Source of the DNA: Pirellulales bacterium
GTDB lineage: Bacteria; Planctomycetota; Planctomycetia; Pirellulales; PALSA-1355
Direction of reading: 5' to 3'
Assembly (NCBI GenBank): GCA_022844125.1
Contig: JALHMI010000004.1
Coordinates: 1-64,000 of the forward strand
Length of the DNA: 64,000 nucleotides
The notes beneath the pieces were generated by a model that made no database searches, had not been told where the DNA came from, and saw nothing but the letters and a program-made list of their open reading frames with translations. Positions within the stretch are counted from its first letter, which is position 1. Every line of letters begins with the position of its first letter. This document shows positions 1-64,000 of the stretch, one piece after another. The position numbers and the translations under genes are program-made.

Positions 1-204
1 GTCTATCGCTGGGGGACCGGGAGCCGGCACCTGTCCGGGATCAGCGACGGCAGCGCGCGGCCGCACCAGGCTCATTGGGATGCGCTCGGCCGGTTGCCGA
101 TCGAACGTGGCACGTTCACAATTCGCCCGCACTGGCGGCGGGACTACGCCTCGCTTGCGAATGCAGCAAGTGTACTGGTTTCGCATGACAACGCGAACGA
201 GTGA
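1..204 (+). CDS. 3' end of an unidentified protein (partial)
   Basis: An open frame runs from the first base of the window to a TGA at 202-204, giving the last 67 residues of a protein whose start lies outside. The tail is Arg/His/Trp rich, with HWDALGRLPIERGTF and IRPHWRRDYASLA as readable stretches. I recognise no family. The gene is convergent with the XRE regulator, and its stop codon lies inside a perfect palindrome that also contains the regulator's stop. Moderate confidence because only a fragment is visible. Confidence 0.45.
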   Translation, partial: VYRWGTGSRHLSGISDGSARPHQAHWDALGRLPIERGTFTIRPHWRRDYASLANAASVLVSHDNANE

Positions 205-218
205 CAACTAGTTGTCAC
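201..218. repeat. Perfect 18-bp palindrome spanning two convergent stop codons
   Basis: GTGACAACT is followed immediately by AGTTGTCAC, a perfect loopless palindrome. The TGA of the plus-strand gene (202-204) and the TCA, read as TGA on the minus strand (215-217), are placed symmetrically inside it. It could be a shared bidirectional termination element or a protein-binding site. There is no T tract, so it is not a classical intrinsic terminator. Confidence 0.6.
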
Positions 219-724
219 CGCACGTCGCATTGGACGTGGGTGACTGCGATCCTCTGATAGAGTAAGTCGACAAAACCGGTCAGTAGTTCGGACTGGCTAC
301 TTTCAAGCAATAAGGCGACCTTGCGATGCACGGCCCGTTTCTCGTCAATCGCAGCGATCACGCGCTCAGCACCGTCCGTGGTGAGCGCGCCGCCGGTGCC
401 GAAATGACTGTAGAGCTCTTCAAAGTCCGATTCCGTCCAGTCCACAAACCGCTTCGGGTTGCGAGCCACGATCGCATCCACCACGCCGTTCGTGTGCCGG
501 TTGAATCCACTGACGCGGGCCGCGGCAGGAAACTGGAACAGCTCGTCGGCCGAAACCCCCAGCCCAACCGCCAGCCGGTGCAGTGTCCGCGCGTGGGGCT
601 TGCCCGCTCCGTTGAGCGCCGCCTTGACCGTCCGTTCGTGCAAGCCCGACGCGCCCACCAAGGCGCGCAGCGTCATGCCGTTGCGGGCCATCAATCGCCG
701 GATATTGTGAGCGTAAGGATTCAT
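215..724 (-). CDS. XRE-family helix-turn-helix transcriptional regulator
   Basis: Predicted DNA-binding regulator of about 169 residues. Residues 5-60 form a typical XRE/Cro-C1 HTH: NIRRLMARNGMTLRALVGASGL, in which the first helix precedes the turn, then a recognition-helix region around HERTVKAALNG, and LHRLAVGLGVSADELF closing the domain. The C-terminal 100 residues match nothing I recognise and may mediate dimerisation. I prefer the ATG at 724 because the HTH begins immediately after it; an ATG at 778 would add 18 residues. A divergent promoter with an 11-bp direct repeat lies 60-110 bp upstream, so the protein may control itself and the next gene. This role is inferred from position only. 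Confidence 0.85.
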   Translation of the reverse strand: MNPYAHNIRRLMARNGMTLRALVGASGLHERTVKAALNGAGKPHARTLHRLAVGLGVSADELFQFPAAARVSGFNRHTNGVVDAIVARNPKRFVDWTESDFEELYSHFGTGGALTTDGAERVIAAIDEKRAVHRKVALLLESSQSELLTGFVDLLYQRIAVTHVQCDVR

Positions 725-784
725 GTCTCGCGGCTGGAGCGCCGGATGCCGGGTCGACCCTGTCAAGCAGAACAGCATTGCGCG

Positions 785-837
785 GTTGCTCTTGAGAGTG
801 CAGTTGCTCTTGACGGGGTAATGAACATATGTATACT
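785..837 (+). promoter_or_regulatory. Sigma70-like promoter overlapped by an 11-bp direct repeat
   Basis: TTGACG at 810-815 and TATACT at 832-837 are separated by 16 bp, close to the housekeeping consensus, and point to the gene starting at 953. GTTGCTCTTGA occurs twice, at 785-795 and 803-813, 18 bp apart; the second copy overlaps the -35 box. This is a plausible operator for the adjacent divergent XRE regulator. Confidence 0.5.
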
Positions 838-952
838 AATTCAGCGTCGCCCTGTCAATCTCGTTCCGGTCGTCGTCCGGCCCATGGCGTCCGATTTTCA
901 CTCTGCCCTGCGAGACTGCTGGCTGTCACCTCAAATCACCGGGAGCGACTGA

Positions 953-1363
953 ATGCATGCCGTTGATGATCGACCTCAGCAGATTCGGCCGTCCGCGGTG
1001 TTCCGCCTGTGGATCACCAGTTACCGGCAGTGGCGTCCCGAGCGTTGGTCTGACAGGCCGCCGCTGGCGACGGCGCTCGAGCCTGTTTCCGACGCGATTT
1101 ATTCAGCAGAGGATGCGCAGCTTTTTCTGGAGGGGTTCAATTCGCAGATGCTCCGCGACGAGCGCGAGCTGTGGGTGGTGGCCGTGCCTATCACGCTGCG
1201 CTTTGAGGGAGATTTGCGCCCCGGCGATGAGATTCGCGCTGACAGGATTCTTGCTGAGATTCGCGGCAGTGAGCGTGCACTTTCAAACGACGACGCAGCA
1301 AGTCTTGCCGCGGCAATTCAGCCAGACCAGGGATTCGCCCAATCACCCCACCGCTCAAGATAA
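953..1363 (+). CDS. Conserved-looking hypothetical protein
   Basis: A 136-residue protein with ATG at 953 preceded by GGGAG about 7 nt upstream, and a near-consensus promoter about 110 bp further up. The central segment (YSAEDAQLFLEGFNSQML, then VVAVPITLRFEGDLRPGDEI) looks like a small folded alpha/beta domain and has coding-like composition. Function is unknown. The last 46 bp overlap the convergent exonuclease gene. The Arg/Ala-rich end may mean the functional protein ends earlier or that the frame was extended by loss of a stop. Confidence 0.6.
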   Translation: MHAVDDRPQQIRPSAVFRLWITSYRQWRPERWSDRPPLATALEPVSDAIYSAEDAQLFLEGFNSQMLRDERELWVVAVPITLRFEGDLRPGDEIRADRILAEIRGSERALSNDDAASLAAAIQPDQGFAQSPHRSR

Positions 1364-2136
1364 GTCCGGTACGCGGCACTCTCGGCCGACTTCTTAATCA
1401 GCCATGACTTCGTCTGCGAGATCAGGCCCTGTTCTTCATCGAGCGAAATCAGTCCAAACATCACCCGCGTGCGAAGGAACACGAAGTACGTATCGAGCAC
1501 GTCGCAGCGGCAGTAGTCGTTGATTTCCGGCAGCTTGCCTTCGTTGTAGAGGTCCTGCACCATGAATCCCTGCACGTCCATTTTGCCGGGCTTGCCGAGC
1601 AGGTTCGCCGCCAGGTTCAGTCCGCCGGTGAAGCGCGTCGAGCCGAAGTTTGTCAGCACTTCCTGCAAGTCGATGTGCGCATCCATATTGTACCGGTTTC
1701 GGTACTGCTCAAAACTCTTCGCCGTGACGTTAAACCAGGCCGGCACGCTGATCCCGAAGCGGAACGCGTTCAGCTCCAACAGCGGAATATCAAACGTCCG
1801 GCCGTTGAAGCTCACCAAGGTCGGCCGGCGATACTTTTCCCAGCCGCGCCAGAAGTGTTCGGTGATCACGTGCGGCCGAAACTTGGGTTCGTCCAGCACC
1901 GAAATGTCGATCAGCCGATAGTCGCTCGCAATCTTGGCCACAGCCACCGAGATCGGCAGATGAAACGTATACGGAACGAAATCGCTCTCGTACTTCTCCA
2001 GCAGCTCGGCACGATACCGGGCAACCGCTTCCTCCGCGTTGAGCTTTTCGCCCGGATATCGAATCCGCGAAACGAGTTCGCCGTCGGCGATGCTTTCGAT
2101 GTCAAAAGCCAGATAGGTTACGCTGGGGTCGGCCAT
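1318..2136 (-). CDS. PolB-like 3'-5' exonuclease (DEDD superfamily)
   Basis: About 272 residues with an RNase H-like DEDD exonuclease fold. The first motif is FDIES (D12, E14), the second is in SFNGRTFDIPLL, and the third region is NDYCRCDVLDTYFVFLR near residue 210, where the Asp and Tyr fit the DEDDy type. This matches the stand-alone 'predicted 3'-5' exonuclease related to the PolB exonuclease domain' family, which is about this size and lacks a polymerase domain. It probably trims DNA in repair or replication; the substrate is not shown by sequence. I chose MADPSV at 2136 because the fold starts directly after it; an ATG at 2160 adds eight residues. Confidence 0.85.
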   Translation of the reverse strand: MADPSVTYLAFDIESIADGELVSRIRYPGEKLNAEEAVARYRAELLEKYESDFVPYTFHLPISVAVAKIASDYRLIDISVLDEPKFRPHVITEHFWRGWEKYRRPTLVSFNGRTFDIPLLELNAFRFGISVPAWFNVTAKSFEQYRNRYNMDAHIDLQEVLTNFGSTRFTGGLNLAANLLGKPGKMDVQGFMVQDLYNEGKLPEINDYCRCDVLDTYFVFLRTRVMFGLISLDEEQGLISQTKSWLIKKSAESAAYRTYLERWGDWANPWSG

Positions 2137-2304
2137 GCCGCGTCTTGCTCCGGGAGGCAATCCGTTGTGTTTCGCCCAACGTACCAGAAACTGGCTTGCC
2201 GCGCAAAGCCTTCGCCCCCCATGCGGACCGCACCGGGTCGTCGCCTCTCGGACGCCATGCTATAACGCAATCGCTGCACCTAACAAAGCAACACGTGGCT
2301 CAAT

Positions 2305-2634
2305 ATGGTCTTCAGCACTTCCCTTGCCGCCCGCGTTCGCCAGGCCATTGGTCAAAATCGAGCGAGCGAGGAGAAACGGATGTTCGGCGGTTTGGGATTT
2401 CTGCATCGCGGGAATCTGCTGGTCGCGATCTGGGGAACGAGCCTGATCGTCCGCGTCGGCGTTGAGCGCGCCGCCGAATTCCTCCGAGAGCCGTTCATCC
2501 GTCCTTTCGATGTCACGGGCAAACCGATGAAGGGCTGGATCGTCGTCGACGCCGAAGGCCTCGACACGGACGTGCAACTGGCCGAGTGGATCGAGCGCGC
2601 ACGCCAGTTTGTCGATAAGTTGCCGCCGAAATGA
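2305..2634 (+). CDS. TfoX N-terminal domain protein
   Basis: A 109-residue protein matching the stand-alone TfoX-N domain. It has an RMFGGLGFLHRGNLLVAI core, the typical 'MFGG-GF/Y-..G..fa.' signature, then a beta strand and the GWIVVDAEGLDTD segment followed by a C-terminal helix. In gamma-proteobacteria TfoX activates competence genes, but free-standing TfoX-N proteins are widespread and mostly uncharacterised, so no competence role is claimed. It is divergent from the exonuclease gene and convergent with the esterase, ending 5 bp from the esterase stop. Confidence 0.85.
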   Translation: MVFSTSLAARVRQAIGQNRASEEKRMFGGLGFLHRGNLLVAIWGTSLIVRVGVERAAEFLREPFIRPFDVTGKPMKGWIVVDAEGLDTDVQLAEWIERARQFVDKLPPK

Positions 2635-2639
2635 CCGAG

Positions 2640-3482
2640 CTACTTCGCAGGCTCTATCAACAGCAGCTCGCACGCTTCGCGGAACCAGCCGCTGTGCCAG
2701 TCATGTTTCCGCTCCGGCCCGTCGCGAAACACGTGCGGTATCTTGAGCCCGTCAAGCTGTTCGTGAGTCTTCAGATGGTCCTCTCGAAATCCGCCATAGC
2801 CGAGCAGGATCAGCCGCGTGGGCTCGGCGCGCAACAGCGCCGCACGATCCTCCAGAAGTCGCGACACCTGGTACTTGCGAAAGTTTTCCGCGCTGCCAAA
2901 GATCGGCCCCGATCCAAAGCGGCCCGGTTCGTTCATCTGCAGCGGAGCATCCCACGCGGCGGCCCGGCCGAAGATCTCCGGGTGCCGCAGCAGGAGCGAC
3001 CAGGCGCCCCAGCCCGACTTGCTGAATCCCACCAGCAACCGTCCGCCCGCGTCGGTTCGGGCAGGGTACTGCCGCTCGACAAACGGCAACACGCACTTGA
3101 GCAAGTGAGACTCCTGCCGAACGCCGCGCCCGCTGGGGTGGTCGGCATACCACGGAAGCTGTGCGAATGTCGGAGCCACGAAAATTGCGCCGAGCCGATT
3201 GGCCAGGTCGAGCCGCTCGGCTTCGAGGATTCCATCGCCGTACTTGTCGCCTGTGCCGGCCTCGACCGGGAGCACATATACCACCGGCAGCCGCTGTTCG
3301 CTTGCGCGCGAGCGGGGCTGCAGTACGCGAACCTGCACCGGTTCGCTCTGAAATTCTGCAACCAGCTTGTGAGCAACGATCCCTGGCGCGTTATCTTGAT
3401 CGACTTGGGTGGTCTCGTCCGCCACGCTCGCAGAGCACACACAAGCGACGATGAGCATTGCCGATGGAATAAGACGTTGCAT
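2640..3482 (-). CDS. Secreted alpha/beta-hydrolase (esterase-like)
   Basis: A 280-residue protein with an N-terminal signal peptide (hydrophobic core IPSAMLIVACVCSASVA, cleavage near residue 21). The remainder resembles the esterase D/feruloyl-esterase type of alpha/beta hydrolase. LPVVYVLPVE is the early strand, LVGFSKSGWGAW carries the nucleophile elbow G-x-S-x-S/G with Ser as likely nucleophile, and RKHDWHSGW near the C-terminus supplies the probable catalytic His. The elbow reads GFSKSG rather than GxSxG, which is seen in this group. Substrate unknown. It is divergent from pepT with an 86-bp gap. Confidence 0.75.
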   Translation of the reverse strand: MQRLIPSAMLIVACVCSASVADETTQVDQDNAPGIVAHKLVAEFQSEPVQVRVLQPRSRASEQRLPVVYVLPVEAGTGDKYGDGILEAERLDLANRLGAIFVAPTFAQLPWYADHPSGRGVRQESHLLKCVLPFVERQYPARTDAGGRLLVGFSKSGWGAWSLLLRHPEIFGRAAAWDAPLQMNEPGRFGSGPIFGSAENFRKYQVSRLLEDRAALLRAEPTRLILLGYGGFREDHLKTHEQLDGLKIPHVFRDGPERKHDWHSGWFREACELLLIEPAK

Positions 3483-3568
3483 AGCCGAAGATGGTAAGTC
3501 ATTCGGTCGTTGAATGCCACTTTTTCAAGACCTCGCGAAACCAACAGCCCAACCAAATGGATAGGACG

Positions 3569-4813
3569 ATGATCGACACGGACAGCTTGCTCCAAAGGTT
3601 TCTGCGGTACGTGCAGGTCGACACCACGGCGCGCGAAGGTCAGGACTGCTACCCAAGCTCGCCGGGACAGCTCGAACTCGGCCGGATGCTGCGTGACGAA
3701 CTCCTTGCCATCGGACTCCCTGACGCCGTGCAAACCCCCCTGGGCATCGTGCTGGCCACGCTTCCCGCCACGGTGAAACACAGCGCACCCACGATCGCCT
3801 GGAACTCGCACCTCGACACCTCGCCCGAAACCACCGGTGCAAACGTGCGCCCGCAGGTGATTCGCGATTACCGCGGTGGTGATATTGTGCTGCCCGCGAA
3901 TCCGGATGCCGTGATTCGCGTGAGCGACGATCCGGAGCTCAACGAGCTGATTGGCAAAACACTCATCACCACCGACGGCACCACGCTGCTGGGCGCGGAC
4001 GACAAGGCCGGCGTGGCTGTTATCATGCAATCCGTGGCCACGCTGATCGCGCATCCCGAGGTCCCGCACGGTCCGATTCGCGTCTGCTTCACCTGCGATG
4101 AAGAGATCGGCCACGGTGTGGATCACGTCGATCTGGCCGAACTGGGCGCCACGGTCTGCTACACGCTCGACGGTCAGGGCGCGGACGAAATTGACGTCGA
4201 GACGTTTTCCGCCGACCTGGCCACAGTCACGGTTCGCGGCGTGAACGTGCACCCCGCAATCGCCAAGGGGCGAATGGTGAACGCGGTGCGGGCCGTCGCC
4301 GGGTTTCTCAATCGCTTGCCGCGCGACATTCTCGCGCCCGAGGTGACTGCCGACCGCGAGGGCTTTCTCCATCCGTACACGATCGCTGGTGGCGTGGGCG
4401 AAGTGACATTGCGAGTTTTGCTCCGTGACTTCGACACCGCCCGGCTCGACGCGCAAGCCGATCTGCTCCGTCAGGCCGCCATCGAGACCGAACGAGAATT
4501 CCCCGGCACGCAGGTGCAGGTCGTTGTCTCGCCGCAGTATCGCAATATGGCCGAAGGCCTGTCGCGGGAGCCGCGCGCGGTCGACTTTGCCCGGCGTGCG
4601 GCAGAGCGACTCGGCCGAACGCCAAAGATGACGATCATCCGTGGCGGAACGGATGGCTCGCGGTTCACGGAACTCGGATTACCGACGCCAAACCTCTCGA
4701 CAGGTCAGCATCACTTGCATTCGCGCTTGGAGTGGGCCTGCCTGGAAGAAATGGAGATTGCCGCCCGAATGCTTATCGAACTAGCCCAACTGTGGGGCGG
4801 CGAGCGTGCCTAA
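3569..4813 (+). CDS. pepT: Peptidase T (tripeptide aminopeptidase, M20B)
   Basis: A dizinc cytosolic exopeptidase of the M20B family that removes the N-terminal residue from tripeptides. The 414 residues fit the family (E. coli PepT is 408). Metal and catalytic residues are visible: NSHLDT (H81, D83), LGADDKAG (D144), CDEEIGHG (E178/E179), the TLDGQGADEIDVE signature with D201, and the final His in GQHHLHSRLEW. GGTDGSRFTELGLPTPNLSTG is the conserved substrate-binding segment. ATG 3569 is preferred over in-frame upstream starts because AGGA lies just upstream and homologues start here. Confidence 0.95.
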   Translation: MIDTDSLLQRFLRYVQVDTTAREGQDCYPSSPGQLELGRMLRDELLAIGLPDAVQTPLGIVLATLPATVKHSAPTIAWNSHLDTSPETTGANVRPQVIRDYRGGDIVLPANPDAVIRVSDDPELNELIGKTLITTDGTTLLGADDKAGVAVIMQSVATLIAHPEVPHGPIRVCFTCDEEIGHGVDHVDLAELGATVCYTLDGQGADEIDVETFSADLATVTVRGVNVHPAIAKGRMVNAVRAVAGFLNRLPRDILAPEVTADREGFLHPYTIAGGVGEVTLRVLLRDFDTARLDAQADLLRQAAIETEREFPGTQVQVVVSPQYRNMAEGLSREPRAVDFARRAAERLGRTPKMTIIRGGTDGSRFTELGLPTPNLSTGQHHLHSRLEWACLEEMEIAARMLIELAQLWGGERA

Positions 4814-5081
4814 GTTCTCGCTGAATCAGAATTTTTGCTCACCGGGCCGCGCACGCTAGCGAACCGATGCTGGCGGTCGCAGCACGCACTTGTCGCTAGC
4901 AGATCTTCTCTCGGCGATGCAGCTAACCGTGCTGATCGCCAGCGGGTTCTGTGAACTTCTCTCTTACCGGGTGCCGAAATACTCCGAATAGCGGTGCATG
5001 GTCCCGGCGGTATAGAGCAGTTCGCTCCTTCGCGCTTGGCATCTCACCGCGGCCTCATCTCCGCAGTTCGAAAGAGGTTCC

Positions 5082-6068
5082 GTGGTGCCACGCCTCGCTA
5101 TCGTCATTTCCGCGGCCGGCAGTGTTGACGCGCTCGAAGCAACGCTCGTCTCGGTGCTCGAAAACCGTCCCGCCGGTTGCGAAGTGCTCGTCGCGCTTGC
5201 GCGACCTTATCCCGATCCGTACGACTTGAAGGACGAAGTGCGGTTTCTGACGCCGCCCAGGCGCACGTCCGCGGTCGCCGCGCTCAATCACGCGCTGGCC
5301 AGCGTTCAATCGCCGCTCGTTCACGTGCTGGCGGCCGGATGTGTCGTTGGCGAAGGTTGGACGGACGCCGCGCTCAGACACTTTTCGGATAAGCACGTCG
5401 CCGCGGTCGTCCCCTGGGTTTGGAATGCCGCCGAGCCAACGAAACTCCTCGCCGCGGGTATCGGCTACCATCGCAGCGGGCGGCGACACCTGGTGGGCCA
5501 TGGTGCTGCGGGAGACGGATACCAGTCGCCGGCCACCGTGATTGGCCCCGCCGCGTTTGCCGCGTTCTATCGCCAAACCGTGCTCGAGTTCCTCGGCGGA
5601 TTCAGCACGAAGCTCACCTTGCGGCAAGCGGATGCCGACCTGGCCCTGGCGGTCCGACACGCGGGATTCCGCATCGCCGTTGAGCGCGGGTCGAGCGTCA
5701 CGGCGCCGGCGGATGTTGACGCCCCGCTGGGCTCGCTTAGCGACGCGCTGGCCGAAGAGCGGCTGTTCTGGCGAAATCTGGAGAAAGCGTCGCTCGGCGC
5801 GCTGGTTTCCCACGCCGCGGTTGCGGCCTGGGACTGTGCGCGAGAATTGCCGCGGCCAAGTGCCTTGGCCCGCCTGGCCGGTCGAGCCTGGGCAAACCTC
5901 GAATTTGGCAGCCACGCCCGGCGCCGCCTGCGCCTCGCCGAACTCAAGACGCACGCGCTCAGCACTCCCGAGCGACCGAAGTGCCTGGAGAACATGCGCA
6001 TCGATACGTCACATCGCGCGCCCGGGCGAACCGAGCAGTCGCAGTCCGTTCGAACTCGAACCGGCTAG
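5082..6068 (+). CDS. Family 2 glycosyltransferase-like protein
   Basis: A 328-residue protein starting GTG at 5082 with AGAGG 5 nt upstream. The order is that of a GT-A/GT2 enzyme: LAIVISAAGSVDALEATLVSVLENRP (nucleotide-binding beta-alpha unit), AVAALNHALASVQSPLVHVLAAGC in place of the usual DxD strand, then a GPAAFAAFYRQTVLEFLGGF acceptor-site region and ADADLALAVRHAGFRI. The DxD itself is not clear (the strand reads LAAGCVV), so catalytic activity is uncertain and it may be a degenerate GT2 domain. The C-terminal 110 residues are Arg/Ala-rich helices. It is convergent with the next gene, 2 bp apart. Confidence 0.65.
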   Translation: MVPRLAIVISAAGSVDALEATLVSVLENRPAGCEVLVALARPYPDPYDLKDEVRFLTPPRRTSAVAALNHALASVQSPLVHVLAAGCVVGEGWTDAALRHFSDKHVAAVVPWVWNAAEPTKLLAAGIGYHRSGRRHLVGHGAAGDGYQSPATVIGPAAFAAFYRQTVLEFLGGFSTKLTLRQADADLALAVRHAGFRIAVERGSSVTAPADVDAPLGSLSDALAEERLFWRNLEKASLGALVSHAAVAAWDCARELPRPSALARLAGRAWANLEFGSHARRRLRLAELKTHALSTPERPKCLENMRIDTSHRAPGRTEQSQSVRTRTG

Positions 6069-6070
6069 CC

Positions 6071-7144
6071 TTAGGCTGCTTCGTCGTCGCTGAGTTGGCC
6101 CTTGCCGGGGAACACCAGTTCGCGCGTCGCGTGCAATAGCTTCACATCGTGCTCGCCCGGATGATCCGCGGCCAGCTTGGCTTCCAGTTGGGCCAGCAGG
6201 TGCTTGCCCTCCGGCCAGCGAACTTCCATCACGCGGCCGCACTCTTCCAACAGCTGATACACGCGAGCTCGGGTCACGCCCATCTTCTTGGCTTGCTGGC
6301 GAACGCTTTGTGGGCCGTCGTTGATGCCCAGTCGTCCCGCGCTCAACTGATAGATCGTGTCGCCGGCGTCGATCTGAATCTGATTGAGCAGCGGAATGGT
6401 CAGGTTCTCGCGAACCTCCTCGGGCGAGGGAACGCCGCCGTCCAGCAGGACCTTGGCAATCCAATCTTCAATCGGCTGCACGAACTTCGGTACGATCTTC
6501 AGTGCGAGGTGCGGGCTCGTGCCGGCGTTTTCCAGCATCTGATGGGCGACGTAAAACACTTCCAGGACCACGCGGACCCGCTTTTCGCCGTGCGTCTTGA
6601 GCTGGCGAATTTCGGCTACCGTGTGATTGACATAGAACTCCAGCGGCGTGTGCCAGATCACGGTCGGCAGTGCCTGGAGCGTGGGAGCCAGGCGACCGAG
6701 CTTCTCACGACCGACACCGTGTTCGACCACGGTCTCTCGCCATTGCGACCAAAGCGCCTCGGATACGATGGTCGGGTCAAAGCCGATGGCCTGTTTCCTC
6801 GGCTTTTCGCTCGCGGCTTTCTTGTCAGAGAGTTCCGCCAGGCCAAACGGCGCGGCCGGCGGGTGATCCTTGGTGGCCCGGGATAACAGCTTGACTAGCG
6901 AGCTGATTTTCTTCTGGCCGATGCCCGGAGTAGCCGACAGTTCCTCGAACGGTGTGGCCAGCAAATCCTTGATCGTGCGGCCCAGGAATGCCAACGGCAA
7001 GCGGCGGTCGTTGGGCAGCGCCCAGTAGGCTAGCGGCTTTTCCAGCCGATCGGCGAAGCGTTCGTCGAGCAGTGTCTTGCGCAGCGACTGAAAGCTGCTC
7101 ACGATTTTGTAATCTTCGACCGAAGTCACCTTATTCGTCTTCAT
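6071..7144 (-). CDS. Hypothetical protein with HhH-like and sigma-region-4-like segments
   Basis: About 357 residues from ATG 7144, chosen because a strong GGGAGGGAG ribosome-binding site lies about 8 nt upstream. Near residue 70 is a helix-hairpin-helix-like stretch (LSATPGIGQKKISSLVKLL). Near residue 290 is an HTH resembling sigma-70 region 4 (VRQQAKKMGVTRARVYQLLEE). The middle is mostly helical. This combination suggests a nucleic-acid-binding regulator, but I do not recognise a named family. The 728 bp upstream have no convincing gene, so a long regulated leader is possible. Confidence 0.75.
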   Translation of the reverse strand: MKTNKVTSVEDYKIVSSFQSLRKTLLDERFADRLEKPLAYWALPNDRRLPLAFLGRTIKDLLATPFEELSATPGIGQKKISSLVKLLSRATKDHPPAAPFGLAELSDKKAASEKPRKQAIGFDPTIVSEALWSQWRETVVEHGVGREKLGRLAPTLQALPTVIWHTPLEFYVNHTVAEIRQLKTHGEKRVRVVLEVFYVAHQMLENAGTSPHLALKIVPKFVQPIEDWIAKVLLDGGVPSPEEVRENLTIPLLNQIQIDAGDTIYQLSAGRLGINDGPQSVRQQAKKMGVTRARVYQLLEECGRVMEVRWPEGKHLLAQLEAKLAADHPGEHDVKLLHATRELVFPGKGQLSDDEAA

Positions 7145-7872
7145 GCATTTAACTCCCTCCCGCGACTCCCAGAATGGTTGCGGGAAATTAGTGGCCGACG
7201 TTCCATTGCCGCGCCAAAGCTTGTGCCTCAACTCTGTGGTTCATGCAGTGCGGAGAATCATCCGACTTCACGTCTGCATGTGCCGCACCCCACGAGGATG
7301 CGGACACGGGCGGACCATCACACCGACAGCTCCAGCCAAGGCACCCAGTCGGGTGTCCAGGCGAAACCGTTGATTGTTGTGGAAGCCGGAAAACTAAAAA
7401 ATTATGGCTACTAAGGCGGGGGGCGCTGTGCTTCGTCGCGGTGGGAATTCCGTTGCAGTGCTGGGAGTCATTCCTCGTTCCCGACCGACCCCTCGCTGTT
7501 AAATCTTCTTTACGAAGATTTCTTGCTTTCTGTTCGAAACCACTCAAACAAAAAACTAAGAGCTGGTGGTCGTTCTGCACCCATCGGAGGTTGCAGCTGC
7601 CCATTGCGCGGGCGTCTGCGCCGAGCCACCCGCAAGCGGCTGCAACCAACATGAACGCGTAAGCATTCTCACCATATGCCCCTGAGTCGTCAAGATAACC
7701 GACCCGCGCAAGATTCACCCCGCCACCCCCAACGTACGTTTAACCATCGATCTAGCAAAAGCTTACGTCCAGGACTGGACATGCTATTGCGCACTTAAAT
7801 TGCGCAAATTACCAATTTTGGCGGCTTGACTAATGCGCACCAGCGCAAATGTCCAGTCCGCGATGCCGCCCT
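7145..7872. other. Long non-coding interval with two inverted repeats
   Basis: There is no open frame with protein-like composition. It holds the promoter and leader of the minus-strand gene starting at 7144. AAATCTTC (7501-7508) and GAAGATTT (7514-7521) form an 8-bp stem with a 5-nt loop in locally AT-rich DNA. A larger palindromic element sits at 7772-7859. Base composition is visibly lower in GC than the flanking genes. Confidence 0.5.
7772..7859. repeat. 88-bp element with 11-bp perfect terminal inverted repeats
   Basis: GGACTGGACAT (7772-7782) and its exact reverse complement ATGTCCAGTCC (7849-7859) bound an AT-richer core. The core contains TTGCGCA (7787-7793) and TGCGCAA (7801-7807), a second 7-bp inverted repeat, plus further GCGCA motifs. 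It lies 14 bp past the stop of the MBL-fold gene. It may be a terminator-like structure, a regulator site or a MITE-like remnant; no flanking target duplication is evident. Confidence 0.5.
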
Positions 7873-8610
7873 CTAGAAGACGATTAGCTGCCGGTCACTA
7901 GCTAATGTCGTTTGCGCAAAAATTTTGCGGGCCTGCTCCAGATCAACTGGCGGTTCGCCAGCCATTGGATCGAGGTGCACCAGCACCAGGTGACTGACGT
8001 CGGCCGCCGCGGCCAGTCGCGCCACCTCACTGAGCGAGCTGTGTCCCCACCGTGCCGCCTGTTCGGCCAGCGCGTCGGGGAAGTTGCATTCGTGTACCAA
8101 AAGATCGACGCCCTGGATCGCTCCCAGATACCCGGCCGTCGCCGTGGCCGTGGTGTCCGTAACATAAGCCATCGACTGCTGGGGCCAATCGAGCCGAAAG
8201 CCGACCGCGCCGCCGGGATGCTCGACGGCGAAGTGCGTCAAGCGGCCGCCTTCCGCCAAAGGAACTTCCGCGGCCAGGACGCGAAACTCGCACGGCGGCG
8301 TGGCTGGGAACAATGCCTCGTGGAGCAGGTGCTCGCGCACTGCGGCCAGTTTCTCGGCCTGTGCGTGCACGGTAATCCGACGCAGCGGACGCGCTCGAAT
8401 CACGTCAAACAGATACGTAATCCCCACCACGTGATCCAGGTGGGCATGCGTCAGAAAGATGTCGAGCTGATCCGTACACAGATGCTCCCCGACGCGATAG
8501 AACCCGGTGCCGGCGTCGAGCACGACTCCCACTTCGGGCAGCATCAGGCAGGCCGTTTGGCGACGGTCGCTGGGATGATACCCGCCCGTACCAAGCAAAT
8601 GCAGTTTCAT
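7873..8610 (-). CDS. MBL-fold metallohydrolase (RNase Z-like)
   Basis: A 245-residue metallo-beta-lactamase-fold hydrolase. The zinc-site signature THAHLDH (H55, H57, D59, H60) follows the usual LDAGTG turn. Later ligands appear as Asp in YVTDTTATATAGY and His in VHECNF, with another His in LVLVHLDP. Organisation and size match ribonuclease-Z-like and related phosphodiesterase-type enzymes that start MKLHLLGTGG. The long flexible exosite arm of true tRNase Z is not obvious, so I call only the superfamily. The next gene upstream is the large AsmA-like gene, which ends about 120 bp away on the same strand. Confidence 0.85.
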   Translation of the reverse strand: MKLHLLGTGGYHPSDRRQTACLMLPEVGVVLDAGTGFYRVGEHLCTDQLDIFLTHAHLDHVVGITYLFDVIRARPLRRITVHAQAEKLAAVREHLLHEALFPATPPCEFRVLAAEVPLAEGGRLTHFAVEHPGGAVGFRLDWPQQSMAYVTDTTATATAGYLGAIQGVDLLVHECNFPDALAEQAARWGHSSLSEVARLAAAADVSHLVLVHLDPMAGEPPVDLEQARKIFAQTTLASDRQLIVF

Positions 8611-8732
8611 AGCGTCGTGCTCGCCCAGCCGAGCGAACTTGTTCTGCGTCGTGTCGCCATGAGCAATCGTAGCACGGGCCGGCGACCTTCGCAGCAGCGA
8701 AATCGGCCTTGCTGACTTCCGGCGTGCCGGAA

Positions 8733-11700
8733 CTACGGCGAAGGAACTGTCTGCTGCCGGGGGAACAGCCCTTCCAGCCGCTTGCCAAGCTCGTTTTGCA
8801 ACACACCCCGGGTCAGGTTCTGCACCAGGCTGGCCGTCAGTTGCCGCAGAGCCCCGCGGTCAAGCTTCGGTTTGCTCAGCGTACCGCCGATCGGTAGTTG
8901 CAGAACCTGGCCTTCCATGCTTCCCAGCGACAGATCGCGGCCGAGCAGACTGGCTTGCAACGGCACTTCGGCGGTCATCGAGAGCGACTCGTCGTCGAGG
9001 CCAACCGAGCCATAGGTCGAGATCTGCATCGTGCCGAGGGTGAACTTTAAATTCTTGTGATAGATTCGCCGCTGCACCATCCGGAACTCGATGTCCGTAG
9101 TGTCGATGGCCATCAAGGCGCCGGACTGGTCGTTCAGAGGTTGGAAGTTTCCCTTCTTGAGCACCGTGAACAGCTCATTCACGAGCACCACGAATTCCTT
9201 CGCCACGGGGCCGGGTTTTACCTGCGCATGAATCGCCATGTGCCCTGCAACGTCGCCCCCCTTGGGATCGAACAGCGGAATTCGTCCGCCGTCCATGTTC
9301 ACGCTGAAGCGGCCGTCGGCCACGGTTGTCTCCGCCACAACGGGCGCGATGAACTTCAGTCCGCGCTTGCACATCTCCGGCGTCAGGTGAATGTCGGTCA
9401 GCACGGGTCCGCGCGGAATGTAGAGTTCAGCCGGCGCCGGCGAGAAGCGCAGCGAAGGGGCGAACGTCAGCCGGCCTTCGCTCACTGCCACATCCAGCGG
9501 CTGCACGCGCACTTGACCGTCGACGAGATTCGCCACGATGTCGCCCGGTCCCATCGCGAAACCGTGCATGGCCACGCCCGTCCAACCCACGGCGGCCTGC
9601 CCGCTCACCGTGCGCCACGAGTCGGCCAGCGTCGGACTTCCCGTCAGGCGGCCCGCAAGATTGAACTGCCGGCTCTGCTTACCAGTAATCTGGCCGTTTT
9701 CGCCGATCAGCGGCCGCCACACCGCGGCGAGCTGTTGCCAGTCGTAGTCCAGCGTGCCATTGAGATTGATCTCGCCCCCTTCGCTCGACAGCGGCACCAC
9801 GCCCGACGCGCGAGCGCTCATCGCGGCGGCCGAAAGCTGCGCCTGTTCGAGCTTCAATTCCTCGGTCGCGGGCCGATAGGTCGCCAGCGCCGCCAGCGTG
9901 ATCCGCGGTTCTTGCCACGTCGCGCTGTTGCTGCCCGTGCCCGGCTGCGTCAGATCGACCAGCACGAGTTGATCGACAACGCCGTCGATCCGGGCAGTGG
10001 TCGAACTGGCGTCTTGCTTGAGTTGTGCCTGCCCAGCCACGCGACCGGACATGCGCCACGAAGACGCGAACTGCGGGTTGTGCCGCCAGCGATAGAGTGT
10101 GGCCACGTCCGCGCCGAACTGCGCCGTGCCGGCATCTAATAGCCAGCGGCCTTCCTCCGACTGCCGCAGCTTCGCCCCGTTCAGCACCGCCGCCGTGGTT
10201 CCGGCGGTAAGCCGCGCCGCGGTGACTTCCGCTTGTTGCGACTTCCGATCCAGCTTGGCTTGCAGTGTGAGCGAGACGGTCGGCTCCTGGACGAACCATT
10301 CATTGCCAACCGCGCTTAAGCGTACGATCTCGGCCGTGGCTTGATCGATCTGAATCGCACTGGGCGAAACGCTTGCCTGCGCTTGCAACTTGCCGCTGCC
10401 GCTGAGCGCCCAGCCGGTCATTCCCAGGCAGGCTTCCAATCGCGGCGCCCAAGGGGCAAGTTCGCCTTGCCAGGCACATGCAATCGGCCACGGCGCCGAA
10501 GCCGGATCCACCACCGGCTCCCGCAACTGCGCCGTCAATCGCTCGGGTCCCACGTCGACGGTCACGATGCCGCGCTCGATGCGTTTGAGCGCCTGCTGTT
10601 CGAACTTGCCACCCAGCTCGAGCGTTGCCACCAGTTTTGGCTCGAGCCAAGGCTGACCGCCCGACACTGGCACAAACTGAAAGTCGCGGGCTTCGAACCG
10701 TCCGCTGGCCGTAAACTGATCGCCTTCTTCGCGCTTTAGCTTCAATTGCGCCTCGCCCGTTCCGGCCAGTTGCATATCGCTTAAATCGGCAAACTGCTTC
10801 AGCTCTTCGACGAGCCGGGCCAGATCGAAGTCGGCCTTTGCCGAGAGGTCGTTCAGGCTGCCCGCCGCATTGGCGTGCAGAAAGCTCGACGTGCATTCCG
10901 CCCGATCGATCACGATGCCCGATGCGCCCTGCCGTGCGGCAAAGTCGATCGCCAGCGGGTTTTCCCAGACCAACGCCTTTCCGTTCGCGTTGGCGCCCAG
11001 ATGGCTTGCATCGATCTGGCCGCTCCACACCGACTCACCGTCTTCGTGCCCGCCGGTCATCGCCAGGCGAATCTTGCCCGAGGTGATTTCGGTTCCCTCG
11101 CGAATCCTGAGCGTTTCGGGAAGCACCTTGGCGACGGCAACCAGGTCTACCTCGCCGTTGATCTTGTACGTCGAATGCGTGAGCGCCTTGAGTCGATCTT
11201 CGGCCGTGAGATCGTCCATCTTGGCGCTGCCGGTCAGCTCGAAGTTGCCGAGCTCGCATTTGACGCCGAGCGATTCAATGTCGACGACTTCGCCTTCCTG
11301 CACCAGGTGGCAGGGGATCTCGACCCGTTCGAGCTCGATCTTGTCGCGGCCGATCGCGTCGGCGGCGAACGTCAGGTTGGTGATGACCGTCTCGCCCTGA
11401 ATCGAAGCTTCGCCCGCCTCGGCCAGTTTGCCCCATGCGCCATTCAATCGCGTCGAAAGCCGGCCGGCCAGTTCCGCGCCATCAACGACGCGCCGCAGCA
11501 CCGGGTCGGCGATCTCCATGGGAACCTGCGTGCACTCGCTCACCACCTTGCCGCTGGCGAGCGCGTTCTTGCCGTCGTCAGAGCGCTGCGTCTCGAGCTG
11601 CACGTTGAACTTGCCCGAGTTGTCGCCATCGATCAGGTTGCCGCTGGCCGTGAGCATGATCGGCTGCTGACTGTCGGCGACCGCGCAGCTCACGGTCAGC

Positions 11701-12254
11701 TTTTCGACCTTGAACGAACGTGCCGCCGGAACGTCGTTGATCTCGACCGTGCCGTCCTGAATCCGCACGTCGATCGCCACCTTGGCATCCTCATCACGCG
11801 CAATCAGCTTCGCGAGCGCACGCTCCAGGTTGGTGTCCTGTTCGTTGCAGATCACATGCAGCGAGGGCTGGTCGATGTGTACGACACCCACGTCGCCCAT
11901 ATCGAGCAGCAGGCCGAGCAGCGACTTGTCCAGGCGGACTTGCTTGACTTCGGCCATCACGCGGTTGTCCGGATCGCGCAGCTCGAGGTCGTCGATCACC
12001 ACGCTTGAAAACCAACCCAGCGACAGCGAACCCAGCGAGAGCGAGCCGTCGAGTTCCATGGCCGAGGCCGGCAGCGTGTTGCGCAGCGAGGTCTTGGCAA
12101 TAATCGTCGGCGCCAGGAAGATCGCGAGCATCAGCAGCGCCACCATCGCGATGCAGCCGTTGCGGAAGGCCCGGCTCTTGCGCGGCGGCGACTCGACCTC
12201 GGGTTCGTCGATCAATTCTGCGTGGCGTTTGCGGCGGCGGTTCACCGTAGACAT
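8733..12254 (-). CDS. AsmA-like/translocation-assembly-type membrane protein
   Basis: A 1173-residue protein with a basic cytoplasmic N-terminus (RRRKRH), one transmembrane helix at about residues 33-53 (CIAMVALLMLAIFLAP), and a very long periplasmic region of repeating beta-strand units. The sequence LDGSLSLGSLSLGWFSSVVIDDLELRD right after the membrane segment, and many later 'ASG/AKADF' strands, are typical of the AsmA/TamB/DUF748 superfamily. Such proteins build elongated beta-grooves thought to move phospholipids between membranes or support outer-membrane biogenesis. The N-terminal AsmA pattern is clear; the exact subfamily is not. It is divergent from the DUF2088 gene. Confidence 0.75.
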   Translation of the reverse strand: MSTVNRRRKRHAELIDEPEVESPPRKSRAFRNGCIAMVALLMLAIFLAPTIIAKTSLRNTLPASAMELDGSLSLGSLSLGWFSSVVIDDLELRDPDNRVMAEVKQVRLDKSLLGLLLDMGDVGVVHIDQPSLHVICNEQDTNLERALAKLIARDEDAKVAIDVRIQDGTVEINDVPAARSFKVEKLTVSCAVADSQQPIMLTASGNLIDGDNSGKFNVQLETQRSDDGKNALASGKVVSECTQVPMEIADPVLRRVVDGAELAGRLSTRLNGAWGKLAEAGEASIQGETVITNLTFAADAIGRDKIELERVEIPCHLVQEGEVVDIESLGVKCELGNFELTGSAKMDDLTAEDRLKALTHSTYKINGEVDLVAVAKVLPETLRIREGTEITSGKIRLAMTGGHEDGESVWSGQIDASHLGANANGKALVWENPLAIDFAARQGASGIVIDRAECTSSFLHANAAGSLNDLSAKADFDLARLVEELKQFADLSDMQLAGTGEAQLKLKREEGDQFTASGRFEARDFQFVPVSGGQPWLEPKLVATLELGGKFEQQALKRIERGIVTVDVGPERLTAQLREPVVDPASAPWPIACAWQGELAPWAPRLEACLGMTGWALSGSGKLQAQASVSPSAIQIDQATAEIVRLSAVGNEWFVQEPTVSLTLQAKLDRKSQQAEVTAARLTAGTTAAVLNGAKLRQSEEGRWLLDAGTAQFGADVATLYRWRHNPQFASSWRMSGRVAGQAQLKQDASSTTARIDGVVDQLVLVDLTQPGTGSNSATWQEPRITLAALATYRPATEELKLEQAQLSAAAMSARASGVVPLSSEGGEINLNGTLDYDWQQLAAVWRPLIGENGQITGKQSRQFNLAGRLTGSPTLADSWRTVSGQAAVGWTGVAMHGFAMGPGDIVANLVDGQVRVQPLDVAVSEGRLTFAPSLRFSPAPAELYIPRGPVLTDIHLTPEMCKRGLKFIAPVVAETTVADGRFSVNMDGGRIPLFDPKGGDVAGHMAIHAQVKPGPVAKEFVVLVNELFTVLKKGNFQPLNDQSGALMAIDTTDIEFRMVQRRIYHKNLKFTLGTMQISTYGSVGLDDESLSMTAEVPLQASLLGRDLSLGSMEGQVLQLPIGGTLSKPKLDRGALRQLTASLVQNLTRGVLQNELGKRLEGLFPRQQTVPSP

Positions 12255-12571
12255 CCTTTACCTCGGCGATCTTGGGGGGCGGCTGAGGGCCGGTCCGCCA
12301 GTCAGTTTGTACCAGCCCAAGCGGATTCTACCGCTCCCTGGCCGCTCATGCAGCGGCAGTCGGCCGCACCCCCAGCAGTGGCCCGCCGTGGAACTCGGCC
12401 GGGCTGTTCACTAGAATCGGCAAAGGAGACTCGGCCGGTGCCGCGGAAATGTGGGCGTAACGCCCCCGCCTCGGACATTGCGTGCCTCCGGCAGCGGACC
12501 GCTGGCAGCGGGTGCCCTGGCCCTTGTCCCAACAGGTGCGGCCGACAAAAGACACTTTCGAGGATTCCCAC
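12255..12571. other. Divergent intergenic promoter region
   Basis: These 317 bp separate the AsmA-like gene (minus) and the DUF2088 gene (plus) and must hold both promoters. A GGGCGTAACGCCC mini-hairpin is present near 12455. Otherwise I see no gene or repeat here. Confidence 0.4.
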
Positions 12572-13852
12572 GTGGCTCAGCTTCCCGCGTTCTTCCGGCT
12601 CAAGCAGAAATTTGCAGCCCCGCGCGTCGCGGACATTCCCGGCGAAGTCCAGCGGCAGCTCGCCTCGCTCGACCTGGGTCGGACCATCAAGCCCGGTGAT
12701 AGCGTTGCCATCACTGCCGGCAGCCGCGGCATCGCGAACATTGCCGTGATCACCAAGGCGATCGTCGACCACGTGAAATCGCTCTCGGCCAAGCCGTTTG
12801 TCGTTCCGGCCATGGGCAGCCACGGCGGCGGCACGCCCGAGGGGCAGCTCGAAGTGCTCGACTCGTACGGCATCACCGAGGAGTTTCTCGGCTGCCCGAT
12901 CCGCTCCAGCATGGAGACGGTGATCGTCTGCCAGACGGCCGAAGGCTTCGACGTGCATTTCGATAAGCACGCTTTCGAAGCCGACCACGTGCTGGTCAGC
13001 AATCGCATCAAGCCGCACACCAATTTCGTCGGCGATATCGAAAGCGGCCTGATGAAGATGATGCTCATCGGACTCGGCAAGCACGAAGGGGCCAAGGTCT
13101 ATCACCGCGCGATTCAGGATTACAACTTCGGGCAGATCGTCCGCAGCGTCGCCGGCCGCGTGCTCGAGTCGTGCCGCATCGCCGGTGGACTGGCCATCGT
13201 TGAGAACCCGTTCGACGAGACGGGCTACATCGAAGCCATCGCGCCAGGCAATTTCGAATCGCGCGAGAAGGAGCTCCTCGCGATGGCGAAACGCTTGCTG
13301 CCGCGGCTGCCGTTCGAGGCGATCGACCTCTTGGTCATCGACGAGATCGGCAAGAACATCAGCGGCACGGGCATGGACACCAACGTCGTAGGTCGCAAAT
13401 TCAACGAGCATCGCCCCAGCCGCAATGAGACGCCCAAGATCAAGCGAATCATGGTTCGCGGCCTCACCGAAGAGACCCACGGCAACGCCACGGGTATCGG
13501 GCTCGTCGAGTTCACCACCAGCCGGGCGATCGCCCAGACCGACATCCAGAAGACGCGGATCAATTGCATCACGGCCGGCCACGTGACCGCCGCGATGTTG
13601 CCGGTCGACTTTCCAACCGATCGCGAAACGATCGAGGTCGCGCTTTCCACGCTCGGTATGGTCGCCGCCGAAGAAACTCGCATCGTCTGGATTCGCAACA
13701 CGCTCGACCTGGTCGAGATCGAATGCTCCGCCGCGCTACTCCCGGAGTGCACGGGCCGCAATGAGCTCGAAGTCCTGACCGACCCGCGGCCGCTGCCGTT
13801 CGACGCCGAAGGAAACCTGCCGCTGGCGGGCGTGCGTGGGGTGCAGGGGTAA
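12572..13852 (+). CDS. Lactate-racemase N-terminal domain (DUF2088) protein
   Basis: A 426-residue protein beginning GTG at 12572 with GAGGA 8 nt upstream; longer in-frame starts lack a ribosome site. Its N-terminal half resembles the LarA/DUF2088 Rossmann-like domain. It has DSVAITAGSRGIANIAVITKAI, then FVVPAMGSHGGGTPEGQ, where the SHG(G)GT loop is characteristic, and NRIKPHTNFVGDIESGLMKM. True nickel-pincer lactate racemases use specific Lys/His residues not identifiable with certainty here, so the substrate is unknown. The C-terminal half (LLVIDEIGKNISGTGMDTNVVG) is conserved-looking and carries another nucleotide-type loop. Confidence 0.8.
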   Translation: MAQLPAFFRLKQKFAAPRVADIPGEVQRQLASLDLGRTIKPGDSVAITAGSRGIANIAVITKAIVDHVKSLSAKPFVVPAMGSHGGGTPEGQLEVLDSYGITEEFLGCPIRSSMETVIVCQTAEGFDVHFDKHAFEADHVLVSNRIKPHTNFVGDIESGLMKMMLIGLGKHEGAKVYHRAIQDYNFGQIVRSVAGRVLESCRIAGGLAIVENPFDETGYIEAIAPGNFESREKELLAMAKRLLPRLPFEAIDLLVIDEIGKNISGTGMDTNVVGRKFNEHRPSRNETPKIKRIMVRGLTEETHGNATGIGLVEFTTSRAIAQTDIQKTRINCITAGHVTAAMLPVDFPTDRETIEVALSTLGMVAAEETRIVWIRNTLDLVEIECSAALLPECTGRNELEVLTDPRPLPFDAEGNLPLAGVRGVQG

Positions 13853-13865
13853 GAAGCTGCAATAA

Positions 13866-13885
13866 ACACAGAGGAACACGGATAG
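13866..13885 (+). repeat. Copy of an ACACAGA-GGA-ACACGGAT dispersed unit
   Basis: ACACAGAGGAACACGGATAG resembles the units at 18189-18219 and 18338-18369. It sits at the left edge of the toxin island, next to the end of the DUF2088 gene. Confidence 0.4.
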
Positions 13886-13917
13886 ACGCGCGTGTTGCCG
13901 TCAATGTCGCTAATAGG

Positions 13918-14415
13918 TCATTCTCCAGCGCTTCCCTCAATACAGCGCAAAGCGAAAGCAACTCGCTCGAGCAGGAAATCTCCAAAGCTGTCGGCGACAT
14001 GGCGTGGATTGTCTCTACCGCGAGGGACAGGCTGCCAGAATTCCATGACTGGACATTCTCCGGTTTCGTCACGTTGAGAGGTATCTATCACGTATTCTCC
14101 TCCGTCGCCAGTCGCGGCGACGATGATGAATTCGTGTGGTAGTCCGTTCTTACGTTCCTCTGAAGTCAGCCATACGGCGTCAGGAACTCCTGACGGGTAC
14201 CGCGGGTCCGTCTGCAGAATGCCGTAAAATTCAGTAGGGCCAAAACTTCCACACCCGAACGCCAGCAAAAACTCGCGGTACGACGGCGGAAATTCAAGCC
14301 CGAGCGTAGCTTCGCATTCTTTGATGCGAGCCTCCGGCTGAGGTTCGGCAAAGTGCGCATCCGCCAAGTGTGACTCAACTATTGCCTTTGCTTTACAGAC
14401 TGTTTCAGAACTCAT
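13918..14415 (-). CDS. SMI1/KNR4 (SUKH) family immunity-type protein
   Basis: About 165 residues from ATG 14415. It has the SUKH signature: a helix with IKECEATLGLEFPPSYREFLLAFGCGSF, then FGPTEFYGIL, and a distal DSFGDFLLERV helix. SUKH proteins are the commonest immunity proteins of bacterial polymorphic toxins, often carried as orphans around toxin genes, which fits the neighbouring toxin cassette. Its ATG overlaps the stop of the upstream small frame (14405-14407). In-frame alternatives at 14421 and 14451 would lengthen the N-terminus. Which toxin it neutralises is not evident; it is probably a retained immunity gene. Confidence 0.8.
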   Translation of the reverse strand: MSSETVCKAKAIVESHLADAHFAEPQPEARIKECEATLGLEFPPSYREFLLAFGCGSFGPTEFYGILQTDPRYPSGVPDAVWLTSEERKNGLPHEFIIVAATGDGGEYVIDTSQRDETGECPVMEFWQPVPRGRDNPRHVADSFGDFLLERVAFALRCIEGSAGE

Positions 14416-14719
14416 ATTCATTACTCGAAGTCTCGTGCCCTGAACTGCCAATATTCAACTCTCCAAGCGTCAAATGCATTGCGATCAATCCCCGATGGCA
14501 TTGCTCGCGGGTTAATGTGAATTGTATCGAATCGTGGGGAAGGTCATCTCGCCAGTTCGACCATACCGCGATCACTTCGCGTGCCAGCCAGACTTCCAGC
14601 AAGTAACGCATTCCCTGGGCCGTTGCCGGCGGCATGCCCTCGTCGTCGTAGTCGACAACTGCTCGGGAATTGAGTTCAGGCGATGAATTCGCGGTTGTAA
14701 AAACGGTTTGCTCGGAATC
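14405..14719 (-). pseudogene. Headless small immunity-like frame
   Basis: The frame is open from the TAG at 14720-14722 down to TGA at 14405-14407 and reads like real protein throughout (FTTANSSPELNSRAVVDYDDEG, then MPPATAQGMRYLLEVWLARE and DSIQFTLTREQCHRGLIAMH). No ATG, GTG or TTG exists before the ATG at 14635, so about 28 coding-looking residues precede the first start. Either the 76-residue product from 14635 is used, or the 5' part was lost. It overlaps the SUKH gene by 11 bp, suggesting it was once a co-translated pair. Function unknown; immunity is inferred from context. Confidence 0.45.
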
Positions 14720-14819
14720 CTAGGCTTCGAGTCCGAGAATGACATCTCTAAGAGTTATGGAGCATCGCTGCAATGGGATTGCTCAAATCGCCCTGGCATT
14801 GCTAGGCATCAATCTTCCG

Positions 14820-15254
14820 TCATTCGCACAAATCAAAGGCTTGTTGGACCGCTTCCCCAATCTGTTTAGCACTCGCATCCAACGGCAGGGTAATCGGCCC
14901 TGCGGTCGCTGCGTCGTAACCCTGCTTTGGACCAGCGTTACGCGTGGGCGAGATCCTGTACGACTCGTGGTCGGCGATAACATCAACGTATGGGGCATTT
15001 CTCGTGAACTGCCCCCAGCTCTTCACGCCCGCCAATTCCAACATCGGTTGAAAGTGGGAAGCGAACTCAGTCGGATGAGGAACGCTATCCGTCACGGTCT
15101 GGATCGCTTCGAGGCAAACTTGCCCCAGCTGAGCGGCCGATTCGATACTGATTCGGCGATACGGCGCCGTCGCAATCAAGACCCCTGCCGTCGTCCGGGT
15201 CAGGCCATGGAAATACCAATCATCGTTACGCTTAAATACGGCGCAGCCCTTCAT
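14820..15254 (-). CDS. Immunity protein paired with the CdiA-CT-like toxin
   Basis: A 144-residue acidic-to-neutral protein whose ATG (15254-15252) overlaps the toxin stop by the 4-nt ATGA arrangement, indicating translational coupling. Readable segments are GLTRTTAGVLIATAPYRRI, LELAGVKSWGQFTRNA and YRISPTRNAGPKQGYD. The 'AGVKSW..F' segment resembles immunity proteins of contact-dependent inhibition nuclease toxins; I am not certain of the family. It presumably binds and blocks the C-terminal toxin domain of the gene before it in the cytoplasm. Confidence 0.65.
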   Translation of the reverse strand: MKGCAVFKRNDDWYFHGLTRTTAGVLIATAPYRRISIESAAQLGQVCLEAIQTVTDSVPHPTEFASHFQPMLELAGVKSWGQFTRNAPYVDVIADHESYRISPTRNAGPKQGYDAATAGPITLPLDASAKQIGEAVQQAFDLCE

Positions 15255-16891
15255 TCTAGATACTCCACATATTCCACGACCACTCCCTTGAGTTTACCGT
15301 ACTCAATGGCATCAAGAAGTGCGAGCCACTGAGTGGGGGTCGTATCGCGAGGAATTGCCAGTAGCAGTCGCCTCTCAACAATCATGTCCGCGGTGACTAC
15401 GACGCCTAGCCGAGTTCCGCGTTTGAAGTCGGCGGCTTTATCAATGTACGTCTTTACTCTTCCCAGCAATGCGGATTGGCTTGTGTAGCTGTTGAGCCAA
15501 GTATCAAGCGACTTAATGCTCGTGGCAACACCATTCTCAAAGCGATCAAACGTCGGGAAGCCTTGTGGCAAATTCATCCCCAATGGTCCCTCGGCGATAA
15601 GGCCTCGGTCCCCCGGCCCTTTGCTGTCCCAAATGCCACGCTCATTCACGAAGTCGGCGTGCATTTCGTCTTCAATTGTTCCGCGTAGTGCATCCTGTTC
15701 AGCGTCGCTGCCTTTACGGAGATTCTCCCGGACTCGCCCCGGATGTGGGTCGAATTCGTTGTCGACGACATTAAGCCTTGTGTTCAAGTCCGCCGAGTCT
15801 CCCACTGACCGAACTGCCTTTAACGCCGTCAGCCCTTGCATGATGACCACGCCGGCGAAGACAAAATCGGAGTTCAGGCCGGCTGCTTGGATTAGGGGCG
15901 GCAGCCCATAGGTGGTTGCGACAAGGACCGCGCCTTGAATCGCCGCCTGTTTGATGGCGGCCTTGATCGCCATGCGGAGCGAGAACTTGACTCCTTGCTT
16001 GATCGCTTCTTTCGCCGCTGTCTTGACGGCGCCCACAATGCCTATCACAGATTCAAGAATCGTGATCGAGATATCAGTCCAGTAAGCGACCTTGTAGGTT
16101 GTGTCGACTCGCTTCACCACGCTGTCCAGGGCGTGTCCAACCTCGGCCCGTGCCCTGGCAAGCGCGTTAAGTTTTGAAGAGGGGAGATCGAACAATCGCG
16201 AAGGCAAGTCGCCCGCGATCTTCAGCACTAACTGTTCCATCTGCCAGCCGACGTACCAGTTCGCCTTGATATACGCCAGCCAGGTTCGTTCGATATCAAT
16301 CAGCGCCTGCACGTACTCGTCGTGTGCTGCGCGCACGCGGGCGATGTTCGGCTCCAGGGCATCAATACCATCGTCCGGCAATTGGTCCGCGTTTTGGGCC
16401 AGCGATCCGAGCGTTTGCAGTTCGCGGCAGGTCGCGAGCATCTTCTCTCGCGCGACGCGAGCCAACTCTTCCAGCTTGTTCTCCCACTCGCCATCGCCCC
16501 ACTCAAACGGCTTTGCGTAAAAGCCCGGCAGTCCCAGCCGGCCGCGCACCCGCGTGCGTTCCGCATCCGACAGCTCCGGCCACGATGGGTCCAGTTCCGT
16601 CTCCGGCTGTTCCACGGCGTGGTCTGTCGCCACCTGCATCGTCGCCCATTGGCTGATGTACGCGAGCAACGCCTCTTCGCTCTCGGGCGTCATGTAGCGG
16701 CCCTGAAATCGCTGGCCTGCCGCGAACGAGTGAAAGCGTTCGTGCCACTGCTGCGTCGGATGGTTCTTGAGCCCGTAAAGAAAATCACTCAGCTCAATCG
16801 AGAAGTTGCGTAGCTCGCGCCCCATCTTTTCGAACCACAGGTTGCGGATGTCCGTGAACATCTGTCGCAAGGCGGGATAGGCTCGATCCAT
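15251..16891 (-). CDS. Polymorphic toxin 1 with CdiA-CT-like nuclease tip
   Basis: 546 residues from ATG 16891; an in-frame TTG at 16975 would add 28 residues running through the leader hairpin. Residues 1-80 are an aromatic/acidic helical module (ELRNFSIELSDFLYGLKNHP, MTPESEEALLAYISQW) also present in the second toxin. A Gly/Ala/Lys-rich hydrophobic stretch (about 290-350) resembles pretoxin linkers. The last ~120 residues (GFPTFDRFENGVATSIKSLD, then AIPRDTTPTQWLALLDAIEY) look like the endonuclease tips at the C-termini of CdiA proteins; Asp in FDRF and Lys in SIKSLD could be catalytic. There is no signal peptide, Rhs or FHA repeat, so the export route is unknown. Confidence 0.75.
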   Translation of the reverse strand: MDRAYPALRQMFTDIRNLWFEKMGRELRNFSIELSDFLYGLKNHPTQQWHERFHSFAAGQRFQGRYMTPESEEALLAYISQWATMQVATDHAVEQPETELDPSWPELSDAERTRVRGRLGLPGFYAKPFEWGDGEWENKLEELARVAREKMLATCRELQTLGSLAQNADQLPDDGIDALEPNIARVRAAHDEYVQALIDIERTWLAYIKANWYVGWQMEQLVLKIAGDLPSRLFDLPSSKLNALARARAEVGHALDSVVKRVDTTYKVAYWTDISITILESVIGIVGAVKTAAKEAIKQGVKFSLRMAIKAAIKQAAIQGAVLVATTYGLPPLIQAAGLNSDFVFAGVVIMQGLTALKAVRSVGDSADLNTRLNVVDNEFDPHPGRVRENLRKGSDAEQDALRGTIEDEMHADFVNERGIWDSKGPGDRGLIAEGPLGMNLPQGFPTFDRFENGVATSIKSLDTWLNSYTSQSALLGRVKTYIDKAADFKRGTRLGVVVTADMIVERRLLLAIPRDTTPTQWLALLDAIEYGKLKGVVVEYVEYLE

Positions 16892-16927
16892 GGCAGTGCG
16901 TCCGCGAGGAAGTTCCCGCTGGGCAAC

Positions 16928-16982
16928 AAAAAAGGCCCGCTGCCAAGAGCGTTCGAAGACGAACGCCCAAGACAACGGGCCC
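16928..16982 (-). promoter_or_regulatory. Leader hairpin with T6 tract upstream of toxin 1
   Basis: On the minus strand GGGCCCGTTGTC (16982-16971) pairs with GGCAGCGGGCC (16944-16934) and T6 follows at 16933-16928. Inside is a second stem, GCGTTCG/CGAACGC with a TCTT loop. The T tract ends about 37 nt before the toxin ATG. There is no upstream gene on this strand that would need termination, because the next gene is divergent. It is homologous to the element at 18439-18527, with the inner stem re-sequenced but still paired. I interpret it as an intrinsic attenuator. Confidence 0.6.
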
Positions 16983-17380
16983 GCGCGAATACCCGAAGGC
17001 CCCGCTCGATACCCAATTGGGATCAGTTGACCGTGAAACGATGGCTGCGGCTGCAGGGCGGTATATGACGCCTCAGGTTAATCCGTCCTGTCGATATCCA
17101 GTTTGCCGCTGATCGGCAACTGAAAAAAAACTGAGCCCGCCGTGTGGCGCGCCGCTCTCGCCGAATCGTGCCATCAACTAGCGGAATCGCAGCCAAGGCC
17201 CGTGAAATACACGAATCTTGCTCGCCCGAAGTGTGACTCATCATGCGCACCGCATCCACACTGTCTCGCAGTGGCTCACTTTTGGCACTTTAAATGTGGC
17301 CAGGCTTCGGCTTATGCTCGCCAGTGTTGATGAGCGATGGATTCTTGGTATGCAGATCAGTTCGGAAGGGGAGTAAATCG
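16983..17380. other. Divergent intergenic region between toxin 1 and the acidic protein gene
   Basis: These 398 bp must carry the divergent promoters. A GATCCCAATTGGGTATC near-palindrome (read on the minus strand) lies about 25 bp upstream of the toxin 1 leader hairpin. A TTGCCG/CGGCAA stem beside an A8 run occurs at 17102-17130. No reading frame here looks protein-coding. Confidence 0.4.
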
Positions 17381-18163
17381 ATGGACGAAGTACAACGCGA
17401 TGAACCTGAGAACGAACTCGCGAATCCGTCAGAGGTGCTCTTGCCGCTCGAGTCGGTCGGGCCCTTGTCGGCCGAGGATGATGTCGTTGCGGCGGACGAA
17501 TTCGCTGGCATTGCAACGCCGCTGGAGATTGAGTTCAGCGGGCCCGGCGAATCGGAGGAGCTACTGGCGCAAGAGATCGAGGGGCTCAAGCAGCTTGAAC
17601 CGCTGGAAACGAATCTTCGAATCGAGCCGTCGGCCGGTGATGTGCCGCTGTCACCGCAGGAGGCCGTGTTCGGCAAAGCACTGGCGCCGGGAAGGCTCAA
17701 TGTCGGCTTTCAGCCGCACGCTCGCAAAATTCCAATCGCGTACGAGCCGCAGCCGTCGTTCGAAACGCCGGAGGACGTGGCTTCGCCAATCACTCAACTG
17801 CCGGGCCGACCGGATGACGGCGCAGGGCAGATTCGTGACATGGTCTATCGCCACGGCGACTCCGAGAACGGACCGCGCGTCCAGTTGCTTTCGGATTCGC
17901 GACCCGCTCAGGAGCCTGCCCAGCAATCGTCGGTCAGCAGCGGTGCCAGCGACGAGCCGACCGCTCCAGGAGACCGCGGACAAACCTTGCCGCGACTTCT
18001 GATCACCGTCTCAATGGCCAACACTCGTTCGGTATTTCAGGACTGCATTGAACGCGCAAGTAAAACGCTGGGCGCGAAGTTTCATGCCGCCTGTCAGGCC
18101 ACTGTGAACGACTATGCCCGCGACCGCCGGGCTGCCGAACGCGCGGCCAACCGCTACGGATGA
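17381..18163 (+). CDS. Acidic, Pro-rich protein of unknown function in the toxin island
   Basis: 260 residues from ATG 17381, preceded by GGAAGGGGAG about 8 nt upstream. Residues 1-80 are strongly acidic (DEVQRDEPENE, AEDDVVAADEFAG, EELLAQEIEGLKQLEPLE). Residues 90-220 are Pro/Gln/Ser-rich and probably disordered. The last 50 residues form basic amphipathic helices (FQDCIERASKTLGAKFHA, ARDRRAAERAANRYG). I know no family. It lies between the two divergent toxin genes, on the same strand as toxin 2 and about 400 bp before it, so an adaptor, chaperone or delivery role is possible but purely inferred from position. Confidence 0.6.
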   Translation: MDEVQRDEPENELANPSEVLLPLESVGPLSAEDDVVAADEFAGIATPLEIEFSGPGESEELLAQEIEGLKQLEPLETNLRIEPSAGDVPLSPQEAVFGKALAPGRLNVGFQPHARKIPIAYEPQPSFETPEDVASPITQLPGRPDDGAGQIRDMVYRHGDSENGPRVQLLSDSRPAQEPAQQSSVSSGASDEPTAPGDRGQTLPRLLITVSMANTRSVFQDCIERASKTLGAKFHAACQATVNDYARDRRAAERAANRYG

Positions 18164-18188
18164 ACTTCGGTGGATGGAAGATGAAGAG

Positions 18189-18369
18189 AACCACAGATGA
18201 ACGCAGATCGACACAGATGCAGAAGGGAGTAGCCTGAGTTGAGCGCCGATTGTTTTCCGTCGTGCCGTGGTGTCGTCGTAGTTCTAGTCGTATTTGTTTC
18301 CGCTCGTTGAGTTACGCATTTCCATTGGTCCCTTTCTGATCTGTACCCATCCGTGTCCATCTGTGGTTC
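18189..18369. repeat. Inverted pair of ACCACAGATG-type dispersed units
   Basis: AACCACAGATG starts at 18189 and its complement CATCTGTGGTT ends at 18368. Each arm continues with partly matching ACACAGATG or ACACGGATG units. Similar sequence at 13866 lies at the other side of the toxin 1 cassette. Such units recur in intergenic DNA of many environmental bacteria and may mark recombination points. Confidence 0.5.
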
Positions 18370-18438
18370 TGTCTTTTCGTCACCCAACTAATCACATGAC
18401 CAGCACCTAACAACCAAACATCAGGGTATTGATTGGGG

Positions 18439-18527
18439 CCTCGCTCACCGATGGAGCGGGGTATTCGATTGGGCCCGTTGCCTGAGTTGCCGCTTCGGCG
18501 GTGCTTCTGGCAGCGGGCCCTTTTTTT
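18439..18527 (+). promoter_or_regulatory. Two-hairpin leader with T7 tract upstream of toxin 2
   Basis: A first stem, CCTCGCTC (18439-18446) with GAGCGGGG (18454-18461), is followed by the main hairpin. GGGCCCGTTGCC (18471-18482) pairs with GGCAGCGGGCCC (18509-18520) over 12 bp with one G-U. Inside it is CCGC-TTCG-GCGG (18490-18501), a classic stable UUCG tetraloop. T7 follows at 18521-18527, making a textbook intrinsic-terminator shape. The toxin ATG is 31 nt downstream, with GAGG in between. Homologous to 16928-16982. Confidence 0.65.
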
Positions 18528-18558
18528 GTGCGCTCACAGAAGCGCAGCCGAGGCACGC

Positions 18559-20148
18559 ATGATCGAAGCCTACATGAATGCGACGCTGGACGTGCTGCGG
18601 CTTGCCGGGCAGATGTTCCTGCGGCGCATGGACGACCAACTGCGCTGGTTCGCCGAAGATCTGCACGACTTTATCTACGATCTCGACCGCAATCCGCGCC
18701 GCGACTGGCGCGAGCGATTCGACGCTTTCCTGGCCGACCAGACCGCCCGCAGCCGCGAGATCACGCCCGAGAGCCGCAGGGAACTGATCGCGTATCTGGA
18801 GATGTGGGAGCGGAATGTCTACGGCGGTCCGCCGGAACCCAAGCCAGTACTGCAAACGGCTATCACGCGCGTCAAGGAACGGACTTTGGTATCTCGAACG
18901 GCGGGGCATGTACCTCAGATTGTGCCGCCGAGGAAATCGACGGTTCGGAAGCTACGACGCTCCGACATGTACCGCCCGCCAGCAGAAAGGGAGTTTTACC
19001 AAAAGCTCGCGGAGGCGCGACGGCTGCTCGCGGAAATGGATCGCGCTGTCGGGCTGTTCGCCCAGAAGCTCGATGCGGCCGGAGATGGCGAATCGATCGA
19101 AGTCGATGCGGATCTCGATGCGATCGAAACCCTGATTTGGATGCACAACAATGTGCTGGAATCGGCGCGTGACCTTTGGCTGCGCGAGGATCTCGGGGGC
19201 GATACGTTCAATCAGCTAGCACTCATGAGCGATCCGACGTCGGTCGGCCTGCCGCGCTTTATTGACGACGACCAGCCTCGGCGGGCGAAAGCGCAGTGGG
19301 AGAGAATCTCCGCCCGTCTCGACCAGCGGATTGCGTTTCTAGACAACGTGATCTTCGCGATGGAGGTGATCGAGAAGATCGGCATGGCCGCCAGCTTCGC
19401 GCTGGGTTTCGGCGTCGTCATCAACGCTGGCATTCAAGGCGGGAAAGTCGTGCTGGTCAAGACGGTGGCCAAGATGGCAGCCTCGGTGGCCATCAGCGCA
19501 GTCGTTGGCAAAGCGACAGGCGCGGCACTCAAAGCAATCGGCGTCGAGGAAGAGACGGTCGAGAAGGTCCAGAACGCTGTCGAGTTGATCTCCTGGCTCT
19601 TGATCCTGAGGCGGATGAGGCTGCTGCGCTCACGGCCAAACGTTTCGTCAAGTCCCGCACAATCGACTACTACCACGACTGCGACCAGTTCGTCGCCGCC
19701 CCGTCAGCCTCCTAAGAAATCAGATCGTGCCGTTAGCACTCAGGGGGGAGATCCCGAGACAAATGCAGCCAAGGCGAGATCTCAACCCTATGGACCTCCA
19801 CGAAAGAAAACATATCCGGAGATCGAAGGGAAGCTCGATAAGCCGCGTACCAAGCACCACGAATTCTTGCAGGAGACGATCGCTCAAGAAATGCGGGCGA
19901 CTGGAGACTATGTTCGCATAACGAGGCGCATGCGTCTGAGCAAAATATCAGGGGTCAAGCATAGTCCCGACATCGAACCCGATAATATCGGAGTTCGTCA
20001 AGATGGTAGGATAGACGTGTTCGAGATTCTCAGTCCGTCGCAGACTCGAGAACAACTCGAAGCCAAACTTGAGCTCGCGTTTAGCCAACTTCCCGCGTAC
20101 CTGCGTGGTGCGTTTAGAATCATTGATCCTAAAGATGCATTCAAATGA
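18559..20148 (+). CDS. Polymorphic toxin 2 with restriction-endonuclease-like tip
   Basis: 529 residues from ATG 18559, chosen for GAGG 6 nt upstream. The N-terminus (MFLRRMDDQLRWFAEDLHDF, then ITPESRRELIAYLEMWE) aligns with toxin 1. A Gly/Ala-rich middle (ASFALGFGVVINAGIQGGKV) matches toxin 1's pretoxin-like region. Next comes a Ser/Thr/Pro linker with a run of Thr (about 375-420). The final ~120 residues are new: SPDIEPDNIGV, RIDVFEILSPSQT and QLEAKLELAF. D...D-x-E-type spacing followed by a helix suggests a PD-(D/E)XK-like nuclease fold, which is inference. No signal peptide. The stop overlaps the next ATG by 4 nt. Confidence 0.75.
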   Translation: MIEAYMNATLDVLRLAGQMFLRRMDDQLRWFAEDLHDFIYDLDRNPRRDWRERFDAFLADQTARSREITPESRRELIAYLEMWERNVYGGPPEPKPVLQTAITRVKERTLVSRTAGHVPQIVPPRKSTVRKLRRSDMYRPPAEREFYQKLAEARRLLAEMDRAVGLFAQKLDAAGDGESIEVDADLDAIETLIWMHNNVLESARDLWLREDLGGDTFNQLALMSDPTSVGLPRFIDDDQPRRAKAQWERISARLDQRIAFLDNVIFAMEVIEKIGMAASFALGFGVVINAGIQGGKVVLVKTVAKMAASVAISAVVGKATGAALKAIGVEEETVEKVQNAVELISWLLILRRMRLLRSRPNVSSSPAQSTTTTTATSSSPPRQPPKKSDRAVSTQGGDPETNAAKARSQPYGPPRKKTYPEIEGKLDKPRTKHHEFLQETIAQEMRATGDYVRITRRMRLSKISGVKHSPDIEPDNIGVRQDGRIDVFEILSPSQTREQLEAKLELAFSQLPAYLRGAFRIIDPKDAFK

Positions 20149-20975
20149 ACTCTACCGATACAATCGATTCGGCAGCTCTCTTCTTTGAGCCTCAGCGGGA
20201 AGCCGTAGTTGCGGGGGCGTTGGTAACCAGAATTGTCGAGGCATGCGATGTGGACTCGGCGCGGCCGCTCTTGTTCACCGCCTCCGGAGGCGGATTTCAA
20301 CTCGATGACTGCTACTTGTACTCAGACGATGCCAACGGCATCGAGCTTTGGGACACTCCAATACCGAACCGCAAGAAAGAACTTTTGGAAGCCCTGCGGA
20401 GCGGCGCTATTACTAGCATCTCCTTCAATGTGCCATTGCAGGCGGCCATGTGCCGTTCCGAATGGAGATTCAACTTCTATGTTCATCCTGGATTCGGAAG
20501 AATCTACTGGGGCACGTTAGCGAGCCCAAAGGCTAAGAGGGAGCTGTTGTTGGAGTCGTTCGAAATCGCTAGCCGCTTCTTTGATGTGCGCTATGGCTTC
20601 GCTTACTCGATGCCTTTGCGTGACGAACCTGATTGCTATGCCTATGGGTCGCCAAGATTGAACTTCGCTGGCCTTCGGCAGTGGTTGACGATGCGATCAA
20701 CGGGAGCGGATGCGCCACTGGCAGCGGATGAGTGTTGGAGACGCGAACTTGAGGGCCCAAAACGCCATTTGACAGGACTTTTTAGAGATGCCTATCCATT
20801 GAATGTAGTCTCGTCGGCACATGTTCGGCGGGCGGCTTTGGAATCAGCCGGTATCGGCTCACTCGAGCAACTAGATGAGAGCCGTTGGCTATGGGAGATC
20901 GACGAGGAGTATCTCAGCGATGCGAGTGCCTACCTGGCAAAAAACCAATCGCTCGTTCGGCAGTACTATACTTGA
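20145..20975 (+). CDS. Putative immunity protein for toxin 2
   Basis: A 276-residue soluble protein whose ATG overlaps the toxin 2 stop (ATGA, 20145-20148), as for the toxin 1 pair. It begins NSTDTIDSAALFFEPQRE; later segments are GGGFQLDDCYLYSDDANGIE, WRFNFYVHPGFGRIYWG and FAGLRQWLTMRSTG. I recognise no named immunity family. Position, coupling and lower GC than the chromosome around it argue that it neutralises the nuclease-like tip. At 276 residues it is large for an immunity protein. Confidence 0.65.
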   Translation: MNSTDTIDSAALFFEPQREAVVAGALVTRIVEACDVDSARPLLFTASGGGFQLDDCYLYSDDANGIELWDTPIPNRKKELLEALRSGAITSISFNVPLQAAMCRSEWRFNFYVHPGFGRIYWGTLASPKAKRELLLESFEIASRFFDVRYGFAYSMPLRDEPDCYAYGSPRLNFAGLRQWLTMRSTGADAPLAADECWRRELEGPKRHLTGLFRDAYPLNVVSSAHVRRAALESAGIGSLEQLDESRWLWEIDEEYLSDASAYLAKNQSLVRQYYT

Positions 20976-21048
20976 ATCATTCGCGCTGCTCCATGCGTCC
21001 ACTCGATAGTCGACGAGCGATTCACGCCATCGAAGTGAGGATTTTCGA

Positions 21049-21381
21049 ATGAGCGCCGACACGTGTGTTGTGATCTACGGCCTTTCCTTCGAGCTCAACG
21101 ACGACGAGATTCAAGCTTGCGAATTGCGCAAGGATCCAAGAATGCTGGCCGCGCGAAGTGCCGGCTTACAGCACTACTGGGGAGCCTTTGGAGTCGACGG
21201 CGAGCGATACCTGCTGTTCGTGGGACTATTGCTCGGCATTTTTGGTCCGGAGCACCAACTAGCAGCACAGTATCCGTCAGCTGCGCTGCAGACGGCGCTT
21301 GCGGAAACGAGCAGCAAACTGAAGGCGGGCGGCTTTGAAGGGGACCCTCATTTGTTTATTGAATATGCGGTCGATCAGTAG
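21049..21381 (+). CDS. Small immunity-like hypothetical protein
   Basis: 110 residues from ATG 21049 with GTGAGG about 8 nt upstream. It is acidic and compact: TCVVIYGLSFELNDDEIQACE, AGLQHYWGAFGVDGERYLLFVG and a C-terminal HLFIEYAVDQ. It has no signal peptide or membrane segment. It is probably an orphan immunity or adaptor gene given the neighbourhood; no family recognised. Confidence 0.6.
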   Translation: MSADTCVVIYGLSFELNDDEIQACELRKDPRMLAARSAGLQHYWGAFGVDGERYLLFVGLLLGIFGPEHQLAAQYPSAALQTALAETSSKLKAGGFEGDPHLFIEYAVDQ

Positions 21382-21464
21382 CTGTCCACGTTACCGATCA
21401 CTCCGTTGCAATCGCCCGCGATTGGCAGTCACAATGATGCCATGCTTCGAAGGCGAACAGGCAA

Positions 21465-21863
21465 TTGGCAAGGACTTCGAAAACTACCTTCGATACAGTC
21501 TCGATTGCGCTATGCAGAGCTGAGAAACACTGCCATGAATTTGTCGATCAGATGCGCCGAACGATCCTCGACGAGAATATGCAAACCTATCGAGAGCTGT
21601 TCGCAACGAAGGAACTTGCGAAGGTCTCAGGCCCCTATTGGCGATGCGCTTTGGAATTCTACGGTCGTCTGAACGACACGGATCGCAAAGTTCTCCTCAG
21701 TATCGTCCGACAAACGATTGACGGAGCGACCTGGTTGCCTGGCCAGAAAGGACGTTTTGTCCTGTCCGACGGGCAGAGTGCCGTGATGCTCGTGGCCGCC
21801 AGGCTACGGCGACTTGCAGATCTCTTTCTTGCGGCGGAGGAAGAATCCGAAAGCTCGAATTGA
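21465..21863 (+). CDS. Small helical hypothetical protein, start uncertain
   Basis: 132 residues if started at TTG 21465, with AGG 4 nt upstream. Helical segments ALCRAEKHCHEFVDQMRRTI, YRELFATKEL and AVMLVAARLRRLADLFLAAE look genuine. No ATG precedes 21552 in frame. A different frame immediately upstream (ATG 21434, CFEGEQAIGKDFENYLRYSLD, ending TGA at 21523) also looks protein-like, so an old frameshift is possible. Orphan immunity is suggested only by position. Confidence 0.5.
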   Translation: MARTSKTTFDTVSIALCRAEKHCHEFVDQMRRTILDENMQTYRELFATKELAKVSGPYWRCALEFYGRLNDTDRKVLLSIVRQTIDGATWLPGQKGRFVLSDGQSAVMLVAARLRRLADLFLAAEEESESSN

Positions 21864-21924
21864 CATTGTAACGGCCACGTATCGGCGTCAGTAGCGAGCG
21901 GCGGATAAGGGACGAGGCCATAGC

Positions 21925-22626
21925 ATGGGCCGCAGAATCACCAAGTCTGAGTTTCTCGAGGTGGTACATAACGAGGTGCCAAAACACTTTGCTGATGCAG
22001 GCTTTGTTCTCAAGATGCCTGCCGCCTACTGGCGAAACGTCGGCGCGGTGGAACAGGGAATGTTCCTCTATCCAGATACGGACTTCACGCGAATCCATGT
22101 GCCCACCGGAGCCCATGTGCCTGCACTCGACAAGTACTTCGATATTATTTAGGGCGGTCACTACGGATCGCTGCTAGTCAGCCGCTGGCTGGGCGAGTTC
22201 AAGCAGCCGATCAAACGGTCAGACTGCTACTACTACTTCAGAAACCTCGACGATCTGCGTGGCGTCATCGCTCGTGTGCATCACGACTTCGTTGAACAGG
22301 CAGAGCCATGGCTGGCTCAGCTGGTGACGATTGACGATGTCGCCCGCGAATTTCACGCATTCCGGATCGCATCGAAGCCAGGTGAAGAAAGACCGCCCGA
22401 CCCTTTCGGTTGGGCGATGTACGGCTGGTTGTTGCAGGCAGCGGGCCGAGAGTTGGAAGCGCGACCGTGGCTGGAGATGGCCTTGGAGCAGTTCAATAAG
22501 CCGGCATTCTATGCCAAGGGTATCCAGATCGTGCCCATCGGCACGCGCGGAGCCCGTCCTCTTCCGCGCACGCCCGAAGAACTGCGGACGATCGAACTCT
22601 TGAAGAATGATCTGGGAGTCGAGTGA
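21925..22626 (+). pseudogene. Immunity-like gene interrupted by an in-frame TAG
   Basis: ATG 21925 with GAGG 8 nt upstream opens a frame that stops at TAG 22150-22152 (codon 76) after ALDKYFDII. It then continues open, in the same frame, to TGA at 22624-22626. The part after the stop is plainly coding (GGHYGSLLVSRWLGEF, DCYYYFRNLDDLRGVIARVH, PFGWAMYGWLLQAAGRELEA). Intact, it would be 233 residues. The simplest reading is a recent single-base nonsense mutation; amber readthrough is less likely. No family recognised. The last gene of the island, convergent with the VWA gene 19 bp away. Confidence 0.75.
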
Positions 22627-22645
22627 ATCCAGGTCGCCCGGTTTC

Positions 22646-25600
22646 CTACTCCACCTTCCCGCCCCGTCGCCCTTTCGTCGCGCTCTGCTTTGCTTTCCGC
22701 AATCGCGAGGCGTAACTCTCGGCCTCGGCTTCGGGCGCAAGCGTCTGATCGCGTGCCGCCAGCGGTCGATCGGATTTCACGGCAACGGCCACGTCGCCGG
22801 CGAGTTCTTCAGCGACATCTTCTGATTGCGGCTCGAATCGCGCGGCCGCTCGCCGCTCCGCCAACTCGCGATCGATTTGCGACTTGCGAGCCTGCAAACG
22901 TTCGAGCGCGGCGGCAGGCTGCTCCTGCGGGGTCTTTCCTCGCAGGCGATCGGCCAACCGCCCGGCCAGCACGCCAGCCCAGGCAAAGCTCACGATCACG
23001 CGGCGATTGAACACGTCGGCCAGGAACAACAGTCCTGCGGCAAAGGCCAGCCAGTGCCAACCATCCTGACGACTCGTCGCCCGCGGCAACCCGCCGCGAA
23101 ACACATTAGCATCCTCAGGATCGGTGCCATCCGACGCCAGCGCGCCGATCACCGCTCCGCGTGTGCCGCCCGCGGGCGTGAGCGCCGCCATGTTCCGCAG
23201 CAATTGCACGTTGCTCTCGCGCTCGCGGAACTCAGCAGAGTAGGGGACGTTCACGCCTGCCCGCACGGGCGCATCGTTCGGTCCGCCGCTGACCGCCAGG
23301 AAGTAGCTGCCAGGCTGCATCGCCTGGGTACGGCCCACATATCGCCCCGGCGCGGTCTGCTCCAGTTCGAGCGGAATGGGCTTGCCGTCGGGGCCCAGCA
23401 GCGTGCCCGTCAGATCGAGAAAGTTGACGAATTTATCGTCGGCGTCGAGGGCCGTTACGACAACCCGAATCGCTCCGTCCTCGGCTTCGGCAAAGACGTT
23501 CAGCGTGCTTTGCTTGTCGGTCGGCCGCATCGTCCAGCGGACCATCTGCGTCAAGAACGGTTCGTAGCCGGACCACTGCGGCCAGGTCTTCGTCCAGCGC
23601 TGCCCGGCGTCGGTCGTCAGCGCCGTGGCCCGGCCCAGCCCGTATTGCCAGGTCGCGAGCACCGAGTTTCGATTGCCCGTCGGCCGCGGCGACATCAGCG
23701 GAATCTCGACCAGCGGGCTTTGCTTGGGGCTGGTCATCACGAAGCCCGTCATCGGCGGCAGGTCGCCCTCGATGCCGGCCAGAATCTCGTGGCTGGCGAC
23801 GCGCTGCGGCCGAATGCCCGCGGCGTCTTCAAAGATTACCGGCCGCGAAACGCGCATCGCCTCCTTCATGAAGATCCGCGGGATCGCCCGAGCGTTATCG
23901 ACCTGGTAATACTTGCCGCCGCCGGCGATGGCGATTTCGTTGAGTAGCTGGATCGCGGCGTCGGCACCCACGGCCACGGTGCTGGTCGTGATCTTCTGCT
24001 CGCGCGCGACCCTCGCCATGTAGGCAAAGTTGCTGCCATGCGTCTGGCCATCGGTGAGCACGATCATGTGTTTGACAGCAGAGTTCACCTGCCGGAGCGC
24101 CTGGTAGCCTTCCCACATGCCGGGCTCCATGTCCGTGCCGCCACCCGACTGCAGCCGTCCGATCCGCCGGAAGATCGCCTCGGGCGAATCGATTTTCGTG
24201 ATGGGCACAATCCAGTGCGGGGCCGAGTCGAACGCCACGACGCCCACGTGGTCTTCGCGACTGAGCACCTTCACGGCCGCGATCGCTGCCGCTTTGCTCA
24301 TTTCCAGCTTCTCGCCATCCATCGAGCCCGAGCTGTCGATCACAATCATCAGCGCGCCTGCGGGAACGACCTTGGCGTTCTTCACCTGAAAGTCGACCGG
24401 CATCGCCTTTTCGAGCGAGGTATTCGTCCAGCCGCCGGCCCCAAAGCTGTCGGGCCCGCCGATCACCATCAGCCCGCTGCCCAGGTGCTGCGTGTTCTGG
24501 GCGAGCAGATCGATCTGCTGGTCGCTAAAGGTGGAAAGCTGGTCGGCCTCGAGTCCGGTCGTGCGGGCCACGTCGGCCAGGATCACCAGGTCGAACCGCT
24601 GGAGGTCTGCCAGGTTGGCGAACAACTGGTTGCTCGACTGCACGACGACTTCGAGCTCGTTCCGGCGGAGCAGGGTGGCGAGCTCATCGAACTGACCGGC
24701 CTTGGTGAAGTCCTGGATCAGCAGCACTTGTCCCTTGCCACGAACGTGCGTGAACGCCGTCGACTGGTTGTTCTCGACCTGCGTGTCGCCCGCCGCTTCG
24801 TTCGGCACGAAGTTAGCCGTGTAGGTATAGAAATCCGCGGAATCGATCTCTTCCTGAAAGCTGAACACCTGTTTGCCGGGCGGCAGCGTGACTTCGCGAT
24901 CGGCCAGCGTCTGCGTCTGACCGCCGGCGGTGCGGCTGATCCGCAGCCGGCCCGCGACGGGGTTATCGTCGCCGGCCTGCGCGGTGTGATTCATCACCAC
25001 GCGAGCTTCGAAGGGCGTTCCCTGGCGAATTTCCTGGGGGAGCGAGATCTTCTCAACCGCGATCTCGCGCTCGCCGCCGCGGGCCACGGGCACCACGTCG
25101 ATGCCAATTCCCAGCGAGGCAAGCTGCTGGGCCTGGGCCAGCGCATCACCGCTGGTTTCATTGCCGTCGCTGATTACCACCACGCGCTTGGCCGCATCGG
25201 CCGGAAACACGGCTTGCGCCAATCGCAAGGCTGCAGCCAGGTTCGTGGCGTTCGTGTCGATCTGCGTTTCAAATCTTCGCGGCAGGTGCTGCTCGCCCTG
25301 TAGCGGTGGCGATTCGACGGCCGCATCGCGACCGAAGCTGATGACACCGGCCCGATCTTCGCGCCGCTCGCTGGCGTCGCGCTTGGTTGCTTGTTGGATG
25401 AAGCCGGCGACGTCGTCCAATTGCTCAACGGGCATGCTCGCCGAACGATCGACGACATACAGCACCGCCAGCCGGTCGCTCGAACGCACGAGCTGCACCT
25501 CGGCCAGCGCGCCCACGACAAGTAGCACGAGCAAGCTGCGAAGCGCCAGGGCCATCCAGCGGCGACCGCGACCCATGCCGGCCAAGCTCCGCCGCCCGAT

Positions 25601-25675
25601 CCACCACAGCAGCGGAATCACCGCCAGGAGCAGCAACCAGGCGGGTTCATCAAACGTGATGCGATAATCGAGCAT
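22646..25675 (-). CDS. Large membrane protein with two VWA domains
   Basis: About 1009 residues from ATG 25675 (MLDYRITFDEPAWLLLL). It opens with two membrane helices (LLLLAVIPLLWWIG and LRSLLVLLVVGALAEV), as in BatA-type proteins. A first VWA domain (VVDRSASM, ~70-190) is followed by a glutamine-amidotransferase-like segment around GSGLMVIGGPDSFGAGGW. A second VWA has a complete MIDAS (IDSSGSMDGEKLEMSK, ~445). A membrane helix near 890 and a charged tail end it. Similar planctomycete proteins are common; function is unknown, perhaps a metal-dependent membrane assembly factor. It may start after an upstream ATG at 25723. Confidence 0.8.
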   Translation of the reverse strand: MLDYRITFDEPAWLLLLAVIPLLWWIGRRSLAGMGRGRRWMALALRSLLVLLVVGALAEVQLVRSSDRLAVLYVVDRSASMPVEQLDDVAGFIQQATKRDASERREDRAGVISFGRDAAVESPPLQGEQHLPRRFETQIDTNATNLAAALRLAQAVFPADAAKRVVVISDGNETSGDALAQAQQLASLGIGIDVVPVARGGEREIAVEKISLPQEIRQGTPFEARVVMNHTAQAGDDNPVAGRLRISRTAGGQTQTLADREVTLPPGKQVFSFQEEIDSADFYTYTANFVPNEAAGDTQVENNQSTAFTHVRGKGQVLLIQDFTKAGQFDELATLLRRNELEVVVQSSNQLFANLADLQRFDLVILADVARTTGLEADQLSTFSDQQIDLLAQNTQHLGSGLMVIGGPDSFGAGGWTNTSLEKAMPVDFQVKNAKVVPAGALMIVIDSSGSMDGEKLEMSKAAAIAAVKVLSREDHVGVVAFDSAPHWIVPITKIDSPEAIFRRIGRLQSGGGTDMEPGMWEGYQALRQVNSAVKHMIVLTDGQTHGSNFAYMARVAREQKITTSTVAVGADAAIQLLNEIAIAGGGKYYQVDNARAIPRIFMKEAMRVSRPVIFEDAAGIRPQRVASHEILAGIEGDLPPMTGFVMTSPKQSPLVEIPLMSPRPTGNRNSVLATWQYGLGRATALTTDAGQRWTKTWPQWSGYEPFLTQMVRWTMRPTDKQSTLNVFAEAEDGAIRVVVTALDADDKFVNFLDLTGTLLGPDGKPIPLELEQTAPGRYVGRTQAMQPGSYFLAVSGGPNDAPVRAGVNVPYSAEFRERESNVQLLRNMAALTPAGGTRGAVIGALASDGTDPEDANVFRGGLPRATSRQDGWHWLAFAAGLLFLADVFNRRVIVSFAWAGVLAGRLADRLRGKTPQEQPAAALERLQARKSQIDRELAERRAAARFEPQSEDVAEELAGDVAVAVKSDRPLAARDQTLAPEAEAESYASRLRKAKQSATKGRRGGKVE

Positions 25676-25824
25676 GCGCTTCCGGCTCACGCACAGCGGG
25701 GGGCTGAGTCCAACGCCGGCCATCGCTCCAAGAGGGCGATTGGCCTCATGCTCGATTGTATTCGATCGGCTGGCAGTTGGCGCAATCCGCCCGGTCAGCG
25801 GGCGGAAAGGCGTCCCCGCTGCTT

Positions 25825-25887
25825 CATAGCCCGACGCGTGAGCGAGGCTTTTCTACCGGGGCGTCCTCGCTCACGCGTCGGGTTATG
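25825..25887. repeat. Long palindromic intergenic repeat (23-bp arms)
   Basis: The arms 25825-25847 and 25865-25887 share the core CCCGACGCGTGAGCGAGG in opposite orientation, with a single G-U type mismatch, around a 17-nt loop. CCGACGCGTGAGCGAGG units are a common intergenic palindrome in pirellula-type genomes. It lies between the VWA and M50 genes and could act as a terminator-like hairpin. Confidence 0.7.
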
Positions 25888-25925
25888 AGCGTCGGTGGGT
25901 GAGCCTTGCCACTATCCAGCAAGTC

Positions 25926-28169
25926 TTACAGATGGAAATTAAACGTTCGCATCAGGTACCGCCAGGCCCGCTTCCCCAGCGGTTGCCAATCGGCCGAAAC
26001 CCGGGCCGTGCCGCGTAGTCCCTGCACCATCAGCCCGGTGCTGTCGTCAATCGCGGCTCGGGCCTGATACGAAGTGGTCATGGGGCGTTCCATGCCCGAG
26101 GGGTCCTGCTTGCTCATCAGCTCGCCGCCGGCCTTGCTCGAAAGCTGCCGCGAGGTGAACTCCATTTCGGGACCGATCTCAATGATCTGGCTCTCGTACA
26201 CCACCCCAGGGATCGCGTCGAACATGATCCGCACGGGCTGGCCCGGACTGACGAATTCGATGTAGTCCTGCTCGATCACGATGTTCACTTCCCATTTGGC
26301 CGGATCGCCGATCTGGCAATAGAGCGTGGGCGGTTCGAGATAGGCCCCCAGGTTCGAACGCTGGAGCGGCGTGCCGCTCCAGCGGGGCAGTTCTTTCGCG
26401 GCGGCCGCGTCTTCGCGCTTGGGCATCGCCGGGGGCGGCAGCACTGTTCCGGCAATGGGCGCGGTAAGCGTCAGCCGTTCTCGATCTTCGTGCCGCTGCT
26501 GCAGAGTCTTGCGCGCGGCGGCCAGAGACTTTTCCAGCGCCGGGACGGCGAGCGCCGCGGCCGGGTTGGCAAACTGAAACTGCTCGCGGTTGAGCACTTC
26601 CAGCCGGACCGAGTCCTGCGCTACTTTGGCCTCCAGTTCGTTGATCTCCAGGTCGAGCGAAACGCTCGTGAGCTGCGCGAGCTTCTGATCCTGAGTTACT
26701 TTGGCGCCCGGTTTGATGTCGATCTCTTCCAGCACGCCGGCCACCTGCACGTACACCGCTTCCGCGTCGCGAGGCTTCAGCTCCAGCGGGCAAGTGACCT
26801 TGTACGGAAGCGGCACGAACAGCACGAAGGCCGCCACCGCCGCCAGCAATCCCAGCGTGACGAGGACATTCTTGCGTTTCACTTTGTGTAGCCTTCCGGG
26901 AATGTAGAAAAACTTGCCGACCTTGTAGAGCGGCATCACCACCAGCGTGCCGAGCGAGAGCATCGCCAGCATCTGGCTCACGACTTTCAGGTCATACGGT
27001 TCGAGCAACTGGTACAAGAACCACAAGATGCCGAACAGCACGAGCCACTTATAGATCGAGGCCGCCACCGTATACAGCGCGAAGAACAACTGGTTCCGCT
27101 GCGGCAGGAACGGATCTTCCGGCTCTTCCAGGCCTAGGCACCAGGCGCCCAGCTTGCGATTCAAAATCGTGCTGGCCTTCTGCCGCAGGTTGGGAATCTC
27201 GGTCAGGTCCGAGAGGATGTAGTAACCGTCATAGCGCAACAGCGGGTTGGCATTGAACACCACCGTGCTCACCGACGAGACGAACATCGTGCTCAGCGCA
27301 ATCTGGTTGAGCATGCCGGGTTCGCTGAACCACCAGATGAACGTGGCGATCGAGGCGATGATGAGCTCGAAGTACATGCCCGCCGCGCCGATCACCGCGC
27401 GATGCCACTTGTTCGGCAGCATCCACGAGTCGGAGACGTTGCAGTACAGGCACGGCGTAAGCACCAGCAGCATCACGCCCATCTCGTGGCACTCACCGCC
27501 AAAATGCTTGCAGCTCAGCCCGTGGCCAAACTCATGGATGACTTTGGTAAGCGCCAGCGTGATCGCCAGGTAGACCCAGTTCTTGGCTTCGAAAAACTGG
27601 TGAAACGTCGGCAGCTTGTGCTGGAACGTTTCGAACTGGACGGTCACCAGCAGCGCCGCCGTGAGGGCCACCACCAGGAAGCACAGGAAGGCAGGAATCG
27701 TGAACAACCAGCCGAAGCGCGGCTCCAGCCAGTTCAAGATCCGATCGGGATCGATGCCCTTGAACCGCAATGCCAGGATGTTGCTCGCCGCCCCGGCGAA
27801 TTCCTTCCACTTGCGTTCGGAGTGCCGTTTGCGAAGCTGGATCCCCTGGCCGGCCACGTTGGCAATCACCAGTCCGCTGCGATGCAGCATGCCGACGAAG
27901 TGCCCCAGTTCTTCGACCGTGATCTTCTGCGGCGGAAAGCGGCGCTCGAACTCGACCTTGATCTCGTCCAGGCTCGTCTGGCCGTCCAGCATCTGCAGGA
28001 TCGCGTACTCCTCTTCCTGGAAGCGGAAGTACTTCAGCCCCACCGGCTCCTTGATCACCCAGTACACCTGCCCCAGGTACCGATGCTGCGCCGCCGTCAG
28101 GTCCGGCCGCATGCGCAGTTGCAGCGCTCGGGCGGAACTGGAAACCAGGCTGTCGGCCAGACTAACCAT
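25926..28169 (-). CDS. PqqD-like / M50 site-2-protease-like / HlyD fusion membrane protein
   Basis: 747 residues, the last gene of a three-gene export operon. Residues 20-105 resemble a PqqD/winged peptide-binding domain. Membrane helices follow with an M50 zinc site: HEFGHG (H212, E213, H216), the third ligand in NPLLRYDG (D314), and PCLYCNVSDSWML. After about residue 430 comes a HlyD-type periplasmic adaptor with a coiled coil (NELEAKVAQDSVRLEVLNRE) and lipoyl halves. The M50 core may act as a scaffold rather than a protease. It probably works with the two HlyD proteins before it in exporting a peptide or protein. Confidence 0.85.
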   Translation of the reverse strand: MVSLADSLVSSSARALQLRMRPDLTAAQHRYLGQVYWVIKEPVGLKYFRFQEEEYAILQMLDGQTSLDEIKVEFERRFPPQKITVEELGHFVGMLHRSGLVIANVAGQGIQLRKRHSERKWKEFAGAASNILALRFKGIDPDRILNWLEPRFGWLFTIPAFLCFLVVALTAALLVTVQFETFQHKLPTFHQFFEAKNWVYLAITLALTKVIHEFGHGLSCKHFGGECHEMGVMLLVLTPCLYCNVSDSWMLPNKWHRAVIGAAGMYFELIIASIATFIWWFSEPGMLNQIALSTMFVSSVSTVVFNANPLLRYDGYYILSDLTEIPNLRQKASTILNRKLGAWCLGLEEPEDPFLPQRNQLFFALYTVAASIYKWLVLFGILWFLYQLLEPYDLKVVSQMLAMLSLGTLVVMPLYKVGKFFYIPGRLHKVKRKNVLVTLGLLAAVAAFVLFVPLPYKVTCPLELKPRDAEAVYVQVAGVLEEIDIKPGAKVTQDQKLAQLTSVSLDLEINELEAKVAQDSVRLEVLNREQFQFANPAAALAVPALEKSLAAARKTLQQRHEDRERLTLTAPIAGTVLPPPAMPKREDAAAAKELPRWSGTPLQRSNLGAYLEPPTLYCQIGDPAKWEVNIVIEQDYIEFVSPGQPVRIMFDAIPGVVYESQIIEIGPEMEFTSRQLSSKAGGELMSKQDPSGMERPMTTSYQARAAIDDSTGLMVQGLRGTARVSADWQPLGKRAWRYLMRTFNFHL

Positions 28170-28231
28170 CGACGACTCAGCGGGTGCTCGACCGGGTGCT
28201 TAGCAGGGAAGTGTGTCTTCGACTGGAACGA

Positions 28232-29155
28232 TCAGTCGCGAACCTTCGTCGTCCGTGCCGAGACGGGCCGCGCTTGCGGAGCCGCCTGCGCCACGGGCTG
28301 GTTGACGTGAACCTTCATCGAGGCCTTCAGGCCCGCGCGCACAACCGGCAGATCGCCTTCCATTGGCGCTTCGATTTCGGCCCAGACCGGCAAGTGACCA
28401 AGCGTCACGACCGGGCTCACATAGGTCACCTTGCCCGGCACCTCGATCGTCCGTCCGCGGGGCAGCAGAACCGTGACTGTAACCGCGCGTCCGGCGATGT
28501 CGTTGGGACCCCATTGAGCCGCGTCGAGATTACCCATCACGCGGAGCCGATTGATACCGACCACCTGCACGACCGGATCGCCGGCGGCAATCCATTCACC
28601 GGGCTTCTTCATTACGCTGGTCACGACGCCGTCGAACGGCGCTTTCAGCACGCGTCGCTCCAGGGCGACCTGCGCGGCGTCGACTTCCGCCTTCTTGGCG
28701 TTGGCAGTCAGCCGATCTTCGATCTGCTGTTCCTTGGTCTGTTCGATCGCCAGGTTGGCCTTCGTGACCTCCAGTTCCAGCTTCAGCATTTCCGCCTTGC
28801 TCACCGTGCCGGGCACCTTGTTGGCTTCCTTGTAGTAGCCCAACGTGGCCGAGGCTACGTCGCGCGCCGCTTCGGCATGCCGGATGTTGATGTCGCTCTT
28901 CCCCTTCTGGATCGCGACTTCGAGCTCCAGCTTCTTGACTTGCAGGACCGCCCGGGCTTCGCTGTCGTCGATAGCGCCCATCTCCATGTCTTTGGTCACC
29001 AGCATGCCTTCCTGGACTTTCAGTCCACTCAGCACGCCGGCATCCGCGCCCGGCACGAACTGATCGTTGATCGAGGCAATCACGCAGTCGCTGATCTCGG
29101 GATCGGCGACCGGATCGGCGGCGAGCGCCAGCACCAGCAGCAGGGACGTCAACAT
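28232..29155 (-). CDS. HlyD-family periplasmic adaptor
   Basis: 307 residues from ATG 29155, chosen because a signal peptide starts there (MLTSLLLVLALAADPVA). It contains the HlyD/RND-adaptor layout: a lipoyl half (GLKVQEGMLVTKDMEMG), a coiled coil at about 60-170 (AEMLKLELEVTKANLAIEQT), the second lipoyl half (LKAPFDGVVTSVMKKPGEW) and a beta-barrel (MGNLDAAQWGPNDIAG). It lies 62 bp before the M50 fusion gene and 68 bp after the GAF-HlyD gene, consistent with one operon. Confidence 0.85.
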   Translation of the reverse strand: MLTSLLLVLALAADPVADPEISDCVIASINDQFVPGADAGVLSGLKVQEGMLVTKDMEMGAIDDSEARAVLQVKKLELEVAIQKGKSDINIRHAEAARDVASATLGYYKEANKVPGTVSKAEMLKLELEVTKANLAIEQTKEQQIEDRLTANAKKAEVDAAQVALERRVLKAPFDGVVTSVMKKPGEWIAAGDPVVQVVGINRLRVMGNLDAAQWGPNDIAGRAVTVTVLLPRGRTIEVPGKVTYVSPVVTLGHLPVWAEIEAPMEGDLPVVRAGLKASMKVHVNQPVAQAAPQARPVSARTTKVRD

Positions 29156-29223
29156 GGCAAACCTCTCTCTTCTCTCTGGGGGGTTGGAAGCGAGGCGCTT
29201 TACGAGCGCCTGTTTGCGATTGG

Positions 29224-31245
29224 CTAGAACACCTTGAACCACAGCTTCTGGAAGAACGCCACGAGGTCGTGGAACCAGACGTGACCGATCGACGAGCGTC
29301 CGCAGTAAACCTGGGCCGTCACTTCAGCGCCGTTGCGCCGCAGCGGAATGTCGTTCTTGTCGATGGCGACCCGCATCAGCACGGTGTTCCCTTCTTCGCC
29401 GCGGACTTCGGCGCTTTGGTGAACTTCCGTAACCTTGCCCTGGAGCGTGACGCCAGGATTCGCGACCGTGATGTAATCGACCGGCAGGTTCGGACCCAGG
29501 CTCGGATCGGCCAAGGCCTCGGCCACGTAGCCCATGTCGTTCTCGGGCATCTGCAGTTCGAGTTCCCAGTCTCCCTGCGGTTCGATCAAGGTAAGCAGGA
29601 TCTGCCCTTTCTGGACAGGACGCCGCATCAGCACGTCCTCAACGTTCCAGGTGGCGATCTCGCCGTCGACCGGACTCTTCACGGCCAACTGGGCCTGCTG
29701 ATCTTCGAGCAACTTGATTTGCTCTTCCGTGCTCTTGGTCATCGCCATGAGCGAGCCCTGCCGACCTTCCAGCTCGTAGGTCTTCATATCCTGGTTACGT
29801 CCAGGACGGGCGATTCGCTCGCGAATGCCGGCTAGTTCTTCCTGGGCTTCGGCCAGCTTGCCGTAAGCGTCCGTGATCTGCCGCTCGAGCTCGGTATTTT
29901 CCATCTGCAGCAGCAGTTGGCCTTTTTTCACGGTCTCGCCGTGCTTGACCAGCACTTTCACGACCCGGCCGTCGACGTCGGCAAAAATTTGCGGCCGCAC
30001 GACCGGCTGCAGCTTGCCCTTGGCGGTGAGCTCGAAGTTCGCCGGCCAAATGGCCAGAATCAGGCCCAGCACGAGCAGTCCGATCGCCGCCGAAATCGTC
30101 CAGGGAAGCTGCCTCGCTTCGACCAGCCAGCGCGACTTGCCGATCGTCCGCCAAACCGGCATCAGGAACAGATCGTTGTGCTCCAGCACGTTCGTCAGCG
30201 CCAGCGAACTGTGCTCGCTCACCACCTCGATCCGCTGCATCAGACCATCGCGTGGGCGGCTGTCTTCGATCTGTTCGATGATCAGTGCGCCCAGCACTTT
30301 CGGCTGGGCCATCGGATCGTTCTTGTCGTGCGGTTCCTTGAGCGGCACAATCGCCACGGCCTTCGAGTGCACCTCGTCGACATACTCCTGCACGGCCTCT
30401 TCGACCTGCGGGGCCATCATCGAAGTGTCGCCCGTGTACCACACGGTCTCGCCGGTCGCGACGACGCTCTTGGCCAGCCGCGTGAGCAGCATGATCGTGT
30501 TTGAGCGTTTGTCGAACGTGTCCTGTCCGCTCACCGCTTCGATCTTCGTCGAGCGCCCGCGCGTCACGGCCACGCTCACCCGATCGCATTCAATCAGCCG
30601 GCGACCTTCGTTCGCGATCGTAAAGGCGGTCTCTTGCGGGTCGAGCCCCTTGTGCACCAGCCGGGTGAACTGCTCGAGCTGGGCCCACAGCGCCTGCCGG
30701 TCGGTGAAGTGCTGCAGCTTGCGACTCTTGAGATAGTCGCTCGCCAGCTCGCACATCTGCTCGACGAACTTCAAATAGCCCCGCTGCACCTGCACGCTGT
30801 TGCCGGGGCGCTGGAAGATCTCCATCACGCCGGCCGTTTCGTTGGCCGTCTTCAGCGGGCCGAGCACGAGCAAGAAGTCGGTCGGGTTCGCGCCGTCCTC
30901 CGCGCTGCCGCCGCCGGAGTGCGGGGCCATCAACTCGCTCTTGCCAGTGCTGATTACCTTGCGCAGCAGCCGGCCGTGCTTAACCTGGTCCTCTTCACTT
31001 TCGGCGAGCCGGGTCTCGCGGAGATTGATTTGATATTCAAGCGAAAGCTGCCCCGTCTCGGTGACCGTCCAGATCGCTCCGCCGACCGCTGCCAGAGCCG
31101 TCACCACGCGGTTCAGCACCGCGTCGTAGAACTCCTGAGGGCCGATGTCGCTCTTCGAGATCTGCGCAATCTCGCGGACCAGATTGCGAATCTGCTGTTT
31201 CGTCTGTTCAACGAGTTCAGGATCGACGGATTGTTCTGTGCTCAT
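29224..31245 (-). CDS. GAF-domain HlyD-family membrane adaptor
   Basis: 673 residues from ATG 31245. Residues 20-170 and 190-360 look like two GAF-type sensory domains (GGAIWTVTETGQLSLEYQI; ETAFTIANEGRRLIECDRVS). A membrane helix near 395-415 (AIGLLVLGLILAIWPANF) leads to a HlyD adaptor with a coiled coil (ITDAYGKLAEAQEELAGIRE), lipoyl halves and a barrel. Cytoplasmic sensing joined to a periplasmic adaptor suggests ligand-controlled export. It is the first gene of the export operon. GAF ligand unknown. Confidence 0.85.
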   Translation of the reverse strand: MSTEQSVDPELVEQTKQQIRNLVREIAQISKSDIGPQEFYDAVLNRVVTALAAVGGAIWTVTETGQLSLEYQINLRETRLAESEEDQVKHGRLLRKVISTGKSELMAPHSGGGSAEDGANPTDFLLVLGPLKTANETAGVMEIFQRPGNSVQVQRGYLKFVEQMCELASDYLKSRKLQHFTDRQALWAQLEQFTRLVHKGLDPQETAFTIANEGRRLIECDRVSVAVTRGRSTKIEAVSGQDTFDKRSNTIMLLTRLAKSVVATGETVWYTGDTSMMAPQVEEAVQEYVDEVHSKAVAIVPLKEPHDKNDPMAQPKVLGALIIEQIEDSRPRDGLMQRIEVVSEHSSLALTNVLEHNDLFLMPVWRTIGKSRWLVEARQLPWTISAAIGLLVLGLILAIWPANFELTAKGKLQPVVRPQIFADVDGRVVKVLVKHGETVKKGQLLLQMENTELERQITDAYGKLAEAQEELAGIRERIARPGRNQDMKTYELEGRQGSLMAMTKSTEEQIKLLEDQQAQLAVKSPVDGEIATWNVEDVLMRRPVQKGQILLTLIEPQGDWELELQMPENDMGYVAEALADPSLGPNLPVDYITVANPGVTLQGKVTEVHQSAEVRGEEGNTVLMRVAIDKNDIPLRRNGAEVTAQVYCGRSSIGHVWFHDLVAFFQKLWFKVF

Positions 31246-31960
31246 GCAAACTCGATTGGGGGCAGGTAAAGGCAATACGTCGCCGACCGGTCGGCTAGTT
31301 CGCTCTCATGGTGCCAGTTTTCGGCGGAAAGGGGATCGCCAGGGACGGATTATGCCTATCTTATAAGCCTAGCTTGCGTTAAATCGCCACCTTTTGCGGG
31401 CGGCCTCCCCGCGTCCCGGCGAACGCCGGCCATGGGGGATAAATCATGGCGCCTCGGGCGCCAGAACTACTCAGACATGATGATTTGAGCCCTCTCGCCT
31501 GTGGCGTGTCACCTTAACGGGTTTTCACGTCAGCCGGCGACAGGGCGGCCTCTAACCGGGGTTTTCGCCCCGAACCCCGGGGAAATTCGTATCTAGGAGA
31601 CTTCTGTTCTCTTTCCGAGGGCGGCCAGCACGGGAGTGGCGGTTCCCGGCAATTCGAGGGCCCGTCAGGATGTGTCGCTCCGGCCGCTCCAGTCCACCCC
31701 GCTCCAGTCTCACCTACATTCGCCTGGACTTGGCGAGGGTATTGCACCTTCTCCCTGTAGTTGAGCAGGTGTCTGGGGTGAATTCAAGTCTCGCAGGCGC
31801 GCAGCGAGCCGCGTGGGACGTTCCCCCCTTTGCCCCTAGTCGGCCGCCACTGCGGCGCGACTCCAGCAAATCGACGACGACGACTGGCCACCCGGCTGCT
31901 AAACTGGCCTTTCGTCCATTCACTTCCGCCAGCACCGCTTTCGCCTCTGCTCGCTCCTCC
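31246..31960. other. Non-coding interval upstream of the export operon
   Basis: 715 bp without a convincing gene. It should contain the operon promoter reading leftwards. GGCGCC-TCG-GGCGCC, a small hairpin, occurs near 31447-31461. Short frames on both strands have Arg/Pro/Ser-rich composition typical of non-coding high-GC DNA. Confidence 0.4.
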
Positions 31961-32635
31961 ATGCGCATCCTGCTGACTCACCATGCCCCGCTTCGGCACC
32001 TGCCGCCCGGCTGGTTTGCCTGGCACTCGGCCCAGGCGCTCGCCGCCACAGGGCACGAAGTCCGTTTGCTGGTGGGCGATTGGGAGCATCGGTTCGGGGA
32101 GACCCTGGAAGTCGAACGCGTTGTGTGCGGCGACGATCCTAACGCCGATCTCACATTCAGCTTGCCCCGCTTTACGAGCGAAGACCCCGCTAGCAATCGG
32201 TCCACATTCGCCGAGTTGACCGATGGCCAGCTCGCCCGCTACCGCGACTGCCAGCGTCGCCGGTTGGACAACTTGATCCTGCACTTCGACCCGCACATGA
32301 TTCATTGCCAGCACATTTGGCTGCTGGGGCAGCTCGCTTTGGAGAGCGGCGTCCCTTATGTGCTCAGCGCCTGGGAGGCGGAGTTCATCGATCTCGACGC
32401 CCGCTTCCGCCCTCTCGCCGAACAGGCCGCCGAGAATGCCGGCCGGATCTACCTCGCCGACGAGTCCACCCGACGGCGGATGCAAGTTGCCTTCGATCTG
32501 CCCCAGGAGCGGCTCGAGACGCTCGCCGGCGCGCAGCGTCTAACGGATGCCATTGCCGATCCGTTCGCCGCTGAGCAGGTCGCCGCCGAACTGGCCGCCA
32601 GTTATCAGCAGGTGCTCACGGAACGATTCGGTTAG
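31961..32635 (+). CDS. GT4-like glycosyltransferase, N-terminal domain only
   Basis: 224 residues from ATG 31961. MRILLTHHAPLRHLPPGWFAWHSAQALAATGHEVRLLVG is the N-terminal Rossmann unit of a GT-B/GT4 enzyme. FDPHMIHCQHIWLLGQLALESGVPYVLSAWEAEF is the next unit, and AGRIYLADESTRRRM the end of that domain. Complete GT4 enzymes are about 370-400 residues, and the C-terminal nucleotide-sugar-binding domain (with the E-x7-E motif) is absent, so the protein is probably truncated or has a different role. The stop is followed by repeat-rich intergenic DNA. Confidence 0.7.
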   Translation: MRILLTHHAPLRHLPPGWFAWHSAQALAATGHEVRLLVGDWEHRFGETLEVERVVCGDDPNADLTFSLPRFTSEDPASNRSTFAELTDGQLARYRDCQRRRLDNLILHFDPHMIHCQHIWLLGQLALESGVPYVLSAWEAEFIDLDARFRPLAEQAAENAGRIYLADESTRRRMQVAFDLPQERLETLAGAQRLTDAIADPFAAEQVAAELAASYQQVLTERFG

Positions 32636-32710
32636 CAGCGCTGACTGTGCGTGGTTGCCGCAGCGGAAAATCTTGGGTGCCACGCTACGTCGTTAACCCT
32701 TGAGCGAACT

Positions 32711-32746
32711 TGGGTGCCACAGGTGCTGCGCAGCAGTCACCTGTGC
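32711..32746 (+). repeat. Family A palindromic repeat
   Basis: A GGGTGCCACAGGTG arm, a CTGCGCAGCAG core and a CACCTGTG arm. A partial unit (TTGGGTGCCACG) precedes it at about 32668. Same family as 34715-34750, 48386-48420 and 50144-50181. Confidence 0.75.
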
Positions 32747-32823
32747 TCCGTTTGGTTTGACCTGTACGATGCGATGCCCGCGTATCTTGTCGCAGAAGCT
32801 GAAGCAACGTGTCTTCGTTGCTG

Positions 32824-33009
32824 CTAACCCAAGTCGTCAATCACGCGGCCCGGACTCAGCCGCTGATGCATCTGCTGGAACTCGTCGAAGTACTGCTGCG
32901 TGAAATCGACGCCCCGGTGATGCAGGATCGTCGCCGTCAAATCGGCCGGTGAAACCGGTCGATCCTTGACAAACGCGCCGATTGGGTTCGTCGCGCCATA
33001 CGACCTCAT
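32824..33009 (-). pseudogene. Remnant of a DUF1501 gene (C-terminal end)
   Basis: These 61 residues read ATNPIGAFVKDRPVSPADLT, then GVDFTQQYFDEFQQMHQRLS and a final GRVIDDLG. This is the usual C-terminal part of planctomycete DUF1501 sulfatase-like proteins, where 'VKDRPVSPADLTATI' is strongly conserved. Everything N-terminal is missing and the frame breaks upstream at about 33010. Full-length DUF1501 proteins are 430-500 residues, as at 59352-60845. A deletion remnant is the likeliest reading. Confidence 0.7.
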
Positions 33010-33063
33010 CCGCCCGCAACAGCTCGCGACGCGATACGCTTCGGGCTAGGAATCACCCGGCGC

Positions 33064-34554
33064 CTACGCCAACTGGGCCGACGCTTCCGCCTCGCCGGCC
33101 GCCACTTCCGGCGCATCCGGCGTTCGCTTGGCAAAGGCGTAGTACACAATCGCCCCGAGCGAAATCAGCCCCAGGCCGACCAGCCGATGGCCTGGCTTTT
33201 CGAGCAGCATCGTCACCAGCAGGAACGCATAGAACGCCAGGAACACCAGCGGCACGATCGGATAGCCCCAGGTGCGATACGGCCGCTCGGCATTTGGCCG
33301 CCTGATGCGCAGCACGATCACGGCCGCGACCGCTGTGAAGTAAAAGATCGAGCCGCCGAACACCGTCCACTCGCTCATCAGGTTGAAAAGCTGCGCGTTC
33401 GGGTCCCAGCTCAGGCCGCCCATCATGATCAGCGCACAAGACCAGGCGCACATCCCGGCAATCGCAAAGGCTGGCGTTTTTGTCGCGGGGTGAATTCGGC
33501 TGAACGGTCCGAGGAACTCGTGATCGCGCGCCACGGCGAACAGCACGCGCGGTCCGACCAGCACGTTGCTGCTCAGCGCGCCGAACACCGAGATCATGAT
33601 CATCGCCCGCATCAGCTTGGCGCCGAAGCTGGGAAACAACCGCTCGCAAACCGGAATCGCGGGGCAGACGTTCGCCGGCGCGGCGATTACGTCCGATGGC
33701 AGCACGAGGTGATAAGCCAGGTTCGCGCCCGTGTAGAGCGCAATCAGCATGATCACGCCCACAATCAAGCCGAACGGCAGGTTGCGCTGCGGATTGTGAA
33801 TCTCTTCGGCCACGACGGTCACGTTGCCCCAGCCGTCGTAGGCCCACATGATCGCGGCGACGGCCGCGCCGATGCCCAGGATCGAGCCGCCATTCATGCT
33901 CGCCGGAAAGAGCGGCCCGACGTCCACCGTGTCGCCGCTCAGGGCTACGAATGGCAGGATTGCCAGCACCGCGACGAAGCCTCCTTTAACCAGCGTCGCC
34001 ACGTTCTGCACCCAGCCGGCCCACGTCGTGCGAATGATGCTGATCACGCCGAGCGCGGCAATCGCCAGCACCGCGATGACTTTTTGCGTCATGCTCGAAC
34101 CGGCCGAGTCGAGATTGAAGCCGGCCGGACTGCCGACGTCGACCGGCCACAAGACATATTCGAGCGACAGCGCGAAGTATGCCGCCAGCGCTGCAATCGC
34201 GCCCGTGCGAATTACCCAGAACTCGCCCCAGGCCCACATGAACGACCACAGCGGGCCGTAGGTCTCGCGCAGAAACACATACGTTCCGCCGGCTCTGGGA
34301 AACATCGCGCCCAGCTCGCCCATCGCCAGCGCGCCGCATAGGTTCACCAGCCCGCACACGATCCACAACGTCAGGATCAGGCCGACGAAGCCGCCGGTGC
34401 TTTGGGCCACGACCTGCGGTTTGAAGAAGATGCCCGAGCCGATCACCTGGCCAATGACGATGAATACGACCGAGTAGAAGCCGAGCACTTTTTCCAGCTC
34501 GGGACGAGCCGGACCATCGACGGGCAGGGGATTGAGCGGCGCGGGCGCGGTCAT
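33064..34554 (-). CDS. APC-superfamily amino acid permease (LAT-like)
   Basis: 496 residues with about 12 membrane helices. The first carries the APC fold signature around VIGQVIGSGIFFKPQVVA (unwound helix 1, G-S/A-G-I-F), and the consensus ELGAMFPRAGGTYVFLRETYGPL follows. WAYDGWGNVTVVAEEIHNPQRNLP is typical helix 6 and loop sequence of LAT-type amino acid exchangers. ATG 34554 is preferred over 34662 because homology begins with PELEKVLGFYSVVF shortly after it. Substrate is not determinable. No partner gene adjoins. Confidence 0.9.
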   Translation of the reverse strand: MTAPAPLNPLPVDGPARPELEKVLGFYSVVFIVIGQVIGSGIFFKPQVVAQSTGGFVGLILTLWIVCGLVNLCGALAMGELGAMFPRAGGTYVFLRETYGPLWSFMWAWGEFWVIRTGAIAALAAYFALSLEYVLWPVDVGSPAGFNLDSAGSSMTQKVIAVLAIAALGVISIIRTTWAGWVQNVATLVKGGFVAVLAILPFVALSGDTVDVGPLFPASMNGGSILGIGAAVAAIMWAYDGWGNVTVVAEEIHNPQRNLPFGLIVGVIMLIALYTGANLAYHLVLPSDVIAAPANVCPAIPVCERLFPSFGAKLMRAMIMISVFGALSSNVLVGPRVLFAVARDHEFLGPFSRIHPATKTPAFAIAGMCAWSCALIMMGGLSWDPNAQLFNLMSEWTVFGGSIFYFTAVAAVIVLRIRRPNAERPYRTWGYPIVPLVFLAFYAFLLVTMLLEKPGHRLVGLGLISLGAIVYYAFAKRTPDAPEVAAGEAEASAQLA

Positions 34555-34614
34555 GTCGTCAGCATAGCGAGGGCATTTCGCGGAAGCCAGCGAAGTTGGA
34601 GCGTGCCCAACCCA

Positions 34615-34652
34615 GAGTGCCACAGGTGGCCGTGAGCGCGGCTCACCTGTGC
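34615..34652. repeat. Family A2 palindromic repeat
   Basis: CACAGGTG (34621-34628) and CACCTGTG (34644-34651) flank GCCGTGAGCGCGGC. It is the reverse complement of the copy at 50248-50282. Confidence 0.65.
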
Positions 34653-34714
34653 TTCGCGACACGGCAAAAGATCACACAACACCTAAGAGCCTTTTTCAGC
34701 GGCTAGCGACAACA

Positions 34715-34750
34715 CACACGGGTGACTGCTGCGCAGCACCCATGGCACCC
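34715..34750 (-). repeat. Family A palindromic repeat, inverted copy
   Basis: ACACGGGTGACTGCTGCGCAGCACCC is the reverse complement of the family A core (CTGCGCAGCAG), here with CGGGTG and CACCCATGG arms. It lies about 125 bp upstream of the PLP-enzyme gene. Confidence 0.65.
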
Positions 34751-34875
34751 GCACCATGCAAGCCGACTCGACCGAGTTAACTGCAGGTCGTGTTTCAATG
34801 CTCACCGCCGCGGGCTACTATGACCCAAAGTTTGGCGTGGATTGAAATCTACTCATCAGCCGACGTGACATCGCC

Positions 34876-36051
34876 ATGGAATCGCCCGACGATCTTTGCC
34901 CCAAGCCCGAGCACCTGGCCATCGGCTTCACGCGTCCGCACTCGCCGCCGATCTATCTGTCGAGCGTGTGGGAGTGCGACGATCCCGCGCAAGCCGATGC
35001 CATGCTCGGCGGACGCACGCCCGGCTATGTCTACGCGCGCGATGGCCACCCCAACGCGGACATGCTGGCCGAGAAGTGCCGCAAGCTGCACGGCACGGAG
35101 CGGGCAGCAGTCACCAGCAGCGGCATGTCGGCGCTGGCGCTGGTGCTCTTGTCGCAACTCGCACCGGGCGATCACGTCATCGTCAGCAACCAGCTTTATG
35201 GTCGCACCGCCACGCTCTTCACAGGTGAAGCCGCACGCTGGGGCGTGACGCACACGCTGGTCGATCCGACCGATCTGGCTCAAGTCACAGCCGCCGTCAC
35301 GCGCAATACCAGGCTGCTGGTTGTCGAAACGATCAGCAATCCGCTCTTGCGCATCGCCGACCTGGCGGCGCTGGCCGACCTTGCAGATGCCTCGGGTGCG
35401 ATGCTGTTGGCGGATAACACCTTCGCCGGTCCCGCGGTCTGTCGGCCCGCGGCGCTCGGTGCACAATGGGTTATGGAGAGCCTCACCAAGAGCATGAACG
35501 GCCACAGCGACGTTGTGCTCGGACTCATCTGCGGTCGCGAGTCGCACTGGGCTCGCGTTCCTTCGGCGCTCTCCACCTGGGGGCTCAATGCCGGGCCCAT
35601 GGAGTGCTGGCTCGCCCTGCGCGGTCTCGGCACGCTGGCCATCCGGGCGGAGCGCGCTTGCGACAACGCCCAGGCCGTGGCCGAAAGCCTCGTCGGCGCC
35701 AGTGGCGTCGCCGCCGTCCACTATCCGGGCCTCGCCGCGCATCCGGATCACGCATTGGCTAAGCGGCAGTTCGCAGATCGCTTTGGCTCGATGGTCACGT
35801 TTACCCTGTCCGGCGGCGAAGCGGCCGCCGCGGCATTTATCCAGGCGGCCGAGCAGATCGCCTTTTGCCCCTCGCTCGGCGAACTGGCCACCACGCTCAG
35901 CCACCCGGCCTCGACCAGTCATCGGGCACTCACTCCGGCCGCCCGCGAGGCGCTCGGCATTACCGGCGGCACGATCCGTCTGTCCGTGGGCATTGAGTCG
36001 CGCGAGGCCGTGGTCGCGGCCGTTCGCCAGGGGTTGTCCGCGATCGGCTGA
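34876..36051 (+). CDS. Cys/Met metabolism PLP-dependent enzyme
   Basis: 391 residues of the trans-sulfuration family (cystathionine gamma-synthase / gamma-lyase / O-acetylhomoserine sulfhydrylase). PLP residues are clear: SSGMSALALVLLSQLAPGDH binds the phosphate, YGRT is in the active site, LLADNTFAGP provides D180, and ESLTKSMNGHSDV holds Schiff-base K205. IYLSSVWECDDPAQADAMLGG fits the N-terminal substrate arm. Which reaction it performs cannot be read from these motifs. It is monocistronic, downstream of palindromic repeats. Confidence 0.9.
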   Translation: MESPDDLCPKPEHLAIGFTRPHSPPIYLSSVWECDDPAQADAMLGGRTPGYVYARDGHPNADMLAEKCRKLHGTERAAVTSSGMSALALVLLSQLAPGDHVIVSNQLYGRTATLFTGEAARWGVTHTLVDPTDLAQVTAAVTRNTRLLVVETISNPLLRIADLAALADLADASGAMLLADNTFAGPAVCRPAALGAQWVMESLTKSMNGHSDVVLGLICGRESHWARVPSALSTWGLNAGPMECWLALRGLGTLAIRAERACDNAQAVAESLVGASGVAAVHYPGLAAHPDHALAKRQFADRFGSMVTFTLSGGEAAAAAFIQAAEQIAFCPSLGELATTLSHPASTSHRALTPAAREALGITGGTIRLSVGIESREAVVAAVRQGLSAIG

Positions 36052-36275
36052 CTTCCGGTTCTGCCGCTTGAGCCGCATGTTTCAGCCAGTTTCCCGGCAT
36101 ATAGCCACCAGGCCGCATTGCTTGCGCGACCCGCAATCTTTGCCGGAAGCTCGACCCGCGTATTCAGAATCGCCGATTTCTCTGCTATAGACTCGGCAGT
36201 AGCAAAAGTTATGATGATAGGTCACGTGGCTAATAGCGGGGGAAACCTCCCCGGAAATCCATTTAAGAGTTGCGT

Positions 36276-36503
36276 ATGACGCAAAAGCAAAAAGAAGAAG
36301 CTTTAGAAGTCGAAGGCGTGGTCACGCAGGCCCTGGCCAATACGCGGTTTCGCGTGCAATTGGACGGTGGTCACCTGGTGATCGCCCACGTCGCCGGAAA
36401 GATGCGTAAGCACTTCATCCGAATCGTGCCGGGAGACCGCGTTCGCGTGGAGCTCTCCCCCTATGATCTGACCAAGGGTCGGATCACCTTCCGCGAGCGC
36501 TAG
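36276..36503 (+). CDS. infA: Translation initiation factor IF-1
   Basis: 75 residues with the S1/OB fold of IF-1: [19 protein letters not shown], then [20 protein letters not shown] and the closing [20 protein letters not shown] with the terminal RER/R. It binds the ribosomal A-site during initiation. ATG 36276 is preferred to an in-frame TTG at 36270; AAGAG precedes it. It is separated from any ribosomal protein operon in this window, as often seen in planctomycetes. Confidence 0.95.
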
Positions 36504-36886
36504 TCCCCGCCCGAGGGCGATCTTTGCGCTTCGGTTTCTGCTGGGACTTATGCTAGCTGGCCTTGCTGCGCTGCCGGTGCGCGCTCACGCTGAGTCGTTC
36601 CTGTCCAGTCGCCCGAAATTAGACCGCCGCCGGGGCACGAATCCGCGCGGATGTTTCTAGGCGCAAACCGCGACATCACTTAGGATTTAGTCTCACCCTT
36701 AGGCGATTTAGGGCAACTTTACAGGCACCCTAGCGGTCCCTCCGCGCAAACTCCCCCTAACCGCTAAACTTCCAAAACTCGGCGCCAACTCAAGAGGTAG
36801 AGGTATAAGCCGCTGACGCCGCGCGGTGCGGTCCATCAGTCGCGCGTGCTTATGCCCCGCTTGAGCTTCCTCAGGAGACCACCCAC
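36504..36886. other. Intergenic interval between infA and an exported-protein gene
   Basis: 383 bp with no convincing gene. It should hold the promoter of the exported-protein gene, whose ribosome site AGGAG lies 10 nt before its GTG at 36887. I saw no repeat of note. Confidence 0.4.
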
Positions 36887-38578
36887 GTGAAACGAATTCT
36901 ACTTGGCTTGCTGGCCGCGGCGCTCGTCGTCCTGCCGCAGGCGCGCACTTTTGCTCAGGACGCCGAGGGCGAGTCGAAGCCCGTCGCCGTGTTGGCCATC
37001 GCCAGTTACGACCGGCTGATGACCGACCTGGCGTTCATCGGCAATCTGACCGGCAATCCGGACCTCGACAAGAACATCGAGGGCATGATCCAACTTTTCA
37101 CGCAAGGGCAAGGGCTCGTCGGTCTTGACCGCACGCGGCCCCTGGGTGTGGCGCTCAACACCGATGGACTGTCCTTCCAGCCGCTCATCATTCTGCCCGT
37201 CACCGATTTGAAGCAACTGCTCGCAGCGCTCGAAGGTCTCGTCGGCGCTGCGCAGGACGCCGGCGATGGCATCTATGAGCTCGACGTGTTCAATCAGAAG
37301 ATCTACGTCAAAGAGAAGAACACCTGGGCCTACATGTCGACCGCGCCCGAACCGCTGGCGGTGCTCCCGGCCAATGGCGGCGACCTGTTCACCGGCCTCG
37401 AAAAGCAATACGACATCGCCGGTCGCTTGCACATTCAAAATGTGCCCGAAGTCTTCCGCACGATGATCATCGATCAGCTTCGCGTAGGCGTCGAAGCGGG
37501 CCTGCAGCGTCAGGAAGGCGAAAGCGAAGAATCCTACGAATCGCGCCGCAAGCTGGTCGATTCGCAAATCGACGGTCTGACCAGCGCGATCAACGACCTC
37601 GATACGCTCACGCTCGGCCTGTCGCTGAATCCCGAAGCCAAGACCGCCCAGCTTGAGCTGGCGTTCAAGGCTCTGCCCGAGACGGAAACCGCCCAGGCAC
37701 TCAGCCGCGCGAAGGCGACCAATTCGAATTTTGCCGGCTTCCTGCAACCGGAAGCGTCCGCCTCGCTGAGCCTTTCGTCGGAAATCGCCGCGAGCGACGC
37801 CGCTCAGTACGTCGCCGGGCTGGAAGCCATCCGCGACCAGATCCTCAAGCACATCGAGACCGAAGCTCGCCTGCCGAACGACGACGCGAAGAAGCTCGCC
37901 AAGGACATGGTCGACCAGGTCTTCGGCACCGTGAAGGCCACTTTTGAAAGCGGCAAGATCGACGCCGGCGCGACGCTGAACGTCAGCGACAAGTCGATGG
38001 CCCTGGTCGTGGGCGCCTACGCCGTCGAGACCAAGAGCCTGGAAGAAGCCCTGCGCAAGCTCGCCAAACTGGCCGAGAATGAGCCCAACTTCCCACCCAT
38101 CACGTTCAATGCCACCGAGCATGCCGGCGTGAAGTTCCACACCACGTCGATTCCGGTGCCCGCCGACCACACGATCCACAAGGTCGTGGGCGATAAGCTC
38201 GACGTGGCCGTCGGACTGGGCGAGAAGTCGGTCTACCTGGCCCTGGGCAACGACAGCCTCGAGCTGTGCAAGAAGCTGATTGACGCTTCGGCCTCTCAGA
38301 CGGGTCAGCAGCTTCCGCCGTTCCAGCTCAACGTCTCGCTCGCTCAGGTCTTCCAGTTCGCCAGCGCCCTCCAGAAAGAGGGTACTGAGAGCAACCTGAA
38401 AACCATGTCCGAGGATCTGGCCAAGACGCCGGGCAAAGACCACGTCCGCCTGGAGTACGTGCCCGAGGAGAACGGCGGCACGATTCGGCTGTCGGCCGAA
38501 GAGGGCGTCCTGCAACTGCTCGGTAATGTTCTGAAGGACGCGCAAGCGTCAGGAGCCATTCCGGGCTTCGGATCATAA
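36887..38578 (+). CDS. Exported hypothetical protein
   Basis: 563 residues from GTG 36887 (AGGAGACC upstream). It has a standard Sec signal peptide (KRILLGLLAAALVVLPQARTFAQ, cleavage near residue 24). The mature part is a repeating alpha/beta protein with many 'PLxVLP', 'GIYELDV' and 'KNTWAYMS' strands, regular Glu/Lys helices (EESYESRRKLVDSQIDGL) and no Cys pairs. I recognise no family, though similar 550-residue exported proteins are widespread in planctomycetes. It is followed by a strong intrinsic terminator, so it is a single-gene unit. Confidence 0.8.
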   Translation: MKRILLGLLAAALVVLPQARTFAQDAEGESKPVAVLAIASYDRLMTDLAFIGNLTGNPDLDKNIEGMIQLFTQGQGLVGLDRTRPLGVALNTDGLSFQPLIILPVTDLKQLLAALEGLVGAAQDAGDGIYELDVFNQKIYVKEKNTWAYMSTAPEPLAVLPANGGDLFTGLEKQYDIAGRLHIQNVPEVFRTMIIDQLRVGVEAGLQRQEGESEESYESRRKLVDSQIDGLTSAINDLDTLTLGLSLNPEAKTAQLELAFKALPETETAQALSRAKATNSNFAGFLQPEASASLSLSSEIAASDAAQYVAGLEAIRDQILKHIETEARLPNDDAKKLAKDMVDQVFGTVKATFESGKIDAGATLNVSDKSMALVVGAYAVETKSLEEALRKLAKLAENEPNFPPITFNATEHAGVKFHTTSIPVPADHTIHKVVGDKLDVAVGLGEKSVYLALGNDSLELCKKLIDASASQTGQQLPPFQLNVSLAQVFQFASALQKEGTESNLKTMSEDLAKTPGKDHVRLEYVPEENGGTIRLSAEEGVLQLLGNVLKDAQASGAIPGFGS

Positions 38579-38606
38579 GTCCAACCGGCAGTTAGGTCCA
38601 ACTTCC

Positions 38607-38650
38607 AACCGGCACCGACTTCTCACGGGAGGTCGGTGCCGGTTCTTTTT
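38607..38650 (+). terminator. Intrinsic terminator of the exported-protein gene
   Basis: AACCGGCACCGAC (38607-38619) and GTCGGTGCCGGTT (38632-38644) form a 13-bp perfect stem around a short loop, followed by CTTTTT at 38645-38650. It sits 29 bp after the stop codon. Confidence 0.9.
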
Positions 38651-38801
38651 CGTCGTGAGGGATCACGCGGGTGGCGGCTGGCCGCCTTTGAGTCGCGCAA
38701 AGTCGCGAAATCCACTGCAATTACTGCGGATTTTCCTTGTTGATACCCCCCAACGGTCGAACTAACATGGACCCAACACGGACCGATCGAATTTGCGGGT
38801 T

Positions 38802-41800
38802 ATGAGGCGCTCGCGGACGGGATCGGCAGTTTCTTGCGATGCGGCTCGCAGCGCCGCCCAGCCTCTTCCTCCTCAGAGTCAGGCAATGCACCAGCGAAGC
38901 GCTTACCGCAATCGGCATCCACGAATTCGCAGTTTCGGAAACCAATATCAGCCGATATTTGAACCCCTGGAGGATCGACGGCTGCTGGCCTCTTGGACGC
39001 CGGTCGGTCCGGCGCCGATCCTGGGTGGGCAGACGGCAGGATTAGTGGATCAAGATGATCCTGTCGCGGGAGCCGTGCAGGTCGTTGCCCCGCATCCGAC
39101 AAACGCGAACATCCTGTACGTCGGCGCCGTTAATGGTGGAGTTTGGCGGACCGATAACGCGCAATCTTCGTCACCCAGTTGGACGCCCCTGACGGACCAC
39201 CTGCCTTCGTCGTCGATCGGCGACTTGCAATTCGATCCGACGGACACAACCAATAACACGCTTGTTGTCGGCTTCGGACGGTTCAGCAGTCTCGCCCGCG
39301 ACGGAGATGAGCTTCGCGGCCTCGCCCGCACGACGAATGGCGGCCAAACGTGGACGGAAATTACTGGTGGCGGACTATTGATCGACAAGAACGTCACCAG
39401 TGTTGCGGCACGTGGCGACGTGATCCTAGTTGCAGTGAACGGCGCTACTCCCTTCAGTTTGGAGAACCTCGGCATTTTTCGCAGTGTCAATGGCGGCTCC
39501 AGTTTTGCGCGCGTTTCCGGCGCGGCGGGAAGCGGGCTGCCACTCGGTCGATCGCTCGAAATGGTCTCCGATCCCATCGATCCTAGTGTGCTCTATGCCT
39601 CGGTCAGCGATGCTGGCGCCAACAACGGCATCTATAAGTCAACGAATACCGGCGCCTCTTGGACTCGCGTCAGCAGTCCTGAGATGAACAACCTGATCAT
39701 CGACTCCGGCGGTTCGAGGACAAGCAACGTTCAGATCTCGGTCGGAAGGAGTAACAATCTCTATGTGGGCATCGTGAACGGTGGGCAACTGGCCGCGGTC
39801 TACCGCTCGGGCAACGGTGGTACCGACTGGACGGCCATGGATGTGCCGCAGACCAATGAAGACGGTACTTCGGTCGGTCTCAATCCGATCAAGACCGGGC
39901 GTCCGAAACCTGATGGTCGACCGGCGGACGATCCCGGGGGACAGGGAGCGATCCATTTTTCGATCCTGGCGGATCCCACGAATCCTAATCTCGTTTACGT
40001 CGGAGGCGACCGGCAGCCGCGAGGGGCACTCGATCAGGGCAACTGGCCGAATTCCATCGGGGCCACGAATTTCACGGGCCGCTTGTTTCGCGGTGACGCC
40101 ACGCTTGCCGCGGGCAGCCAGTGGACCCCGCTTACTGACGATTTCGCAGATCCCGACGGCGCCGACGGCCCACTTCCCGGGACCGGCCCGCACGCGGATT
40201 CGCGCGACATGGCCTTTGATGTTTTGGGCAACTTGATCGAGGGCGATGATGGCGGAGTGTACCGTCGCATTTCGCCGACTTCTGCGACCGGCGTTTGGCA
40301 GTCCCTGAACGGCAGCCTGCAGATCACGGAATTCGTTTCGGTCGCCTACAGCGGGCTTACGAATACGGTCTTCGGCGGCGCCCAAGACGTGGGAACCTCG
40401 TACCAGACTTCGAGCGATAACAACGTCTGGGAGCAATTCGCACAAGCTGACGGCGGCGTGGTGGCGGTGGATGAGAGTCAGCCCGGCATTTCCATTCGCT
40501 ATGGAAGCAGCCAATTTTTCGGAAACTTTGGACGCGCGACTTTCAACGCTGCCGGCGATCTTGTGAACTTTACCCCTGCCGATTTGAATGGGCTGAGTGA
40601 CGCGCCGCAGTTTTATACGCCGTTCGAGCTCAATGCCCTGCAGCCTTCCCGACTGGTCATTGGCACCGAGAGCCGGCTCTACGAGTCGTTCGACCGGGCC
40701 GATAACGTTACCGACCTGGGAGCCTTCGGCACGGTGGACGCGATCGCCTATGGTGGAGCCAGCGCGGGCGTCCCGAATCCGGATGTGTTGTATGTCGGGA
40801 CGAATTTGGGGCTGTTTTTACGCACCAGCGTCGTCGGAGGTTTGCAACCTCTCAACAGCTATCCGGGACTGGCTCCGGTGGACATCGTCCTCGATCCGCT
40901 CGACTGGCGCCGCGCGATCGTCGTGGACTCGTTGGGAATCTTCCTGACGCCCGACGCTGGCGACACCTGGACGAACATCACTTTGAACCTCGAGGATGAT
41001 CGCTGGCGAACGGTCGAATACGTGTCCGCCGCGAGCGGTTCGACGGGGATCGTGGTCGGGGGAAACGCCGGCGTCTTTGTCCTTCGTTTCGGCGCGAACT
41101 TTTGGCAAGAAGCCGCGACCGGACTGCCCGGCGCTCCAGTAATTGACCTCCACTATCACAGCGGCGACGATGTGTTGCTGGCCGGCACGCTAGGCCGTGG
41201 CGCATGGATCATCGAAGGCGGCAGCGCGGTGCTGACTCCACCGGGTTTGGAAGTCAGCGACGTTCTCCTCGCCGAAGGGACTGGCGGGTCGACCGACTTT
41301 GTATTCATCATCTCGCAGCCGGTGAGCGCGCTACCGGTCACTGTGGTTTACAGCACTGCGGATGGTTCCGCAATTGCCGACAGTGACTACTTGCCGCAGA
41401 GCGGATCGCTCACCTTTCTGCCTGGTGAAACTACCAAGCAGATCACGATTCAGGTCATCGCGGACTTCTTTGTCGAACCAAATGAGCAATTCCTCGTCGT
41501 GCTGAGCGATGTCGAAAACGGAACCATCAGCAAATCAACAGGTATTGGCACGATTCTTAATGACGATGTCGATATTTCGATCAATGACGTCGTCGTCAAC
41601 GAAGGCAACGTGGGAACTCGTCAGGCCGTCTTCACGGTGAGCGTCGCGGGCTTGATAAATCGCCCTATCAGCTTTACTTATTCCACGATCAACAACACGG
41701 CGCAAGGTGCGTCTGATTACCTCCCAGTTGCAGGCGGCATCGCCTTGCCGGAAGGCGTGACGACTGCTCAGATCGTTGTGCCAATCATCGGTGACCGGAT

Positions 41801-43580
41801 CGACGAGGCTGACGAGACGTTCTTTGTGATGCTTACCTCAGCGCAAGGCGCACGCATCGCCGACGGCATCGGCCAGGCCACGATCATCGACGAGGATCCC
41901 CTGCCGTCGCTCTATGTGAGCGACGCCCAGGTCACGACCACCGAGGCCGGAACTTATCAGGTCACGTTCAGCGTGGCTTTGGATGTGGCCAGTGGCCGCC
42001 AGGTGAACGTCAACTACTCGACCGCAGACTTCTCGGCCATCGCCGGCGTCGACTACATCGCCAAGAGCGGCGTCCTCTCCTTTGCTCCCGGCGCGATCAA
42101 CCAGCTCGTCACCGTGGACGTCATGACCAGCGGCGTGCCGGGGGCGAACAAGCGATTCTCGCTCAACATGACAGGCGTTTCGAATGCCGAAATGGGCGAC
42201 TCGCGCGGCGACTGCTACATCGTCTATGCCGACGAGCCGCAGAACGAGTTCATCATCGACAACGGCGCTGCCGGCTACAGCCGCTCATTCACCGGCTGGA
42301 CCACCCTCACCAACACGCTCGCCTACCAGCAGGACTTCGACTACGCCAGCGCCGGCAATGGCAGCGCCTTTGCCAATTGGAACTTCGCGGCCATTCCCAA
42401 CGGCTCTTATCAAATCTTCACCCGCTGGAGCCACTTGGGCAATCGGGCCACCAATGCGCCGTTCACGGTCTACAGCGGACTGGGCGGCAATAGCGAACTC
42501 GGCACCACGCTCGTCAACCAGCAGCTCGCACCCGTGGGCGATTTTTCCAATGGCGTGGCCTGGCAGAGCATCGGCACGTTCGAAGTCACGTCGAACACGC
42601 TCCGCGTGCGGCTCGCCAACAACGCCAATGGCTACGTCGTGGGCGATGCGATTCGGATCGTCGGCGGCGGCATCGGTTTCCAATCCGGCGAGATCGACGT
42701 CGCCGGCTTCGGACGCTCGATCGCGACCGGCGATGTCAGCCCTGCCCCGGAGGACGCCACCGACTTCGGAGCTGTCCCCAGCCTGGGTGTGACCTTCGAG
42801 CGCACCTTCACGATTACCAACAACGGAAACGCGGATCTCGTGCTCACGGGCAATCCATTCGTCGCCATCGGCGGTCCGCACACGGCAGACTTCACCGTCA
42901 CCCAGATGCCCGCGCCGGTCATCGCCCCCGGCGGCAAGAGCGACTTCAAGATCGCCTTCCGGGCCACGGACGTGGGCTTCCGCTCGGCCACGGTTTCGAT
43001 CGCCAACACGGACGACAGCGAGCATCCGTTTGAGTTTGTCGTGCAGGGTTACCTGGCGCCAGCCGCCGCGGCGCTCGCGCACAATGGCACGCTGCCGCAG
43101 GACGTCAACGACGACGGCCGCGTGAACACCAGCGACGCCCTGATGATCATCAACCACCTGCTCACTGGGCCAGCCGCTGCACCGCTCGTCGCGGGCATAT
43201 CGGCCGAGCCGCTCACCGCGCCGTCGGTGTTTTACGACGTAGTGCCCGACGGGCGCGTGAACACCAGCGACCTGTTGAGCATCTTCAACCGGCTGCTGAC
43301 GCAATCCGCCGCGGCCCAGCCTTTGGCAGCGCAACCCTTGGTTGCCCAGCCGCTGGCGGGCAGCGTCGCCGAGGAGGCCTTGGTACTATTCGTTTTAGAC
43401 GAAGACTCTTCGGACGAACCGGTCGCCGTGGCACATTGGCCTTCAACTGTTGAGTCAACCATTGCCGCGAGGCCACACGCCACGGCGATGCTGCTCGTGA
43501 AAGAAGATGAATTAGCACTCGCGGGCGACGAGGAAATTGATCCGGCCGCGGAACTCGATTTCGCCTTCCTGGAAGACTGA
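38802..43580 (+). CDS. Giant exported dockerin protein with beta-propeller, Calx-beta and golvesin-like domains
   Basis: About 1592 residues from ATG 38802. FEPLEDRRLLA (near residue 55) is the N-terminal export/sorting motif of planctomycete surface proteins. Then a sialidase/VPS10-like BNR propeller with repeating asp-box units (TNGGQTWTEI, STNTGASWTRV; about nt 39000-41200). Three Calx-beta domains follow (nt 41240-42220), a golvesin-like domain (FIIDNGAAGYSRSFTGW), a choice-of-anchor-D domain (TITNNGNADLVL) and two dockerin-like segments (DVNDDGRVNTSDALMI). It ends in a 60-residue acidic tail. Likely cell-surface, binding or cleaving polymers. Confidence 0.85.
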   Translation: MRRSRTGSAVSCDAARSAAQPLPPQSQAMHQRSAYRNRHPRIRSFGNQYQPIFEPLEDRRLLASWTPVGPAPILGGQTAGLVDQDDPVAGAVQVVAPHPTNANILYVGAVNGGVWRTDNAQSSSPSWTPLTDHLPSSSIGDLQFDPTDTTNNTLVVGFGRFSSLARDGDELRGLARTTNGGQTWTEITGGGLLIDKNVTSVAARGDVILVAVNGATPFSLENLGIFRSVNGGSSFARVSGAAGSGLPLGRSLEMVSDPIDPSVLYASVSDAGANNGIYKSTNTGASWTRVSSPEMNNLIIDSGGSRTSNVQISVGRSNNLYVGIVNGGQLAAVYRSGNGGTDWTAMDVPQTNEDGTSVGLNPIKTGRPKPDGRPADDPGGQGAIHFSILADPTNPNLVYVGGDRQPRGALDQGNWPNSIGATNFTGRLFRGDATLAAGSQWTPLTDDFADPDGADGPLPGTGPHADSRDMAFDVLGNLIEGDDGGVYRRISPTSATGVWQSLNGSLQITEFVSVAYSGLTNTVFGGAQDVGTSYQTSSDNNVWEQFAQADGGVVAVDESQPGISIRYGSSQFFGNFGRATFNAAGDLVNFTPADLNGLSDAPQFYTPFELNALQPSRLVIGTESRLYESFDRADNVTDLGAFGTVDAIAYGGASAGVPNPDVLYVGTNLGLFLRTSVVGGLQPLNSYPGLAPVDIVLDPLDWRRAIVVDSLGIFLTPDAGDTWTNITLNLEDDRWRTVEYVSAASGSTGIVVGGNAGVFVLRFGANFWQEAATGLPGAPVIDLHYHSGDDVLLAGTLGRGAWIIEGGSAVLTPPGLEVSDVLLAEGTGGSTDFVFIISQPVSALPVTVVYSTADGSAIADSDYLPQSGSLTFLPGETTKQITIQVIADFFVEPNEQFLVVLSDVENGTISKSTGIGTILNDDVDISINDVVVNEGNVGTRQAVFTVSVAGLINRPISFTYSTINNTAQGASDYLPVAGGIALPEGVTTAQIVVPIIGDRIDEADETFFVMLTSAQGARIADGIGQATIIDEDPLPSLYVSDAQVTTTEAGTYQVTFSVALDVASGRQVNVNYSTADFSAIAGVDYIAKSGVLSFAPGAINQLVTVDVMTSGVPGANKRFSLNMTGVSNAEMGDSRGDCYIVYADEPQNEFIIDNGAAGYSRSFTGWTTLTNTLAYQQDFDYASAGNGSAFANWNFAAIPNGSYQIFTRWSHLGNRATNAPFTVYSGLGGNSELGTTLVNQQLAPVGDFSNGVAWQSIGTFEVTSNTLRVRLANNANGYVVGDAIRIVGGGIGFQSGEIDVAGFGRSIATGDVSPAPEDATDFGAVPSLGVTFERTFTITNNGNADLVLTGNPFVAIGGPHTADFTVTQMPAPVIAPGGKSDFKIAFRATDVGFRSATVSIANTDDSEHPFEFVVQGYLAPAAAALAHNGTLPQDVNDDGRVNTSDALMIINHLLTGPAAAPLVAGISAEPLTAPSVFYDVVPDGRVNTSDLLSIFNRLLTQSAAAQPLAAQPLVAQPLAGSVAEEALVLFVLDEDSSDEPVAVAHWPSTVESTIAARPHATAMLLVKEDELALAGDEEIDPAAELDFAFLED

Positions 43581-43693
43581 CAACGACAAATGCCGGCAAG
43601 TTGCTGCCCGCAGTGGGGGTAACTAGTATTGACCTTCGCGCCGGCGGCAGGCCTTTTGCACGAGGCCTAACATTAACGACAAGAGTTGCAACT

Positions 43694-46600
43694 ATGGAAC
43701 GCCTCGGTACCCAAACTCGCCGCCCTTCTAAAGATCGGCTTGGTCAACGCACTCGGGCCTGCCAGCTCGCTGCTGAAGCATTGGAGGACCGTCGGCTGCT
43801 GGCGGTCCTCACGACCGGTACGGGCGACGGCAGCTTGAACATTTCTGTCGATGGATACGGTTCATTCGGCAGCGCGATTGGTAGTCCAACCGCGGGAGAA
43901 GCGACTTACGACCCGATCGGTGCGGTCACGGCGGCCAGCACCACGTTTCAGTCTGGCGTTGCCTTGCGCTTTGGGAATGTTGGTTCTCGGCAGTTTCTGA
44001 CCTCTGGATTCATCTTTGGAGACGGTTCGCTGCCCGACGCCGCCACGACTGGCAATTCCGAATCCGTTACCAGTGCATTCACTATCGGTACGCTTTCGTT
44101 TGAGTTGACTCAATCGGTCAGTCAGGTATTTGGCGCCTTGGGCGTGCAGACCGGTTCGTTACTGACGCAGCGTTACGTGATGACGAATACTTCGGCATCG
44201 CCCACCGATTTTGAACTACTGCGCTACATCGACGGCGACCTCTATTTCGATGGTACTCTCGTCGACGGCGGCGGGCGTTTGCTCACGCAGGGGCGAGAGT
44301 TCCTGTTCGAAACTGACGCCGGCGGCACCGGAGCGACGGACACAACATTTTTCGGAATCGACGCTACTGGCGGCACCATTCCCACGGTCGGCCGGTTTGA
44401 ACTCGATTTCTTTCCGATTCTCGGCGGTGACATTGCCGACGGCCTCGACCTGTCGGATACCATCACCGGCGACTTCGATAACGATGGATTCATCGATGCG
44501 GGCCAGGAATACGATGTCACGCTCGCGCTGCGCAACGTCTTTTCGCTGGCGCCCGGCGCGACCGCTTCGTACACCACACGCACGGTTTTCGGCTCTGGTC
44601 AACCGGACGACCTGCCGGAAGATCCCGTGGTAACCATCGATGGTGACGCCTCAGCCCTCGAAGGCGACGCGGGCCTGACGCCCGTCATCTTCTCGGTGAG
44701 TCTCGATCGCGAGCACACCGCGCCCGTGGTCGTGGCTTACGCGGTCGAAGGCATCACCGCGACCGAAGGCGTCGATTTCCCAGCTCAAAGCGGCTTTGTC
44801 ACGTTCGCCCCGGGCGGACCATCGACGATGCCCGTCACGGTCTTGATCAACGGCGACTTCGATGCCGAGACTAACGAGACGTTCCGCCTTCGGCTCACCG
44901 ACGCCTCCGGCGGCGCGCTAGGAATCCCCTCCGCAGCGATTGGCACCATTTTGAACGACGACGTCGACCTGGTCATTAGCGATGTTTCGATCATCGAAGG
45001 CAACTCGGGGACCAAAGACGCCGTTTTCACGGTTTCAACTGCCGGTGCTGTTTCGCGCGTTGTGACTGTCGGCTATACGACCACGAACGGCAGCGCAGTG
45101 GCCGGCAGCGATTACCTGGCCCGCGGCGGCGTGATTACGTTCATGCCGGGCATGGCTACGGCTTCGGTCGTGGTGCCCATTGTCGGCGATATCTTCAATG
45201 AGTTGGACGAGACATTCTTCGTCGTGCTGACTTCCGCGCAGGGTGGGAGAATTCTGGACAGCACAGCCACCGGCACGATCATCAACAACGACGCGATCCC
45301 GAACTTGTACGTCAACGATCCCGTCGTGACGACCACCGTTGCCGGCAACTACGAGGCCGTGTTCACCGTGGCTCTCGACGCTCCCAGCGGACGACCGGTG
45401 CAGGTCGCCTACTTCACGGCCAATGGCGGCGCCATCGACGGCGTCGACTACCTCGGCGCCAACGGCACGCTCACCTTCAATCCCGGCGTCACCACCCTCC
45501 AAGTTGCCGTCCCGGTCTCGACCACGGGCTCGTTCTTCCCCAACAAGAAGTTCTATCTCAACCTGCTCGCTCCGACGAACTCGCAGCTCGTCGATGGCCA
45601 GGGCGCCGCCACAATCGTCTACGACCACGACACCGACGGTGAGTACATCATCGACGACGGCGGAGCAGGCTACTCAAAGTCCGCGGGTTGGACGAACCTC
45701 ACCAACACGCTCGCCTATCAGCTCGATTACGACACCGCACCTGCCGGCAACGGCAGCGCTATGGCCACATGGAACTTCGTGGGCATTCCGAACGGCTCCT
45801 ACCAGGTTTTCGCCCGCTGGAGCCATTTTGGCAACCGCGCCACGAACGCGCCATACACCATGCTCGACAATGGCGTGCCGATTGGCACGGTGCTCGTCAA
45901 TCAGCAGCTTGCTCCCAGCGGCGAATACTCCGACGGCGTCTACTGGCAAAGCCTGGGCATCTTTAGCACCACCACCAACAACTTTGGCGTGCGGCTCTCG
46001 AACGCCGCGAATGGTTACGTCGTGGCCGATGCGATTCGGATTGTCGCCGGCGGCATCGCCCCGCAGAACGCCGAGATGGACATCGCGGCCAACGACATCT
46101 CGATCATCACCGGCGATGCCACGCCCGAACTGGCCGACGGCACGCACTTCGGCACGGTGCCCGTGCTGGCCGATTCGAACGTGCAGAAGTTCACGATCAC
46201 GAACAACGGTAACGCCGATCTGCACCTTTCGGGCATTCCCCGCGTCACGATCAGCGGCGCTCATGCCGGCGACTTTCACGTCATCACGCAGCCGGCTTCG
46301 CTCGTCGCGCCGGGCAAGAAGACCGCGTTCGAAGTGCAGTTCCATCCGCTGGCCGCGGGCCTTCGCACGGCAACGATCTCGATCGCCAACAACGACGACA
46401 GCGAACATCCCTATACGTTCACCATCCGGGGCAACGGTTACGTCGAGGCCTTGCCGCTGGCTCACAACGCGGCCTTCCCCCAGGACGTCAACGACGATGG
46501 CCGCGTGAACACGAGCGATGCCCTCACGGTCATCAACGCCTTGCTGACCAAGCCGTCCGAGCCCTCGGCCGAGCCGCTGGTCGCCGGGGCCCTCGCCGCT

Positions 46601-46930
46601 CCGCTGGCCACCACCGTCAGTACATATATCGATGTCAACGGCGATGGCCGCTTGAACACCAGCGACCTTTTGATGGTCTTCAACTACCTGCTCGCGGGCG
46701 CGGCCCCGCAGGCCACGCCGCAGGCCGCCGCGGTCGATGAAGCGATCGTGTTGTTCGACGAAGCCGAGGACGAGGCCGAGTCGGTCGCCACGCAGTTCGA
46801 GCCGCCGGTGCGAGTCGTGGTTCCGCAGAAGCCGCTCGAAAAGGCCCCGGCGCTATTGCTGACGGCCGAGGAACTCGAATCGCTGGTTTCGGACGAGAGC
46901 GACGAGGCCGAAGAACTGGCTGCCCTGTAA
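43694..46930 (+). CDS. Giant exported dockerin protein, paralogue of the preceding gene
   Basis: 1078 residues from ATG 43694. ALEDRRLLAVL (near residue 36) is the same sorting motif. The N-terminal beta-rich domain (SLNISVDGYGSFGSAIGSPT, LLTQRYVMTNTSASPTDFEL) differs from the propeller of the previous protein. The remainder is homologous to it domain by domain: three Calx-beta (about nt 44620-45620), golvesin-like (EYIIDDGGAGYSKSAGW), choice-of-anchor-D (TITNNGNADLHL), dockerin-like (DVNDDGRVNTSDALTV) and an acidic tail. The pair arose by tandem duplication with N-terminal swapping. Confidence 0.85.
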   Translation: MERLGTQTRRPSKDRLGQRTRACQLAAEALEDRRLLAVLTTGTGDGSLNISVDGYGSFGSAIGSPTAGEATYDPIGAVTAASTTFQSGVALRFGNVGSRQFLTSGFIFGDGSLPDAATTGNSESVTSAFTIGTLSFELTQSVSQVFGALGVQTGSLLTQRYVMTNTSASPTDFELLRYIDGDLYFDGTLVDGGGRLLTQGREFLFETDAGGTGATDTTFFGIDATGGTIPTVGRFELDFFPILGGDIADGLDLSDTITGDFDNDGFIDAGQEYDVTLALRNVFSLAPGATASYTTRTVFGSGQPDDLPEDPVVTIDGDASALEGDAGLTPVIFSVSLDREHTAPVVVAYAVEGITATEGVDFPAQSGFVTFAPGGPSTMPVTVLINGDFDAETNETFRLRLTDASGGALGIPSAAIGTILNDDVDLVISDVSIIEGNSGTKDAVFTVSTAGAVSRVVTVGYTTTNGSAVAGSDYLARGGVITFMPGMATASVVVPIVGDIFNELDETFFVVLTSAQGGRILDSTATGTIINNDAIPNLYVNDPVVTTTVAGNYEAVFTVALDAPSGRPVQVAYFTANGGAIDGVDYLGANGTLTFNPGVTTLQVAVPVSTTGSFFPNKKFYLNLLAPTNSQLVDGQGAATIVYDHDTDGEYIIDDGGAGYSKSAGWTNLTNTLAYQLDYDTAPAGNGSAMATWNFVGIPNGSYQVFARWSHFGNRATNAPYTMLDNGVPIGTVLVNQQLAPSGEYSDGVYWQSLGIFSTTTNNFGVRLSNAANGYVVADAIRIVAGGIAPQNAEMDIAANDISIITGDATPELADGTHFGTVPVLADSNVQKFTITNNGNADLHLSGIPRVTISGAHAGDFHVITQPASLVAPGKKTAFEVQFHPLAAGLRTATISIANNDDSEHPYTFTIRGNGYVEALPLAHNAAFPQDVNDDGRVNTSDALTVINALLTKPSEPSAEPLVAGALAAPLATTVSTYIDVNGDGRLNTSDLLMVFNYLLAGAAPQATPQAAAVDEAIVLFDEAEDEAESVATQFEPPVRVVVPQKPLEKAPALLLTAEELESLVSDESDEAEELAAL

Positions 46931-46942
46931 ATCCTTCGCTGT

Positions 46943-46966
46943 AAAGTTCGCACGAGCGCGAACCTT
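46943..46966 (+). terminator. Weak candidate terminator
   Basis: GTTCGC (46946-46951) and GCGAAC (46958-46963) form a stem extended by A-T pairs, 13 bp after the stop of the dockerin gene. The following tract is only CTTCTCGGCTTT, so termination is uncertain. Confidence 0.35.
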
Positions 46967-47073
46967 CTCGGCTTTCGGGGGCACTTCTCCGCTGCGCAGC
47001 GATTCGGTAGGCTAGGGGACTGATCCCTGTTCGCTACCGCGCATTTCCACTAGCCCGCCAGGAACCCGGCCCC

Positions 47074-48363
47074 ATGTCCGTCGTTTCCCGATTTTCGCCG
47101 CTCCGTCACGAAATTGCCGGCATCGACGTCGCCCGGCTGGCCGAAGAGTTTGGCACGCCCACCTACGTTTACGACGCGGCCAAGATCGTCGAGCGGATCG
47201 AGGACCTGCGGCAGTTCGATACCGTCCGCTTCGCTCAGAAGGCCTGCTCGAACATCGCGATCCTCGACCTGGTGCGCCGCCACGGAGTGGTTGTTGATGC
47301 CGTCAGTGCGGGCGAAATCCAAAGGGCCATTGCCGCCGGTTACGCCACGGCTGCCGATGCCACAGGCGGCAGCCCGCCGCAAATCGTCTACACGGCCGAC
47401 ATCTTCGACGCCGAGGCCCTCGAACTGGTGAAGAAGTACGGCCTGCACGTCAACTGCGGCTCGCCGGACATGATCGATCAGCTTGGCCTGGTCGCACCGG
47501 GCCACGAGATCACGCTAAGGCTTAATCCCGGCTTTGGTCACGGCCACAGCCAGAAGACCAACACCGGCGGCGAGCAATCGAAGCACGGCATCTGGCACGC
47601 CCAGCTCGACGAGTGCCTGCAAGCCGCCGAGCGACGCGGACTGGCCGTCACGGGCCTACACATGCACATCGGCTCGGGCACCGACCTGGAGCACCTTTCG
47701 CAAGTGTGCGATGCCATGGAGCAAGCCGCGCTGCAGGTCGGTCGTCGGCTCACCACGATCAGCGCCGGCGGCGGTCTGCCGATTCCCTATCGCGAAGGCG
47801 ATCAGACCGTCGACATCGACGCCTACTTCAAACTGTGGGACGCGACCCGCAAGCGACTTGAAGCGGCTTTCGGTCATCCGGTGCACCTCGAGATCGAGCC
47901 CGGCCGGTATCTGGTGGCCGAGAGCGGCTTTCTGGTTGCCCAGATCCGCGCCATCAAACGGAGCGGCGCGAACACGTTCTACCTGCTCGACGCCGGCTTC
48001 AATAACCTCGCCCGACCGATCCTCTACGGCGCCTATCACCACATGTCGATCGTTCCCTCGGGCGAAGGCGGACCGATGCGTCCCTTGCACGAGGTCGTCG
48101 TCGGCGGGCCGCTTTGCGAGTCGGGCGACATCTTCACGCAAGAGGAGGGGGGCTTTGTCCGCTCCCGGATGCTGCCCGTGGCCGAGATTGGCGAATACCT
48201 GGTGATCGAGTGCGCCGGGGCCTACGGCTTCGTGATGAGCTCGAATTACAACAGCAAGCCCATGGCGGCCGAAGTGCTGGTGCAGGACGGCCAGGCCCAC
48301 CTGATCCGCCGCCGGCAGTCGTTCGAGGACCTGATCTCGGGCGAATCAATCCCCGGCCGCTGA
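47074..48363 (+). CDS. lysA: Diaminopimelate decarboxylase
   Basis: 429 residues of the fold-III PLP decarboxylase family, converting meso-diaminopimelate to lysine. PLP lysine K56 lies in VRFAQKACSN (family normally YAxKAN). Phosphate- and substrate-binding features follow: GLHMHIGSGTDLEHL, TISAGGGLPIPY, HLEIEPGRYLVAESG and GGPLCESGD with the conserved Cys of the partner-subunit site, then VIECAGAYGFVMSSNYNSKP. Arrangement and length match LysA. The lysine pocket reads AQK rather than AxK with Tyr, a mild deviation. Confidence 0.93.
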   Translation: MSVVSRFSPLRHEIAGIDVARLAEEFGTPTYVYDAAKIVERIEDLRQFDTVRFAQKACSNIAILDLVRRHGVVVDAVSAGEIQRAIAAGYATAADATGGSPPQIVYTADIFDAEALELVKKYGLHVNCGSPDMIDQLGLVAPGHEITLRLNPGFGHGHSQKTNTGGEQSKHGIWHAQLDECLQAAERRGLAVTGLHMHIGSGTDLEHLSQVCDAMEQAALQVGRRLTTISAGGGLPIPYREGDQTVDIDAYFKLWDATRKRLEAAFGHPVHLEIEPGRYLVAESGFLVAQIRAIKRSGANTFYLLDAGFNNLARPILYGAYHHMSIVPSGEGGPMRPLHEVVVGGPLCESGDIFTQEEGGFVRSRMLPVAEIGEYLVIECAGAYGFVMSSNYNSKPMAAEVLVQDGQAHLIRRRQSFEDLISGESIPGR

Positions 48364-48385
48364 AGATCGGGATCCTTCAGTGAGC

Positions 48386-48420
48386 TTGGGCGCCACCGGT
48401 GCTGCGCAGCAGTCACCGGT
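48386..48420 (+). repeat. Family A palindromic repeat
   Basis: TTGGGCGCCACCGGTG, then CTGCGCAGCAG and TCACCGGT. Here both arms read CACCGGTG, a compensated change from the AGGTG/CACCT copy at 32711. Confidence 0.75.
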
Positions 48421-48658
48421 GCGGTAGTTCGGCCCGTCGCGAGCGTCTCTCCACAGGTACGCAAAACGTGCCGCCCTGGGTTCTTGCTTGCTGAAATGCG
48501 CATTACCCCCTTATTTCGCGGTGAAAATCTGGCTCGGGAATCGGTTGGCTTCGTGCCGATTTCTTCCTATGATTAGGGTGTGCCGCAATTCTTACCTGCC
48601 ACTAGCGGACCAGGTTGGTCCGCGGTTTTCCCATAAGCGCCCTCGAGGTACCGGCTCC

Positions 48659-49054
48659 ATGGCCAAAGCAGGCCCGCGTAAGAAGGTTCCCAAGGAACTG
48701 GCCGTCATCAACGCCGACAACTGCACAGGCTGCGAAAGCTGCCTGGAAGTTTGCCCGGTCGATTGCATCGTGAAGATCCAGCAGTACGACGATAAGTACA
48801 ACCTCCAGAGCTGGTGCGAGATCGACCTGGAGCGCTGCGTCGGCTGCGAAGTCTGCGTCCACATCCCGGGCAAGAAGACGAACCCTTACGACCTGAAGGT
48901 CTGCCCGTGGGACGCGATTGAAATGGTGCCCACCGAGAACGTGGCCCAGGTCGTGGCCGAGATCGGCGGTCCGCCGGAATACATCTATGCCAACTGGGAC
49001 CGCCTGGTCGGCACCGCCCAGCACCTGGCTGAGCTTCGTGGCGCGAGCGCGTAG
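48659..49054 (+). CDS. Two-cluster ferredoxin with one atypical cluster motif
   Basis: 131 residues from ATG 48659 (GAGG 11 nt upstream). The first 4Fe-4S motif is regular: C22, C25, C28 and C32 in NCTGCESCLEVCPVDC, with a further Cys at 36. The second reads C60, C63, C66, then the fourth candidate only at C82 after HIPGKKTNPYDLK, a 15-residue gap instead of three. Either the cluster loop is expanded or the second site differs. Electron carrier with unknown partner; it lies after lysA and before a strong terminator. Longer upstream starts are unlikely. Confidence 0.85.
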   Translation: MAKAGPRKKVPKELAVINADNCTGCESCLEVCPVDCIVKIQQYDDKYNLQSWCEIDLERCVGCEVCVHIPGKKTNPYDLKVCPWDAIEMVPTENVAQVVAEIGGPPEYIYANWDRLVGTAQHLAELRGASA

Positions 49055-49084
49055 CAGTCACCTTGCAATCAAGATACAAAACAG

Positions 49085-49128
49085 GGGCCGGCAGTCCACG
49101 CGACTCGCCGGCCCTTTGTGTTTTTTTT
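49085..49128 (+). terminator. Intrinsic terminator of the ferredoxin gene
   Basis: GGGCCGGC (49085-49092) pairs with GCCGGCCC (49107-49114), extended inwards by AGTC/GACT with one bulge, and is followed by TTTGTG and eight T. It lies 31 bp after the stop codon. Confidence 0.9.
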
Positions 49129-49133
49129 CCGGC

Positions 49134-49164
49134 GGGTGCCCCTGTCTGGCTCGTCCAGCAGTGC
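49134..49164 (+). repeat. Family B palindromic repeat
   Basis: GGGTGCCCCTGTCTGGC and TCGTCCAGCAGTGC. Same family as 57554-57586; the CTGG/CCAG arms suggest a small hairpin. Confidence 0.6.
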
Positions 49165-49228
49165 TCTTCTCTGGTTTCAGCTTGCGGTGAATCCTTCCGC
49201 CGATTGCATCTCAGGCACGTCCTGAGTA

Positions 49229-50059
49229 TTACTCCGCCGCGCCGACTTCCGCCAGCGTCTCGCGCATATAGTCGATGCTCTCTTTCGCCAAGCGCTCGAT
49301 GCCGGGCGTGTAGTCGAACACCTCGACTGAGACCCAGCCGCGATAATCAACTTCGCCCAGCGCCGCAAAGATCGGGCGAAAGTCCAGCGCGCCGAAGCCG
49401 GGGCCTTGCTTGTTCGGATCGTTGGCGTGGAAGTGCGCGAGCACGCCGATGTGCCGCCGCACCAGCTCCGCAATCGAAACCGATTCGCTCGACATCGCCT
49501 TGCAGTCAAGAATCAACCGCACGTTCGGATGGCCGACCATCTCGATCAGCCGCACGGCGTCGGCCGCGGTATTCAGAAAGTTGCCTTCCACGGGGCCGAG
49601 CGGCTCCATGCACAGCGTGACGCCGGTCTCTTCCAGCACCGGCAGGCAATCCGTCACCACCTCCGCCGCGTAACCCATCGCCTGCTCGTAGGTGACGCCG
49701 TCCATCACATTCCGCTGCAGCGGCGAACCGAAGATCATCCGCGAACCGCCCACGTCGCGGCACAGCCGCGCTAGTTCCTGGATGTAGCCCGCCGTGCGAT
49801 CCCGGATCTCGTTCTCGGGATGCGTCAGGTAGTAGCCCTCGGTCTTCGCCAGCAGCCAGTGCAGCCCGACCACTTCCAGGTCGCTGGCGTCCGCCAGGCG
49901 GCGAATTTCTTCGCGCTGGGCCGCCGTCACCAGCTTTGCATCCGCAGCCAACGTGAAGGGGGCGATTTCGATTCCCGTATATCCGCACTCCGCCGCAAAA
50001 GCGAACGCGCGGTCGTGGGGCCAATCCAGAAACGTCTCGTTGCAAATGGCGAATTTCAT
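49229..50059 (-). CDS. Sugar phosphate isomerase/epimerase-like TIM barrel
   Basis: 276 residues of the xylose-isomerase-like TIM-barrel superfamily. MKFAICNETFLDWPHDRAF begins strand 1, GYTGIEIAP is strand 2, VVGLHWLLAKTEGYYLT strand 3, GGSRMIFGSP strand 4, GVTLCMEPLGPVEGNFLNT (metal-ligand Glu) strand 5, VRLILDCKAMSSES strand 6, LAHFHANDPNKQGPG (His, Asp) strand 7 and GWVSVEVFDY (Glu) strand 8. Ligands E, D, H and E are in the expected order. Substrate unknown; genes of this type are numerous in planctomycetes. A related partial gene is at the right edge of the window. Confidence 0.88.
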   Translation of the reverse strand: MKFAICNETFLDWPHDRAFAFAAECGYTGIEIAPFTLAADAKLVTAAQREEIRRLADASDLEVVGLHWLLAKTEGYYLTHPENEIRDRTAGYIQELARLCRDVGGSRMIFGSPLQRNVMDGVTYEQAMGYAAEVVTDCLPVLEETGVTLCMEPLGPVEGNFLNTAADAVRLIEMVGHPNVRLILDCKAMSSESVSIAELVRRHIGVLAHFHANDPNKQGPGFGALDFRPIFAALGEVDYRGWVSVEVFDYTPGIERLAKESIDYMRETLAEVGAAE

Positions 50060-50143
50060 GGCCGCATCTTAACACGCGGAACCTTCGATGTTTAGCCCGG
50101 AGGCATGATGTGTGGCACGTCACGCCGTTACACATCGAACCAG

Positions 50144-50181
50144 TTTGGGCGCCACGGGTGCTGCGCAGCAGTCACCCGTGC
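50144..50181 (+). repeat. Family A palindromic repeat
   Basis: TTTGGGCGCCACGGGTG, then CTGCGCAGCAG and TCACCCGTG. The arms GGGTG/CACCC differ from the other copies but remain complementary. It lies in the 284-bp non-coding gap before the metallophosphoesterase gene. Confidence 0.75.
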
Positions 50182-50247
50182 CTCGGCGATACGGCGCACG
50201 AGGTCATCACGACGCTGCCGAGAGATCTCGCCACTCGCTGTGCCTCA

Positions 50248-50282
50248 CAGGTGAGCCGCAACGCGGCCACCTGTGGCACCCG
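50248..50282. repeat. Family A2 palindromic repeat, inverted copy
   Basis: CACAGGTGAGCCGC, then AACGCGGCCACCTGTG and GCAC. It is the reverse complement of the copy at 34615-34652. Confidence 0.65.
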
Positions 50283-50343
50283 CTCTGACTCGCAATGCAC
50301 GGCCATCGCCGGAGCTCAGGGGCGTGCCACCCAGGATTGCCTC

Positions 50344-51144
50344 TCACTCCAGCTCAAACACCCGCACGACACGCGGCGAGCCGTAATCCGCTCCGCCCGT
50401 CAGCACCAGCACGTTGTCCGCCGCCTCGAACTCTCCTTCGCCGTGCGTATGCCCGCAGAGTACGGTCAGTTTCTTCCCGGGCTCACCATCCATGATCTCC
50501 AGGATCGCATCTCCCATCACCTTGGACGTGAAGTGCGGCGACCACTGCTCGTTCGAGATCGCCCCCTCGTGCCAACACGCGCCCAGAAACGGCGGCACGT
50601 GCGTCACCAGCAGCACTTCGTCGTGCCGCGCGAGCGCCTCCGGCAGCACGCGGCGCATGTGCGTCGCCGCTTCGTCGGCCAGCCGCTTCAGCACGTCCCA
50701 CCGCGCCTCGGCGTCGCGGCCAGAAAACTCCTCGATCAATTTCCAGTCGAGCATTCGCACCATCGACCGCCGGTAGTCGCCCAACCGGCCATCGGCCCAG
50801 CCGTCGTGCCCCACAAGCCCCACCCGCGGAGTCAGCTCCTGGGCGCTCTCGATCGAAAGGTAATGCAGTCGCGGATGCTGCTTACAGAACTCGGCCACGC
50901 GCTCGCGGGTCCCGCGGATCGAGCCGTAGTAGAAGTCGTGATTCCCCAGCACGAAATAGATCGGCACGCCGAGCGAACCGAGCATCAGCCCCAGATATTC
51001 GCAAACGTTGTGCGACTCGCCGATGTCGCCGCTGATCAGCACTGCGTCAGGATGGGCGGAGGCAACCTCATCCAAAAACCTCGGCAGCCGCGTCTCCGAC
51101 AGGAAGTTCAAATGCGGATCGGTCAGCCAAACGGCGCGCTTCAT
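50344..51144 (-). CDS. Metallophosphoesterase
   Basis: 266 residues of the calcineurin-like phosphoesterase superfamily. Dimetal motifs appear in order: LTDPHLNF (D-x-H), LISGDIGES (GD), LGNHDFYY (GNHD), LVTHVPPFL (TH) and VLCGHTHGEGEF (GHTH). These satisfy the full set of metal ligands. Substrate unknown; size and simple domain structure suit a nucleotide or protein phosphatase. Start is at ATG 51144; it is the last gene of a minus-strand run with the PQQ-propeller gene, 12 bp away. Confidence 0.9.
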   Translation of the reverse strand: MKRAVWLTDPHLNFLSETRLPRFLDEVASAHPDAVLISGDIGESHNVCEYLGLMLGSLGVPIYFVLGNHDFYYGSIRGTRERVAEFCKQHPRLHYLSIESAQELTPRVGLVGHDGWADGRLGDYRRSMVRMLDWKLIEEFSGRDAEARWDVLKRLADEAATHMRRVLPEALARHDEVLLVTHVPPFLGACWHEGAISNEQWSPHFTSKVMGDAILEIMDGEPGKKLTVLCGHTHGEGEFEAADNVLVLTGGADYGSPRVVRVFELE

Positions 51145-51156
51145 CGTGGGCACCGC

Positions 51157-52452
51157 TTACTTCGGTCCAATGCAATACAGCGTCTCGCGACCACGAATGA
51201 GCAGCCGTCCATCGGCTGCGGCCGGCGAGGCCAGCGTTTCGTCGTTGAGCTGATTCTCAGCCAGCTTCTCAAACTTCGCCTTCGCCGCCACCACGGTGCA
51301 CAGGCCCGATGTGTTCAGGAAGTAGATCTTGCCGCCGGCTGCGATCGGCGAGGCTTTGAAGTCGCCTCCCAGCCGCTCCGTCCAAGCGAGCTTACCGGAT
51401 TTGGCGTCGTACGCTCGGGCGATCCCGTCGTCGGTCACGGTGAAGAGCAACCCATCGCTGACGACGGGGCAGGGGGTATCCGGCGTAGTCTTCTCCTGTT
51501 GCCAGACGATCGCGCTTTCAGGCAATTCACCGCTACCGCTTGGGCGAATGGCCAGCAGCGCCCCGCGCATCCCACGCGTGACGTAGACGACGTCGCCGGC
51601 CACGGTCGGCCCGGTGACCGTGCGGCCGCCTTTAAGCCCCGCGAGAAACCACGATTGCCGCCCGTTCTTCGGATCATAACCGTCGAGCTCGTTCGCTCCC
51701 ATCACGACGAGCTGCTGCCGTCCGTCAATCCGCATCAAAACAGGCGTGGTGTAAGCGTCCGCCTCTTCGCTCGGCGCGCCGGTCATTCGCATCGACTTCC
51801 AACGCTCCTCGCCGGTCTCGATGTCGTGAGCCACCAGGTAACTCGGCGCCGCTGCCTTTCCCAGATCGGTGAGTGAATCCTGCATGCACGCCGAGATCAC
51901 CAGCCCATCGACGATCACGGGGCTGTTGGCGTGCCCCCACCAGATCGTGTACGTGCCGTACTCTTCCTGCAGGTTCCGTTTCCAAAGCTGCTTGCCGCCG
52001 AAGTCGAAGGCTGCCAGGTCGCCATTGCCAAAATGCACGACCACGGTGCGCCCGTCGGTCACCGGCGAAGGGCTCGCCAGATTGTGCAGCCGATGAAAGT
52101 TCTGCCGCTCGCGCTTGGGCGCGGTCCGCGGCGTCTCGGCCGCGCCAAGCTCGCGCGTCCACACGTGCTCGCCGCTGGCTCGTTCGAGCTTGATAAGCAG
52201 CATCCGCTTCTGCTCATCGTGCGTCGTCAGAAAGATCGCATCGCCCGTGACGATCGGCGTGCTGGTGCCCCAGGCCGGAATCTTGGCCGTCCAGGCGATA
52301 CCGCTCTCGGCGCTCCACTCGGTCGGCAGCTTGCCAGCGTACGTGCTGTTCTCCTGCGGGCCGCGCCACTGCGGCCACTCGTCGCCGAGCGCGACCGTGG
52401 CTGTCACACACAGCACGAGCGCGCCGAGCACGCAACTTGCCAGACGAACCAT
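51157..52452 (-). CDS. Exported PQQ-type beta-propeller protein
   Basis: 431 residues with a Sec signal peptide (VRLASCVLGALVLCVTATVALG, cleavage near residue 23). DEWPQWRGPQENSTYAGKLP opens the mature chain, as in planctomycete PQQ-repeat proteins. Repeats with the WD-like 'GDLAAFDFGGKQLWKRNL', 'SGKLAWTERLGGDFKASPIA' and 'YDPKNGRQSWFLAGLKGG' pattern form a propeller. Catalytic quinoprotein residues are not apparent, so it may be a structural or binding protein. It lies between epmB (27 bp upstream) and the metallophosphoesterase gene. Confidence 0.85.
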   Translation of the reverse strand: MVRLASCVLGALVLCVTATVALGDEWPQWRGPQENSTYAGKLPTEWSAESGIAWTAKIPAWGTSTPIVTGDAIFLTTHDEQKRMLLIKLERASGEHVWTRELGAAETPRTAPKRERQNFHRLHNLASPSPVTDGRTVVVHFGNGDLAAFDFGGKQLWKRNLQEEYGTYTIWWGHANSPVIVDGLVISACMQDSLTDLGKAAAPSYLVAHDIETGEERWKSMRMTGAPSEEADAYTTPVLMRIDGRQQLVVMGANELDGYDPKNGRQSWFLAGLKGGRTVTGPTVAGDVVYVTRGMRGALLAIRPSGSGELPESAIVWQQEKTTPDTPCPVVSDGLLFTVTDDGIARAYDAKSGKLAWTERLGGDFKASPIAAGGKIYFLNTSGLCTVVAAKAKFEKLAENQLNDETLASPAAADGRLLIRGRETLYCIGPK

Positions 52453-52479
52453 CGTTTCGGTCTCCGAAAGAAGCTTCCA

Positions 52480-53610
52480 CTACAACAGCACGCGCTTGCT
52501 CTTCTCGCCCGCCACCTCGCACACGTACCGCGGCACCGCATAGCCCGGCAACCGCGATCGCAGTTTGGCAATCAATTCCCGGCCGCGCTCCACCGGCACT
52601 TCAAAATGCGCCGCTCCCGCCACCCGATCGAGCTGATGCAGGTAATATGGCATCACGCGCAGGTCGACCAGCCGTTCACACAGCTCAACGAGCGCGTCGG
52701 CGTCGTCGTTAATTCCGCGCAGCAGCACCGCCTGGTTCAATAGCGGAATGCCCGCATCGGCCATCGTCGCCAGCGCCTCGGCCACCGATGAACTTAGTTC
52801 CCGCACGTGGTTGGCATGAATGACCATGATCGGCGTCAGCCGCGTACCACGCAGCCAGCCGATGAGCTCGTCCGTTACCCGCTCGGGAATCATGATCGGC
52901 AGCCGCGTATGGACCCGCAGCCGGCGGAGGTGCGGGATGGACGCCAGGCGCTCGGCCAGCTCAGCTAGCTGCCGGTCGACCAGCATCAGCGGATCGCCCC
53001 CGCTGAGGATCACTTCTCGCAGGCTCGGATCCCCCTCGATTTCCGCAATCGCGGGCTCCCAATCGGCCAGCGATTTAGGGCTTTCCTGGTAGGGGAAGTG
53101 CCGCCGAAAGCAGTAACGGCAATGGACGGCGCAGGCCCCAGTTGTTACCATCAACACTCTGGAATCGTACTTGTGCAGTAGCCCTGGCGTTTGGGTTGCC
53201 GCACGGTCGCCGACCGGATCGAGGCCATAGCCCGCCGCCGGCAAAAGTTCGTCCTCCAGCGGAAGCACCTGCCTGAGCAGCGGGTCGTGCTCGTCACCCG
53301 GGCGCATGCGTGCGATATAACCGCGCGGGGCGAAGACGGGAAAGTCGCGAGCCGCTTGCGTCGCCTCCCTGGCCGCTTGATTGGGCAGCCCGAGAAGTCG
53401 ACACAGCTCCACCGGATCGCGCACGGCGTCTTTGACGGCCTCGTGCCACGAACGGTAGCGAGGCTCGATGCGTGGCGCGCAGGCCGGACCGGAACTCACC
53501 GGACCAGCGGGCGAGACTCGTTCGGCCGTGCTCACAGGCAGCGAACTCACAGGCAGCGGGCTCATAAGATTCACGTCGTCAGCTAAGAGTCTTTCAAGAC
53601 GATTCAGCAT
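52480..53610 (-). CDS. epmB: EF-P beta-lysylation radical SAM enzyme EpmB
   Basis: 376 residues from ATG 53610. It is a radical-SAM lysine 2,3-aminomutase homologue that turns alpha-lysine into (R)-beta-lysine for attachment to EF-P. The cluster motif is CAVHCRYCFRR, preceded by KYDSRVLMVTTGA. The sequence LSGGDPLMLVD is the SAM/GG(D)P segment. QAVLLRGINDDADAL and MPYYLHQLDRVAGAAHF are typical of the aminomutase family, and the short C-terminus lacking the longer KamA tail fits EpmB. The gene is divergent from efp with only 38 bp between starts. Confidence 0.9.
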   Translation of the reverse strand: MLNRLERLLADDVNLMSPLPVSSLPVSTAERVSPAGPVSSGPACAPRIEPRYRSWHEAVKDAVRDPVELCRLLGLPNQAAREATQAARDFPVFAPRGYIARMRPGDEHDPLLRQVLPLEDELLPAAGYGLDPVGDRAATQTPGLLHKYDSRVLMVTTGACAVHCRYCFRRHFPYQESPKSLADWEPAIAEIEGDPSLREVILSGGDPLMLVDRQLAELAERLASIPHLRRLRVHTRLPIMIPERVTDELIGWLRGTRLTPIMVIHANHVRELSSSVAEALATMADAGIPLLNQAVLLRGINDDADALVELCERLVDLRVMPYYLHQLDRVAGAAHFEVPVERGRELIAKLRSRLPGYAVPRYVCEVAGEKSKRVLL

Positions 53611-53648
53611 AACCCCCGACCAGCTCAAAACGAAGTAGGAAATAGACC

Positions 53649-54218
53649 GTGGCCAACTACAACACGAATGATTTCAAGCGGGGTCTCAAGGTCCAGATCG
53701 ACGGCGATCCCTACCTGATGGTCGAGTGCAACTTCGTCAAGCCGGGCAAGGGCAACGCACTCTACAAGTGCAAGCTCAAGAATCTGATTCGCAACACGAC
53801 GCTCGACCGCACTTACAAAGGCGGCGACTCGCTCGAGGCTGCCGACGTCACCGAAATTGACGCCCAGTTTCTCTACCGTCAGATGGACATGTTCGTGTTC
53901 ATGGACAACGTCAGCTTCGAGCAGTACGAGCTGACCAAGGACCAGGTCGACGATACCTGGAAGTATCTCAAAGAGGGCATGGTCTGCTCGATGGTGTTGT
54001 TCAACAACAATCCCATCACGGTCAGCGCCCCCAACCACGTCGTGCTCAAGGTCGAATACGCCGAGCCTTCGGTGAAGGGAAACACGGCCACGAACCTTAC
54101 CAAGCCTGTCAAAACCGAAACCGGCGGCGAAGTGATCGTCCCTTCGTTCGTCGAAACCGGCGACATGATCCGCGTCGACACCCGCACGAACGAATACCTG
54201 GAACGCGTCCGCGAGTAA
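53649..54218 (+). CDS. efp: Elongation factor P
   Basis: 189 residues from GTG 53649 (AGGA upstream). It relieves ribosome stalling at polyproline. The KOW-like N-domain with [13 protein letters not shown] places the modified lysine at position 34, identical to the E. coli site, so EpmA/EpmB modification is expected. Two OB domains follow, with TWKYLKEGM and [20 protein letters not shown], and the ending [21 protein letters not shown]. Encoded between its own modifying enzymes epmB and epmA, an unusually complete cluster. Confidence 0.97.
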
Positions 54219-54254
54219 TTCTCCGCGGACTGCTCTCCTCCGCGCCTGGCAACG

Positions 54255-55286
54255 TTGGATCGCCCCGCCGTGAATCCAGTCGACGCGTGTCCTGACTTGC
54301 TGCCGTCGGCCAACTGGGAACGCCTGCGCCTGCGCGCGGAACTGCTGGCTCGCACGCGTGCCTTCTTCGCCGAGCGAGGCTTCCTCGAAGTCGAGACGCC
54401 AGTCCTCTCGGCCGATACGGTCATCGATCGCCATCTCGATCCGATTGCCGTCACGCTGCCCCACGACCCACGGCAGCCGAACGTCGGCCGCACGCTGTAC
54501 CTGCAAACGTCGCCCGAGTTCGCGATGAAGCGGCTGCTCGTGGCCTCGGCGCTGGACAGCACCGACGCTGCTCCGCAGGCGATCTACCAGCTCACGCGAG
54601 CCTTCCGCGCGGATGAGACGGGCCCGCTGCACAATCCCGAGTTCACGATGCTCGAGTGGTATCGCCGCGGCGACGACATGCAGGCTGGCATGCAGTTTCT
54701 CTCGGACTTGGCCGCTTCGCTGCTAGGACGCGGTCAGGCCGAACTCGTCAGCTACGGCGAAGCGTTTTTAGTTCACGCTGGCGTCGACCCGCACACGGCC
54801 AGTGCCGTGGAGCTCGCCGCGATGACCAGCTACTGGGGCATCTCGGTGCCGGAGGACTGGGATGTTGCCGACCGCGATGCCTGGCTGAACGTGCTGCTCA
54901 CGCACCTGGTCGAACCGCAACTGGGGCAGGGCGTTCCCACGATTCTCTACGACTACCCCGCCAGTCAGGCAGCGCTGGCTCGTCTGCACGGCGACCCGCC
55001 CGTTGCCGCCCGGTGTGAGCTCTACGTCGACGGTATCGAACTGGCGAACGGCTACCACGAACTGCTCGATCCGGCCGTGCTTCGCGAGCGTAATGTCACC
55101 GCGAACAAACAGCGCCTCGCCGACGGCAAGCCCGCGCTTCCCGAGGACAGCCGCCTACTCGCTGCCATGGATGCCGGACTGCCCGACTGCACGGGCGTCG
55201 CACTCGGCTTTGATCGTCTGGTGATGCTCGCCGCCGGCGCCAGCAGCCTCGCCGAGATTCTCGCGTTTCCGATCGATCGCGCGTAA
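54255..55286 (+). CDS. epmA: EF-P lysine aminoacylase EpmA (GenX/PoxA)
   Basis: 343 residues of a class II lysyl-tRNA-synthetase paralogue without the anticodon-binding domain. It joins beta-lysine to EF-P K34. Class II motifs appear in order: [19 protein letters not shown] (motif 1 region), [13 protein letters not shown], the motif 2 strand around [24 protein letters not shown], and the motif 3 [15 protein letters not shown]. The final arginine-containing GFDR is conserved. TTG 54255 gives the full domain; a GTG five codons later is possible. It lies 36 bp after efp. Confidence 0.95.
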
Positions 55287-55441
55287 AGAATTTACCGCGC
55301 GCCGCCCTCGATCTCTTGAAAGCCTCAATCGTCTCTCATCATTTGCTCACAATCCCTGGCTAGGATGCTAGCAAGTTCCAAGGCTAAGAAAACGAGGCTT
55401 GCCACGGCGGTTGGCCGTCGGCATCAAAGAGGAGAGAACCC

Positions 55442-55654
55442 GTGCTAATGCTCTCGCGTAAGACCGGTCAGTCGATCGTCATCAACGACGACATTGTGAT
55501 CACGATCATTGCCGTCGATCGCAACCGCGTGCAGGTCGGCGTCAAGGCACCCGGCTACGTGCCGATCTACCGCCAGGAAATCGTCGAGCGGATGGTCGCC
55601 ACCGGCGAGATCGAGCCGCTCGCCTGCCTGACCGCGGAACCCGCCGCGGTGTAG
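55442..55654 (+). CDS. csrA: Carbon storage regulator CsrA
   Basis: 70 residues from GTG 55442 with GGAGAG 5 nt upstream. It is an RNA-binding global translational regulator. MLMLSRKTGQSIVINDDIVI aligns with the CsrA start, VQVGVKAPGYVPIYRQEIVER covers the conserved VGVxAP and the RExI segment, where Arg44-equivalent is R in YRQEI, as in RNA-binding positions. The C-terminal tail of about 15 residues is divergent, as usual. Tandem hairpins follow the stop within 25 bp. Confidence 0.9.
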   Translation: MLMLSRKTGQSIVINDDIVITIIAVDRNRVQVGVKAPGYVPIYRQEIVERMVATGEIEPLACLTAEPAAV

Positions 55655-55678
55655 TCAATCCCAGTGTCGTCTGGGTGG

Positions 55679-55708
55679 CCCTGACAGGTGTCAGGGTGCC
55701 TCCGGCAC
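55679..55708 (+). repeat. Tandem hairpins after csrA
   Basis: CCCTGAC-AGGT-GTCAGGG (55679-55696) is followed by GTGCC-TCC-GGCAC (55696-55708). No T tract follows, so this may be a REP-like or mRNA-end element rather than an intrinsic terminator. Confidence 0.55.
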
Positions 55709-55826
55709 GAGAGGGATCAGGCCACGCGTCACCTGACACTCGGCCGGGCGATTCGATGACGGCCTGCACGAACCCTCTTGTGCTGCGCACACCGACAAGC
55801 AAGTTGTCGCTGCCACCCAAATAGAA

Positions 55827-56216
55827 TTACCTGCACGGCGAGCGGTGGAAATGCACGTGCTTCCACGCGCCGTCCTGCTTCTGCCAGACGCGTGTCTCTT
55901 CGAACGACGACGTCGTCGGCGCATCGGCCTCGTTGATCCGCTGCGTCAGCCGCACGTAAGTGACCACCGCCACATCGCCCATCAGCCGCACCTTCGGCGC
56001 CACCAGCGTCGTATTGCGCGGGCTGTCGCCGGCGCCCAGGTTGAAGTAGTAGCGATGAAACTCCATCCCTTCCACCAGGTGGCCGACGGCCTCGGGCTCA
56101 AAGCACGAGATGTCTGCGGCGCACAGCTCAGCGTAAGCCTTCCAGTCGGCCGTTGTGATGCTGTCGATCAGTTGGCGCGAGAGTTCAATCAGTTCTTGTT
56201 CGGCGGTGGCGGCCAT
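55827..56216 (-). CDS. CaMKII-association / SnoaL-like domain protein
   Basis: 129 residues from ATG 56216. It belongs to the NTF2-like fold of the CaMKII association-domain type: LIELSRQLIDSITTADWKAYAELCA, then CFEPEAVGHLVEGMEFHRYYF and VWQKQDGAWKHVHFHRS. Bacterial homologues are small oligomeric binding or enzyme-like proteins of unknown substrate. It lies 17 bp after thyX on the same strand, so it is probably co-transcribed. Confidence 0.8.
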   Translation of the reverse strand: MAATAEQELIELSRQLIDSITTADWKAYAELCAADISCFEPEAVGHLVEGMEFHRYYFNLGAGDSPRNTTLVAPKVRLMGDVAVVTYVRLTQRINEADAPTTSSFEETRVWQKQDGAWKHVHFHRSPCR

Positions 56217-56233
56217 GAGAAGATTTCCAATCC

Positions 56234-57136
56234 TTAGCTTGCTAGTAGATTGAGTTGTTTCAGCTTGTCGCGGCATTCGTCCCGCTCGCGGCAACGTTCG
56301 AGGCCTGCCCAGGTCGCATCCTGCACGGCCATGAAGTCCTCTTCCGTGGCCTGGCTTCGCCCGGCGGCCTGCACCCGCTGCATGAGCTTCTTGATCACTT
56401 CGCGATCGAGCCGCGTGAGGAACAAGCCATCCATCCGGTAGTCGACGAACGCTTCCCACACCAGCGGAAACAGCGGCTGCACGATCCGCTCGCCAATCGT
56501 GCGGGCGTACTCGCGAATCTCCCACTGGGCGTGGCTGTCCATCCGCAGGGCCAGAAAGTGCAGCAGGTTGTGCAGGTCGACTTTCCAGTAGGCTTCCGTG
56601 TACGTCGAAAGCGGCAGGTCCTTACGCGCTTGTTCGCGGGCGACTCCCTGGGCAATCCGCTGTTCATACAGCGCTCGCGCGGCACGTTGGAATTCGGTTT
56701 CCGCGGCGGTCAGCTCCGCGCCCAACTGAGCGTCCAGCGCGCCGGCGCTTCCTTGCCGGTTATTGGCGGCCTGCGTGCGCCAGGCGTCGGATGTTGTGGT
56801 TTGCATCGCGTCGATCGCCAGCGAATAACGCGTGCTGTACTCGTTGACGTTTGCCGTGCGGTGGCGAATCCACTGCCGCCAACAGTCCATCGGCACGCGG
56901 ACCAGCAGCTTGATCTCGGCCATCTCGAACGGCGTCGTATGCCGATGGCGCAGCAGGTAGCGAATCAGCCCCCGGTCGTCGGACACTTTGCGGGTGCCTT
57001 CGCCATAACTGACGCGGGCCGCTTGCACCACGGATTGATCGTCACCCATCACGTCGACGAGCGTGACGAAGCCATCATCGAGCACGGAAAACTTTTGCCA
57101 GCGAAGCTGGGAAACTTGTTCGGCGTTGGTGGCCAT
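56234..57136 (-). CDS. thyX: FAD-dependent thymidylate synthase
   Basis: 300 residues of ThyX, which makes dTMP from dUMP with flavin and methylene-tetrahydrofolate. The signature RHRTANVNEYSTRYS fits the RHRxxSxNExSxRYS pattern, with Ala at the first variable Ser position. DLHNLLHFLALRMDSHAQWEIREYA is the second conserved region. The 300-residue length is longer than the ~220 of minimal ThyX, with an insertion of about 50 residues around ELTAAETEFQRAARALYE. Central gene of a three-gene minus-strand run. Confidence 0.95.
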   Translation of the reverse strand: MATNAEQVSQLRWQKFSVLDDGFVTLVDVMGDDQSVVQAARVSYGEGTRKVSDDRGLIRYLLRHRHTTPFEMAEIKLLVRVPMDCWRQWIRHRTANVNEYSTRYSLAIDAMQTTTSDAWRTQAANNRQGSAGALDAQLGAELTAAETEFQRAARALYEQRIAQGVAREQARKDLPLSTYTEAYWKVDLHNLLHFLALRMDSHAQWEIREYARTIGERIVQPLFPLVWEAFVDYRMDGLFLTRLDREVIKKLMQRVQAAGRSQATEEDFMAVQDATWAGLERCRERDECRDKLKQLNLLAS

Positions 57137-57147
57137 CCGGTCCTCGT

Positions 57148-57408
57148 TTACTTCTTGGCCATCAACTCTTCGACGAGCTTGGCGAGCAGGGCAGGGTTGT
57201 CTTGTTTCCGCAGGTGATCGATCCGCGACTGGGGAATCTTCAGCTTCTCAAGCGCACCCACCACGTTCTTCCACTGCCGCTCGCGGGCCTTGCCCTCGGC
57301 AAGATAGAGCTCCGTGACCAGCTCGCTCAGCCTTTGCAGGCCGATGGCGTCGCGGTTCTCGTAATAGTTCTTGATGATCTTTTCCTGGTACTTCGAACGC
57401 TCAGCCAC
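57148..57408 (-). CDS. Small conserved-looking helical protein upstream of thyX
   Basis: 86 residues from GTG 57408, chosen because AGGAGC lies 9 nt upstream; a longer upstream frame is unsupported. Sequence is lysine- and glutamate-rich helices: KYQEKIIKNYYENRDAIGLQ, LSELVTELYLAEGKARERQW and SRIDHLRKQDNPALLAKLVE. No family name recognised, though small proteins of this type are familiar in planctomycetes. It ends 11 bp before thyX and is likely co-transcribed with it. Confidence 0.75.
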   Translation of the reverse strand: MAERSKYQEKIIKNYYENRDAIGLQRLSELVTELYLAEGKARERQWKNVVGALEKLKIPQSRIDHLRKQDNPALLAKLVEELMAKK

Positions 57409-57553
57409 GGCAGTTGCTCCTGGTTGTTGGCCTGCTTTCGGGCGACGGAACCTCCGCCAGCGCGTACGCAGAATCTTCTCCAAATCGCCCCGGCTTGGCA
57501 ACCGCTGGCGAAATAGGTAATCGGGGAGTTGTAGATGCTGGTGTACTGTTCTG

Positions 57554-57586
<33 letters not shown>

Positions 57587-57715
57587 TTTCTTTCAGGTCT
57601 TGCCTTGCTGTATCCGTCCCTGATTGGTGCGATTTCAAGCAGGTCCGACCCCGGAAGAGCATGCCATCCAAACCCGCCTTTCTCGGCGTTGCCCGGCCGC
57701 CTACTATCCCGCCCT

Positions 57716-59362
57716 ATGGACGGCAGCAGCGAACGTCGATTCTTGCGCGGATTCGGCATCACCAGCCTCGGCACGCTGGTGAGCCGGATGCTCGGCCTTG
57801 CGCGCGATATCGTTACCGCCAGCCTTCTCGGGCTGGGACAGGGGGGCGTCATGGACGCCCTGGTCGTGGCCTTGCGGGTTCCCAACTTCTCGCGCCGGGT
57901 GCTCGGTGAAGGAGCGCTTGCTACGAGCTTCCTGCCCGTCTTCACTCGCGAGCATGAACGCCAGCCGGAAGACGCCTGGCGAGTGCTCAGTTCGCTACTC
58001 GCGGGTCTGGCCGCCGTCACGGTCAGCCTCGTGCTTGTTGGCGAGCTGGCGTGCCTTGCCTGGTGGCGGCTGGCCGGTGCAGGCGACTCGCACCTGATCG
58101 GACTGACGGCCACGATGCTGCCGTACCTGGTCTTCATCTGCCTTGCGGCGCAGCTCGGCGCCGCGCTGCAAGGACTCGGAAGGTTCCGCGTGCCCTCGCT
58201 CGCGCCGGCGCTGCTGAACGTCTGCTGGCTGGCGGCTGCCTGGCTGGTCGCCCCCTGGTTCGCCGGCGACAAGGCTGCCCAGGCTTACGTCATTGCCGGC
58301 GCGGTGCTCATTGCTGGCGTGCTCCAGTGCGCGGTGCTCTTGCCGCCGCTCTACCGCGCCGGCTTTCGTTTCCGCCTCGATCCGCGCGGCGCCTTGCCCG
58401 CCTTGCGGCAGACATTCGTTGCGATGTTGCCGATCGCCTTTGGCCTGGCCGTCACGCAGATCAACTCGCTGGTGGATAGCCTCCTGGCCGTGGCTCTGGC
58501 CGGCGCGCCGGGTGAGCGGTTTTCCCTCGGTTGGTTCGGAGAGTATTCGTATCCGCTGCAGACTGGCGCTGCCGCGGCGATTTACTACGGTGAGCGGTTC
58601 TACCAGCTTCCAGTTGGCACGCTCGGTCTGGCGATCGCCACCGTGATCTATCCGGCGCTTGCCCGGCATGCGGCGCGCGGTGACCGACAGCGAATCGGTG
58701 CTGATCTAACCACGGGCTTGCGGTGGGTGTTGTTCGCGTCGATCCCCGCCGGCGTCGGACTGATGCTCTTGGCCGAGCCGCTCATGCAAGCACTGTTCGT
58801 CCGCGGCGCGTTTACGGAGCGCGACGGCCAACGAGCCGCCGCCATGATCGCCTGCTATGCGAGCGCCGCCTGGGCCTACTGCGCCCTGCCGATCCTCGCG
58901 CGCGGGTTGTACGCCGTGGGCGATCGCACCACACCGCTGCGCGTTGGCATCCTCGCGGTCGTCACCGACATCGCGGCCTCGCTGGTGCTCATTGGTCCTT
59001 TCGCCGAGCGCGGCCTCGCACTCTCGACCGCGCTTGCCGCCTCGGTCCAGGTAGTGCTGCTCACCGGCCTCATGGCAAAGACAATGCCGCTGGCATGGAG
59101 TGAAATTCGCGGCAGCCTGATCAGAACTCTCTCAGCGACCACGGTCATGGCCCTGGTCGTGTATACCGGTTCGCGAATGTTGCTCACGGAGGAACTCTCG
59201 CGAATGAGCATGCTGCAGGCAATCGGCGTGCTGATCGTCGCCGGTGCAGCGGCCTATCTGCTCGTCGCCCGAATGCTCGGCTCGAGCGAGCTCAAGCTGC
59301 TCAGCAGTCGCCGCCTGGCGGAACTTCCGGAGATGACGCTGACCCAGCCCGTCAGGCGATGA
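57716..59362 (+). CDS. murJ: Lipid II flippase MurJ
   Basis: 548 residues of the MOP-superfamily flippase MurJ, with about 14 membrane helices. It begins with [20 protein letters not shown], the family's first helix with its conserved Arg and Ser. [21 protein letters not shown] is the strongly conserved region after helix 1, and [19 protein letters not shown] belongs to the second half. It presents the peptidoglycan precursor lipid II across the inner membrane, notable because planctomycetes long appeared to lack peptidoglycan. ATG 57716 is chosen as the fold starts right after it. It overlaps the DUF1501 stop by 11 bp. Confidence 0.93.
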
Positions 59363-60845
59363 TCTCGCGAATCGGCTGGCCATAGTCCATGTCCAGCCGC
59401 TTGCGACCGGGAATCTCGAGTCGCCGCGGATCGATGCCGAGCAGATCGAGCACCGTGGCGTGGATGTCGGTCACATAGTGCCGGTTCTCGATGGCGTGGA
59501 AACCCAATGCATCGGTGGCGCCGTGAGCGACACCCCCTTTGAGTCCGCCGCCGGCCATCACCACCGAAAATCCGAACGGGTGATGATCGCGGCCGTCGGA
59601 CCCCTGCGTGCCGGGCGTGCGGCCGAACTCGGTACCGATCACCAAGACCGTGTCCTCCAGCAGCCCGCGCTGCTTAAGATCCTTCAGTAGCGCGCCGATC
59701 GGCTGATCGATTTCGCCGCACAGCTTTGTGTGTCCTGACTTGAGTCCGCCGTGAGCGTCCCACGCGCCGGCGCCGCCGTTCGAGCCGTGGAAGATCTGCA
59801 CGAATCGCACGCCTTCTTCGACCATCCGCCGTGCGACCAGGCATTGCCGGCCGAACGTTTCAGTTTCCTTTCGATCCAGTCCGTACATCTTCTGCGTGGA
59901 TTCGGTCTCGGCGGCGCAGTCGACCACATTTGGCACAGCCGACTGCATGTGGAAGGCCAGTTCATACGACTTGATTCGGGCCTTGATCGCGGCGTCTTCC
60001 GGATACTCGACCGCGGCCAGCTTGTTCAGTTTGTTAAGCAATCCGAACTCGGCCTGCTGCTCTTCGCGATAGACGTCCTTGCCCGGCGAGGCGAACGGCA
60101 GCGGATCGGCCGGATCGACGCCCAACTGCACACCGCTATGCTCGGGGCCCAGGTAATTCGCACCGTGCGCTCCGATGCCGCCGCAACAATCGGCGATCGG
60201 CGTCCCCAGCACGACGAAGCTCGGCAGGTTGTCGTTCAGTGATCCGAGTCCGTAATGCACCCAGGATCCGATCGTGGGGAATTGCCCCTCCAGCACGTGA
60301 CGACCCGTGTGGAACTGAAGCTGCGCGCCGTGGTTGTTGTCGGTCGTCCACACCGAACGCACCACGGCCAGATCATCGGCACACTCGGCGACGTGCGGAA
60401 ACCAGTCGCTGATCTCCAGCCCGCTCTGGCCATGCTTCTTGAAGCCGACCTGCATTGGAAACAGCTTATGGCGGATGTGGCCGTTGGCATCATCCGGCAC
60501 CACGATCCGCAAGTTCTCTGACAGGAAGTTCGCCTTGAGCACGTCCTTGTGTGGCGTCTCACCGATCTCCTTGCCGGCGAACTCGTTGAGCGCCGGCTTC
60601 GGATCGAAGCTCTCCATGTGGCTCATGCCGCCGACGAGGAAGATCCAGATGACGTTCTTCGCCTTCGGCGTGAAATGCGGCTGACCGGTGGGCAGCGAAT
60701 GCGTCGCGCCCTCGTTGGCACGGACCACGCCGTCGCGCATCAGCAAACTGCCAAGCGCGAGGCCCGTGAAACCCATTCCCACGTCGGCCAGGAAGGCACG
60801 GCGGGGCAGGTGCAGTTGGCGAGGCATGTTTCGTGGCTTGGTCAT
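59352..60845 (-). CDS. DUF1501 protein with Tat-type signal
   Basis: 497 residues of the planctomycete/verrucomicrobial DUF1501 family, an alkaline-phosphatase/sulfatase-like fold. The N-terminus ([22 protein letters not shown]) is a twin-arginine type signal with [23 protein letters not shown] is the conserved opening; [30 protein letters not shown] and [19 protein letters not shown] are core motifs. It is 4 bp after the DUF1549/1553 gene, the usual pair. Function is unproven; such pairs are thought to act in surface polysaccharide breakdown. Confidence 0.92.
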
Positions 60846-60849
60846 TGGA

Positions 60850-63654
60850 TTACCGCACCGTCAGAAAGTCGTTGTGATTCAGCAGCACGTGCACCAGGCT
60901 TTCGCGGGCCCGCTGCCGTGGATCAGCCGAGGCCGCCACGCTGCTCGGTTCGCCCGAGGTGAACGCCACGAGGGCTTCAGGCTTTGCCAGCCGGTCGGCT
61001 TGCTCCGCGATGAACGCCAGGCACTCGGCGCGTTCGCCTTCGGTCGCCGGCCGGCACAGGATCCGTTCGAACGCCGCGGCCACGAAGGCCGCTTCGCGAT
61101 CGGCATCAGGTACTGCGGCCACTTCGGCAGCCAGCTTGCCCGCCAGAGTGCGCGCCTGGGCCAGCGACAGCGAGCTGTTGACCATCGCCAGCGCCTGCTG
61201 CGGAACCACGGTCTCGCTGCGGCGGTAACAGTCCGTCACATTCGCTCGATCGAACATCTCGAGGAACGTCATCTTCTTTTCCTTGCTGCTGCGGAAGTAC
61301 AAGCTCCGCCGCAAGGTCTTCATGCCGTTGTTCTGATCGATCTCGGCTCCGCCCATCGTCACGTCCAGCGTCCCGGCTACGTGTAGCGTTGCGTCGCGCA
61401 CGATCTCGGCCTCCATCCGCCGCGGGTTGGCATGCCACAGGTAGCAGTTCTCCGGATCGAGTTTCGCGTTCTCTTCGTTCGCCGCCGACGAGCTCAGTTG
61501 ATACGCCCGGCTGGTAACGATCAGCTTGTGAATGTGCTTCATCCGCCAGCCGCCGTCCATCAGTTCGACGGCCAGCCAGTCGAGCAGTTCCGGATGCGTC
61601 GGCTCTTCGCCATGCAGGCCGAAGTCGAACACCGTGGGCACCAGCGGCGTGCCGAAGTGACGCATCCACATCTGGTTGATCGCCACCCGGGCCGTCAGGG
61701 GATTGTTCTTCGAAGCGATCCAGCGAGCCAGCGCCGCGCGGCGGCCGGTACTCGTCGCCGGATAGACTGTGCTCAGGTGCGTGTAGCTTTCGTCAATCTT
61801 GCCGAGGGCGTCTTGATGCTTTTCATGATCCTTCTTGGCCGCATCGAGCCGGCCTTGCGCGGCCTCCGCTCTTTTCTTCGCTCCTTCGTCGGTTGCCGCG
61901 GTCGCTTCGGCAATCTCCTGTTCGGCCTTCAGAATTGCGAGCTTTACTTGCTCGACGTTCGCGATTCGCTCGGCGCGGCTGGCTTCACGGGCGAGTTGCC
62001 CGGCATCGCTGGCTGCTGGCGTGCTGAATTTCGCCCGATCCGCTGCCACTGCCGCCCGCACCGCCGCCAGTTTCGCTGAAGCGGCCAGGAGCTCCGCTTC
62101 GGCCAGCGCAGCCGCGCGGGTTGCCTTGTCGATCTCGGGCTTGAGATCGGGTGGCGCTGTCGGCGGTTTTTCTTCGGCCTTCTGCTCTGAAGGTTGTTCA
62201 GCAGGGGCGTCAGCACCATTCCCTGCCGGTGGCGCGGCCGCCGTTTCTGCCTGGGCGAGCTGTTGCGTCTGCCGCTGCCGCAGATCCGCGAGCCTGGTGG
62301 TGGCGGTCGACATCGCCTTTTCGCACTGCTCGAGCTTTGCGACCGCCGAGTTAAGCGACTCCTGCTGCACGAACTCCCGCAGACCTGGATAGTGCGCCTG
62401 CGCGGGGAGCGTCACCGCGGCGACCTGCAGTTCGTCGCCGCCGAGCGATCTCGGAATGCCCGGCCCCAGCGGCGCATCCTTCACCGGCGTGGCTTCGTTC
62501 CCTCGCGTGAACAGATACGTCGGCGACTCGGCCTTCTCGTCGAACACCCGCACGAGACCTTGCTTCGCCGTGTCGCTTTCCCCCGGCAGCCGATCGGTGC
62601 GCACATTGTGCGGTTCGAAGAACGCCCGGAACTGATAGTAGTCCGTCTGCAGAATCGGGTCGTACATGTGATCGTGACAACGGGCGCAGTTCATCGTGAT
62701 GCCCAGGAAACCCTTGGCCGTGTGTTCGACCGTGGCGTCCAGCCACACGTTGCGATTGAACTTGTACCAGTTTCGCACCAGGAAGCCGGTCGCGCGGTGT
62801 GCGTTCTCGTCGAGCGGCGCGACTTCATCGGCAGCCAGCATCTCGACGATCATTTCGTGATACGGTTTGTCCGCGTTCAGCGACTCGACGATCCAGTCGC
62901 GCCATCGCCAGATGTGCGGCTGGCTCTCGCGCACTTCCGCCGCGTAGCCATCCCAGTCGCTGTAGCGCCAGACGTCCATCCAGTGCCGGCCCCAGCGTTC
63001 GCCGTACTGTGGACTGGCCAGCAACCGATCGACAACCTTCTCATACGCGTCGGCCGACTCGTCCGCCACAAACGCCCGCAACTCTTCCGGCACCGGCGGC
63101 AGCCCGACCAGGTCGAGATACACCCGCCGCAGCAGCAGGTTTTTCGCGGCCAGCTCGGTCGGCCGTAGTCCCTGCTCTTGATGCTTCGCCGCGATGAACC
63201 GGTCGATCGGATTGGCCGACCACTCAGCCGCAGCAACCACGGGAAGCTCGGGCCGCACCGGTTTCTGAAACGACCAGTGCGCCGTCGGATCGCTCGGCAG
63301 CGGTTCGTCCGGCGTGGGCGCCCCGGCCTCGATCCAGCCCTTGATCTTGGCGATGTCTTCGGCCGGCAGCGGCTTGGCCTCCAGCGGCATCTGTTCGATG
63401 TCGCCCGAGCCGTCGAGCGCTTGCAGCAGCGGGCTCTCGGCAGCCGCCTCGGCAATTGCCGGTCCGCGATCGCCCCCTTCGCGCAGGAACGAGATATGAT
63501 CCAGCCGCAAGTTCGCCTTCTGCCGCAGGCCGCTGTGGCAGCTATAGCAGTGTTTTTCCAGGAGCGGCTTTACGTCGCGCGTGTAGTCGACGTCGGCTGC
63601 CGAAAGCGGTGCGGCCAGCATCATCAGAAGTAGCAGGGGGCCGGCGTTTCGCAT
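60850..63654 (-). CDS. PSCyt1-DUF1549-DUF1553 protein
   Basis: 934 residues from ATG 63654, where a Sec signal starts ([19 protein letters not shown]). CYSCHSG near residue 37 is a cytochrome-c-type Cxx[22 protein letters not shown] lies in DUF1549 and [12 protein letters not shown] is a second CxxCH-like site with the conserved HD. A long Ala/Glu-rich coiled coil (about residues 440-660, [20 protein letters not shown]) divides it from DUF1553 ([35 protein letters not shown]). Partner of the DUF1501 gene. Redox or polymer-degradation role inferred from family. Confidence 0.92.
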
Positions 63655-63820
63655 GCTGCTCGGGATGGCTCCTGCATGTCGCGAGGCCCAGGCGGGATGG
63701 CGGGGCTCGATCGTGTCTTCATACAACACAGTGGCAAGCTTCAACGCCGTCTATCTTAATGTACCCCCTGAACTCGGACAACAAGCCAAAGGGGTGCCGC
63801 CCGCAGGACTTGCGAGCAGA

Positions 63821-64000
63821 TCAGCCCGCGTGCCGCCCCATCCAGCTCAGATACCGCCGGGCATATTCGTCGAGATTCTCGCCACTGCCGCCGCCGCGAA
63901 TCGGGCTGCACATCTCGTAACTGGCCAGGCCCGCAAACCCACCCTCGGCCAGCCCGCGAAAGAACCCCTCAAAGTCGATGAACCCCTCGCCAAACGGCAC
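63821..64000 (-). CDS. C-terminal end of a sugar phosphate isomerase/epimerase (partial)
   Basis: The last 59 residues are visible before the TGA at 63821-63823: VPFGEGFIDFEGFFRGLAEG, then GGFAGLASYEMCSPIRGGG and ENLDEYARRYLSWMGRHAG. This is the strand 8 metal-Glu region (SYE) and C-terminal helix of the xylose-isomerase-like TIM-barrel family. The start lies beyond the window. It is transcribed in the same direction as the DUF1549/1553 gene, 166 bp upstream of it. Confidence 0.75.
   Translation of the reverse strand: MPFGEGFIDFEGFFRGLAEGGFAGLASYEMCSPIRGGGSGENLDEYARRYLSWMGRHAG

Follow-up and report, generated by a model that had tools for sequence, protein, structure and literature searches.

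The window, a stretch of 64,000 nucleotides from a Pirellulales bacterium, carries two tandem giant open reading frames, A and B, between a gene for a conserved 563-aa protein and a lysA-like gene. Their N-terminal heads are unrelated to each other and are followed by a common C-terminal chassis; the initial annotation had described this arrangement, and all chassis domains were detected in both frames. For comparison, four genomes of the family from three genera were sampled: the window's own genome (G000), G001, G002 and G003, of which G001 and G003 belong to the same genus. The features of the locus are as follows.

36887..38578 (+), gene for the conserved 563-aa protein; left border of the giant locus, syntenic in 4/4 family genomes
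38607..38644 (+), terminator-like hairpin 3' of the left border gene; 17-pair stem, then CTTTTTC (9 such sites in the region against 8.0 +/- 3.1 expected)
38740..38768 (+), weak promoter-like site (9/12) upstream of A (3 such sites found against 1.7 expected)
38802..43580 (+), giant A, open reading frame; first TTG at 38793, ATGs at 38802 and 38886
38970..41237 (+), BNR/Sortilin-like head of A; profile matches, and a near full-length match in G001
41241..42236 (+), three Calx-beta domains of A
42252..42662 (+), Golvesin_C of A
42690..43025 (+), choice-of-anchor D / HYDIN Ig domain of A
43098..43298 (+), type I dockerin of A; loops DVNDDGRVNTSD and DVVPDGRVNTSD
43302..43577 (+), acidic tail of A; 92 aa with 19 D/E and 2 K/R
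43694..46930 (+), giant B, open reading frame; ATG at 43694, first TTG at 43601
43805..44620 (+), head of B, no assigned family; common to G002 and G003 (60-63%)
44624..45658 (+), three Calx-beta domains of B
45656..46045 (+), Golvesin_C of B
46073..46438 (+), choice-of-anchor D / HYDIN Ig domain of B
46481..46693 (+), type I dockerin of B; loops DVNDDGRVNTSD and DVNGDGRLNTSD
46694..46927 (+), acidic tail of B; 78 aa with 19 D/E and 3 K/R
47074..48363 (+), lysA-like PLP decarboxylase gene; right border of the giant locus

The three Calx-beta stretches, Golvesin_C, HYDIN Ig / choice_anch_D and Dockerin_1 score above curated cut-offs in both A and B, and the two chassis align with 386/770 identities (50%). 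The BNR head that had been assigned to A falls below the Pfam cut-off in A itself (26.8 of 33 bits) but exceeds it in the G001 orthologue (39.4 bits). The B head had no Pfam or NCBIfam match at E 0.1, and because its AlphaFold model, built from three sequences, was poor (pLDDT 39.7), its earlier description as a beta domain is only weakly supported. An hhalign comparison of this head with ten planctomycete cohesins gave E 0.26. The acidic tail is present as described in A and B of the window, and the G002 tails are acidic too (D/E versus K/R, 22/1 and 20/6), but those of G001 and G003 are neutral and the tail was rejected as a conserved part of the chassis. The Planc_extracel signal was below cut-off in both A and B; the A and B proteins may nonetheless act outside the cell.

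The dockerins of A and B score 42.0 and 49.4 bits against the PF00404 type I dockerin profile, for which the gathering score is 22.9. The initial annotation had named loss of the calcium-binding residues in all relatives as evidence against it; D1, D5 and D12 are present in all 14 calcium loops of the seven chassis proteins. Position 3 falls within N/D/S in 13/14 loops (N or S seen), the exception being a V in loop 2 of A.

In all four family genomes the giants lie at one syntenic locus, from the 563-aa gene to lysA. The own genome carries BNR and B heads, G001 BNR only, G002 a metalloprotease and B, and G003 B and kelch, so that four heads (BNR, B, metalloprotease and kelch) occur at the locus over the family, the protease in G002 only. 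The 563-aa border protein, for which no Pfam or NCBIfam family was found, has matches in 183/196 genomes of the order. It adjoins lysA in 4/19 stretches from other families, and at these empty sites 140-229 bp separate the alignment ends. Elsewhere in the order, at E<=1e-15, the kelch head was found in 6/196 genomes and the protease head in 31/196.

Head and chassis ancestry conflict. In AU tests on whole chassis, which cover only seven chassis from four genomes, grouping by the B head (p 0.0058) and by the BNR head (p 0.0027) were both rejected. The whole-chassis trees thus contradict grouping by head, and we therefore conclude that heads and chassis were re-paired. Golvesin+D likewise rejected the B-head (p 0.0055) and BNR-head (p 0.0054) groupings; since clean grouping by genome was rejected there too (p 0.013), the exchange history is not simple. 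In the short single-domain alignments, the dockerin rejected B-head grouping (p 0.0046), did not reject BNR-head grouping (p 0.13) and accepted grouping by genome (p 0.70), Calx1 rejected grouping by genome (p 0.009), and neither head grouping was rejected by Calx1 alone or Calx2-3 alone. The BNR-headed A1 and the kelch-headed A3 both carry a second golvesin before the dockerin, and the A3 chassis groups with the A1 chassis (support 94).

Head-swapping by recombination, as the initial annotation had suggested, is upheld as an evolutionary event by one syntenic locus, four heads and contradicting trees, but a within-cell switch was not shown. A shufflon was rejected, as no inverted repeat of at least 24 nt lies at the head borders (the scan gave one 25-nt pair at 76%, inside the B chassis) and A and B nowhere share long, highly identical DNA. 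Recent gene conversion between A and B was also rejected, their chassis DNA being 66% identical with a best stretch of 83% over 63 nt.

Dockerin loops were then compared across unlinked proteins. In the family, 52/56 dockerin places entered the analysis; the other four, each overlapping a neighbour, were left out (G000 C17:147322 and C4:308505, G002 C9:127561, G003 C287:10740). A helix filter dropped 33/236 loops, of which 25 came from family genomes (9, 1, 2 and 13 in G000, G001, G002 and G003), leaving 68 loops in the family and 135 in 13 other genomes, which were chosen from the best-scoring dockerin places listed and 10 of which belong to one family. Dockerin positions 9-10 proved genome-specific: N[ST] at these positions was found in 12/15 own loops, in 0/53 loops of family relatives and in 0/135 loops of the 13 other genomes, and in 13/24 own loops when unfiltered, one dropped own loop also being N[ST]. 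Within the family (68 loops), genome-specificity peaked at position 10 (z=10.3), with z=9.2 at position 9; position 10 also stood out in the 13 other genomes (135 loops, z=9.3). The signal at positions 9 and 10 persists without the giant locus, unfiltered, without the giants' BLAST family, and when each BLAST family is represented by a single dockerin per genome. Between G001 and G003, of the same genus, positions 9 and 10 show no difference (z 1.3 and -0.2), though positions 11, 18 and 21 do.

Residues at positions 9-11, a set picked after the per-position results were seen, follow the genome, being identical in 41% of unrelated pairs from the same genome and in 18% of pairs of relatives from different genomes, against a background of 20%. 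At nine other variable positions (leaving out 3, 5, 7, 14, 17, 18, 21 and 22) the corresponding values are 38%, 52% and 36%, where related proteins are BLAST families, the largest of which lumps the giants with Calx-beta proteins bearing a cohesin-like domain. This dissociation of positions 9-11 (genome) from the others (ancestry) gave p=0.0005, the lowest value that 2000 shuffles allow, and the same-genome excess at the nine positions gave p=0.057. In the parts available of two studies, positions 10, 11, 17, 18 and 22 are reported as dockerin recognition positions and position 10 is a known, classical determinant of cohesin specificity (PMC3413522, PMC8063739). That published set showed identities of 44% (same genome, unrelated), 33% (related, other genomes) and 32% (background). 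Within it, the signal at position 22 is weak among family loops (z 1.9), and position 18 is almost invariant in the other genomes. Outside it, positions 7, 9 and 21 are genome-specific, as is 15 in the other genomes. A search of a partial literature collection turned up no description of planctomycete dockerins with a code specific to the genome.

The initial annotation had also noted that no cohesin was visible. This is correct for PF00963 at the sensitivity used, with no matches in the own genome; there were none in G001 or G003 either, and two in one 4761-aa frame of G002. Across the order, dockerins occur in 130/196 genomes versus PF00963 cohesins in 27/196. The conclusion that there is no receptor is probably wrong, because a cohesin-like domain is found in all four family genomes and the dockerin pattern is genome-specific. 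This domain, whose similarity to cohesins is weak and sub-threshold, lies beside an N-terminal dockerin in dockerin-bearing proteins. PF00963 matches two of its eight members, neither over the gathering score: the own second copy reaches 16.7 of 24.1 bits (E 0.0087) and another member E 0.00079, about 20 bits by inference, and the first five members had no Cohesin match at E 10 (0/5). A profile built from the domain recovered a single planctomycete PF00963 match (E=0.0047). By hhalign, a first comparison with ten planctomycete cohesins fell short of significance (E 0.09); E moved to 0.0024 and then to 0.0011, the best value (probability 20%), as more divergent members were added, and hence depends on the choice of members, alignment A6 having two members added relative to A5 and the G003 C29 member left out. 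Among solved structures there was no convincing match. Judged by sequence, the domain is an unproven candidate for the receptor of the dockerins.

Taken together, we consider it probable that A and B are cargo proteins with variable heads, belonging to a docking system that is not a cellulosome and uses a code specific to each genome. The C-terminal chassis of Calx-beta, golvesin and Ig domains would act as a spacer ending in a calcium-loop dockerin, the dockerin may bind a partner common to many proteins of the cell, and the N-terminal head would vary and serve as effector or bind ligands. Over evolutionary time, the stretch from the 563-aa gene to lysA may have been a site of head exchange, where heads would have joined resident chassis copies while chassis copies exchanged sequence with tandem neighbours. 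The residues at positions 9-11 may reflect recognition by a genome-specific partner, and we infer that this partner is a cohesin-like domain. A broader proposal, in which planctomycetes of the order possess a hitherto unrecognised docking system, with divergent cohesins on dockerin-tagged Calx-beta giants that receive many dockerin cargoes, a 9-11 code for each genome and a fixed locus supplying exchangeable-head cargo, is possible but put forward tentatively.

Several alternatives were weighed. The dockerin partner may not be a cohesin at all but some other factor, for instance one that acts in secretion or sorting, or a further domain in the same protein. The absence of PF00963 from 3/4 family genomes, the order-wide disproportion of dockerins and cohesins, and the many dockerins near a C-terminus, some ahead of a PEP-CTERM-like segment, all fit this idea, yet it is rather unlikely given that the most genome-specific position, 10, is a classical site of cohesin recognition and that each family genome has a domain with weak cohesin similarity. 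We also find it unlikely that the dockerin signature arose with no partner, by duplication or gene conversion of dockerin modules within genomes, although duplication of dockerins has been suggested in kelp planctomycetes (PMC5264255), dockerins from tandem neighbours cluster by genome, and genome-specificity extends to positions 7, 9 and 21, beyond the recognition set. Such copying predicts that all variable positions are genome-like, whereas the nine others are most alike between relatives across genomes, and the signal holds with a single dockerin per genome and BLAST family.

Replacement of whole giants, rather than heads, by horizontal transfer would account for the empty sites in four other-family stretches and for heads found elsewhere in the order. 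A possible relative of a whole donor exists in G018, of another family, where a protein combines a kelch head with golvesin and anchor-D repeats that share 31-42% identity with those of A; however, that protein has no Calx-beta or dockerin match, and the protease relatives L238 and L239 and the second G003 kelch copy L234 have no Calx-golvesin-D chassis by BLAST. In a scan of genome contigs the chassis match extends into the dockerin region only in three family records, the farthest non-family matches covering residues 1-604 and 3-621 of 779 (36% and 26%, best segment). Together with the grouping of the A3 and A1 chassis, these results make whole-giant transfer improbable. Calx-beta and golvesin are ordinary spacer modules, and the dockerins, with their calcium ligands kept, could be calcium-stabilised spacers only, on giants of unrelated origin that acquired their common C-terminus by ancient fusions. 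We regard this as quite improbable, because it leaves unexplained both the genome-specific residues at 9-11 and the double-golvesin chassis common to the kelch-headed A3 and the BNR-headed A1.

In an order where dockerins occur in many more genomes than PF00963 cohesins do, a code tied to the genome and not to the protein speaks for dockerins that are in use. Such a code also predicts the dockerins that would bind inside a given cell, and it leads to a candidate for their receptor. The head-exchange locus provides a natural set of differing cargoes that share one chassis.

Phase-variable shufflons also set a variable end on a constant part; A and B differ from them in their head borders, which lack inverted repeats, and in having no long high DNA identity. 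The clostridial cellulosome resembles the present system in its two-loop type I dockerin and in the residues at positions 10/11 common within a genome. The own S/T at 10 with N at 9 resembles the S(T/S) of C. thermocellum at 10-11, and the N at 9 resembles the conserved Asn 9 of A. cellulolyticus, the clostridial residues being those given in PMC3413522. The own genome, unlike the cellulosome, has no PF00963 scaffoldin, and the heads here are BNR-like, of no assigned family (B), metalloprotease or kelch. The Planctosome hypothesis for Nemodlikiaceae, as far as the available text of PMC6461901 goes, comprises a recognised cohesin, a dockerin adaptor and peptidase cargo, and contains neither head exchange nor a genome-specific pattern. 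It likewise concerns planctomycetes with non-cellulosomal dockerins and peptidase cargo, as in G002, but relies on recognised cohesins, whereas here only the sub-threshold cohesin-like domain is found. Shuffling in fibrillar adhesins, with the NR2-like domains of CshA/B, also places different binding heads on partner stalks (PMC10952558, part available); the giants differ in that they occupy a single fixed locus, end in a dockerin where the adhesins have a cell-surface anchor, and have probably exchanged chassis sequence with their tandem neighbours.

The two giants lie in the window (C4:1-64000 of the 6.4 Mb genome), for which the closest named records found are the planctomycete MAGs QQVE01000005 (LB_PLM_3), JACQFF010000068 and PLYM01000261 (palsa_1355). 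The locus is arranged as follows:

36887..38578, + strand: gene for a conserved 563-aa protein, left border
38802-43580: giant A
43694-46930: giant B
47074..48363, + strand: lysA, right border

Giants A and B are ORFs of 1595 and 1109 codons, separated by 20 bases when counted from the first TTG starts. Each carries three Calx-beta domains, Golvesin_C, a choice_anch_D/HYDIN Ig domain and a type I dockerin, all above curated cut-offs. This common C-terminal chassis is 50% identical between A and B across 770 columns while no alignment was found between their N-terminal heads, bearing out the initial description of shared C-terminal parts under different heads. A terminator-like hairpin was observed 3' of the gene upstream of A and a weak promoter-like site before A, and the scan found no terminator-like site in the A-B gap. 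Because such sites occur in the region at chance number, we can only infer that A and B form one operon.

A C-terminal query at E≤1e-20 matched 9 of the 39 genomes in the relatives set, comprising the four family genomes (the genome under study, G001, G002 and G003) as well as five others with weaker matches. Each family genome has its giants flanked by orthologues of the 563-aa gene and of lysA, and gene order is also conserved further out. The occupants differ: BNR and B heads in the window, a BNR head only in G001 (no B-head match anywhere in that genome), an NF038122 metalloprotease head (E 1.8e-60) and a B head in G002, and B and kelch heads in G003. In other families, the sequence following the 563-aa gene was inspected in 19 stretches: lysA directly adjoins that gene in 4 and was not found within the stretch in 15; a dockerin motif scan of these 15 found none. 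A database contig scan with the chassis returned 65 loci, with the dockerin region reached only by the three family records. Of the order's 196 genomes, 183 have a match to the 563-aa protein, which has no assigned family; most have one match and about 38 have two or three.

The B head was found at E≤1e-6 in 5 of the 196 order genomes (three family genomes, G171 with two proteins, and G066 with a fragment). At a cut-off of E≤1e-15, 6 of the 196 have the kelch head (with two copies in G003) and 31 the protease head. The bodies examined by BLAST under these heads are unlike the chassis except in G018, whose kelch head is joined to golvesin and anchor-D repeats (31-42% identity), and G061, where a kelch head is followed by weak Calx matches. 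A locus of another family (G171, C350) encodes two tandem giants with B-like heads (27% and 48%) and differing bodies; both have stretches matching the profile of the cohesin-like domain described below, joined in the first by a dockerin.

The ancestry of heads and chassis was compared by trees and AU tests on seven chassis, by domain and whole. For Calx1, grouping by genome was rejected (p-AU 0.009), an A-type/B-type split was accepted (0.69) and neither head grouping was rejected; Calx2-3 rejected no grouping. Golvesin plus anchor-D rejected the B-head (0.0055), BNR-head (0.0054) and pure genome (0.013) groupings. The dockerin tree rejected the B-head grouping (0.0046), did not reject the BNR-head grouping (0.13) and accepted the genome grouping (0.70); the dockerin share of the conflict is confounded by the genome-specific code described below, that of golvesin plus anchor-D is not. 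The whole chassis rejected the B-head (0.0058) and BNR-head (0.0027) groupings, with the genome grouping borderline (0.051). An extra golvesin copy is common to a BNR-headed giant and a kelch-headed giant from two genomes of one genus, and their chassis cluster with support of 94. Because of these AU results, the shared golvesin copy and the clustering, the sequences indicate that one chassis type bears different heads and that chassis parts have been swapped between tandem neighbours.

Dockerins (PF00404) match at 14 places in the genome under study and in 130 of the order's 196 genomes; huge planctomycete proteins are reported to be enriched in Dockerin_1 (PMC11573180). The initial annotation had seen no cohesin to receive the dockerins, and the genome indeed holds no PF00963 match. 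Across the order PF00963 matches in 27 of 196 genomes; among the relatives, G002 has two matches and G001 and G003 none. Some dockerins of the genome under study (L005 at C3:296224, L010, L011 and L014) run into a PEP-CTERM-like segment (VPEP...) in place of a tail; by eye, this set includes one peptidyl-prolyl isomerase-like and one trypsin-like protein. Another group of dockerin proteins related to one another, whose body looks hydrolase-like by eye, is tandem in this genome (C5:71772 and 74217) and in G002 (C31), with one found each in G003 and G001 (both C287). Several giants of the order (L234, L237, L049, L051, L239 and L240) show, by eye, a terminal D-x-hydrophobic-hydrophobic-x-x-L type stretch past the last domain, short, acidic and amphipathic, which may be a common C-terminal signal.

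Calcium-loop residues were compared with genome of origin by mutual information, against a null in which genome was shuffled among dockerins. The 127 dockerins gave 236 loops, of which 203 passed a helix filter: 68 from 40 family dockerins and 135 from 73 dockerins of 13 other genomes. Family z scores were 10.3 at position 10, 9.2 at 9, 7.1 at 18, 6.2 at 21, 5.0 at 17, 4.9 at 7, 4.3 at 11, 3.9 at 8, 3.2 at 13 and 1.9 at 22, and only 0.3-1.1 at the variable positions 4, 6, 15 and 19. The other genomes gave 9.3 at position 10, 6.3 at both 21 and 22, 5.5 at 15, 4.7 at 7, 4.5 at 11, 4.1 at 9, 3.8 at 5 and 2.4 at 17. In the family, positions 9 and 10 stayed beyond Bonferroni when the loops were left unfiltered, when each combination of genome and BLAST family contributed a single dockerin, and when the BLAST family of the giants was excluded. 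N[ST] occupies positions 9-10 in 12 of 15 loops of the genome under study, in 0 of 53 from family relatives and in 0 of 135 from other genomes; in G002, position 10 is A in all 14 of its loops. Several loops of the genome under study read N-[TGS]-S at 9-11, resembling an N-glycosylation sequon, possibly by coincidence.

Between loops of different dockerins, identity at positions 9-11 was 0.41 for unrelated proteins of the same genome, 0.18 for related proteins across genomes and 0.20 for background. The same classes gave 0.38, 0.52 and 0.36 at nine other positions (2, 4, 6, 8, 13, 15, 16, 19 and 20), and 0.44, 0.33 and 0.32 at 10, 11, 17, 18 and 22, which are described as putative recognition positions in clostridial systems (PMC3413522), with 10 and 11 as established specificity determinants (PMC8063739). 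The dissociation between 9-11 and the nine other positions reached p=0.0005, the lowest value that 2000 shuffles can give. Copying of dockerin modules within each genome would predict a same-genome excess at those nine positions too, but same-genome identity there is close to background (p=0.057 for the excess), making this explanation unlikely. Against a genome-specific code at positions 9-11 counts that the set was picked after the data were seen, and that G001 and G003, of the same genus, are alike at 9 and 10 (they differ at 11, 18 and 21).

A domain of about 155 aa follows N-terminal dockerins in the genome under study (C1:266071, with a second copy in the same protein), G002, G003 and G001 (two proteins). 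G003, G171 and G047 hold additional members. The first five members gave no match to Cohesin. In an eight-member alignment, two members weakly match PF00963 (the second copy, E 0.0087, and another member, E 0.00079) and one matches Bbp16 (E 0.082). Profile comparison against ten planctomycete PF00963 matches gave E 0.0011 with a probability of 20%, the aligned part spanning 35 columns in the first strands; a narrower alignment gave E 0.09 against planctomycete cohesins. Over the loci gathered here, the domain profile reaches a PF00963 match in G159 (E 0.0047), and against solved structures it found only unrelated proteins (E 1.8 and 0.84). This cohesin-like domain is a lead, by profile similarity, as a candidate receptor for the dockerins.

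A and B are most likely cargo. The head would point outward, the middle of the chassis would act as a spacer between head and dockerin, and the dockerin would plug into a putative partner common to many proteins of the cell. A planctosome has been proposed for another planctomycete family, one that has recognised cohesins (PMC6461901).
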